Part shown: positions 1 to 34,147 of the stretch, piece by piece | Numbering within the stretch: position 1 is the stretch's first letter | Layout: the number at the start of each line of letters is the position of its first letter | Source: Planctomycetota bacterium | GTDB lineage: Bacteria > Planctomycetota > Planctomycetia > Gemmatales > Gemmataceae | Direction of reading: 5' to 3' | Length of the DNA: 34,147 nt | NCBI GenBank assembly: GCA_016872595.1 | Contig: VGZJ01000031.1 | Span: 1-34,147 of the forward strand | Program-made: the position numbers and the translations under genes | The notes under the pieces: generated by a model | What the model saw: the letters and a program-made list of their open reading frames with translations, nothing else | The model's database searches: none | Told to the model about the DNA's origin: nothing

Positions 1-119
1 AAGTGCCGGTATCGGTGGTCACAGATGTGCATCAGACGCCCGCAGAAGGGGCAATCCCGATCGAGAACGTCGAGTTCCAGGAGGGCGAAATCGGTATCCT
101 TGGGCCAGTGGTAAGGCAT
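1..119 (-). CDS. Partial zinc-ribbon protein, N-terminus only
   Basis: The minus strand opens with an ATG at 117-119 and runs without a stop to the window edge, giving 39 residues. A GGAGG Shine-Dalgarno site lies about 10 bases upstream on the minus strand. The visible part begins MPYHWPKDTDFALLELDVL and continues into a CPFCG pair that looks like the first half of a zinc ribbon, followed by a His-rich stretch (MHICDHRYRH). I do not know the function. Proteins starting with such a zinc ribbon include transposase-like and helix-turn-helix proteins, so a mobile-element origin is possible but unproven. The rest of the gene lies outside the window. Confidence 0.6.
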   Translation of the reverse strand, partial: MPYHWPKDTDFALLELDVLDRDCPFCGRLMHICDHRYRH

Positions 120-221
120 CCTGCCGACCTCCACGTTTGAGCCGCCTCCAGCGAAAAGATGATCACGCAAGAGTTTACACACAGAATACGCTACCTTCTA
201 GCCCTCTCGCGGATCGTTGTA

Positions 222-256
222 TCTTTATCCTGTATTCATCTTGTTCAGCCTGTCAA
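222..256. other. Short degenerate CCTGT-type direct repeats in a spacer
   Basis: The spacer between the partial gene and the sugar transferase holds repeated units of the form ATCCTGT / ATCTTGT / AGCCTGT, spaced by about 10 bases. Read on the minus strand this includes TTGACA (a possible -35), but no good -10 follows at 17 bases. I see no gene in this spacer. Confidence 0.3.
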
Positions 257-281
257 AACTCTTCTGCCTTCCTGTTCCGTG

Positions 282-1112
282 TCAGGCCGGTTGGAGCGCG
301 GGGACGGGTGTGCCGTCGGTGGGGGGGACGATGTTGGCGTAGAAGGCGTCGGCGACGGCCTTGCGTGTGGGCAGCAGGAACAGGCGGCGGAGCAACCCCG
401 GCCCGGCCCCGGACGCGCGGAACAGCGTCGCCGCGATCAGCCGCAGGTCGAACCACAGGCTCTGGTTTTCGACGTAGTACAGGTCGTACACGACCTTGTA
501 GCGCACACTGGTCACGTCGGTGTCGGCGGGGAGCAGGCACTGCGCGAGGCCGGTCACGCCGGGCTTGATGCGGAGCCGGTGCCGGTAGCAGGGCACGAGC
601 TGGTTCAGCCCCTTCGCCTGAATCACTTCCGGGCGCTCCGGGCGCGGCCCGACGAGGCTCATCTGACCCATCAAGACGTTGAAGAGCTGAGGCAGTTCGT
701 CGATGTGTGTGAGGCGCAGGAACCGGCCGACCCGCGTGGTGCGGCTGTCGCCCTTCTGCGACCACTGGATGCCGGACACGGCTTCCACGTTGGCCCGCAT
801 GGTGCGAACCTTGATGATCTTGTACTTGCGGCCGTTCAACCCGACGCGGGTCTGGGTGTAGAACACCGGGCCGCGCGACGTGAGCTTCACCGCGACCGCC
901 GCGAGCGCGATCAGCACCAGCGCCGGGGGGAGCATGGCGAGCGCGACGCAGTAGTCGAACGTGGTCTTGGCGGCGGCGTACCACCCGAGGTTTGCGGGCA
1001 GGTCCACGACCGTGTCCGCCGTCGTCGGCTCGTTCAACAACCTCGGGCACTGGTACGGGGGCAACCTCGGCCACTGGTACCCCGGCGGGTTGAAGAACGG
1101 CAGCGGCATCAT
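282..1112 (-). CDS. Bacterial sugar transferase (undecaprenyl-phosphate sugar phosphotransferase type)
   Basis: This 276-residue protein matches the polyprenyl-phosphate sugar-1-phosphate transferases that begin exopolysaccharide or O-antigen assembly at the inner membrane. It has one hydrophobic segment at about residues 52-76, then the cytoplasmic catalytic domain: GRKYKIIKVRTMR (94-106), DELPQLFNVL (138-147), LVGPRPERPE (153-162) and PGVTGLAQ (184-191), all standard for the family. Only one membrane segment is present, so it is the short WcaJ-C-terminus or PglC-like form. The first 45 residues are Pro-rich and poorly conserved in appearance. No clear ribosome-binding site precedes the two adjacent ATG codons, so the start is uncertain. 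The sugar epimerase at 1969 fits a glycan-related neighbourhood, although it is on the other strand. Confidence 0.9.
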   Translation of the reverse strand: MMPLPFFNPPGYQWPRLPPYQCPRLLNEPTTADTVVDLPANLGWYAAAKTTFDYCVALAMLPPALVLIALAAVAVKLTSRGPVFYTQTRVGLNGRKYKIIKVRTMRANVEAVSGIQWSQKGDSRTTRVGRFLRLTHIDELPQLFNVLMGQMSLVGPRPERPEVIQAKGLNQLVPCYRHRLRIKPGVTGLAQCLLPADTDVTSVRYKVVYDLYYVENQSLWFDLRLIAATLFRASGAGPGLLRRLFLLPTRKAVADAFYANIVPPTDGTPVPALQPA

Positions 1113-1256
1113 CGGATACGGCGGGGGCGGCGGCTACGCGGGCGGCGTCGGCGTCGGCCCGACGGTGGGCGGGGCGCGCGGCGGCGGTGCGCAAGGGCTG
1201 CTGAACGGCGCGGCCACCGCCGGGGCCGCGATGGGCCAGCTCCGGCGCTAAGAGTC

Positions 1257-1321
1257 GGCAACTCGCTCCGCGAGTTGCCATTTCTTCTGGATCACAACGA
1301 CAACTCGCGGAGCGAGTTGCC
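1257..1321. repeat. Paired palindromes ahead of a secreted-protein gene
   Basis: Two copies of a palindrome (core CAACTCGC-3 nt-GCGAGTTG) lie at 1257-1279 and 1301-1321. They are reverse complements of each other, so each can fold alone or both can fold together. They end about 10 bases before the ribosome-binding site of the next gene. Confidence 0.85.
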
Positions 1322-1341
1322 TACCATCACGGAGGTCGAGT

Positions 1342-1896
1342 ATGAACCCGGCAGTCTTGGTTCGGTCGGCGCTGGTGGCGATTGCCGGCGCGTTCGCGTG
1401 GGCCGGCGCGTCGGCAGCCACCGCCGCGGACGTGACCCCGCCGCCCCCGCCACCGGTGTACGGCGCGCCGGTCGCGGTGGGCGACCCCGGTTGCGAGACC
1501 TGTCAGCACGGCACCGCGAAGGCCAAGTGCGCCAAGTGCGGGAGCCTGCTGAGCCTGCACCGCAACGGGAAGACCCCGTACCCGGTGAACCTGTGCCCCG
1601 GCGCGTGCTTCGGCTACTTCCAAACGCAGTGGCGCAAGTGGGACGAAGTGTGCCCGTACCCGTACCTCGGTGTCGGCGTCAGCGACGCGCCGCGCCCGCC
1701 GGCCGGGGTGCTGAACCCGGGCGGCCCGACCCCGCGCCCGCTCGACCCGAAGATGATGGACCCGAAGTTGCCGGACCCGAAGCCGTTCGATCCGAAGCTG
1801 CCGGACCCGAAGCCGCTGGAACCGAAGAAGACTGGGGCCGCGCCGACGATCCCGCCGATCCCGGTCGTGCAGAGCAAGTTCACCGTGCCCGGCTAA
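1342..1896 (+). CDS. Secreted Cys-containing protein with Pro/Lys repeat tail
   Basis: A 184-residue protein with a GGAGG site at 1331-1335. An N-terminal signal peptide (about residues 1-29, ending ASAATAAD) suggests export. The central part has a cysteine-rich segment (CETC, CAKCG, then two more Cys around LCPGAC) that could bind metal or form disulfides. The C-terminal third is a low-complexity run of DPK-type units (LDPK, MDPK, LPDPK, FDPK, LEPK). I do not recognise a named family. Proteins of this sort, short and secreted with Cys pairs and Pro-rich tails, are common in Gemmata-like planctomycetes. A terminator-like hairpin follows the gene, so it is probably transcribed alone. Confidence 0.8.
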   Translation: MNPAVLVRSALVAIAGAFAWAGASAATAADVTPPPPPPVYGAPVAVGDPGCETCQHGTAKAKCAKCGSLLSLHRNGKTPYPVNLCPGACFGYFQTQWRKWDEVCPYPYLGVGVSDAPRPPAGVLNPGGPTPRPLDPKMMDPKLPDPKPFDPKLPDPKPLEPKKTGAAPTIPPIPVVQSKFTVPG

Positions 1897-1921
1897 CGTG
1901 TCCTAAACTTCTCGCACTCGC

Positions 1922-1955
1922 CCGCCCGACCGTTCCGCGGCCGGGCGGTTTCGTT
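1922..1955 (+). terminator. Intrinsic terminator-like hairpin
   Basis: Arms 1922-1932 and 1938-1948 pair over 11 positions with one mismatch around a 5-base loop, followed by TTTCGTT. It lies between the secreted protein and the epimerase. Confidence 0.7.
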
Positions 1956-1968
1956 GCGCGGAGGAGCG

Positions 1969-2907
1969 ATGCCCGGAACCTATCTCGTGACCGGCGGCGC
2001 GGGCTTCATCGGCTCGCACCTCGTTGAGGCGCTGACCGCGGCCGGGCGCGCCGTGCGCGTGTTCGACGACCTCTCGACCGGGTTGGCGTCGAACCTCACG
2101 CACATCGTGCCCGCGCCGGAACTCGTTCAAGGGTGCGTGACCGACACCGCGGCGCTCGCGCGCGCCGCGGCCGGGTGCGAAGTCGTTTTCCACCTCGCGG
2201 CGCTGGCGTCGGTGGCGAAGAGCGTCGAAGACCCGCCGGCCAGTCACGCGGCCTGCGCCACCGGCGCGCTGAACGTGCTGCACGCGGCGCACAAGGCCGG
2301 GGCGCGGCGCGTCGTGTACGCCGGCAGCGCCAGCGCATACGGCAACGCCAGCGACCCCGCGGGGCAGGACGAGGAGACGCCGCTGATGGCGCTCTCGCCC
2401 TACGCCGCCGCGAAGCTCGCGGGCGAGTTCTACGCGCAATCGTTCGCGCACAGCCTCGGACTCGAAACCGTGCGCCTGCGGTTCTTCAACGTGTTCGGCC
2501 CGCGGCAGCGCGCCGACAGCCCGTACAGCGGGGTGATCGCCATTTTCGCGGCGCTGCTCGCCGCCGGGCGCGTAGCGACCGTTCACGGCGACGGCCTGCA
2601 ATCGCGCGACTTCGTGTACGTGTCCGACGTGGCGCGCGCCTTGATGCTGGCGGCGGAAACGCCCGGCGTGTCGGGCCGCGTCTACAACGTCGGCACGGGC
2701 GGCAGCGTGACGCTGCTCGACCTGATCGCGGAACTGAACACGGTCCTCGGCACGAGCGCGGTCCCGGTTCACGGTCCGGCGCGGGCCGGCGACGTGCGCC
2801 ACTCGCGCGCGAAGATCGACCGCATCCGCGCCGACCTCGGCTACGCCCCACAAGTGCCGTTCGCGGTCGGCCTGCGCCAAACGCTCGACTGGGCGCGCGG
2901 GAAGTAA
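1969..2907 (+). CDS. NAD-dependent epimerase/dehydratase (extended SDR, UDP-glucose 4-epimerase-like)
   Basis: A 312-residue extended short-chain dehydrogenase acting on nucleotide sugars. It shows the Rossmann signature TGGAGFIGSHL (residues 8-18), the catalytic Ser region GSASAYG (119-125) and YxxxK as Tyr145/Lys149, followed by RFFNVFGPRQ and the GDGLQSRDFVYVSDVA segment typical of GalE/RmlB-type enzymes. An upstream TTG at 1954 is in frame, but GGAGGAG at 1960-1966 sits just before the ATG at 1969 and decides the start. The exact sugar substrate (UDP-glucose, UDP-glucuronate or other) cannot be told from sequence. The gene converges on pdxA across a long inverted repeat. Confidence 0.92.
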   Translation: MPGTYLVTGGAGFIGSHLVEALTAAGRAVRVFDDLSTGLASNLTHIVPAPELVQGCVTDTAALARAAAGCEVVFHLAALASVAKSVEDPPASHAACATGALNVLHAAHKAGARRVVYAGSASAYGNASDPAGQDEETPLMALSPYAAAKLAGEFYAQSFAHSLGLETVRLRFFNVFGPRQRADSPYSGVIAIFAALLAAGRVATVHGDGLQSRDFVYVSDVARALMLAAETPGVSGRVYNVGTGGSVTLLDLIAELNTVLGTSAVPVHGPARAGDVRHSRAKIDRIRADLGYAPQVPFAVGLRQTLDWARGK

Positions 2908-2930
2908 AAGTATTCGTAGCGTAGCAACGG

Positions 2931-3022
2931 GCCGGAAGCGTGAGCGACGGACAAGCTTTGGCGCGTGAGGGCCTTCGACGCCCCCATTGCGATGTAGCTT
3001 GTCCGTCGCTCACGCTTCCGGC
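2931..3022. repeat. 27-bp perfect inverted repeat between convergent genes
   Basis: Arms at 2931-2957 and 2996-3022 are perfect reverse complements and the pairing continues imperfectly outward on both sides (to about 2912 and 3040). It sits exactly between the convergent epimerase and pdxA genes, where it could act as a bidirectional terminator, although neither side has a long T-run. Confidence 0.9.
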
Positions 3023-3056
3023 TCGTCGCTGCGCGACGAAAATGCCACGCGCACTC

Positions 3057-4007
3057 CTACCGCGCCAGCTTCGCGGCGAGCGCGACGGCTTGCACGAAGC
3101 TCGACACGTCCGCGACGCCCTTCCACGCGATGTCGAACGCGGTCCCGTGGTCGACGCTCGTGCGCACGATGGGCAACCCCAGCGTTACGTTCACCGCGTC
3201 CTCGAAGGCCAGCGCCTTGAGCGGAATAAGTCCCTGATCGTGGTACATGCAGACGTAGGCGTCGCACGCGGCGCGCAGCTTCGGCAGGAACGCGGTGTCC
3301 GGCGGGAGCGGGCCGCGCACGTCGATCCCCGCGGCGCGCGCCGCTTCGATGGCCGGCGCGATGATACGCTCTTCCTCGCCACTTCCGAACAGTCCGTGTT
3401 CGCCGGCGTGCGGGTTCAGCCCGCACACCAACAGGCGCGGCGCGCGCCCACGAATCCGCCGCATCGCTTCGGCCGTTAGGTCGATGGTGTCGCGCACGCT
3501 CTCGACCGTCAGCAGCGCCGGCACTTCCGAATAGCCGACGTGGACCGTGACGAGGCTACAGGTGATCGCCTCCGCGGTCAGCATCATGCAGTGTCGCGGC
3601 GCGCCGGTGCGACTGGCGAGAATCTCGGTGTGACCGGGGAAGGGCACGCCGGCCGCGTGCAGCGCCTCTTTGTGAAGCGGCCCGGTGCAGATCGCATCGA
3701 CGCGCCCCGCGAGCGCCTCGTCGATGGTGAACGTGACGTACTCGTACGCGGCCCGCCCACACGCGGCCGACACCGCGCCCGGAACGAGGGTGTCGGCGTC
3801 GATGGCCCCCAGATCGCGAACCGCGGCGCGGTCGGGTTCGGGCCAACCGAGGTGCCGCGCGACGCGCGCTAGCACGCCGGCGCTCCCGAACACAAGCGGT
3901 ACGCACAGCGCGCGCACGCGCTCGTCGCGCAGCAGACGCAGACACAGCTCCGGGCCGACGCCGGCCGGGTCGCCCATCGTGATCGCGATTCGCGGCAATT
4001 GGGACAT
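3057..4007 (-). CDS. pdxA: 4-hydroxythreonine-4-phosphate dehydrogenase
   Basis: PdxA oxidises 4-phosphohydroxy-L-threonine in the DXP-dependent route to pyridoxal 5'-phosphate. The 316-residue length is normal. The N-terminus has the signature [12 protein letters not shown] (9-20). Three histidines that match the metal ligands of the family are seen at His156 (TVHVGYSE), His200 (LNPHAGEHG) and His256 ([13 protein letters not shown]); [17 protein letters not shown] and [12 protein letters not shown] are also typical. Neighbouring genes do not belong to vitamin B6 synthesis, so this is a stand-alone copy, although several PLP enzymes are encoded elsewhere in the window. Confidence 0.96.
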
Positions 4008-4092
4008 GCGGACGCCCGGCGGTTCCCGTTAGAATGCGGCGCTATTGTAGCCGGACACTAGCGGGCGCGCGCCGCGCGCGGGGGAACACACG

Positions 4093-5298
4093 ATGTCGTC
4101 TCAGCCGTTCGCGCCCGCCGCTCTCCCCGTCGCGCGGGTCGCGTCCGTGGATGCGTACCGCGGTCTCGTCATGTTCCTGATGATGGCGGAAGTGCTGCGC
4201 TTGGGCGCGCTCAAGACCGCGTTCCCCGAGTCCGAAGTCGCCAGTTTTCTCGCGTACCACCAAGACCACGTCGCGTGGCGCGGGTGCTCGCTCCACGACC
4301 TCATTCAGCCGTCGTTCTCGTTCCTCGTGGGCGTGGCGCTGCCGTTCTCGCTCGCGGCGCGCCGGGCCCGCGGCGACGCCGCGTGGTTCCGCTGGCTTCA
4401 CGCGATCTGGCGCGCGACGCGCCTCGTGCTGCTCGGCGTGTTCCTGCGCTCGGTGGGCCAGAAGCAAACGAACTGGATGTTCACGGACACGCTCTCGCAG
4501 ATCGGCCTCGGTTACGTCTTCCTGTTCGCGCTGGGGCACCTGCGCGCGACGTGGCAGTGGATCGCGTTCGTACTCCTCCTGATCGGCTACTGGGCGCTGT
4601 TCGCGCTCCACCCGTTACCGGGGCCGGAGTTCGACTACACGGCCGTGGCCGGGCTGCCGGCCGACCAGCGCCCCACCGGGTTCGCGGCCCACTGGGACAA
4701 GAACACGAACGCCGCGGCCGGCTTCGACACGTGGTTCCTGAACCAGTTCCCGCGCGAGAAGCCGTGGAGCCACGCGGTCCACAACCGGGGCGGGTACGCG
4801 ACGCTCAGCTTCATCCCGACGCTGGCGACGATGATCCTCGGCCTAATTGCGGGCAACTGGCTCCGCGCCGCGCAGCGCCCGTGGGCGACGGTGCGACACT
4901 TCGCCGCGCTCGGCCTCGCGCTGCTCGCCGGCGGATACTTGCTCGACGCCACCGGCCTGTGCCCGAACGTGAAGCGCATCTGGACGCCGGCGTGGGTGCT
5001 GTTCAGCGGGGGCTGGTGCTTCCTGTTGCTCGCCGGGTTCGCGGTCCTTCTCGACACCGGCCTGAAAGGGCGGTGGGCGTTCCCGCTCGTGGTGATCGGG
5101 GCGAACAGCATCGCGGCCTACGTCGCGGCCGGGCTGCTGAAGGGGTTCGTGACCGAGTCGTTCAAGACGCACTTCGGGCAGAACGTGTTCGCGCAGGCCG
5201 GGCCGTACCAGCACCTCGCGAGCGGGGCCGCGGTTCTGGGCGTGTTCTGGCTCGTGCTGTTGTGGATGTACCGGCGCAAGGTGTTCGTGAAGATATGA
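4093..5298 (+). CDS. HGSNAT/DUF5009-like multi-pass membrane protein
   Basis: A 401-residue membrane protein with about ten hydrophobic helices. It begins with the family hallmark [17 protein letters not shown] and then [26 protein letters not shown], as in bacterial relatives of heparan-alpha-glucosaminide N-acetyltransferase (DUF1624/DUF5009). Family members are thought to move acyl groups across the membrane onto sugars, but the bacterial substrates are mostly unknown. The usual conserved His in the second segment appears to be present (SLHDL). The region around [21 protein letters not shown]-like residues, about 220-240, forms a loop followed by a helix. A GGGGA-type site precedes the ATG. 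Divergent from pdxA, with about 85 bases between the two starts. Confidence 0.8.
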
Positions 5299-5452
5299 TC
5301 GCCGTCGCGCCGGGGCGCAGAACTGCGCCGCCGCGTGAAATCGCTGCAATAACTGATGAAAACCGCGCCCGCACCTCACTTTCCGATTTCGCGCCGCACC
5401 GCGATCCGTTCTAGGGTCCGTTCAACGGCCCCTACTCCAGACCACGGCACCC

Positions 5453-6454
5453 ATGCACACGCTCCCCGGTACGGCCCCGGATACGCGGTACGATACCGCC
5501 CTGCACTCGACGCCCGCCCCGGTGCGCACGCCGACCCCGGCCCGCGTCGTGCCCGCGGACGCGCCCACGATCCTACTCGTGGACGATTCCTCGGTGCAGC
5601 GGCGCATTGTGAACAGTCTGCTCGAGGCCGCGGGCACGTGGCGCGTGGTGCAGGCCAACGACGGCGTCTCCGCGCTCGCCGCGATGGAACAGTCGCAGCC
5701 GAGCCTCGTGCTGACCGACGTGTACATGCCGCGCATGGACGGCCTCGCGCTGGTCGAACAGGTGCGCGACCGGTTCCCCCACATTCCGGTCGTGCTGATG
5801 ACCGGGATGGGGAGCGAGCAGACCGCGGTGGCCGCGCTCAAGGCCGGGGCCGCGGACTACGTGCCCAAGCGGTGCATGGTCAGCGAGCTCGGGCCCATCA
5901 TCGAGCGCGTGCTGGCGAACGCGCGGGCCGAGATGGACCGGCTCCGGCTCCTCGACGGCATGACCGGGCGGCTCACGCGGTTCGTGCTGGTCAACGACCC
6001 CAAGCTGGTGACCCCGCTGGTGGCGCAACTCCGCGACGACCTGCTCGCGGTCGGCGTGTGCAACCGGCACACGGCCACGCGCGTCGGGATCGCGATCGAA
6101 GAGGCGCTGCTGAACGCGGTGTACCACGGCAACTTGGAGATCAGTTCGGAACTGAAGAAGAACGGCGACGCGCCGTTCCACGCGCTGGCCCACGAGCGCC
6201 GGACGCAAGAGCCGTACGTCGCGCGCCGGGTGCGCGTGCTGTCACGCGTGACGGAAAAGAAGGCCACGTTCGTGATTACCGACGAGGGGCCGGGGTTCGA
6301 CGTGGCCGCGCTCCCCGACCCGACCGACCCGGAGAACCTCGACCGCCCCAGCGGGCGCGGCCTGCTCCTGATGCGCACCTTTATGGACGAAGTGCGGTAC
6401 AACGCGGCCGGCAACCGCTGCACGATGGTGCTGGCGCGCAAAGCCGGGGCTTAG
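5453..6454 (+). CDS. Response regulator receiver fused to a HATPase_c (RsbW/anti-sigma-like) domain
   Basis: A 333-residue two-domain signalling protein. Residues 39-155 form a receiver: acidic pair Asp44/Asp45, phospho-acceptor Asp89 (LTDVYMPRMDG), Thr117 (LMTGMG) and Lys139. Residues about 185-330 form a GHKL ATPase: N-box EEALLNAVYHGN (216-227), G1 DEGPGFD (277-283) and G2 GRGLLLM (301-307). There is no HisKA dimerisation domain or H-box, so it resembles the serine-kinase/anti-sigma ATPases rather than a histidine kinase. I infer that phosphorylation of the receiver controls the ATPase, which then acts on an anti-sigma-antagonist (STAS) or sigma partner; none is encoded nearby. The ATG has no good Shine-Dalgarno site and the first 38 residues are Pro-rich, so the start may be further in. 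Confidence 0.88.
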   Translation: MHTLPGTAPDTRYDTALHSTPAPVRTPTPARVVPADAPTILLVDDSSVQRRIVNSLLEAAGTWRVVQANDGVSALAAMEQSQPSLVLTDVYMPRMDGLALVEQVRDRFPHIPVVLMTGMGSEQTAVAALKAGAADYVPKRCMVSELGPIIERVLANARAEMDRLRLLDGMTGRLTRFVLVNDPKLVTPLVAQLRDDLLAVGVCNRHTATRVGIAIEEALLNAVYHGNLEISSELKKNGDAPFHALAHERRTQEPYVARRVRVLSRVTEKKATFVITDEGPGFDVAALPDPTDPENLDRPSGRGLLLMRTFMDEVRYNAAGNRCTMVLARKAGA

Positions 6455-6561
6455 CTCCACGGTCCGTACAACTCGTTTTGGTCGCGCAACTGGCGCGGAA
6501 GGTGGTCCAGTCGTAACGGCTGTGCTGTTTTCCCAATCGCGCCAGTTTCCCCCGTTTACCT

Positions 6562-6590
6562 TTGACGGATTTTTCCTGTAGTTCTACCAT
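6562..6590 (+). promoter_or_regulatory. Candidate sigma-70 promoter
   Basis: TTGACG (6562-6567), 17-base spacer, TACCAT (6585-6590). Transcription would start near 6597, which supports the ATG at 6649 for the next gene rather than any start further upstream in the same frame. Confidence 0.6.
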
Positions 6591-6648
6591 CCTCATCACG
6601 GAGGGGATTGCCTCCTTCGGCCCGTCCCGAAACGAGAGGATTCGATCC

Positions 6649-7425
6649 ATGTACAGCATCGTGATGCTCACCGCGATGTCGGCCGGGGCCGACGTCACCC
6701 CGCCGCCGAAGCCGGCGACCCCTGTTGTCGTTTCCCCGGTCGGCTGCGGCGGGTGCAGCGGCATCGTCATGAGCGGCTGCACCGGCTGTAGCGGGTACAC
6801 GTCGTGCCACGGGTGCTGCGGCGGGTTCCTCGGCCTGCGTAGCGGCGGCCTGTTCCACCGCAGCTCGTGCCACGGCTGCACCGGCTGCACCGGGTTCTCG
6901 TGCAGCGGGTACGCCTGCCACGGGTCGTGCAGCGGGTCGTGCTTCGGCTCGTGTCACGGCTCGGCGTGGGGCCCGCCGGTCGGCATGCCGCCGTACACCC
7001 TGCACGGGTACAACACCGGCACCGCGACGTGGACCGCCGGCGCGCCGGTCACCATCTACGGCCGCACGCACAGCCCGAACCCGCCGCCGGTCATGGTGAT
7101 CCCGATGATCCCGCCGGCGAAGACCGGGTCCGACGCGCCCCCGGTCGGCGCGAACCTGATCTTCAAGGTGCCGGCCGACGCGAAGGTGTACGTGGACGGC
7201 AAGAAGGACCCCGAACCCGGCGCGGGCACCACGCGCGCGTTCTACACCCCGGCGCTGGCGACGGGGAAGAAGTTCTTCTACGAGGTCGAAGTGAAGGTGA
7301 AGGTCAAGGACAAGGAAGAGAGCGAGAAACAGACCGTCGTGTTCGAGTCCGGCGAGACGAAGACCGTCGAGTTCAAGAAACTGGTCGCCGCCGTCGAGAA
7401 GGCCGGCGCGGTCGCGGGCAAGTAA
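6649..7425 (+). CDS. Cys/Gly-rich protein with C-terminal TIGR03000 domain
   Basis: A 258-residue protein of planctomycete type. Residues about 20-110 are an array of short Cys-Gly units (GCGGCSG, SGCTGCSG, SCHGCCGG, CTGCTG, SGSCFGSCHGS). The C-terminal 90 residues carry the TIGR03000 domain, recognisable from NLIFKVPADAKVYVDGKK, a TRAFYTPAL segment and the FFYEVEVKVKVKD strand. This domain is known only from planctomycetes, with no assigned function; it is usually found in secreted or envelope proteins. The short N-terminus (MYSIVMLTAMSAGADVTPPP) is a weak signal-like sequence. A promoter lies 60 bases upstream and a strong terminator follows, so the gene is probably monocistronic. The Cys array suggests metal binding or disulfide cross-linking, which is inference. 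Confidence 0.85.
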   Translation: MYSIVMLTAMSAGADVTPPPKPATPVVVSPVGCGGCSGIVMSGCTGCSGYTSCHGCCGGFLGLRSGGLFHRSSCHGCTGCTGFSCSGYACHGSCSGSCFGSCHGSAWGPPVGMPPYTLHGYNTGTATWTAGAPVTIYGRTHSPNPPPVMVIPMIPPAKTGSDAPPVGANLIFKVPADAKVYVDGKKDPEPGAGTTRAFYTPALATGKKFFYEVEVKVKVKDKEESEKQTVVFESGETKTVEFKKLVAAVEKAGAVAGK

Positions 7426-7449
7426 GGCGCGCTGTCGTCCCACACGCAG

Positions 7450-7483
7450 GCCCACCGACGCAGTCGGTGGGCTTGTTCGTTTT
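7450..7483 (+). terminator. Intrinsic terminator
   Basis: Perfect 10-bp stem 7450-7459 / 7463-7472 with loop GCA, followed by TTGTTCGTTTT. It ends the TIGR03000 gene. Confidence 0.9.
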
Positions 7484-7486
7484 ATG

Positions 7487-7507
7487 TTCCGCCCCTTCAG
7501 GGCGGAA
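7487..7507. repeat. Small hairpin between convergent genes
   Basis: Perfect 8-bp stem 7487-7494 / 7500-7507 with a 5-base loop. It lies just beyond the stop of holA on the minus strand and may help end that transcript, although no T-run follows on that strand. Confidence 0.5.
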
Positions 7508-7553
7508 GATAAAGGACTCGGCGCGCTCAACGTATCCCGATTGGTCATGCCCC

Positions 7554-8570
7554 TCACTTCTCGCGCGGCCGTGCCAGCATTACGATCAGGCGCTCGACCT
7601 GTACGCGCTCCGGCAGGGCGTTGCCGCCCTTCACGCCGTAGTTGATTTCGACCAACCAGTCGCCGAGCTTGTCGAGCCGGCGGCGGCCGAGGTGCTTCAA
7701 CTGGCGCTCGAACGCGGTGCGGGCCTTGTCCCACTTGGGCACGTTGGCGGCGTCCATCGCCGGGCCGAGGGCTTGCCCGGCCGCGGTGAGCCGGCCGACG
7801 AGCGCGAGCTTGCGCAGTTGCGCCGTCATCGGGCCGAGGATCGCGAGCGGAACCTCGCCCTCCGTGAACAATTCTTCCAGCACGCTCAGCGCTTCGGTGG
7901 GGTTGCCGTCGCCGATGGCGTCGAGGACGCGGAACACGTCCGCGGCCTTGCTGCGCCCGACCATGCGGGCCACGTCCTCGGCCGCGATGTCCGGCTTCGC
8001 GCCCACCGCGACCGCGAGCTTACCCAGCTCCTGATCGAGCAGTCCCATCGAGGACCCGATCCGGTCGAGCAGCAGTTCCGCGGCGTCCGGGGGCAACTTT
8101 TTCTTGTGCGCGGTCTTGGCCCACTCCGCGAGCCACGGCTTGAGGTCGTAGAGCTTGTACGCGGGCGGCGCTTTGCAGACGATCTTGGCCGCGTCCGGCA
8201 GCGCCTTCGCGAGCTTCGTGTTGTCGGGGAACGTCTTCACGTCCAGCACCAGCACGCCGACGGAACTGGGCTTCGCGGCGTAGGCCTCTAGCGCCGGCCG
8301 GTTCTCGGTCACGAACTTGTCGGCCTCTTCCACGACCACGATGCGGCACGGCGCGAGGAACGGGAGCGTTTCGAGTTCGTTGCGCGCGGTGGAGAAATCG
8401 AGCTTGTCGCCGGCGTACACCCCGACCGCGAACGACGGGTCTTCGTCGCCCAGCGCCGCGGCGATGATCTTCTCGCGCGCGTGGCGCTTGAGAAAGTCCT
8501 CGTCGCCGACGAGTGCGTACACGGGCTGCCGCGGTGCGGCTTTCGCTTTCAGGAAGGCGAGTGCGTCCAT
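7554..8570 (-). CDS. holA: DNA polymerase III delta subunit
   Basis: A 338-residue HolA-type protein, the clamp-loader subunit that opens the beta sliding clamp. The start MDALAFLKAK is followed by the hallmark PVYALVGDEDFLKRHAREKI. The middle has VVVEEADKFV and VLVLDVKTFPDNTKL, the C-terminal part has IGSSMGLLDQELGKLAVAVG, then FRVLDAIGDGNPTEALSVLEEL and PLAILGPMTAQLRKL, as in the collar domain. Length and domain order are normal. The downstream-strand neighbour nnrE is on the same strand about 100 bases upstream, with a 25-bp inverted repeat between them, so co-transcription is possible. Confidence 0.93.
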   Translation of the reverse strand: MDALAFLKAKAAPRQPVYALVGDEDFLKRHAREKIIAAALGDEDPSFAVGVYAGDKLDFSTARNELETLPFLAPCRIVVVEEADKFVTENRPALEAYAAKPSSVGVLVLDVKTFPDNTKLAKALPDAAKIVCKAPPAYKLYDLKPWLAEWAKTAHKKKLPPDAAELLLDRIGSSMGLLDQELGKLAVAVGAKPDIAAEDVARMVGRSKAADVFRVLDAIGDGNPTEALSVLEELFTEGEVPLAILGPMTAQLRKLALVGRLTAAGQALGPAMDAANVPKWDKARTAFERQLKHLGRRRLDKLGDWLVEINYGVKGGNALPERVQVERLIVMLARPREK

Positions 8571-8580
8571 TGGGCTTCAG

Positions 8581-8681
8581 GTAGGTGCCGCCTGCCGGGC
8601 GGCACGGCTGAGGACCTCATTCACTTCGACGCGACGGCCAATTGCGCTCGATAGCGGTGCCGCCCGGCAGGCGGCACCTAC
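8581..8681. repeat. 25-bp perfect inverted repeat in the nnrE-holA spacer
   Basis: Arms 8581-8605 and 8657-8681 are perfect reverse complements rich in GCCGCC. The right arm covers the stop codon of the NAD(P)H-hydrate epimerase gene, and the left arm begins about 10 bases before the holA start on the minus strand. Confidence 0.9.
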
Positions 8682-9376
8682 TTTCGGCACCGATATTCCT
8701 CCACCAAAAACCGCGGCGCGCCAATGTCAATCACGTGAACCTCGCCGGTCCACGCGCGCGCGCCGGGGTTGAGGAAGCCGCGTTTGGGGGCTACGAACGT
8801 CGCCGTGTGGGTCGCACGCACGCACGGGCCGAGCGGTTCCCCGGTGTCGCAGTCGAGGCCGGAAGGGAGGTCGATGGCGAGGACGGGCTTGCCCGAAGCG
8901 TTCACGAGCGCCGCGAGTTCGTCGAACGGCGCGCCGAGCGCGCGGGTGAGGCCGTTGCCGAAGAGCGCGTCCACCACCCACGCGGCCGGGGCGAGGTGGC
9001 GCGCGAACTGGTCGCGGTGCGCGGCGTCGAAGTTGTCCGGGCGGTACTGCGTGAACGCGATGCCGGACGTGAACAGGATGTCGAAGTTGATATCGGCGTC
9101 GCCGGGGGAGGCGCGGTTGTGGCGCGCGAACACCTGCACATCGACGGGCCACCCGGCGTTGTCGAGGTGGCGCGCGATCACGAACCCGTCGCCGCCGTTG
9201 TTGCCGGGGCCGCACAGGATCGCGACCGGCGCGCGGTCGGGGTTCAGGCGCATCAACAGCTCGGCACACCCGCGGCCGGCGTTCTCCATCAGCACGAGTC
9301 CCGGCACGCCGAACCCGTCGATGGCCCGGCGGTCCAGTTCGCGCACCTCGGCCCGCGTCAACGTGAATGGCGGCAT
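8678..9376 (-). CDS. nnrE: NAD(P)H-hydrate epimerase (YjeF_N domain)
   Basis: A 232-residue enzyme that interconverts the R and S forms of hydrated NAD(P)H for repair. The sequence shows LVLMENAGRG (27-36), the loop CGPGNNGGDGFVIARHL (55-71), VVDALFGNGLTRAL and AIDLPSGLDCDTGEPLG, all YjeF_N hallmarks. The C-terminal ADP/ATP-dependent dehydratase domain found in fused Nnr proteins is absent, so the dehydratase must be encoded elsewhere. The reading frame is open far upstream, but homology starts at MPPFTLTRAEVRELDRRAI and a GGAG site lies just before this ATG (9374-9376), so I place the start there. Confidence 0.92.
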   Translation of the reverse strand: MPPFTLTRAEVRELDRRAIDGFGVPGLVLMENAGRGCAELLMRLNPDRAPVAILCGPGNNGGDGFVIARHLDNAGWPVDVQVFARHNRASPGDADINFDILFTSGIAFTQYRPDNFDAAHRDQFARHLAPAAWVVDALFGNGLTRALGAPFDELAALVNASGKPVLAIDLPSGLDCDTGEPLGPCVRATHTATFVAPKRGFLNPGARAWTGEVHVIDIGAPRFLVEEYRCRK

Positions 9377-9391
9377 AGGAAACTCCAGAAG

Positions 9392-9519
9392 AACCCTAAC
9401 CCCCCCGGCCCCCTTCCCTGAAGGGAAGGGGAGCACGCGCGTCGAACTTGCCGCGCCGTGCTGCTGACCGAATCTGCAACCACGACCCCCCTTCCCTTCA
9501 GGGAGGGGGCCGGGGTTGG
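9392..9519. repeat. Long inverted repeat of C- and G-rich tracts
   Basis: The left arm (9392-9431) and right arm (9486-9519) are near reverse complements built around GGCCCCCTTCCCT and CTTCCCTTCAGGG. The left arm can also fold alone (TTCCCTGAAGGGAA). It lies between nnrE and the tRNA promoter on opposite strands. Confidence 0.8.
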
Positions 9520-9569
9520 CTTTCTTCGTCTTTCTCCCTGTCCACTCTCTCCGGTTCAGATATTCTCCC

Positions 9570-9598
9570 TTGAAACCGCGACGGCGCGCCCCTAAAAA
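9570..9598 (+). promoter_or_regulatory. Candidate promoter of tRNA-Gly and possibly of the tig-clpP unit
   Basis: TTGAAA (9570-9575), 17-base spacer, TAAAAA (9593-9598), 20 bases before the tRNA. No separate promoter is obvious between the tRNA and trigger factor. Confidence 0.6.
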
Positions 9599-9618
9599 TG
9601 GGTGAGCCGAGATGACAT

Positions 9619-9690
9619 GCGGGTGTAACTCAGTGGTAGAGTACCTCGTTGCCAACGAGGTTGTCGTGGGTTCAAGTCCCATCACCCGCT
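9619..9690 (+). tRNA. tRNA-Gly (anticodon GCC)
   Basis: A 72-nt cloverleaf. The acceptor stem GCGGGTG (9619-9625) pairs with CACCCGC (9683-9689), with discriminator T at 9690. The D arm contains AACTCAGTGGTAGAGT. The anticodon stem CCTCG/CGAGG encloses loop TTGCCAA, giving anticodon GCC. The T arm has loop TTCAAGT. The CCA end is not encoded. Confidence 0.97.
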
Positions 9691-9710
9691 CTGATTGAAC
9701 CGAACTGCGT

Positions 9711-9772
9711 GAGCCGGGAAGTCGCGGGCGCTCGGCGGGGATCGAATCCCGCCGCCCACCACTTCCCGGCTC
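9711..9772 (+). other. tRNA-minihelix-like hairpin in the trigger factor leader
   Basis: A perfect 12-bp outer stem (9711-9722 with 9761-9772) encloses GGGC/GCCC (9726-9729 with 9754-9757) and a 6-bp stem (9734-9739 with 9748-9753). The terminal loop GATCGAAT resembles a tRNA T loop, and the inner 3' side ends in GCCCACCA like a tRNA 3' end. It begins 20 bases after tRNA-Gly and ends 60 bases before the trigger factor start. It could be a tRNA remnant, a processing signal or a leader element. Confidence 0.55.
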
Positions 9773-9832
9773 GTGCGTTTTCACCAGACACCACCGCGCC
9801 CGAGCGCGCGACGCCGACGGAGGAGAACGACC

Positions 9833-11356
9833 ATGGCCGAAGACGAAGTCAAGACCGCCCCCACCGACGAAGCGGCCACCGCCGTTGCCGACGCCCCGGC
9901 CGCGGAGCCGACCGAAGAGGAACTGGACGCGATCAAGGTCACGCAGACCGTCGAGATCAACGACGTCGGGCCGTGCAAGAAGCACGTCAAAGTGACCATC
10001 GACCGCGGCGAGATCGACCGGCAGTTCGACCGCCGGTTCACCAAGATCGTGTTCAGCGACCAGCCGCAGGTCCGCGGGTTCCGGCCCGGCAAGGCCCCGC
10101 GCAAGATGATCGAGAAGCAGTACTACGAGAGCGTCGCGGACGACCTGAAGGGCCAAGTGCTGATGGCGAGCCTCGAAAAGCTCGCCGAAGATCAGGCCAT
10201 TTCGCCGCTCAGCCCGCCGGACTTCGACCCGACCGTGCTCAGCATCCCCAAGGAAGGGCCGTTCGTCTACGAGTTCGACATCGAAGTGCGCCCGGAGTTC
10301 GACCTGCCGAACTACAAGGGCATGAAGCTGCGCCGCCCGGTCCACACCTACACCGCGGCCGAAGTGGAAGCGGAAAAGGCCCGGCTGCTCGAGCCCTACG
10401 GCCAGCGCGTGCCCAAGGAACCGGCCGTCGCCGAACTGAACGACGTCATCACCGCCGACGTGACGATCTCGTTCCAAGGCAAGGAAATCAACAAGCTGCA
10501 AGAGGTTCAGGTCAAGGTCGAGCCGCAGTTGGCGCTGTCGGACGGCGTGGCCGAGGACTTCGGCGCGAAGATGACCGGGGCCAAGCCCGGAGACGTGCGC
10601 ACCGCCGACATCACCCTCTCGCAAGAGACCACCGACCTCGCGCTCCGCGGGGCGAAGGTGCAGGCCACGTTCGCCATCAAGGACGTGAAGACGACACGCC
10701 CGCCGGAACTGACCCGTGACTTCCTCGAAGAGGCGTTCTCCGTCAGCACGCCGGAGTCGCTGACCGAACTGATCGAGGCGGTCCTCGCCCGGCGGCTGGA
10801 GTACACCCAGCGCCAGAGCGCCCGCCAGCAGGTGCTGGAGCAGATCGCCACGGCCTCGCAGTGGGAGCTGCCGCAGGACATGCTCCGCAAGCAGGCCCGC
10901 AAGACGCTCGCGCGGCGCGTGATGGAGATGATGAACTCCGGCATGAGCGAGGAGCAGATCAAGGGCCGCCGCCGCGTCCTCGAACAGGACGTGCTGAAGA
11001 ACACCGCGGCGGCGCTCAAGGAGCACTTCGTGCTGCAAAAGGTCGCGGAGGTCGAGAAGATCGAGATCGAGCAGGACGACATCGACGCCGAGATCGACCG
11101 CATCGCGGAGCAGAGCAACGAGAGCTTCCGCAAGGTGAAGGCGCGGCTCGAAAAGGAAGACCTGATGGAGGCGGTCGCGGCCGACCTGTTGGAGCGCAAG
11201 GCGCTCGACCTGATCCTCTCGAGCGCGACCTACGAGGACTACGAGCTGAAGGCCGAGGACCGCGCGGGTGAGGTCGCGACGGTCGAACAGAACGTGCTGC
11301 CCGAGTTGCCGGCCGCGCCCGCGCCCGCCGAGGGCGAAACGCCGAAGACCAGTTGA
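9833..11356 (+). CDS. tig: Trigger factor, ribosome-associated chaperone
   Basis: A 507-residue trigger factor that binds nascent chains at the ribosome exit tunnel. The ribosome-binding domain starts near residue 36 and contains the signature loop GFRPGKAP (82-89). Next comes the PPIase-like domain (about 200-290, DVITADVTISFQGKEI to VQATFAIKDVK) and the helical substrate-binding domain (about 300-470). The usual length is 430-450; the surplus is an acidic, Ala-rich N-terminal extension of about 35 residues and a Pro/Ala-rich tail. The PPIase core looks diverged and may be inactive as an isomerase. The start is set by GGAGGAG at 9819-9825 before ATG 9833. Two clpP genes follow, the common tig-clpP order. 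Confidence 0.95.
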   Translation: MAEDEVKTAPTDEAATAVADAPAAEPTEEELDAIKVTQTVEINDVGPCKKHVKVTIDRGEIDRQFDRRFTKIVFSDQPQVRGFRPGKAPRKMIEKQYYESVADDLKGQVLMASLEKLAEDQAISPLSPPDFDPTVLSIPKEGPFVYEFDIEVRPEFDLPNYKGMKLRRPVHTYTAAEVEAEKARLLEPYGQRVPKEPAVAELNDVITADVTISFQGKEINKLQEVQVKVEPQLALSDGVAEDFGAKMTGAKPGDVRTADITLSQETTDLALRGAKVQATFAIKDVKTTRPPELTRDFLEEAFSVSTPESLTELIEAVLARRLEYTQRQSARQQVLEQIATASQWELPQDMLRKQARKTLARRVMEMMNSGMSEEQIKGRRRVLEQDVLKNTAAALKEHFVLQKVAEVEKIEIEQDDIDAEIDRIAEQSNESFRKVKARLEKEDLMEAVAADLLERKALDLILSSATYEDYELKAEDRAGEVATVEQNVLPELPAAPAPAEGETPKTS

Positions 11357-11400
11357 CCGCGCGCGTACAGTGTAAATAACCCGGCGCGCAGTGCGGAAGT

Positions 11401-11544
11401 GATTTAACCACAGAGTCACAGAGGGCACAGAGGAAGACAAGGCAGAGAGAAAGCAGTAGGCCGGGAAAAATACAGACCACTGCGTTCGCTCGCTCTCCTG
11501 CTTGTTGTCTTCCTCGTCTTCCTCTGTGACTCTGTGGTTAAATC
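11401..11544. repeat. 24-bp perfect inverted repeat between tig and clpP
   Basis: Arms 11401-11424 and 11521-11544 are perfect reverse complements (CCACAGAGTCACAGAGG type), with further partial pairing inward (GAGGAAGACAA with TTGTCTTCCTC). The composition is AG-rich and unlike the GC-rich neighbours. Confidence 0.9.
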
Positions 11545-11580
11545 TCTTCTGCCTTCATCGTGCCCCCGTTGGAGCCTCGC

Positions 11581-12237
11581 ATGATTCATTTCGATCCGAC
11601 CGTCGCCACCGGCCCGATCCAGCCGGTGGCCCAGCGCGGCCAGTACGCGCGCCAGCGGATGATGACCCTCTCCGACCTGCTGTTGGAGAACCGGATCATC
11701 TTCCTCGGCGCGTCCGAGGGGTACTCGGACGGGTACGGGCGCGGGCCGATCACCGACGCCCTCGCCAGCGTCATCATCCAGCGGCTCCTGTTCCTCCAGT
11801 ACGAGAACAAGACCGCGGACATCCACATGTACATCAACAGCCCCGGCGGGAGCGTGTCCGCGACGCTCGCCATCTACGACACCATGCAGTTCCTCGAAGC
11901 GCCCATTCACACGTACTGCATGGGCATGGCCGCCAGCGGCGCGGCGGTGCTGCTCGCGGCCGGCACGAAGGGCAAGCGGTACTGCCTGCCGAACTCGAAG
12001 GTGATGATCCACCAGCCGGCCGGGTACGTCGGCGGGCAGATCTCGGACATCGAGATTCAGGCCGCCGAGCTGCTGAAAGAGCGCGAGCGCCTCAACGAGA
12101 TTCTGGCGAAGCACACCGGCCAGCCGGTCGAGGTGATCGCCCGCGAGACCGACCGCGACAAGTACTACCACGCGGCCGAGGCCAAGGCGTTCGGCCTCGT
12201 CGACGAGGTGCTCGTCCGCGCCGAGGGGAAGAAGTAG
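11581..12237 (+). CDS. clpP: ATP-dependent Clp protease proteolytic subunit, diverged paralogue
   Basis: A 218-residue ClpP-family serine protease subunit. The catalytic triad is intact: Ser119 (GMAAS), His144 (MIHQP) and Asp193 (TDRD). [20 protein letters not shown] gives the oxyanion and handle region. Two departures from the standard form stand out: after the strand IIFLG there is an inserted ASEGYSDGYGRG loop where canonical ClpP has a short G-x-V-x-D turn, and the residue after the catalytic Ser is Gly (AASGAA) instead of Met. The start ATG is chosen because GGAG precedes it and homology begins soon after. It is paired with a canonical ClpP 170 bases downstream, suggesting a mixed ClpP1P2 barrel. 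Confidence 0.93.
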   Translation: MIHFDPTVATGPIQPVAQRGQYARQRMMTLSDLLLENRIIFLGASEGYSDGYGRGPITDALASVIIQRLLFLQYENKTADIHMYINSPGGSVSATLAIYDTMQFLEAPIHTYCMGMAASGAAVLLAAGTKGKRYCLPNSKVMIHQPAGYVGGQISDIEIQAAELLKERERLNEILAKHTGQPVEVIARETDRDKYYHAAEAKAFGLVDEVLVRAEGKK

Positions 12238-12254
12238 TTCTTCCGCCTTCCTCT

Positions 12255-12284
12255 CGAACAGGGGGCTTGCGCCCCCCGCTCGCC
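12255..12284. repeat. Copy of the GAACAGGGGGCTTGCGCC repeat family
   Basis: A 30-base unit just after the first clpP stop. It contains its own small palindrome (GGGGGC-TTGC-GCCCCC) and matches units at 16802, 21236, 30982 and 31041. Confidence 0.8.
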
Positions 12285-12405
12285 ACGACACGTACAACCG
12301 GCGCGCGCGGCGCGCCGACTCCCCGAACCCGTTCAGCACCGCTCACCAGCCGCGAGCCACCGGCCCGATACCAGAGGGCGCGGCGGTTCGCCCGGAGGAC
12401 CGAAC

Positions 12406-13023
12406 ATGCCGCTCGTACCGATTGTGGTGGAGAGCCGGGGCCGCGAAGAGCGCGCCTACGACATCTACAGCCGGCTCCTGAAGGACCGGATCATCTTCCT
12501 TCAGGGCACGGTCCACGACGACATGGCGAACCTGATCGTCGCGCAGATGCTGTACCTCCAGTTCGAGGACCCGAAGCGCGACATCAGCCTGTACATTAAC
12601 AGCCCCGGCGGGAGCGTGACCGCGGGGATGGCGATCTACGACACCATGCAGTTCATCACCTGCGACGTCGCGACGTACTGCATGGGCCAAGCCGCGAGCA
12701 TGGGCGCGATGCTGCTGACCGCGGGCACGAAGGGGAAGCGGTACGCGCTGCCGCACGCCCGCGTGATGATCCACCAGCCGCTCGCCGGCAGCGAGGGCAC
12801 GGCCGAAGAGATCATGATTCACGCGAAGGAGTTCCTGCGCACGAAGCACACGCTGAACCAACTGCTCGCCCACCACAGCGGGCAACCGCTCGACGTGATC
12901 CTCAAGGGCACCGACCGCGACAACTTCATGTCCGCGACCGAGGCCCGCGACTTCGGGCTGATCGACCGCGTGCTGGAGCGCATGCCCGCCGAGGGGCTGG
13001 GTAGCCGCGCGGCGGCCGAGTAG
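12406..13023 (+). CDS. clpP: ATP-dependent Clp protease proteolytic subunit, canonical
   Basis: A 205-residue ClpP with all standard features: [38 protein letters not shown], catalytic Ser98 in MGQAASMGA, His123 in MIHQP and Asp172 in TDRDNFMSA, with the handle helix between. It forms the protease barrel fed by ClpX or ClpA/C unfoldases. A GGAGG site precedes the ATG. It follows trigger factor and the diverged ClpP in the same direction; no clpX follows here, unlike the tig-clpP-clpX order of many bacteria. Confidence 0.96.
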
Positions 13024-13042
13024 GAGACGCAACCCACCCCCA

Positions 13043-13064
13043 CCCCCTCCCTAAAGGGAGGGGG
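13043..13064 (+). repeat. Hairpin after the second clpP
   Basis: Perfect 9-bp stem CCCCCTCCC/GGGAGGGGG with loop TAAA. It could end the tig-clpP-clpP transcript, but an AG-rich stretch rather than a T-run follows. Confidence 0.6.
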
Positions 13065-13125
13065 AGGAAGAACAGGCCCACTCGCGACACGCGGGCGGGG
13101 AACTGGGGGGACAACGGACGGCAGG

Positions 13126-13887
13126 ATGCGACACCACACGCCTAACGCGCTCCGGTTCGCGCGCCGCCTCGCGGCTTGTGGTGTCGCGTCCCTTCTCGTT
13201 CTGCCACTTCTGGGCTGCCGCACAAACCCGCGGTACGACGTTCTCGAAGCCGAACTGCGGACCCGCGAGCGCGAACTGGCCGATGCGCGCGCCGCACTCG
13301 ACCAGTCGCGCAACCTCCTCCGCGCCTACGAAGCCTCGCAGTCCCGTGGCGGTGCCGCGCCCGCGGCCGGCGGCGGGCCGTTCCTCCCCGTCAAGGAAAT
13401 CGCCCTCGCGCGCGGCACCGGCGGTGTGGACGAAGACGCCGCGCCCGGCGACGAGGGGTTAATGGTCGTTATCGTGCCGAAGGACGAAGACGGCTCCGCG
13501 GTAAAAGTGCCGGCGCGCGCCCACATCGCCGCGTGGGAGGTCTCGCCCGCCGGCCTGAAGACGCCCATTGGCTCGTGGGAACTGTCGTCGGACAAGCTGC
13601 GTCGCACGTGGAAAAGCGGCCTCATCAGCACGGGCTACTTCGTTGCGCTGCCGTGGCAAACGCCCCCATCGACCGACCGCGTGCGAATCGCGGTGCGGTT
13701 GGTCACAACGGACGGGCGCACCTACGAAGCCGACCGCGACGTGAGTGTGAAGCCGCCGCTCATGGCGGCCCCGCGCGCGCCGGGCGCGCCGCGCGTCCCC
13801 TCGCCGCTGCCGCCGGACACCGAGGAATTGCCGCCCCCCGCGCCCGTCGAGCGCGGCGCGCGCTTCCTGACCCCTGAGAAGCAGTAG
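13126..13887 (+). CDS. Hypothetical lipoprotein with coiled coil and Pro-rich tail
   Basis: A 253-residue protein. Residues 1-31 form a lipoprotein signal peptide with lipobox LPLLGC, so Cys31 should be lipidated. Residues about 36-70 (LEAELRTRERELADARAALDQ) look like a coiled coil. Residues about 95-210 contain a beta-rich region with VIVPKDEDGSAVKVPARAHI, GSWELSSDKLRRTWKSGL and VRIAVRLVTTDGRTYEADRD, which suggests an immunoglobulin-like or carboxypeptidase-regulatory-like fold. The tail is Pro-rich. I do not recognise a named family. It probably sits in the envelope, anchored to a membrane. Confidence 0.8.
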   Translation: MRHHTPNALRFARRLAACGVASLLVLPLLGCRTNPRYDVLEAELRTRERELADARAALDQSRNLLRAYEASQSRGGAAPAAGGGPFLPVKEIALARGTGGVDEDAAPGDEGLMVVIVPKDEDGSAVKVPARAHIAAWEVSPAGLKTPIGSWELSSDKLRRTWKSGLISTGYFVALPWQTPPSTDRVRIAVRLVTTDGRTYEADRDVSVKPPLMAAPRAPGAPRVPSPLPPDTEELPPPAPVERGARFLTPEKQ

Positions 13888-13924
13888 GGGCAATACAATT
13901 CGATCACCTCGTTCCTCTCCTCGT

Positions 13925-14000
13925 TAGCCGCGAGCCGCAGGCGAGCGCGGCCTAAATGGTTTGGAGGAGAGAAGCCGCGCTCGCCTGCGGCTCGCGGCTA
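13925..14000. repeat. 26-bp perfect inverted repeat before moaC
   Basis: Arms 13925-13950 and 13975-14000 are perfect reverse complements (TAGCCGCGAGCCGCAGGCG type). The right arm ends 19 bases before the moaC start. A degenerate copy of the same unit lies at 24454-24490. Confidence 0.9.
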
Positions 14001-14019
14001 CCGAAAGCAAGCCCTACCC

Positions 14020-14511
14020 ATGCCAACCCTATCGCACTTCGATGAGTCCGGCGCGGCGCGCATGGTGGACGTCGGCCCGAAGGCCGAGACCGCGCGCGTG
14101 GCCCGCGCGTCGGCGGTCGTGCGCATGACGCCGGCAACGCGCGCGCTGATTCGCGACAAGAAGCTGAGCAAGGGCGACGTGCTCGAAGTGGCCCGGCTCG
14201 CGGGCATCATGGCCGCGAAGAAGACCGCGGACCTGATCCCGCTGTGCCACCCGCTGGCGCTCACCTCGGTGACGCTGGATTTCATGTTCCCGGGCGACGA
14301 CGCGGTGCGGATCGAGGCCGCGGTCGCGGTTTTCGCGCGCACCGGTGTTGAAATGGAGGCGCTCACCGCGGTTACGGTCGCAGCCCTGACGGTGTACGAC
14401 ATGTGCAAGGCCGCGGACCGCGCGATGACCATCGAGGCGGTGCGGCTGGAGGAGAAGGACGGGGGGCGCAGCGGGCACTTCGTCCGCGACCCCGGTTCGG
14501 CTCCGAGTTGA
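14020..14511 (+). CDS. moaC: Cyclic pyranopterin monophosphate synthase
   Basis: MoaC makes cyclic pyranopterin monophosphate from the MoaA product in molybdenum cofactor synthesis. The 163-residue length is normal. Motifs seen: MVDVGPK (15-21), DLIPLCHPL (71-79), [12 protein letters not shown] (108-119) and [10 protein letters not shown] (122-131) with the catalytic Asp127 and Lys130. No moaA, moaB or moaE is nearby, and the MoaD-like genes 17 kb away appear to belong to another pathway. No Shine-Dalgarno site is obvious. Confidence 0.96.
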
Positions 14512-14535
14512 CCGGCGGCACCGCGGGCGTATGCT
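14508..14535 (+). promoter_or_regulatory. Candidate promoter of the polyprenyl synthase gene
   Basis: TTGACC (14508-14513), 16-base spacer, TATGCT (14530-14535). The -35 overlaps the moaC stop. A start point near 14542 would exclude the upstream ATG at 14531 and supports ATG 14579. Confidence 0.55.
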
Positions 14536-14578
14536 TTCCGGGTTGCGGCGCGCGCCCGGCGAGCGGGAGGGCCGCGCG

Positions 14579-15613
14579 ATGGGGACCGCTACCGCGATGG
14601 GAACCGTTTCGCCCGCCGTTTCGAGCGGCGTGCCCGTACCCGCCGCGAAGCCGCCGGGCTTCGCCTTCGCCCCGGTCGCCGCGGACCTCGCGGAGGCCGA
14701 GCGCGCGTTCGAGCGCGCCCTCGCCCCCCACCGCGGGCCGTTCGGCCCGCTCCTCGACCACCTGCGCCACTACCGCGGCAAGCGGCTCCGGCCCGCGCTC
14801 CTGCTCCTCACCGCCCGCGCCTGCGGCACCGTCGCGCCGGCCCACCACACGCTCGCCGCCGCCGTCGAGATGATCCACACGGCCACGCTCGTTCACGACG
14901 ACGTGCTCGACGAGGCCGCGCTCCGCCGCCACGCCGCGACCTTCAACGCCCGCTGGGGCAACACCGTCAGCGTGCTGCTCGGCGACATGCTCTTCACGCA
15001 CGCCTTCTACTTGACGAGCACCGTGGACGCGCGGGCCGCGCAGCTCGTCGGCGAGGCCACCAACCGCGTGTGCGCCGGCGAGCTGCGCCAGATCACCGAG
15101 CGCGGCAACTTGGACCTGACGGAGGCCGACTACTTCGCCGTCATCGACGGGAAGACCGCGGCCCTGACCGAGTGCTGCGCGCGGCTCGGCGCGCTGTACG
15201 CCGGCGCGCCGGACGAGACCGTCGCGCGGATGGCGAGTTTCGGCCGCGCCCTCGGGCGCGCGTTCCAGATCGCCGACGACGTGCTCGACCTCGTGGGCAC
15301 CGAGGGCACCGCGGGGAAGACGCTCGGCACCGACCTCGCGCAGCAGAAGCTCACGCTCCCGGTGATCCACTGCCTGACCCGGCTCCCGGCCGCGGACGCG
15401 GACCACCTGCGCGACGCGATCCGCGCCGGCGCGCCCGACCTTCCCCCGCGGGTCCTGCTCGTGCTGGAGCGCACGCAATCGGTCGCGCACGCCAAGCGCC
15501 GTGCGGAAGAACTCGCGCGACAGGCGCGCCAAGAGCTGGAGTGCCTGCCCCGCGGCGAGTGCCGCACGATCCTCGAAAGCCTCACCGATTGGAGCGTCCG
15601 AAGGGAGAAGTAA
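14579..15613 (+). CDS. Polyprenyl diphosphate synthase (trans-isoprenyl type)
   Basis: A 344-residue trans-prenyltransferase that extends allylic diphosphates with isopentenyl diphosphate. GKRLRPALLLL (68-78) gives the IPP-binding lysine and arginines. The first Asp-rich motif is HDDVLDEAALRR (Asp107, Asp108, Asp111) and the second is FQIADDVLDLVG (Asp233, Asp234, Asp237). The residues before the first motif (MIHTATLVH) are small, as in long-chain enzymes such as octaprenyl or heptaprenyl synthases used for quinone tails, but chain length cannot be fixed from sequence. GGAGG at 14566-14570 selects ATG 14579. A 43-bp inverted repeat follows the stop by five bases. Confidence 0.93.
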   Translation: MGTATAMGTVSPAVSSGVPVPAAKPPGFAFAPVAADLAEAERAFERALAPHRGPFGPLLDHLRHYRGKRLRPALLLLTARACGTVAPAHHTLAAAVEMIHTATLVHDDVLDEAALRRHAATFNARWGNTVSVLLGDMLFTHAFYLTSTVDARAAQLVGEATNRVCAGELRQITERGNLDLTEADYFAVIDGKTAALTECCARLGALYAGAPDETVARMASFGRALGRAFQIADDVLDLVGTEGTAGKTLGTDLAQQKLTLPVIHCLTRLPAADADHLRDAIRAGAPDLPPRVLLVLERTQSVAHAKRRAEELARQARQELECLPRGECRTILESLTDWSVRREK

Positions 15614-15618
15614 AACGA

Positions 15619-15726
15619 TTCACCGCGGAGACCGCAGAGACCGGAGAGGAGGACAGGAGAGGAGTTTTGAAATAAACTCTGCTCTCTCCTGTCCTCCTCT
15701 CCGGTCTCTGCGGTCTCCGCGGTGAA
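15619..15726. repeat. 43-bp perfect inverted repeat between convergent genes
   Basis: Arms 15619-15661 and 15684-15726 are perfect reverse complements over 43 bases, AG/CT-rich (GCGGAGACCGCAGAGACC type). The 22-base loop contains a further 6-bp stem (GAGTTT/AAACTC). It begins 6 bases after the prenyl synthase stop and ends 10 bases before the end of the convergent SWIM gene. Confidence 0.95.
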
Positions 15727-15736
15727 TACGAACCCG

Positions 15737-16474
15737 TCACACGCCGACTTCGCGGGGGGCGGCGAGGGTGTAGCGCAGGTCGTCGGGCAGTTCGCACAGC
15801 ACGCGCTCGCGGACGGCCGCGGGCAGTTCGTGCTGGAGCGCGCGGGCCGCGCCCGTCAGCACCGCTTGGAACACGTCGCCCTGATCGCAGTGGTCGAACG
15901 CGAAGTGGTCTTCCAGCATCTCGATGACCCACTCGGCGATCTCGCGGCCGGCGCGGTCGTTGGCGAGGTTCACCCCGCGGATCATCTCCGCGGTCTGCCA
16001 GTAGTAGAAGTCCGGGGGCACGGCGCGCGGCGAACTGACACCCGGCAGCGGGGCCGCGAGCAGCGGTTCCGTTTCCGGCGCGCGCTGGAGCATCTGCATG
16101 ACGAGCGCGACCAGTTCGGGCTTGTCACGGGCTTCAAGGTCCGTGTACACGTCGTCGATGCGGACGAAGCGGTTCGGCGCTTCGAGGTACGCGAGCAGGG
16201 CGGCGGCGACGTGCTTGCACCGGCTCCGGCCGCACGTCTGGCCGCGCCCGACCGGGCACGAACACCCGGCCCCGACGATCCCGCCGTCGGCCGGCTGCGC
16301 CCAGACGCGGTACGGGCGCGTGCGCGTGCCCTTGACGCACGCCTTGAGTAAGCTCCCGGAGTGGGCGCACCCGGTCACGGCCGCGCCCTCGGCGTACGGC
16401 CGGCCCTTGCCGATCTCCGAATCGCCGACCCACGCGCGAACGGCTTCGATTGTGAACAGCGGCAGTTCGTCCAC
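15737..16474 (-). CDS. SWIM zinc-finger protein
   Basis: A 245-residue protein with a SWIM finger CxCx(12)CxH: Cys71, Cys73, Cys86 and His88 (GCSCPV ... CKHVAAALLAYLE). SWIM fingers bind DNA or proteins and occur in SWI2/SNF2-associated and MuDR-type proteins; in bacteria such proteins often sit beside helicases or MoxR genes, none of which are here. The rest is predominantly helical with no recognised domain. The frame is open to 16546, but GGAGG at 16484-16488 sits 9 bases before a GTG at 16474, so MDELPLFTIEAV is the likely N-terminus. Divergent from the phospholipase D-like gene with an 84-base spacer. Confidence 0.8.
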   Translation of the reverse strand: MDELPLFTIEAVRAWVGDSEIGKGRPYAEGAAVTGCAHSGSLLKACVKGTRTRPYRVWAQPADGGIVGAGCSCPVGRGQTCGRSRCKHVAAALLAYLEAPNRFVRIDDVYTDLEARDKPELVALVMQMLQRAPETEPLLAAPLPGVSSPRAVPPDFYYWQTAEMIRGVNLANDRAGREIAEWVIEMLEDHFAFDHCDQGDVFQAVLTGAARALQHELPAAVRERVLCELPDDLRYTLAAPREVGV

Positions 16475-16483
16475 GGCTCGTGT

Positions 16484-16488
16484 CCTCC
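16484..16488 (-). promoter_or_regulatory. Ribosome-binding site that sets a GTG start
   Basis: GGAGG on the minus strand, 9 bases before GTG 16474. No comparable site precedes the upstream in-frame starts. Confidence 0.75.
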
Positions 16489-16558
16489 GGTGGGGAGTGG
16501 GAGAAACTCCCGTCAGGCGCGAACACATTCCCCGGAAAACCCGCAAACCCGGCGCACA

Positions 16559-17287
16559 ATGAACACCGACATTCTAACCCGCTTTCTTACGCAATCACTG
16601 GCCGACCGCAAGCTCTCGGGGGGCGAGAAATCGGCCCTCGCGGACTGGCTGGCCCAGAACGTGACCACCGACCAGCACCGCGGACTGGCGCGGCACGTCG
16701 CCTTCGAGGTGGCGCGCGGGGCGCTCGCCGACCCCGCCGCCGCGGGCGCGCTCGACTGGCTCGAAGACGTGATGAAAGTACTCGCGCCGCTGAGCGGCAA
16801 AGAACAGGGGGCTGACGCCCCTCGCTCGCCCATACAAGATGAGGCGTTCTTCGCGCCGGGCGAGGAGTGCCTGCACCGGATCGTACACCGGTTCGGGGCG
16901 GCGCGCCGCACGGCCGACGTGTGCGTGTTCACCATCACCGACGACCGCATCACGCGCGCGATCCTCGACGCGCACCGGCGCAAGGTGGCGGTGCGCGTCA
17001 TCGCCGACAACGAGAAGCAGCACGACGCCGGGTCCGACATCCAGAAGCTGCGCGCCGCGGGCGTCCCGGTGAAGACCGACGACATGCGCGCCGCGGCCGA
17101 CCCCGGCCTGAACGGGCACATGCACCACAAGTTCGCGGTGTTCGATGGCGCGCGGTTACTGAACGGGAGCTACAACTGGACCCGCGGCGCGGCCGACGTG
17201 AACTTCGAGAACGTCGTCGATACCGCGGACCCGAGAATGGTCGCCGCGTTCGCCGCCGAGTTCGCCCGCTTGTGGAGCCGGTTCTGA
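16559..17287 (+). CDS. Phospholipase D-like protein with one HKD motif
   Basis: A 242-residue PLD-superfamily protein. Residues about 1-80 form a helical N-terminal part (LSGGEKSALADWLAQN and following). The PLD domain covers about 95-240 with one HxKx4D motif: His189, Lys191, Asp196 (HHKFAVFD), followed by LLNGSYNWTRGA and NFENVV. One motif means the enzyme should work as a dimer, as in the mitochondrial cardiolipin hydrolase, FAM83 and Nuc nuclease types; the substrate could be phospholipid or nucleic acid. Residues 82-91 (EQGADAPRSP) are encoded by a copy of an intergenic repeat, read in frame. ATG 16559 is chosen because homology-like sequence starts there, although no good Shine-Dalgarno site is seen. 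Confidence 0.85.
   Translation: MNTDILTRFLTQSLADRKLSGGEKSALADWLAQNVTTDQHRGLARHVAFEVARGALADPAAAGALDWLEDVMKVLAPLSGKEQGADAPRSPIQDEAFFAPGEECLHRIVHRFGAARRTADVCVFTITDDRITRAILDAHRRKVAVRVIADNEKQHDAGSDIQKLRAAGVPVKTDDMRAAADPGLNGHMHHKFAVFDGARLLNGSYNWTRGAADVNFENVVDTADPRMVAAFAAEFARLWSRF
16802..16830. repeat. Intergenic repeat unit lying inside a coding region
   Basis: A 29-base copy of the GAACAGGGGGCTNACGCCCC...GCTCGCC family lies in frame within the phospholipase D-like gene and encodes the junction between its helical and PLD parts. Other copies in this window lie between genes. Confidence 0.8.
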
Positions 17288-17387
17288 GGCTCCCCACGGT
17301 AGGCCGTTGTGGTTGCTCCGGCCGCGGGGTATCCTTTCCACCATCTCGAAAACGGTTCACGGCCCGAACTCGAACGGGGGGCGGGGT

Positions 17388-17825
17388 ATGAGCGAATTCC
17401 AGGTCGTCTTTAGTGGCGTAATTGCCTACATCCTTCTCGCGCTCTACGCCGGCCTCGTTGGTTACATGACGTACATGGTCGCCAAGCACAAGACCGCGGA
17501 TTTCCCCTCGGGGATCACCATTACAGCGACGACCGTGGGGGGCCTCGTGTCCGCCTTGGTGGTTGCCCAACTCGCCACCGCGAAGCCCAACCAACCTCCG
17601 GCCCTTCCGACGCTCGAAGCGAAGGCTAAGGGCGAAAACCCCAGTTCGATCAACGTGGGACTGACGATCGCGTACATGGTAGTGTGGCTGGTGACCGGGT
17701 TGAGCGCTCTGATCGTCGGGGTGATCATCCGGTCCGGTGTGAACAAGACACTGGCCGCGATCGGGACCACTTGGCTCGGCCTAGCCGTGGCGACCGCGTA
17801 TGCGTTCTTCGGGTTGAAACCTTAG
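17388..17825 (+). CDS. Hypothetical four-helix membrane protein
   Basis: A 145-residue protein with four hydrophobic segments at about residues 6-31, 43-62, 88-112 and 118-142, and a Pro/Lys-rich loop (about 65-85) between the second and third. The ATG at 17388 is preceded by a G-rich stretch (GGGGGGCGGGG) that can serve as a ribosome-binding site. I do not recognise the family. Nothing beside it suggests a function. The gene stands alone, with a promoter for the next gene about 45 bases beyond its stop. Confidence 0.7.
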   Translation: MSEFQVVFSGVIAYILLALYAGLVGYMTYMVAKHKTADFPSGITITATTVGGLVSALVVAQLATAKPNQPPALPTLEAKAKGENPSSINVGLTIAYMVVWLVTGLSALIVGVIIRSGVNKTLAAIGTTWLGLAVATAYAFFGLKP

Positions 17826-17868
17826 CCGCCGGACGGGATCGATTCCCCACACCCGGCGGACGGCGCGG

Positions 17869-17897
17869 TTGTAGACCGCGGCCCGTCGGGCTACACT
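17869..17897 (+). promoter_or_regulatory. Candidate sigma-70 promoter
   Basis: TTGTAG (17869-17874), 17-base spacer, TACACT (17892-17897), 51 bases before the start of the propeller dehydrogenase-like gene. Confidence 0.6.
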
Positions 17898-17948
17898 TTC
17901 CACGACCGCTCGCACTCCCCACCGCTCGCACTCCCCGCCGGAGCCGCT

Positions 17949-20075
17949 ATGCCTCGTACACTTCTCGCCGTTGCCGCCGCCGCGCTCGCGGTCGGTGTTT
18001 CGCTCGTGCCGTCCGGGGCGCAGCCGCCGAAGGACGCACCCGCGGGCGAGTACGTCAACAAGGGGAGCCGCGCGGCCAGCGCGTCGGCCACGCTCGCGTC
18101 GCACAAGCTCCCGACGCTCGAAGGGAAGTGGTACTTCGCCGGGCCGTTCGACAACACCGAGCGCGCCGGGTTCGACTTCGCCTACCCGCCGGAGAAGAAG
18201 GTCGATCTGAAGGCGACCTACACCGGCAAGGGCGGCGCGAAGGTGGAGTGGAAGGAGTTGACGGGCTTCAAGCCCGGCCAGATCTATGACCTGATGGCGC
18301 TGTTCCCCAAAGCCAAGTCGGACGCCGTCGTTTACCTCTACCACTCGTTCACCTCGCCGAAGGCGTACAAGTGGCCGCTGTCGTTCGGTAGCGACGACAC
18401 GCTGAGTGTGTTCAGCAACGGGAAGCGCGTGTACCACGAGCCGCACTTCCGCCCCGCCGCGCCGGACCAAGACCGCGTCGAGATCGACGTGAAGGAGGGC
18501 GCGAACGAACTGCTCGTCAAGATTTGCCAAGAGGGGGGCGGGTGGCAGGTGTACGCCGCGCCGGAACTGCCCGCGGGCGTCGTGACCGAGACGATCCGCA
18601 AGCGCCTCGACCGCGACTTCCCGTCGCGCTCGGAGGCCGCGCTGGTCGCGCCCGCGAAGGGCGAGGACAAGCACTACAAGATGACGACGATCCCGCTCCC
18701 GGCCGATTGCGTGCTGGAAGTGGGCGGGCTGGTGTTCCGGCCCGACGGCAAACTGCTCGCCTGCACGCGCCGCGGCGAGGTCTGGCTGATCCACAACCCG
18801 ATGGCGGACAACCCGGCCGACGTGAAGATGACCAAGTTCGCCACCGGGTTGCACGAGGCGCTGGGCCTGTACTGCGACACCAACAACGTCGTGTACGCGG
18901 TGCAGCGCGCGGAGCTGACGAAGCTCGTCGATAACGATGGCGACGGCCGGGCCGACGAGTACACGACGGTGTGCGACAAGTGGGGCGTGAGCGGCGACTA
19001 CCACGAGTTCGCCTTCGGCCCGGCCCGCGACAAGCAGGGCAACTTCTTCATCTCGCTGAACGTCGGGTTCGGCGGCGGGCACCAAGCGAAGGCCGCGTGG
19101 CGCGGCTGGTGCGTGAAGGTCTCGCCGGACGGCAAGATGGAGCCGTTCGCCTACGGCCTGCGCTCGCCCAACGGCATCAACTTCTCGCCCGACGGCGACC
19201 TGTTCTACTGCGACAATCAGGGCGAGTGGGTCGTCACCAACAAGATGCACCACCTGAAAAAGGGCGTGTTTGTCGGCCACCAAGCCGGGCTGCGCTGGGT
19301 GAAGGACTCTCAGTTCGCCGGGAAGGTGCCGGACAAGGTCGCCAGCGGGATGCGGTACGACGGCGTCGATAAGCAGGGCAAGCAGACGGGCACCTACCCG
19401 GACCTCAGCCCGCCGTGCATCTGGTTCCCCTACGGGCGCATGGGCAAGTCGGTGACGGAACCCGTTTGGGACACGACGAAGGGCAAGTTCGGCCCGTTCG
19501 CGGGCCAGTGCTTCGTGGGCGACCAGACGAACAGTGTCATCATGCGGGTGGCGCTGGAGAAGGTGCAGGGCGAGTTCCAAGGGGCGTGCTTCCCGTTCCG
19601 CGCGGGGTTCCAGTGCGGGGTGAACCGCCTCGCGTTCGCCCCGGACGGCAGCGTCTTCGCCGGCCAGACCAACCGCGGGTGGGGGTCGAGCGGCGGCAAG
19701 CCCTTCGGCCTGCAGCGCCTCGCGTACACCGGCACGGAGCCGTTCGAGGTTCACCACGTTTCGCTGAAGAAGGACGGCTTCGAGCTCACGTTCACGAAGC
19801 CCATCGACGCGGACACGGTGGGCAAGAAGCCGGTGTCGGTCAGTTCGTTCACCTACGTCTACGAGAGCCGCTACGGTGGCCCGGAGGTGGACACCCGCGC
19901 CGAACCCGTGGGCGCGGCGACCCTTTCGGACGACGGCAAGACGCTGTTCGTGCCGGTCGAGAACCTGCGCAAGGGCCGCGTGTACGAGTTCCGCATCGAC
20001 GGCCCGAAGACCAAGGACGGCGAAAGCCCCCTCCACGCCGAGGCGTACTACACGCTCAACTACTTGGCGAAGTGA
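17949..20075 (+). CDS. Secreted beta-propeller dehydrogenase-like protein
   Basis: A 708-residue exported protein with a signal peptide (about 1-24, ending PSGAQ). Residues about 55-210 form a beta-sandwich-like region with FSNGKRVYHEPHF. Residues about 240-590 contain repeated GLVFRPDGKLLAC-type, GINFSPDGDLFYCDNQGEW and VNRLAFAPDGSVFAGQ blades, resembling the sorbosone/glucose dehydrogenase-type propeller of planctomycete 'membrane-bound dehydrogenase' proteins. A short EF-hand-like DNDGDGRADEY loop is present. Unlike many relatives it lacks a C-terminal CxxCH cytochrome c domain, so electron transfer, if any, must use another partner. The C-terminus (about 595-700) looks like an Ig-like domain. 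The substrate is unknown. A promoter lies just upstream. Confidence 0.7.
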   Translation: MPRTLLAVAAAALAVGVSLVPSGAQPPKDAPAGEYVNKGSRAASASATLASHKLPTLEGKWYFAGPFDNTERAGFDFAYPPEKKVDLKATYTGKGGAKVEWKELTGFKPGQIYDLMALFPKAKSDAVVYLYHSFTSPKAYKWPLSFGSDDTLSVFSNGKRVYHEPHFRPAAPDQDRVEIDVKEGANELLVKICQEGGGWQVYAAPELPAGVVTETIRKRLDRDFPSRSEAALVAPAKGEDKHYKMTTIPLPADCVLEVGGLVFRPDGKLLACTRRGEVWLIHNPMADNPADVKMTKFATGLHEALGLYCDTNNVVYAVQRAELTKLVDNDGDGRADEYTTVCDKWGVSGDYHEFAFGPARDKQGNFFISLNVGFGGGHQAKAAWRGWCVKVSPDGKMEPFAYGLRSPNGINFSPDGDLFYCDNQGEWVVTNKMHHLKKGVFVGHQAGLRWVKDSQFAGKVPDKVASGMRYDGVDKQGKQTGTYPDLSPPCIWFPYGRMGKSVTEPVWDTTKGKFGPFAGQCFVGDQTNSVIMRVALEKVQGEFQGACFPFRAGFQCGVNRLAFAPDGSVFAGQTNRGWGSSGGKPFGLQRLAYTGTEPFEVHHVSLKKDGFELTFTKPIDADTVGKKPVSVSSFTYVYESRYGGPEVDTRAEPVGAATLSDDGKTLFVPVENLRKGRVYEFRIDGPKTKDGESPLHAEAYYTLNYLAK

Positions 20076-20124
20076 GCGCGAATCGTGGCCCGAAGGCGTG
20101 GTATCATGCCTGTGGAGGTGAGCC

Positions 20125-20883
20125 GTGCCGATGCACGACTGGACGACGGTGCCCGATGGTATCTTCCACGCCTTCCACCACTCGTGGATCGAGGAAATCG
20201 GGCGCACGTTGAACGCGGGTCTGCTGCCGCGCACACTGTACGCTTTGCCGGAGCAGGTGGCCGGCGGGTTCGGGCCGGACGTGCTGGCGCTGCAAGCCGA
20301 TCACGACGACGATTCGCCGACCGCGCCTTCGGGCGGAGGGGTGGCGACGGCGATGCGCGCCCTTCAGCCGCGCACGGTGAGCAAGATCACGACGCAGACC
20401 GAGGGCGAGTTCTACCGGCGGAAGAAGAGCGCGATCGCGATTCGGCACGTCAGCGGGGATCGCGTCGTCGCGATGATCGAGATCGTTTCGCCGGGCAACA
20501 AGGCCAGCAAGAACGGCGCGCGAGCCTTCGTGAACAAGGCGTGCGAACTGCTCGAAGCCCGCATTCACCTGCTGATCGTCGACCCGTTCCCGCCCGGCCC
20601 GCGCGACCCCGGCGGCGTCCACGACCTCATCTGGAACGAGATCACCGACACCGAGTTCCGCCCGCCCGCGGGCAAACCGCTCACGCTCGTCGCCTATGAA
20701 TCGGACCTCGTGACGCGGGCCTACCTCCAGAACGTCGGCGTCGGCGACGCGCTGCCCGACATGGAACTGTTCCTCGAACCGAACGGCTGCGTGATGGTGC
20801 CGCTGGAAGCGACCTACACCGCCGCGTTCGCGGCCCAACCCCGCCGCTGGCGCGACGTATTGCAGCCGCCGCCGAAGGGGTGA
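20125..20883 (+). CDS. DUF4058-like protein
   Basis: A 252-residue cytoplasmic protein beginning MPMHDWTTVPDGIFHAFHHSWIEE in overlapping short blocks that are typical of a family annotated as DUF4058 in planctomycetes and cyanobacteria. Function is unknown. The central part IRHVSGDRVVAMIEIVSPGNK has a Glu followed several residues later by Lys, reminiscent of the PD-(D/E)XK nuclease core shared with Uma2 proteins; this likeness is my inference. The GTG start at 20125 lies 5-6 bases after GGAGGTG (20114-20120); the ATG at 20131 is an alternative that would remove two residues. It follows the dehydrogenase-like gene by 49 bases and may be co-transcribed. Confidence 0.75.
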   Translation: MPMHDWTTVPDGIFHAFHHSWIEEIGRTLNAGLLPRTLYALPEQVAGGFGPDVLALQADHDDDSPTAPSGGGVATAMRALQPRTVSKITTQTEGEFYRRKKSAIAIRHVSGDRVVAMIEIVSPGNKASKNGARAFVNKACELLEARIHLLIVDPFPPGPRDPGGVHDLIWNEITDTEFRPPAGKPLTLVAYESDLVTRAYLQNVGVGDALPDMELFLEPNGCVMVPLEATYTAAFAAQPRRWRDVLQPPPKG

Positions 20884-20892
20884 GCGGCGCGC

Positions 20893-21216
20893 TCATACGC
20901 CGCGCGGCCCCGCGTCTTGCTCGAAGCGCTCGCGGTAGTGCTCCATTCGGAACATCGGGTAGCGGTCGCAGAACCGCTGGTGTTCGTCCCAGAAGTACTC
21001 TTCGTCGAACCCGTCGAAGTCGTTCGCGGAGAACGACGCGAGGTTGTGGAGCCAATCGGCGATCACGCCGACGCGCTGGATGCGTGACGCGGCCAGTTGG
21101 GACTGAGACGGTCCCTTGGTCGGCGGTTCCGCTTCCGCGGCCCAGTACACCAAACGAATGTCGATCAGCGCGTAGTACAACAACGAGCGATACGCACGCT
21201 TCCGCTGGTCGTTCAT
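20893..21216 (-). CDS. Small hypothetical protein
   Basis: A 107-residue protein, MNDQRKRAYRSLLYYALIDIR at its start (21 residues described here in two parts: MNDQRKRAYR, then SLLYYALIDIR). It is mostly helical and rich in aromatic residues towards the end (DGFDEEYFWDEHQRF). GGAGG lies just upstream of ATG 21214-21216. The frame is open further upstream, but that part is the repeat unit at 21236-21294 and is unlikely to be coding. Function unknown. It converges with the DUF4058-type gene, only 9 bases apart. Confidence 0.65.
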   Translation of the reverse strand: MNDQRKRAYRSLLYYALIDIRLVYWAAEAEPPTKGPSQSQLAASRIQRVGVIADWLHNLASFSANDFDGFDEEYFWDEHQRFCDRYPMFRMEHYRERFEQDAGPRGV

Positions 21217-21235
21217 GAGTGCAGCCTCCGGTTCT

Positions 21236-21294
21236 CGAACAGGGGGCTTACGCCTCCCGCTCGCCAAGGACGGGCTTACGTCCCCATTCGCCAA
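21236..21294. repeat. Two tandem units of the GGGCTTACG repeat family
   Basis: A good copy (21236-21265) and a degenerate copy (21267-21294) of the recurrent spacer unit, located between divergent genes, upstream of the DUF1549 promoter. Confidence 0.75.
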
Positions 21295-21311
21295 GACGTC
21301 GAAAATACGCT

Positions 21312-21340
21312 CTGGCATTCGGCCCGCGTCAGATTATACT
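21312..21340 (+). promoter_or_regulatory. Candidate promoter of the DUF1549 gene
   Basis: CTGGCA (21312-21317), 17-base spacer, TATACT (21335-21340). The ATG at 21422 lies 80 bases downstream. Confidence 0.55.
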
Positions 21341-21421
21341 TGGGTGAAGTTGCCCGCCCTGCCGATAGCTCTCCCACCCGCCGGGCCGAAGCGCCTACCC
21401 GCCTTGTCAGGAGCACCCTTC

Positions 21422-23044
21422 ATGCGGCTCCGTTTGCTGCTCGCCGTCGTCGCGATTGCGTGCGCCGCGCCGTTCGGCCGCGCCGCCGAGGTGCCGCCCG
21501 CGAGCGTGCCGGTCGAGAAGGCGATCGATCAACTCATTGATGCCTCCATCGCCGACGCCGGCGCGACCCCCGCGGCGCAGGCCGACGACGCGACCATCAT
21601 CCGCCGGCTCACGCTCGATCTGGTCGGCCGCATCCCGACCAGCGGCGAGGTCGAGGCCTATGTGAAGTCGAGCGACCCGAACAAGCGCGCGAAACTCGTG
21701 GACCGGCTCATCGCGTCGCCGGGGTTCGTGCGCCATCAGGCCGCGCTGTTCGAGATCATGCTGAACCCCGAGGGCGACCGGCGCGGCTCGGGCGCGCTGC
21801 GCACCTACCTCGCGGACGCGCTCCACGAGAACCGCCCGTGGGACCAAATGTTCCGCGAGATGATTCTCCCCAACGAGTCCGACGCGAAGCTGAAGGGCGC
21901 GGCCGACTTCCTCCGCGGGCGCATCTCCGACGCCGACAAGCTGACGAACGACGTGAGCGTCGCGTTCTTCGGCGTGAACGTGAGCTGCGCCCAGTGCCAC
22001 AACCACCCGAACGTGAAGGATTGGACGCAAGATCACTTCTACGGCATGAAGGCGTTCCTCGCCCGCACCTTCGACAACGGCGGGTTCCTCGGCGAGCGCG
22101 GCTACGGCGTCATCAAGTACAAGCCGACCAAAGGCCCGGAGCGCGTCGCCAAGATGATGTTCCTGACGGGGGCGACCGTCGAAGACGCGAACGCCAAGGA
22201 GCCGACCGCCGCGGAGCAGAAGGCCGAGAAGGAGGCGCTGGACAAGGCGAAGGCCGCGAAGACCGCGCCGCCCGCGCCCAAGTTCAGCGGCCGGCAGGAA
22301 CTGGTAAAGGTCGCGCTGAAGGGCGAGAACGCCGACTTCTTCGCGCGCAGCATCAGCAACCGCATGTGGCACCGCTTCTTCGGCGGCGGCCTCGTGAGTC
22401 CGCTCGACCAGATGCACGCCGAGAACGAGCCGACGCACCCGGACTTGCTCGCGTGGCTGGCGCGCGACACCGCGGCCCACAAGTATGACCTCCAGCGCCT
22501 GATCCGCGGCATCGTGATGAGCAAGGCGTACTCGCGCAGCAGCCAGTACGACTCCGAGAACCGGCCCAGCAACAAGCTGTTCGCGGTCGCGCGGCTCAAG
22601 CCCATGACCCCGCAACAGCTCTCGACCGCGCTCCGCATCGCCGCCACCGACCCCGCGAGCTTCGACACCCTGAAGCCGGACGAGTTCGAGAAGCGCATCG
22701 AGCAGATCGAAATCGTTGCGCGCGGGTTCGCGAGCCTGATCGCGCAGCCGACGGACAACTTCCAGATCGGCGTGGGCGAAGCCCTGCTGTTCAGCAACGG
22801 CGACCGCGTGCTGCGCGAGGTCCTGACCGACGGCGCGGGCACCGTGCTCGGCCGCGTGAAGACCATGCCGCCGAAGGACGCGGTCGAACTGCTGGTGAAG
22901 ACCGCCTACGGCCGCCCCGCGACCGCCGACGAATCAAAGGCGCTCGTGGCCTACGTCGAGAAGCGCAAGGGCCGAGAGGCCGACGCCTACAAGCAAGTGC
23001 TGTGGGCGCTGGTCACGGGCACGGAGTTCCGGTTCAGCTATTAG
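21422..23044 (+). CDS. DUF1549/DUF1553 protein with CxxCH motif (planctomycete cytochrome-like)
   Basis: A 540-residue exported protein with signal peptide (1-22). Residues about 30-245 form the DUF1549 domain (ATIIRRLTLDLVGRIPTSGEV, LVDRLIASPGFVRHQA) and about 340-535 the DUF1553 domain (FFARSISNRMWHRFFGGGLV, RGIVMSKAYSRSSQY, TAYGRPATADE). A single CAQCH (Cys189, Cys192, His193) could bind a c-type haem or metal. An Ala/Lys/Glu-rich linker (about 255-295) joins the domains. Function is unknown, but this family is greatly expanded in planctomycetes and nearly always paired with a DUF1501 gene, as here. AGGAG precedes ATG 21422; the upstream extension of the frame lacks support. Confidence 0.92.
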   Translation: MRLRLLLAVVAIACAAPFGRAAEVPPASVPVEKAIDQLIDASIADAGATPAAQADDATIIRRLTLDLVGRIPTSGEVEAYVKSSDPNKRAKLVDRLIASPGFVRHQAALFEIMLNPEGDRRGSGALRTYLADALHENRPWDQMFREMILPNESDAKLKGAADFLRGRISDADKLTNDVSVAFFGVNVSCAQCHNHPNVKDWTQDHFYGMKAFLARTFDNGGFLGERGYGVIKYKPTKGPERVAKMMFLTGATVEDANAKEPTAAEQKAEKEALDKAKAAKTAPPAPKFSGRQELVKVALKGENADFFARSISNRMWHRFFGGGLVSPLDQMHAENEPTHPDLLAWLARDTAAHKYDLQRLIRGIVMSKAYSRSSQYDSENRPSNKLFAVARLKPMTPQQLSTALRIAATDPASFDTLKPDEFEKRIEQIEIVARGFASLIAQPTDNFQIGVGEALLFSNGDRVLREVLTDGAGTVLGRVKTMPPKDAVELLVKTAYGRPATADESKALVAYVEKRKGREADAYKQVLWALVTGTEFRFSY

Positions 23045-23124
23045 GGCGAACCCCGACCGCAAGGTCGGAAGTGCTCTCTCAACACCCTGCTGAAACACCC
23101 CCGACCTTGCGGTCGGGGTTCGCC
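23045..23124. repeat. 24-bp perfect inverted repeat between DUF1549 and DUF1501 genes
   Basis: Arms 23045-23068 and 23101-23124 are perfect reverse complements. The left arm begins directly after the stop codon, and the right arm ends 19 bases before the DUF1501 start. The left arm also contains a short self-pairing CCGACC..GGTCGG. Confidence 0.92.
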
Positions 23125-23143
23125 AAACTCAGGAGCCGCTGCC

Positions 23144-24445
23144 ATGCCTCGTAACACGTTCTGCGGGTCCGCCGCTCACGCCATCGACCGCCGCGCCCTG
23201 TTGGGCGGGGCGCTCGCGGGCGCGGCCCTCGCGTCCGACATGACCGCGCTCAACGCGCTCGCCGCGCCAGACGTGAACAAGGCGCTGAAGAAGAAGCAGA
23301 AGCGCGTGATTCTGCTGTGGCTCGCGGGCGGCGCGTCGCAGCTCGAAACGTGGGACCCGAAGCCGGGCGCGACCACCGGCGGGCCGTTCCGCTCCATCCA
23401 GACCGACGTGCCCGGCCTGCGCATCTCCGAACTGATGCCCAAGATGGCCGCGCGCATGAAAACCACCTGCGTGATCCGCGGGCTGAACACCCGCAACGGC
23501 GACCACGGCAGCGCCGCCCTCACGATGATGCGCGGCCGGCGCGACGAGGCCGCACTGCGGTACCCCGACCTCGGCGCGGTCGTGGCCCGCGAGTTCGGCC
23601 TGACGGAAAGCAAGGTGCCCGATTACGTCACCTTCTACACGCAGACCGAAGGGCGCAGTATGGCCCCCGGCGCGTCCGGGTTCCTCGGCGCGCGCTACGC
23701 CCCGATGGAGCTGACGACGAACAACTACCCGGAGTTCATCAAGAAGCTCGACGGCATCACCGACCTCGACCACCTCGAGCGCGCCGACCTGCGCAACGTG
23801 CTGGGCAAGGGCTTCGAGAAGGGCCGCAGTTCCGACACGCTGAACAGCCAGAACGAGGCCTACCAGCGGGTGCGCGGGATCATGGCGAGCGAGAAGTTGT
23901 TCGACGTGACGCAGGAGCCGCAGAAGGTGCGTGACCGCTACGGCCCGACGCAGTTCGCGGAGCAAACGCTGATCGCGCGCCGGCTGGTCGAAGCGGGCGT
24001 GCCGTTCGTCCGCGTCGGCCGCGCGTGGTGGGACAGCCACGGCCAGAACTTCGAGACGCACCAAGAAATGGTGCCCGAACTGGACCACGTCATGGCGACG
24101 CTGCTCGACGACCTCGGCGAGCGCGGGCTGCTGGACGACGTGATGGTGATGACGCTCGCGGAGTTCGGCCGCACGCCGAGCATCAACGCCAGCCTCGGCC
24201 GCGACCACTTCGCGAGCGCGTGGAGCTGCACCATCAGCGGCGCGGGCATCAAGCGCGGCTCGGTGTACGGTAAGAGCGACCCGAAGGGCAACACCGTGGT
24301 GGCGGAGGAAGTGGACGCGGGCAGCCTGTTCGCGACGGTGTACAGCGCGCTGGGCCTCGACCCGCACAAGAACTACTACGTCGGCAGCCGCCCGATCCCG
24401 CTGGTCAACCCCGGCGTCGAACCGATCAAGGCGCTGGTGAGCTAA
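23144..24445 (+). CDS. DUF1501 protein, sulfatase-like fold, Tat-type signal
   Basis: A 433-residue protein of the DUF1501 family, distantly related to the alkaline phosphatase/sulfatase fold. The N-terminus carries an RR pair (IDRRALLGGALAGAALA) like a twin-arginine export signal, which suggests a folded, cofactor- or metal-containing exported protein. The family core is seen in VILLWLAGGASQLETWDPKP, ISELMPKMAARM, VIRGLNTRNGDHG and VMTLAEFGRTPSIN. The enzymatic reaction is not established. It follows the DUF1549 gene in the same direction; together they are a standard planctomycete pair, probably a two-component surface or periplasmic system. Confidence 0.92.
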   Translation: MPRNTFCGSAAHAIDRRALLGGALAGAALASDMTALNALAAPDVNKALKKKQKRVILLWLAGGASQLETWDPKPGATTGGPFRSIQTDVPGLRISELMPKMAARMKTTCVIRGLNTRNGDHGSAALTMMRGRRDEAALRYPDLGAVVAREFGLTESKVPDYVTFYTQTEGRSMAPGASGFLGARYAPMELTTNNYPEFIKKLDGITDLDHLERADLRNVLGKGFEKGRSSDTLNSQNEAYQRVRGIMASEKLFDVTQEPQKVRDRYGPTQFAEQTLIARRLVEAGVPFVRVGRAWWDSHGQNFETHQEMVPELDHVMATLLDDLGERGLLDDVMVMTLAEFGRTPSINASLGRDHFASAWSCTISGAGIKRGSVYGKSDPKGNTVVAEEVDAGSLFATVYSALGLDPHKNYYVGSRPIPLVNPGVEPIKALVS

Positions 24446-24453
24446 TAAGGGTC

Positions 24454-24490
24454 AGCCGCAGGTGAGCAACTTACGCGCTCGCCTGCGGCT
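24454..24490. repeat. Degenerate hairpin of the AGCCGCAGG family
   Basis: 14-base arms 24454-24467 and 24477-24490 pair with one G-T position. It is a shortened copy of the repeat at 13925-14000 and lies between the DUF1501 and WD40 genes. Confidence 0.75.
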
Positions 24491-24536
24491 CGCGGCTAAC
24501 GAAACATCCACCCACCACACTACCCACATCAACTCC

Positions 24537-25541
24537 ATGAAAGCCCCTAACCCGGATACGCTCAAGCTCCACAAGGACCACTCGCGCCAAGTGATGACGT
24601 TCTCCGTTGCGCGCGCGGAGGGGTCCGACACCGCGTACTTCGGCTGCTCGGACTTCAAGGTGTACGCGGGCGACCTCGCCGCCGCCAAGTTCGAGCCGAA
24701 GGAGCTGTTCGCGCACGAGAGCTACGTCACCGGCGTCGCGCTCGCGGGCACTACGCTCGTCAGCGGCGGGTACGACGGCAAGTTGACGTGGTTCGACACC
24801 GCCGGCAAGAAGGTGATCCGCACGCACGACGCGCACGCCAAGTGGATCCGCAAGGTGATCGCGTCGCCGGACGGGGCGCTAATCGCCAGCGTCGCGGACG
24901 ACATGGTGTGCAAGCTGTGGGACGCGAAGACCGGCAAGATCGTTCACGAGCTGCGCGGGCACAAGGAGAAGACGCCGAACGATTTCGGCTCGATGCTGTA
25001 CGCGGTGTGCTTCTCGAACGACGGCGCGCTGCTCGCCACCGGCGACAAGGTCGGGCACGTCGTCGTGTGGGACGCGAAGAGCGGCAAAGAACTCGGCACC
25101 TGCGAGGCCCCGGTGATGTACACGTGGGACAAGGTGCAGCGACTGCACTCCATCGGCGGCATCCGCTCGCTGGCGTTCTCGCCGGATGGCAAATTGCTCG
25201 CCGTCGGCGGCATGGGCAAGGTCGGCAACATCGACCACCTCGAAGGCAAGGCCCGCGTGGAGGTGTTCGACTGGAAGGCCGGGAAGCAGACGGCGGAGTT
25301 CCCCGGCGACAAGTTCAGCGGGCTGGTGAACCGGCTCGCGTGGGCACTGGACTCGTCGTGGCTGGTTGGGGCCGGCGGCGCGGGGGAAGGGTTCCTCGTG
25401 TTCTTCGACGTGAAGGCCAAGAAGACGCTGCGCCAAGAGAAGGTGATGACCCACGTTCACGACTTCGCGATCACCGCCGCCGCGGACCAGATCACCTGCG
25501 TCGGGCACAACCGCATCGTGACGTACAAGCTGGGTGCGTAA
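24537..25541 (+). CDS. WD40 repeat protein
   Basis: A 334-residue beta-propeller with about six to seven WD40-like blades, for example VTGVALAGTTLVSGGYDGKLTWFD, then ASVADDMVCKLWDAKTGK, LATGDKVGHVVVWDAKSGK and IRSLAFSPDGKLLAVGG. No signal peptide is seen with the ATG at 24537. An in-frame GTG at 24462 exists, but it would translate the repeat hairpin, so I do not favour it. WD40 proteins commonly accompany DUF1549/DUF1501 pairs in planctomycetes and may bind them or sense their products. A strong terminator follows. Confidence 0.88.
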   Translation: MKAPNPDTLKLHKDHSRQVMTFSVARAEGSDTAYFGCSDFKVYAGDLAAAKFEPKELFAHESYVTGVALAGTTLVSGGYDGKLTWFDTAGKKVIRTHDAHAKWIRKVIASPDGALIASVADDMVCKLWDAKTGKIVHELRGHKEKTPNDFGSMLYAVCFSNDGALLATGDKVGHVVVWDAKSGKELGTCEAPVMYTWDKVQRLHSIGGIRSLAFSPDGKLLAVGGMGKVGNIDHLEGKARVEVFDWKAGKQTAEFPGDKFSGLVNRLAWALDSSWLVGAGGAGEGFLVFFDVKAKKTLRQEKVMTHVHDFAITAAADQITCVGHNRIVTYKLGA

Positions 25542-25563
25542 CCCGCCGGCGAAGAGCACCTGT

Positions 25564-25597
25564 CGCGCGCCACCGGATTCGGTGGCGCGCGGTTTTT
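25564..25597 (+). terminator. Strong intrinsic terminator
   Basis: Perfect 12-bp stem 25564-25575 / 25580-25591 with loop GATT, then G and TTTTT. It ends the DUF1549-DUF1501-WD40 transcription. Confidence 0.93.
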
Positions 25598-25609
25598 GCG
25601 CCCCGGCCC

Positions 25610-25638
25610 TTGACGCGACTTGGCAATCCGTATACTAT
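25610..25638 (+). promoter_or_regulatory. Good sigma-70 promoter with no evident gene
   Basis: TTGACG (25610-25615), 17-base spacer, TACTAT (25633-25638); TATACT at 25631 with a 15-base spacer is an alternative -10. It starts 12 bases after the terminator T-run and points right. Confidence 0.6.
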
Positions 25639-25644
25639 TGTGAA

Positions 25645-25867
25645 CGGGTGTGCGGTTCGCGAGTGCGCGCCGGAACTGCCGCGCGCCGCGCGGCACCGAC
25701 GAAGACAGGGGACATTCTGATATGCGCCAGTTGTACCAGAGTGATCCGTTTTGCAACTCGCGCGACGAGAGGACGGGCGTCGTGCAACCTCGGAGTCGTC
25801 CGCCGCTCCGCGGCGGGGCTGCGGCGCGTTGTGCAACCGATTGTGATTTCGTGCCGCTTCCGGCGCA
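25645..25867 (+). other. Possible short transcript, no convincing gene
   Basis: About 220 bases lie between the promoter and the end of the minus-strand TIGR02996 gene. They hold a GC-rich hairpin around 25675-25695 (GCCGCGCG/CGCGCGGC-type), AGGGG followed by ATG 25722, and three TGCAAC words (near 25753, 25783 and 25834). The frame from 25722 stays open to 26051 (109 residues), but its second half lies antisense to the TIGR02996 gene and its composition looks like a shadow. A small RNA, or a 5' remnant of a lost gene, are both possible. Confidence 0.3.
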
Positions 25868-26254
25868 TCAGGTCGGGGTGAGCAGATCGGCGCGGCGCGC
25901 GGCGGGGAGCCGCGCGAACCCGGCGGCGGCGTCGTCGAGCGCCTCGTGGAGCGTCGTGCGCTCGTGGGCCACGTCGTTCTCGTTCTTGGGCATGCAGTCG
26001 TACCAATCATCAGGCACGGTCGCGGTGCGGATGTCGTCGGTCGGGTCGTAGTTCTTGGCCCAGCGCGAGTTGAGCCACACCCACGGGCCGCGCCCGCCCC
26101 ACAGGGCCGGCGCGCGGCGCAGCAGACCCATCGCGCGGTAACCCTCCGCGCGCGGGTCGCCGCGCTCCTCCAACCAGTCGGCGAACACCAGCCGCGTGTG
26201 CCAGTCCGATGGCTCCGCGGCCAGCGCGCGTTGGAAGTCGGCTTCGGTCGTCAT
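25868..26254 (-). CDS. TIGR02996-domain protein
   Basis: A 128-residue protein whose N-terminal half matches the TIGR02996 'repeat-companion' domain: FQRALAAEPSDWHTRLVFADWLEERGDPRAEGYR. This domain of unknown function is largely confined to planctomycetes and related bacteria, often beside leucine-rich or other repeat proteins. The C-terminal part (WVWLNSRWAKNYDPTDDIR and a helical end) is unassigned. The ATG is 4 bases after the stop of the thioredoxin-like gene on the same strand, so the two are very probably co-transcribed and translationally coupled. Confidence 0.85.
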   Translation of the reverse strand: MTTEADFQRALAAEPSDWHTRLVFADWLEERGDPRAEGYRAMGLLRRAPALWGGRGPWVWLNSRWAKNYDPTDDIRTATVPDDWYDCMPKNENDVAHERTTLHEALDDAAAGFARLPAARRADLLTPT

Positions 26255-26258
26255 CGGG

Positions 26259-28046
26259 TCAGCGGCCGGCGGGCACGTCGAACTGCGCCGCCTGCACGAT
26301 CTCCTTCGTCTTGTCGTTCTGCACGAGCGCGATCACCTTCAGGTCTTTCATCTCCATCGGCCGGTCGGCCTTCGGGAACGGGCGGGTCGCGGCGTAGTCG
26401 TCGAGGTACTTCGTCAGCGCCTTGCGCACGTCGCCGAGGTCGGCGCTGGCGGCGTGCTTGAAGGTCTTGTCCTTGACGGCGACGCCGTCCGCGCCGCCGG
26501 GCATCGCGCGCACCACGTGGTGGTGGAACCGGACGCGGTTGCTGCCGACGTAGCGCACGTTCTCTTCGACGACGAGGACGCGCAACTTGAGGTCCTCGCC
26601 GTCCGCGCCGGTCACCTCGAGGCCGATGTCGAGCTTGTCGCCGGCACGCGCGACCTTGCCGCTCACCTTCACGTCGGTCGTCTTTTCGAGGATCGGGTCG
26701 ATGACCTCGGCGTACTGCTTGAACTTGGCCTCGGACGCGCCCATCGCGCCGCCGCCGGACGCGGCGCGGGTGCCGTTGAAGAACGAACTCGGCGCGCTGG
26801 TGATGCCGTAGTACCGGCCGCGCGCGACGGTGTCGGGGTTGGTGAGCGGGTCCGGGCCGGGGATGTGGACGTGGTACTGGATCAGCACGAGCTCGCTCGG
26901 CTTGTAGGCCTTCAGCAGCCCGTCGAAGGCGACGTCGGCGGCGACGCACGGCGGGCACTGCGCGCCGGTGAACAGTTCGAGCACCGCGACCGTGTTCGCG
27001 CCGTTGGTCTTGCGGCCCGCGAACGCGGTCGGCTTGAACGGGGGCACGGCCTTGAGGTAGTCGGCGTCGAGGACCGATTCGAGCTTGGCGAGTTCGGCGC
27101 TCACCGCCTTCGCCGCGTCCGCTTTGCCGGCTTTCGCCAGCGCGTTCTGGTACGCGGTCAGCACGGTGACGCGCGCCCCGGCGGGGTCGTCGGGGCTCAG
27201 CTTCTTCGCGCTCGGCTCGACGGCCACGAGCGCGGCCGCTTCGAGACCGGCCCTCACCAGTTCGTCGGCGACCGGGGCGAGGGCCACGCCCCCGAACACC
27301 GGGCCGTAGGGGTCGGCGTGCTTCTGGGCGACCTTCACGAGGCTCTGGGCCTCCTCCGCGGTCATCTTGAGCACGGTCGCGTTGCGGAGCAGGCCGACCG
27401 CGGCGTCGTACGCGGCGGGGAAGTGCGGGTGCTTCTCGACCACTTCGCGGTACAGGCCCGGCACCTTCTCGTCGGCCTCTTTGCGCGCCGCCGTCAGGTC
27501 CTTGATCAGTTCCGCGCGCTTGGTCGCGTCCTTCTCGAGTTGAACCTTGTTTTGCGCCAGTAGCACCTTCGTGTTGAACTGCGCGGCCTTCGCCATCGGC
27601 TCGACGAGCGGGTGGCGCGTGACCAGCTCGTCCTTCTCGAGCGCGTCCTTCGTGGTGGCGACGAGCTTCGCGCGGGTGCGGGCGGTGTCGGTGCCGATGC
27701 TCCCGGCGACGAGCTTCGCGTCGGTGCCGCGGACGCCGACGAACGCGATCTCGCTCGTCAAGGTCTGCTTGCCGACGGTGCGGGTCTGCTTCACCGTGAG
27801 GACCACGCGGGTATCGGTCACGCGGAAGTCGGTGACTTTGGCCTGCACGTTCTCCGGCGCGAAGGCGACGCTCGCGGTCGGCTTGCCGTCCTTCGTTTCG
27901 ACCTTCACGACGCACACGGTCGAATCCGCGGCGGCGGTGCTGGTGACGAGTTGCCAGTTGCCCGACAGGTCGTCGGCGGCTCGGGTGGGGGTGATGAGCG
28001 CGGCCAGCACGAGGCCGGCGAGCGCGAACGGGACGCGGCGCAGCAT
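26259..28046 (-). CDS. Large secreted thioredoxin-like protein
   Basis: A 595-residue exported protein with a signal peptide (1-23, ending TRAAD). Residues about 25-130 form a beta-rich domain, about 130-330 are helical, and about 345-455 form a thioredoxin-like domain with FTGAQCPPCVAADVAF, in which Cys364 and Cys367 make a CxxC (CPPC) redox site, followed by a cis-Pro-like segment ITSAPSSFFNG. The C-terminal 130 residues form another beta domain (KVSGKVARAGDKLDIGLEV, LKLRVLVVEENV). Likely a periplasmic thiol-disulfide oxidoreductase or reductant carrier; the target is unknown. It is followed by the TIGR02996 gene with a 4-base gap, and preceded by the cysteine desulfurase-like gene about 90 bases upstream on the same strand. 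Confidence 0.82.
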   Translation of the reverse strand: MLRRVPFALAGLVLAALITPTRAADDLSGNWQLVTSTAAADSTVCVVKVETKDGKPTASVAFAPENVQAKVTDFRVTDTRVVLTVKQTRTVGKQTLTSEIAFVGVRGTDAKLVAGSIGTDTARTRAKLVATTKDALEKDELVTRHPLVEPMAKAAQFNTKVLLAQNKVQLEKDATKRAELIKDLTAARKEADEKVPGLYREVVEKHPHFPAAYDAAVGLLRNATVLKMTAEEAQSLVKVAQKHADPYGPVFGGVALAPVADELVRAGLEAAALVAVEPSAKKLSPDDPAGARVTVLTAYQNALAKAGKADAAKAVSAELAKLESVLDADYLKAVPPFKPTAFAGRKTNGANTVAVLELFTGAQCPPCVAADVAFDGLLKAYKPSELVLIQYHVHIPGPDPLTNPDTVARGRYYGITSAPSSFFNGTRAASGGGAMGASEAKFKQYAEVIDPILEKTTDVKVSGKVARAGDKLDIGLEVTGADGEDLKLRVLVVEENVRYVGSNRVRFHHHVVRAMPGGADGVAVKDKTFKHAASADLGDVRKALTKYLDDYAATRPFPKADRPMEMKDLKVIALVQNDKTKEIVQAAQFDVPAGR

Positions 28047-28139
28047 GAGGGAACCCTCGCGTGTGGCCCCGCCGCGACGAGAGAGGAGCGCGGCGGGGTG
28101 CCGATAGTGTAGGCAACTCGCGCCGCGCGGTTCCGATTC

Positions 28140-29282
28140 TTACACGCTGGTGATCTGCTTGAGTGCGTCGATGAGGTGATCGATGTCGGCTTCGGTATTG
28201 AACGGGCCGGGGCTGACGCGCAGCAGACCGTCCGGGGCCGTGCCGCGCGCCTTGTGGACGTAGGGCGCGCAGTGCAGGCCGGGCCGCACGGCGATGTCGA
28301 ACGACTGGTCGAGGATGGCGGCGAGGTCCGGCGCGGGCAGCGCCTCGCAGCGGAAGCTGAGCGTTCCGACGCGCCGGGCGTTGTCGGCGTGACCGAAGAA
28401 CTCGAAGCCCGGCAGCTCCGCGAGCGCGCCGCGCAGCCGGTCGCACAGTTCCAGTTCGTGCTTCAAGATGCTCGCGACACCGCGCTCTTCGACGAAGTCG
28501 AGGCCGGCGACGAGGCCGACGACGCCGAGCACGTTGGGGGTGCCGCCTTCGAGGTGGTGCGGGAAGTCGGCGGGTTGGGTGGGCGTGAGCGAGTCGCCGC
28601 CGGTGCCGCCCTCGCGCCACGGGCGCACGGTCGCGCGCGGGCCGACGTACAGCGCCCCGGTCCCGGTCGGGCCGAACAGCGACTTGTGCCCCGGCAGCGC
28701 GAGCAGGTCGATGCACGCCGCTTGCACGTCGATGGGCAGCACACCGGCGGTCTGCGCGGCGTCCACGAGGAACAGCAGGTCGCGCGCGCGCACGATCCGG
28801 CCGATCTCCGCGACCGGCTGCACGGTGCCGAGCACGTTGCTGGCGTGCGTGAGCGCGACCAGTTTGGTCTTCGGGGTGAGCGCGGCGCGGACGGCGTCGG
28901 GATCGATGGTGCCGCCGGCGTCGGCCGCGACGCGCGTGAGTGTGATGCGCCCGGCTTCGGCGAGCGCCACGAGCGGGCGCGACACGCTGTTGTGTTCGAG
29001 GTCCGACGTGACGACGTGGTCGCCGTCGTTGAGCGCGCCCTTGAACGCCATGTTGAGGGCGTCGGTGCAGTTGAGCGTGAACGCCCAGCGGTCCGGGTTG
29101 CGGCCGTTGAAGAACCGGTTGAGGCGGTGCCGCGCGTCGGCGAGCGCGTGTTCGGAGGCCAGCGCCATGCGGTGCCCGGAGCGCCCGGGGTTGGCGAGGT
29201 CGTGGCGCGCGAAGCGGTCCATCGTGGCGTACACGCCTTCCGGCTTGGGGAAGCTGGTCGCCGCGTTATCGAGGTAGGTCAC
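28140..29282 (-). CDS. Cysteine desulfurase-like class V aminotransferase
   Basis: A 380-residue PLP enzyme of the NifS/SufS/CsdA group. It has DNAATSFPKP at the N-terminus, DLEHNSV with His97, the PLP-ring Asp174 (FLVDAAQTAG), the Schiff-base Lys200 (LPGHKSLFGPTGTG) and Cys338 in RPGLHCAPYVH, the position of the persulfide-forming Cys. It should take sulfur from cysteine, giving alanine and an enzyme persulfide. The GTG start overlaps the stop of the Uma2-fold gene by 4 bases (29279-29282), so translation is coupled. Its place at the end of the ThiF/MoaD operon suggests it supplies the sulfur for the carrier thiocarboxylate. Confidence 0.9.
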   Translation of the reverse strand: MTYLDNAATSFPKPEGVYATMDRFARHDLANPGRSGHRMALASEHALADARHRLNRFFNGRNPDRWAFTLNCTDALNMAFKGALNDGDHVVTSDLEHNSVSRPLVALAEAGRITLTRVAADAGGTIDPDAVRAALTPKTKLVALTHASNVLGTVQPVAEIGRIVRARDLLFLVDAAQTAGVLPIDVQAACIDLLALPGHKSLFGPTGTGALYVGPRATVRPWREGGTGGDSLTPTQPADFPHHLEGGTPNVLGVVGLVAGLDFVEERGVASILKHELELCDRLRGALAELPGFEFFGHADNARRVGTLSFRCEALPAPDLAAILDQSFDIAVRPGLHCAPYVHKARGTAPDGLLRVSPGPFNTEADIDHLIDALKQITSV

Positions 29283-29884
29283 GGGAGCAGTTCCTTCACG
29301 GCGATCACACCGAGTTGCTTACCGGCAACTACGACCGGCAAGCTGTCGCTGGGGCCGTAGTCCGTGCGGGTCTTGTACGCCGGGGCCTTCCCGCCGCGCG
29401 GGTCCGTGTACACTTCGACGCGATTCTCGCTCACGTTCACGATCCAGTACTGCGGCACCTTTGCCTCGGCGTACAGTTCCTGTTTCGTGCCACGGTCGTA
29501 GCCGAGCGACGAGTCGGACACTTCGACCACGAGCACCAAGTCTTTCGGGCCGGGGTGCAGGTCGGCGTACCGCACGTCCGGGCCGCGCGCGGCGAAGAAG
29601 TATGGTTGCGGCTGACTGTCGGAAAGCGTGATCGGGTCGTTCGACCCGAACACCCATTCCGGCGGGGAGAACAGCGGCATCAGGTTGCGCGCCACGCGGC
29701 GCGAAACGGACGAGTGCGGCGGGTTGGGCGGCATGATGGTAACGATCCGACCGCGAATGAGTTCGCAGCGATCCTCTTCGCGGAGGATGCCGGTCGCGAT
29801 CATACGGTGGTAGTCCGCGACGCTGAACAACCGGCTCGGCGGTTCTTCGCTCGGCGGGGGTGTCAAAGCAATTGCGGTTGTCAT
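29279..29884 (-). CDS. Uma2-family (DUF820) PD-(D/E)XK-fold protein
   Basis: A 201-residue member of the Uma2 family, which has a restriction-endonuclease-like fold and is expanded in cyanobacteria and planctomycetes; the function is unknown. The sequence shows FSVADYHRMIATGIL, CELIRGRIVTIMPP, ARGPDVRYADL (Asp of the core), LVLVVEVSDSSLGYDRG (Glu) and TKQELYAEAKVPQYWIVN (Lys), in the usual order. The frame is open upstream to 30232, but GGAG precedes ATG 29882-29884 and homology begins there. It lies between the E1-like gene (35-base gap) and the desulfurase gene (4-base overlap), so it is transcribed with a sulfur-transfer set to which it has no obvious biochemical link. Confidence 0.88.
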   Translation of the reverse strand: MTTAIALTPPPSEEPPSRLFSVADYHRMIATGILREEDRCELIRGRIVTIMPPNPPHSSVSRRVARNLMPLFSPPEWVFGSNDPITLSDSQPQPYFFAARGPDVRYADLHPGPKDLVLVVEVSDSSLGYDRGTKQELYAEAKVPQYWIVNVSENRVEVYTDPRGGKAPAYKTRTDYGPSDSLPVVVAGKQLGVIAVKELLP

Positions 29885-29919
29885 GAGTGGCTCCGTGCGG
29901 GTTGTTCCATCATACCGCG

Positions 29920-30975
29920 TCAGTGCCCGACGTACTTGGCGTACAGCGTGCGGGCCTTGTCCGGTTGGTCGGTGCCCTTGATGATCGCGCGGCCGTCCTC
30001 GAACACCGTGAACTCGTACGGGTCGCCGTTCTCCACCAACTGGAACTTCAGCAGGAACTTGTTGTAGCTCACTTCGCCCGACTGCTTCAGGACGGAGGCG
30101 AGGTACGCGAAGTCGAGTTTGCCCTTCGCGCGCTGGCTCACTTGCACCGCGTTTCGGCCGCACAACGAGGTGGTTTGCGTGCCGTGCGCGCCGTCGAGCC
30201 ACTCGAAGTTGCGCTTCGCGCAGCACGGACACTGCCCCTTGCGCCCGGCGAGCGGGGCCACCTTAACGCGGCGGTTGGTGTTCTCCCACACGTCCAGAAT
30301 CAGCAGTTCCTTGTTCACCGCGGCCTTGTTGCCGGAGAGCAGCTTGAGCGCTTCGGTGGCCTGATAGCTGGCAACGATGTTGACCGCGGGGGCGAGCACG
30401 CCGGCCGTTTCGCAGGTGCCCGTTTCGCCGGGCGCGGGCGCGGCCTCGAACACGCACCGCAGGCACGGGGTCTCGCCGGGGATGATCGTCATGGTCATGC
30501 CCTGACTGCCGACCGCGCCGCCGTATACCCACGGCTTGTTGTGCTTGAACGCTACGTCGTTGATGAGGTAGCGGATCTCGAAGTTGTCGCTGCCGTCGAG
30601 GATCAGGTCCGCGCCGGCGCAGAAGTCTTCGATGTTGGTGCGGTTGATGTCCGCGACGACCGGCTCGATTGTCACCGACGAGTTGATCTGCCGCAGTTTC
30701 ACCGCCGCGGCCTCGGCCTTCGGCAGGTTGTTCGTCACGTCCGACTCGTCGAACAGCACCTGCCGTTGGAGGTTCGACGGCTCGACGAAGTCGCGGTCGA
30801 CGACGCGCACGAAGCCGACGCCGGCGCGTACGAGCACGTTCGCGAGCACTGTGCCGAGCGCGCCGCACCCGCAGAGCGTGACGCGCGAGGCGAGCAACTT
30901 CTCTTGCCCGGCCTTGCCCATGCCGGGGAACCGCATCTGGCGGGAGTAGCGTTCGAGCGGGTTGGTGTCTGTCAT
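29920..30975 (-). CDS. ThiF/MoeB/HesA-type E1-like adenylyltransferase
   Basis: A 351-residue E1-like enzyme that adenylates the C-terminal Gly of a ubiquitin-fold sulfur carrier. ERYSRQMRFPGMG at the N-terminus, nucleotide loop GCGALG (36-41), VVDRDFVEPSNLQRQ (58-72), Asp130 in DGSDNFEIRYLIND, Cys188 in GTCETAGVLAP (the sulfur-transfer or thioester Cys position), and zinc ligands Cys171/Cys174 and Cys249/Cys252 are all present. The C-terminal 75 residues (LCGRNAVQVSQRAKG to YAKYVGH) form a small extra domain, not a rhodanese; it may bind the carrier. ATG 30975 lacks a strong ribosome-binding site. The natural partner is the MoaD-type protein encoded 700 bases upstream. Confidence 0.93.
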   Translation of the reverse strand: MTDTNPLERYSRQMRFPGMGKAGQEKLLASRVTLCGCGALGTVLANVLVRAGVGFVRVVDRDFVEPSNLQRQVLFDESDVTNNLPKAEAAAVKLRQINSSVTIEPVVADINRTNIEDFCAGADLILDGSDNFEIRYLINDVAFKHNKPWVYGGAVGSQGMTMTIIPGETPCLRCVFEAAPAPGETGTCETAGVLAPAVNIVASYQATEALKLLSGNKAAVNKELLILDVWENTNRRVKVAPLAGRKGQCPCCAKRNFEWLDGAHGTQTTSLCGRNAVQVSQRAKGKLDFAYLASVLKQSGEVSYNKFLLKFQLVENGDPYEFTVFEDGRAIIKGTDQPDKARTLYAKYVGH

Positions 30976-30981
30976 GGTGTT

Positions 30982-31072
30982 GGCGAGCGGGGGGCGTAAG
31001 CCCCCTGTTCGATGTGAGTGCGTGATTGGGTCGCTCTGCAGAACAGGGGGGCTTACGCCCCCCCCGCTCGCC
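30982..31072. repeat. Inverted pair of the GGGGGCTTACGCC repeat family inside the operon
   Basis: Units at 30982-31010 and 31041-31072 are near-perfect reverse complements, each a copy of the recurrent spacer unit. The pair touches the stop codon of the small helical protein (31073-31075) and ends 7 bases before the E1 start, so it forms a large hairpin in the middle of the operon and may lower or separate expression of the distal genes. Confidence 0.9.
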
Positions 31073-31408
31073 TCAAGCGCCGATACCGTTCTCTTTCAGG
31101 AAGTCTTGCAGGAAGCGGACGTGCTGCTTGGGCCAGTCCTCGGACTTGGCGAACCCGACGAGGGTAATGAAGTCCTCGCGCACGCGGCGCAGTTCGGCCC
31201 CGTTCAGGCGCTGCATGTAGCCGACGAGATACTCCATCGCTTCGTCGGCCACGGCCGGGTTCAGCACGGTGGCTTCGGACCCTTCGAGGAAGACGTAGGC
31301 GTGTAGGGCCGCGAGCAGCAGCGGGTGAACGCCCAACTCTTCGGGGATCAGCGGGAACACCGCCGCCCCGTCCGGCGTCTCTTCGGGCTTCGTCGCGTCC
31401 TCTGGCAT
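31073..31408 (-). CDS. Small helical protein of the sulfur-carrier operon
   Basis: A 111-residue protein with no recognised family. After a charged N-terminus (MPEDATKPEETPDGA) come helices: PEELGVHPLLLAALHAYVFLEG, VADEAMEYLVGYMQRLNG, and LRRVREDFITLVGFAKSEDW, ending HVRFLQDFLKENGIGA. It has no Cys, signal peptide or membrane segment. Its ATG directly follows the stop of the carrier-like gene (TGA then ATG, no gap), which strongly suggests coupled translation and a role with the carrier proteins, perhaps as an adaptor. That role is inference. Confidence 0.8.
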   Translation of the reverse strand: MPEDATKPEETPDGAAVFPLIPEELGVHPLLLAALHAYVFLEGSEATVLNPAVADEAMEYLVGYMQRLNGAELRRVREDFITLVGFAKSEDWPKQHVRFLQDFLKENGIGA

Positions 31409-31690
31409 TCAGCACCCGATAGCATTGACCAACAGAACTCGTTCATCTTCTCCGAGTACCAACTCCGGCGTGTAGCGGAGGTCCTCGCCGTCCACATCAC
31501 GATACAGATTGAACCAGTCTGCCCGGGGTTGCCCATCCACTTGTCGAAACCGCGTGTACAGCGATGGGTGCAGTTGCAACAACTCCTGAAGGAGCGCGGG
31601 CAGAACCCGGTTGAACACGCGACACTCAATGCTGCCCGGCGAGTTGCTCGTCGGGTCAACGAAGCACGTCGGTATCACCACGACGGGCAT
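31409..31690 (-). CDS. MoaD/ThiS-like protein ending in Ile-Gly-Cys
   Basis: A 93-residue protein that lines up by eye along its whole length with the MoaD-type protein encoded just before it: VVVIPTCFVDPT against IKVQIPTPMRDQ, LLQELLQLHPSLYTRF against ALDDLLRQHPGLTAKL, and FNLYRDVDGEDLRY against INVFLNDEDIRY, then a final strand LGEDERVLLVNAIGC. I therefore read it as a diverged beta-grasp (ubiquitin-fold) paralogue. It lacks the C-terminal Gly-Gly needed for adenylation and ends in Ile-Gly-Cys. It may be a non-conjugating partner, a regulator, or a carrier using the terminal Cys. Only 3 bases separate it from the MoaD stop. Confidence 0.7.
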   Translation of the reverse strand: MPVVVIPTCFVDPTSNSPGSIECRVFNRVLPALLQELLQLHPSLYTRFRQVDGQPRADWFNLYRDVDGEDLRYTPELVLGEDERVLLVNAIGC

Positions 31691-31693
31691 TGC

Positions 31694-31966
31694 TCACCCA
31701 CCTGCCACAGCGGGAATCAGCGCCAGAATCACCCCGTCTGTGACCTTCGTGTCCATCTCGTCGAGGTAGCGGATGTCCTCGTCGTTGAGGAACACGTTGA
31801 TGTACGGCCGCAGCTTGCCGTTGTCGAACAGCTTCGCGGTGAGGCCGGGGTGCTGGCGCAGCAGGTCGTCGAGCGCGGCCTTTACGGTGCTGCCGGTCAC
31901 ATCGACTTCCGCCTTGCCGCCGGCCTGATCGCGCATCGGCGTGGGAATCTGAACTTTGATTGCCAT
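31694..31966 (-). CDS. MoaD/ThiS-family sulfur carrier protein with C-terminal Gly-Gly
   Basis: A 90-residue beta-grasp protein: MAIKVQIPTPMRDQAGGKAE, STVKAALDDLLRQHPGL, YINVFLNDEDIRYLD and a final strand ending IPAVAGG. The exposed Gly-Gly is what ThiF/MoeB-type enzymes adenylate before sulfur is added as a thiocarboxylate. No extra residues follow, so no protease is needed to mature it (unlike CysO-type carriers that need Mec+/JAMM processing). ATG 31964-31966 is preceded by GAGGGG. It sits between the threonine-synthase-fold gene and its own paralogue, within the operon that also holds the E1 enzyme. It is unlikely to be the molybdopterin MoaD because no moaE is present. Confidence 0.92.
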   Translation of the reverse strand: MAIKVQIPTPMRDQAGGKAEVDVTGSTVKAALDDLLRQHPGLTAKLFDNGKLRPYINVFLNDEDIRYLDEMDTKVTDGVILALIPAVAGG

Positions 31967-31977
31967 ATGCCCCTCGT

Positions 31978-32050
31978 GGCGAACGGCCGGTGTCAGCCGG
32001 CCGGTGCGTCCGCGTTGCTCCCACCGGCCGGCTGACACCGGCCGTTCGCC
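31978..32050. repeat. 29-bp perfect inverted repeat between thrC-like and moaD-like genes
   Basis: Arms 31978-32006 and 32022-32050 are perfect reverse complements (GGCGAACGGCCGG type). The right arm ends on the first base of the upstream gene's stop codon, and the left arm abuts the ribosome-binding site of the MoaD gene. Confidence 0.95.
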
Positions 32051-33315
32051 TACACCAGCGCCGGTTCCGCCGCGGCTAGCCCCGCGAGCGCGTCGAAGTC
32101 GGCCAGCGCGGGCTTGATCGTCGCGGGTTCGTCCAGCGCCTCGAACACGCAGTCCTGCGTCTTCAGACCGTTGCCGGTCACGCAGATGACGATCTCTTCG
32201 TTGCGCGGGATGCGGCCCTGCTCGATCAGCTTCTTGGCGACCGCGACCGTGGTTCCGCCGGCCGTTTCGCCGAAGATGCCTTCGGTCTTCGCCAGTAGTT
32301 GCATCGCCTCCACGATCTCGGCGTCGGTCACGTCCTCGGCCCAACCGCCGCTGTTCTTGATGAGCTGCGCCGCGAAGTACCCGTCGGCCGGGTCGCCGAT
32401 GGCGAGGCTCTTGCAGATCGTGTTCGGCGTCTTGATCGGCTTGTGCCGCTCGCGATTGCTCTTCACACAGTCCGCGATCGGGTTGCAGCCCGTGGCCTGC
32501 GCGCCGTACATCTTCGTCGTCACCTCTTGATCGACCAACCCCAGCCGGCTCAGTTCGGTGAACGCCTTGTGAATCTTGCCGATGAGCGCGCCGCCGGCCA
32601 TCGGGCAGACGACGTGTTGCGGGAACCGCCAGCCGAGGTCTTCGGCGATCTCGAAACCCACGGTCTTCGAGCCTTCGGCGTAGAACGGGCGCAGGTTCAC
32701 GTTCACGAAGCCCCAGCCGTACTTCATCACGATCTGGGTGCAGAGCCGGTTCACCTGATCGTAGGTGCCGGACACCTTCACGACCTTCGCGCCGTACACC
32801 GCGGTGCCGTAAATCTTCGTCTTCTCAAGGTCCGCGGGGACGAGGATGACGGTGTCGAGGCCGGCGCTCGCGCCGAGCGCCGCGACGCTGTTGGCGAGGT
32901 TCCCGGTGCTGGCGCAGCCGACCATCTTCATGCCCAGCTCGCGCGCCTTCGACAGCGCGACGGACACCACGCGATCCTTGAACGACAGCGTCGGGAAGTT
33001 AACGGCGTCGTTTTTGATCCAGAGGCGCTCGACGCCGAGCGCGTCGGCGAGGCGATCCGCGCGCACGAGCGGCGTGCCACCGACTTGCGGGCCGACGGTC
33101 GGCTCGCCGTCGAGCGGGAGCAGTTCCTTGTACCGCCACATGTTCCGCGGGCGTGCTTGGAACTTGGCGCGGCTCACGGTGGGCTTGATCTTGTCGTAGT
33201 CGTATGCGACTTCGAGCGGCCCGCTGTCATCCGGGCAGAAGAAGTTCGCGGCCTTCGGGTACATCTTGCCGCACACGCGGCACTTCAGACCCAGCACGGC
33301 GTCGTTACTCGGCAC
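32050..33315 (-). CDS. thrC: Threonine-synthase-fold PLP enzyme (fold type II), SAM-riboswitch controlled
   Basis: A 421-residue fold-type II PLP enzyme that best matches threonine synthase, which converts O-phosphohomoserine to threonine. It has an N-terminal zinc-ribbon (LKCRVCGKMYP ... FFCPDD; Cys12, Cys15, Cys27), GGTPLVRADRLADALG, the PLP lysine Lys113 in PTLSFKDRVV, CASTGNLANSVAALGA for phosphate/cofactor binding, and the C-terminal GETAGGTTVAVAKKL and CVTGNGLKTQ. The GTG at 33324 overlaps AGGGG, whereas GTG 33315 lies 8 bases after it, so I use 33315. A SAM-I riboswitch in the leader and the sulfur-carrier genes downstream suggest the true product could be homocysteine (O-phosphohomoserine plus carrier thiocarboxylate). 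Ordinary threonine synthesis remains the default reading. Confidence 0.9.
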   Translation of the reverse strand: MPSNDAVLGLKCRVCGKMYPKAANFFCPDDSGPLEVAYDYDKIKPTVSRAKFQARPRNMWRYKELLPLDGEPTVGPQVGGTPLVRADRLADALGVERLWIKNDAVNFPTLSFKDRVVSVALSKARELGMKMVGCASTGNLANSVAALGASAGLDTVILVPADLEKTKIYGTAVYGAKVVKVSGTYDQVNRLCTQIVMKYGWGFVNVNLRPFYAEGSKTVGFEIAEDLGWRFPQHVVCPMAGGALIGKIHKAFTELSRLGLVDQEVTTKMYGAQATGCNPIADCVKSNRERHKPIKTPNTICKSLAIGDPADGYFAAQLIKNSGGWAEDVTDAEIVEAMQLLAKTEGIFGETAGGTTVAVAKKLIEQGRIPRNEEIVICVTGNGLKTQDCVFEALDEPATIKPALADFDALAGLAAAEPALV

Positions 33316-33323
33316 GGTCGGCA

Positions 33324-33328
33324 CCCCT
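33324..33328 (-). promoter_or_regulatory. Ribosome-binding site that sets the thrC-like start
   Basis: AGGGG on the minus strand, 8 bases before GTG 33315. It overlaps the alternative GTG at 33324, which makes that one unlikely. Confidence 0.65.
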
Positions 33329-33352
33329 GATGGAAAGTGAGCGGTTGCGTTC

Positions 33353-33420
33353 GCGAGCGGCGCGGCGTAAGCCCGCCGGTGCGCTGCGAATAACCGGCGG
33401 GCTTACGCCGCGCCGCTCGC
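33353..33420. repeat. 28-bp perfect inverted repeat in the riboswitch-to-gene spacer
   Basis: Arms 33353-33380 and 33393-33420 are perfect reverse complements sharing the GCGAGCGG...GGCGTAAGCCC words with the recurrent spacer family. It lies between the SAM riboswitch and the thrC-like start, 25 bases before the ribosome-binding site, so it could act as a terminator or as a structural block. Confidence 0.93.
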
Positions 33421-33437
33421 TTCAAACTCAGGTGAGG

Positions 33438-33530
33438 GTTAGCCAGATGTGCCGCCGGGGTCCGGCGGGTGCGGTGAGATAAGCTAACGCCGGGGCCGGT
33501 TTGGGGCCGGCTCCGTGCGAGACCTTATCT
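33438..33530 (-). promoter_or_regulatory. Probable expression platform of the SAM riboswitch
   Basis: After the aptamer the transcript carries a second CTTATCT (33477-33483), able to pair with AGATAAG of the 3' strand of P1. The same segment starts a rival hairpin, GTTAGC (33483-33488) with GCTAAC (33438-33443), around a perfect 7-bp inner stem (33452-33458 / 33462-33468). This gives two exclusive folds, as expected for a switch. There is no T-run after the hairpin, so the output mode is unclear. Confidence 0.55.
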
Positions 33531-33682
33531 TCCCCGGCCATACCCAGCTTCCTGTGAAGCGGGGCGTTTGCCGGGCAGGAGTTAGCACCTGCACCTCGGA
33601 CCCGCGAGATGAATCGCGGGTCGTTCGGCCGGTTGCTGTGGCGTCGTCGGGCCTGGCCCCTCAGCCACTCTGGATAAGATGC
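33523..33682 (-). promoter_or_regulatory. SAM-I (S-box) riboswitch aptamer
   Basis: Read on the minus strand, this stretch shows the conserved S-box segments in order: CTTATCCAGAG (P1 5' strand and junction), GGCTGAGGG (kink-turn), GGCCCGACGA, CAGCAACC, a P3 hairpin with ACCCGCGA/TCGCGGGT arms, GGTGCTAACTCCTGC, a long P4, and GAAGATAAG closing P1 (GATAAG with CTTATC). The ligand is S-adenosylmethionine; binding normally switches off methionine and sulfur genes. It lies about 200 bases before the thrC-like start in the same direction. Confidence 0.95.
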
Positions 33683-33701
33683 TCACCAACTGAGTTGTCA
33701 A
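33672..33701 (-). promoter_or_regulatory. Perfect -35 hexamer directly before the riboswitch
   Basis: TTGACA at 33696-33701 (minus strand) is followed 17-18 bases later by CTTATC/TTATCC, which is also the 5' strand of the riboswitch P1. A start beyond this -10 would cut off P1, so either the real promoter lies further upstream or the start is unusual. Confidence 0.3.
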
Positions 33702-33799
33702 GGCCCGCGCGTGGCGCGCAGCGGGTTAGAAGGAAGGTTACGTCGCGAGCGCGCGCGCGGCAACAGCGGGGACCGGGATTTTCGCTCGCGTGCGACGAT

Positions 33800-34147
33800 T
33801 CACGCCGTCATACGCAGGGCCGGGTTCGAGTTGTTCTCGCTCTTCTTGGCATCATCCGGTGGGAAGATGCGGTCCTTGAACACGAAGAACACCATCCCCA
33901 GCGCGAGGATCAACACGACGACACCGATTATGTTGCGGGTCATCGACGTGCCGGTTTTTTCCTCGTCGTCGTCGTCCTTACGCTTCTTCTTCTTCTTCTT
34001 CTTCGGCTTGTCGTCGTCTTCGTCGTCATCGTCCACCGCGACCGCGGCTTTCTTCTTCTTGGGTTTGTCGTCCTCGTCGTCGTCCTCAACGACGGCCTTC
34101 GCCTTCTTCTTGGGCTTCTTCTCTTCCTCGTCGTCCTCGTCATCGAC
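33800..34147 (-). CDS. Partial protein with Asp/Glu-Lys blocks and C-terminal membrane anchor
   Basis: The frame is open from the window edge to a stop at 33800, giving at least 115 residues; the N-terminus lies outside. It consists of alternating acidic (DDEDDEEE, EDDDEDD, DDDDEDDD) and basic (KKPKKKAK, KPKKKK, KPKKKKKKKRK) blocks, then one membrane helix (NIIGVVVLILALGMVFFVF) and a short polar tail (KDRIFPPDDAKK ... NPALRMTA). The charged part probably faces the cytoplasm as a disordered polyampholyte. Such regions occur in planctomycete membrane proteins with an N-terminal zinc ribbon, but that end is not visible here. An internal GTG at 34036 is not needed as a start. Confidence 0.75.
   Translation of the reverse strand, partial: VDDEDDEEEKKPKKKAKAVVEDDDEDDKPKKKKAAVAVDDDDEDDDKPKKKKKKKRKDDDDEEKTGTSMTRNIIGVVVLILALGMVFFVFKDRIFPPDDAKKSENNSNPALRMTA

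What the first reader, a model, noticed from the sequence alone, without database searches (positions are those of the whole stretch)
31409..31690. Second ubiquitin-fold carrier-like protein without Gly-Gly, ending Ile-Gly-Cys
It aligns by eye with the adjacent MoaD-type protein over nearly its full length but has lost the diglycine that defines a functional carrier. A conserved C-terminal Cys could hold a persulfide or form a disulfide, or the protein may be a decoy or scaffold for the E1 or PLP enzyme. A tandem pair of one active and one altered carrier in a single operon is unusual.
Basis: partly seen in the sequence, partly recalled or inferred. Interest (0 to 1): 0.75.

Follow-up and report, generated by a model that had tools for sequence, protein, structure and literature searches.

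The report
Diglycine-less sulfur-carrier twin in Gemmata
Some Gemmata bacteria carry, next to an ordinary ubiquitin-like sulfur-carrier gene, a fast-evolving second copy that keeps the fold but lacks the two glycines needed to carry sulfur, usually ending in Gly-Cys instead, so it probably assists or regulates the pathway rather than carrying sulfur itself.

Summary
The 93-residue protein at 31690-31409 (minus strand) is a real paralogue of the adjacent SAMP1/CysO-type carrier: BLASTP 31% identity over 74 residues, profile-profile E 3e-12, predicted beta-grasp fold with SAMP1 and CysO as best solved matches. It lacks Gly-Gly. Six of 19 genomes of the genus and 7 of 95 of the family have it, each time between the carrier gene and a conserved 111-aa gene. 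A sample of 392 phylum genomes gave no other clear orthologue. Orthologues are only 30-57% identical (96% in one close pair), but the last 18 columns have no gap, the penultimate Gly is invariant, and the end is Gly-Cys in 6 of 7 and Gly-Asp in one. So the Cys is favoured but not required, which weakens a persulfide role. The gene shows purifying selection and patchy presence. Best reading: a carrier-derived accessory protein that docks like the carrier but is not thiocarboxylated. The mechanism is inferred, not shown. The nearest precedent seen is a haloarchaeal beta-grasp family ending Cys-Cys.

The parts
31409..31690 (-). Diglycine-less carrier paralogue (P0001, 93 aa, ends AIGC), the finding
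31694..31966 (-). SAMP1/CysO-type sulfur carrier (P0002, 90 aa, ends AVAGG)
   Evidence: NCBIfam SAMP1 64.8 bits over cut-off 60, Pfam ThiS 47.7 bits over cut-off 22.5; a profile of 12 carriers hits solved CysO-type chains 4n6e and 3dwg at E 3.5e-29 and 1.8e-28
31073..31408 (-). Conserved 111-aa protein P0003; no family match over a curated cut-off; predicted four-helix protein
   Evidence: 18 of 19 genus genomes
29920..30975 (-). E1-like adenylyltransferase of the MoeB/ThiF type (P0004) with a C-terminal extension and no Pfam rhodanese match
   Evidence: Pfam ThiF 256.3 bits; best NCBIfam PRK12475, 380 bits, below its cut-off of 510
32050..33324 (-). ThrC-like PLP enzyme (P0005)
   Evidence: TIGR00260 286.8 bits over cut-off 167.1; solved threonine synthases; one of three strong ThrC-like matches in the genome
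28140..29282 (-). Cysteine desulfurase family protein (P0006), possible sulfur source
   Evidence: TIGR01977 402.5 bits over cut-off 377

Best explanation
The protein is derived from a copy of the adjacent CysO/SAMP1-type carrier and became a non-carrying accessory subunit. It keeps the beta-grasp body and a stretch (EDLRY here; Leu-Arg invariant, flanks vary among orthologues) that corresponds to the carrier's conserved EDIRY, so it probably still docks where the carrier docks: on the E1-like enzyme, on the ThrC-like PLP enzyme, or on the carrier itself. Its tail is about one residue shorter and ends Gly-Cys or Gly-Asp, so the E1 should not be able to adenylate and thiocarboxylate it as it does the carrier. 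It would then tune the sulfur flow of the operon by competing or pairing with the real carrier, with the terminal Cys as an optional thiol. Shown: homology, fold prediction, absent diglycine, operon position, signs of purifying selection, constrained tail. Inferred: duplication of this very neighbour, docking partners, inability to be activated, regulatory role.
For: Homology to the carrier; beta-grasp model, pLDDT 85.4, pTM 0.76, best solved matches SAMP1 3po0 E 1.3e-4 and CysO 3dwg E 1.5e-3. Diglycine absent in 7 of 7 orthologues, while in 20 of 21 other match loci read out the carrier frame ends in GG (the script looked for frames ending in G or in G plus G, C, A or D, and extracted none from L053). 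In all 7 it lies between carrier and P0003, with 3 nt between carrier stop and its start in 6 of 7 and 2 nt in G005. Purifying selection in the closest pair: 4 amino-acid changes against 8.5 expected for 12 substitutions, P 0.0035. Tail: no gap in the last 18 columns, Gly92 invariant. Patchy presence and faster change (30-57% identity against 71-90% for the carrier, leaving out the close pair G008/G010) fit an accessory, dispensable role.
Against: No interaction was tested. No column of carrier, P0003, E1 or ThrC separates genomes with and without the gene at the thresholds used, so no partner shows co-adaptation. The operon accepts unrelated inserts at several junctions, so position alone does not prove function within the pathway. 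Family-specific invariants (R24, W59, F60, R64, P75) could mark an unrelated binding role. The docking stretch is not fully conserved: EDLRY, EDLRF, ESLRY, DDLRY (twice), EDLRG, YDLRY.
Confidence: 0.42

Rival explanations
1. The terminal Cys carries sulfur as a persulfide, or takes sulfur from the carrier thiocarboxylate or the cysteine desulfurase, making the protein a thiol-based relay in place of a thiocarboxylate carrier.
For: Cys at the very end in 6 of 7 orthologues whose bodies are mostly 30-57% identical; a cysteine desulfurase family gene follows the E1 gene; a haloarchaeal beta-grasp family with C-terminal Cys-Cys is on record (PMC2948915 section 6).
Against: One orthologue, in the single-contig genome G002, ends Gly-Asp with an intact frame and cannot form a persulfide there. 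Two of the six Cys cases are near-identical.
Confidence: 0.2
2. It is a single-Gly carrier made with a one-residue cap (Cys or Asp) that a protease or carboxypeptidase removes before activation, as recalled (no call) for HcyS/HcyD of Wolinella and for the Ser-Cys end of pro-Ufm1.
For: Gly92 invariant while the last residue may be Cys or Asp; fixed tail length. A Prok-JAB gene exists in the genome.
Against: No protease among the operon genes that could be named; the one Prok-JAB match is on another contig. Removing the cap leaves -Ile-Gly, about two residues shorter than the carrier's -Val-Ala-Gly-Gly.
Confidence: 0.1
3. A duplicated carrier copy in slow decay, kept by chance in a minority of species.
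For: Patchy: 5 changes on a 24-locus tree, 4 forced, not clearly clustered (69 of 500 shuffles as low); fast evolution; lower GC3 than its neighbours in all 7.
Against: Seven intact frames; no broken copy noticed in the loci read. dN below dS in all 21 pairs (most dS values near saturation); P 0.0035 for constraint in the closest pair; invariant residues and tail length.
Confidence: 0.13
4. The beta-grasp fold was recruited for an unrelated binding role (a new partner through the family's own conserved Arg/Trp positions); the operon position is historical.
For: Invariants R24, W59, F60, R64 and P75 have no conserved counterpart of the same residue in the carriers.
Against: Linkage to the carrier operon in all 7 genomes.
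Confidence: 0.15

Closest known systems
CysO (Mycobacterium, Amycolatopsis) and SAMP1 (Haloferax) type sulfur carriers
   Same: Beta-grasp fold; homologous to the adjacent carrier, itself a clear CysO/SAMP1 relative; operon with a PLP enzyme and an E1-like enzyme, comparable to the cysteine-synthase operons described in PMC1779556 (passages)
   Different: No Gly-Gly; tail about one residue shorter, ending Gly-Cys or Gly-Asp; no Pfam or NCBIfam carrier model matches; the PLP enzyme is ThrC-like, and the genome's only Prok-JAB match lies elsewhere
Haloarchaeal arCOG00539, beta-grasp proteins with C-terminal Cys-Cys (PMC2948915, section 6 read)
   Same: Beta-grasp protein with Cys in place of the diglycine
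   Different: Archaeal, Cys-Cys rather than Gly-Cys; not compared by sequence here
Sulfur carriers made with extra C-terminal residues (HcyS, QbsE) and pro-Ufm1 (all recalled, no call)
   Same: A residue after the terminal Gly
   Different: Those keep the activated Gly or Gly-Gly after processing by a protease; no protease was identified in this operon

Membership tests
ThiS/MoaD/CysO sulfur carriers | Beta-grasp fold | tested here: met
   AF2 model pLDDT 85.4, pTM 0.76; Foldseek best 3po0 SAMP1 E 1.3e-4 (the only match at E up to 0.001; TM 0.57/0.59, rmsd 4.8), 3dwg CysO 1.5e-3; VIA-align best Z 8.2, most listed rows 7-8 against ubiquitin-like and FERM chains, a middling level
ThiS/MoaD/CysO sulfur carriers | C-terminal Gly-Gly | tested here: not met
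   7 of 7 orthologues end Gly-Cys or Gly-Asp
ThiS/MoaD/CysO sulfur carriers | Match to the curated family model | tested here: not met
   No ThiS, Urm1, MoaD or SAMP1 match at E up to 1 for the window protein
ThiS/MoaD/CysO sulfur carriers | Adenylated and thiocarboxylated by an E1-like enzyme | not testable with these tools
   Needs biochemistry; an E1-like gene is in the operon
Haloarchaeal arCOG00539 (C-terminal CC) | C-terminal Cys-Cys | tested here: not met
   Ends Gly-Cys or Gly-Asp; sequence relation not tested
Capped carriers (HcyS-like) | Dedicated protease in the operon | tested here: inconclusive
   Operon genes named by family scan: ThrC-like, carrier, E1, desulfurase. Only Prok-JAB was searched genome-wide, in the window's genome; its one match is on contig C46. 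P0003 has no assigned family.

The most novel reading that the evidence does not exclude
The protein is an encoded stand-in for the carrier-cysteine product: a beta-grasp body ending in Gly-Cys that mimics the carrier-Cys adduct which a CysO-type pathway makes, and so signals or limits product formation by sitting on the ThrC-like enzyme. This would be a pseudo-carrier that regulates a thiocarboxylate pathway through its terminus. The shorter tail and the Gly-Asp orthologue speak against it but do not exclude it.
Probability: 0.08. Interest if true: 0.8.

Novelty: new variant of a known kind. Interest (0 to 1): 0.42.

Why it matters
Ubiquitin-like carriers are defined by the terminal glycine that E1 enzymes activate. 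A selected, operon-linked copy that lacks the diglycine would be a bacterial 'pseudo-ubiquitin', like pseudokinases among kinases. It offers a simple test system for what the carrier body does apart from carrying sulfur, and for what a ThrC-like enzyme does with a CysO-type carrier.

Tried and rejected
Pfam and NCBIfam (E up to 1), PADLOC (E up to 0.01) and PHROGs (E up to 0.1) gave no carrier family for the protein; the one Pfam hit, KRAP_IP3R_bind (E 0.0046, 17.4 bits against a cut-off of 27), is taken as chance. PADLOC matched the E1-like neighbour to parts of defence E1-E2 models (best E 1.5e-17, residues 27-147 only); this is read as the shared E1 domain, not as a defence system. A profile search of solved-structure sequences with the 7 orthologues gave nothing at E up to 1. 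Columns of the neighbours that track presence of the gene: none. P0003 was modelled to see whether it looks like a protease or known partner; the model is moderate (pLDDT 74.7, four helices) and its best solved match had E 1.8. The two extra phylum hits (L053, L054) are not counted as orthologues: E 2.3e-5 and 3.5e-5, L054 holds a carrier ending AIAGG, L053 was not resolved. The phylum search scored at most 13 first-look candidates per genome in the rows shown, so a very diverged orthologue could be missed. Rejected: that the window's carrier is the molybdopterin or thiamine one. Of four ThiS-domain matches in the genome, C26 lies beside a MoaE-like and a MoaA-like frame and C398 is a ThiS-ThiG-like fusion (those neighbours named by eye, not by a family scan). 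Literature: ten searches. No title or abstract start in those listings shows a bacterial carrier paralogue ending Gly-Cys; this rests on an open-access library only.

Full report
What is there. The frame at 31690-31409 (minus strand) encodes 93 aa ending AIGC. It lies in a run of minus-strand genes: ThrC-like enzyme (33324-32050), carrier (31966-31694, ends AVAGG), this gene, a 111-aa protein (31408-31073), an E1-like enzyme (30975-29920), then, after another frame, a cysteine desulfurase family protein (29282-28140). The carrier passes the SAMP1 cut-off, and a profile of 12 such carriers finds two solved CysO-type proteins at E 3.5e-29 and 1.8e-28.

Homology. The pair gives BLASTP E 5e-7, 31% over 74 aa. 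A profile of 6 orthologues (A1) finds carrier genes in genomes of the family at E 1.4e-5 to 0.009. Profile against profile, 7 orthologues with 12 carriers, gives probability 97.6, E 3.1e-12. In the window's own genome the carrier next door was the second-best match to the single sequence, at a weak E of 0.12. The predicted structure is a beta-grasp; best solved match SAMP1 (E 1.3e-4), then SAMP1 and CysO chains at E 1.3e-3 to 4.7e-3. The structural re-alignment gives a best Z of 8.2 and mostly 7-8, with ISG15, kindlin FERM, MoaD-related 1v8c and SAMP1 tied, so it supports the fold but not a particular family.

Distribution. 6 of 19 genomes of the genus and 7 of 95 of the family have an orthologue (E 3.5e-33 or better; next best match 1.4e-5). 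In 392 phylum genomes only the window's own matched clearly; two other hits were E 2.3e-5 and 3.5e-5 (at most 13 candidates scored per genome in the rows shown). A scan of named genomes, with patterns from four of the orthologues, gave three: Gemmata sp. IIL30, Gemmata sp. Bin_69 and Gemmataceae RYN_437. In all 7 the gene lies between carrier and P0003. P0003 is in 18 of 19 genus genomes. Of the 12 of these without the gene, 11 have carrier and P0003 next to each other and one (G016) has a membrane-protein frame between them. On a 24-locus tree the presence pattern needs 5 changes, 4 forced by well-supported branches; shuffled labels need 6.3 on average and 69 of 500 do as well, so presence is not clearly clustered. 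The shared junction, with 3 nt after the carrier stop in 6 of 7, fits one old origin and repeated loss better than repeated gain; this is inference.

Tail. C-termini are AIGC (window), AVGC, QLGC, QLGC, MVGC, LIGC and AVGD. The last 18 alignment columns have no gap; Gly92 is invariant. In the profile alignment Ile91 pairs with Val87 of the carrier, leaving GC against AGG, so the tail is about one residue shorter. The Cys codons are TGC or TGT and the Asp codon is GAT. Constraint is therefore on Gly and on length, with a strong but not absolute preference for Cys.

Selection. Orthologues are 30-57% identical, against 71-90% for the carrier in the same genomes (the close pair G008/G010 is 96% and 98%). 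dN is below dS in all 21 pairs, though most dS values are near saturation. In the close pair, 12 substitutions gave 4 amino-acid changes against a neutral mean of 8.5 (P 0.0035). GC3 is lower than in carrier, P0003 and E1 in each of the 7 genomes (0.59-0.75 against 0.70-0.98 overall). It looks like a real, selected, but fast-changing and weakly codon-adapted gene.

Pathway. The genome has three strong ThrC-like matches, two over the family cut-off, plus three weak ones, so the window copy need not be the threonine synthase. It has four ThiS-domain matches, with likely Moco and thiamine carriers elsewhere (by eye). A CysO-like use of the carrier by the ThrC-like enzyme, to make cysteine, homocysteine or a related thiol, is plausible but untested. 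CysM joins O-phosphoserine to CysO thiocarboxylate and Mec hydrolyses the CysO-cysteine adduct (PMC3227635, passages). Operons of ThiS/MoaD, E1, JAB and cysteine synthase are described in PMC1779556 (passages). Here the PLP enzyme is ThrC-like, and the genome's one Prok-JAB match is on another contig. The ThrC-like gene stays upstream of the carrier in G008 and G012, where another gene lies between the two.

Reading. The simplest account is an accessory pseudo-carrier. A pure persulfide role is weakened by the Gly-Asp orthologue, a capped carrier by the lack of an identified protease, and decay by the signs of constraint. No co-adapting column was found in neighbours, so partners are not shown.

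Known or new. The nearest printed precedent seen is a haloarchaeal beta-grasp family with C-terminal Cys-Cys (PMC2948915, section 6). That makes this a new variant of a known kind, found only in Gemmataceae in what was searched.

Noticed in passing
31073-31408: 111-aa protein present in 18 of 19 genus genomes, highly conserved (mean column identity 76% in 15 sequences), no family, four predicted helices: an unassigned member of the carrier operon.
   Followed up: partly
31978-32050 and 30989-31063: Perfect inverted repeats: 29-bp arms between the ThrC-like and carrier genes, and 17-bp arms between P0003 and the E1 gene. A palindrome also lies between carrier and P0003 in G003 (by eye). May be small repeat elements.
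   Followed up: partly
L012:215-1501; L065:157-1554; L035 between carrier and P0003: Unrelated frames (a membrane protein resembling a glycosyltransferase, by eye; a 326-aa frame in L035) inserted at different junctions of the same operon in different genomes.
   Followed up: partly
window 32050-33324; G000:C212 and C81: Three strong ThrC-like matches in one genome; which one is the threonine synthase is open.
   Followed up: no
29279-30043: Frame between E1 and desulfurase that looks like a Uma2-type protein (recalled); NCBIfam gave no match at E up to 1e-5.
   Followed up: no
25868-26254: TIGR02996 domain protein, 45.2 bits over cut-off 29.05.
   Followed up: no
26259-28046: 595-aa protein with a partial, sub-cut-off match to an Omp28-related selenoprotein domain model (56.7 against 200 bits).
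   Followed up: no
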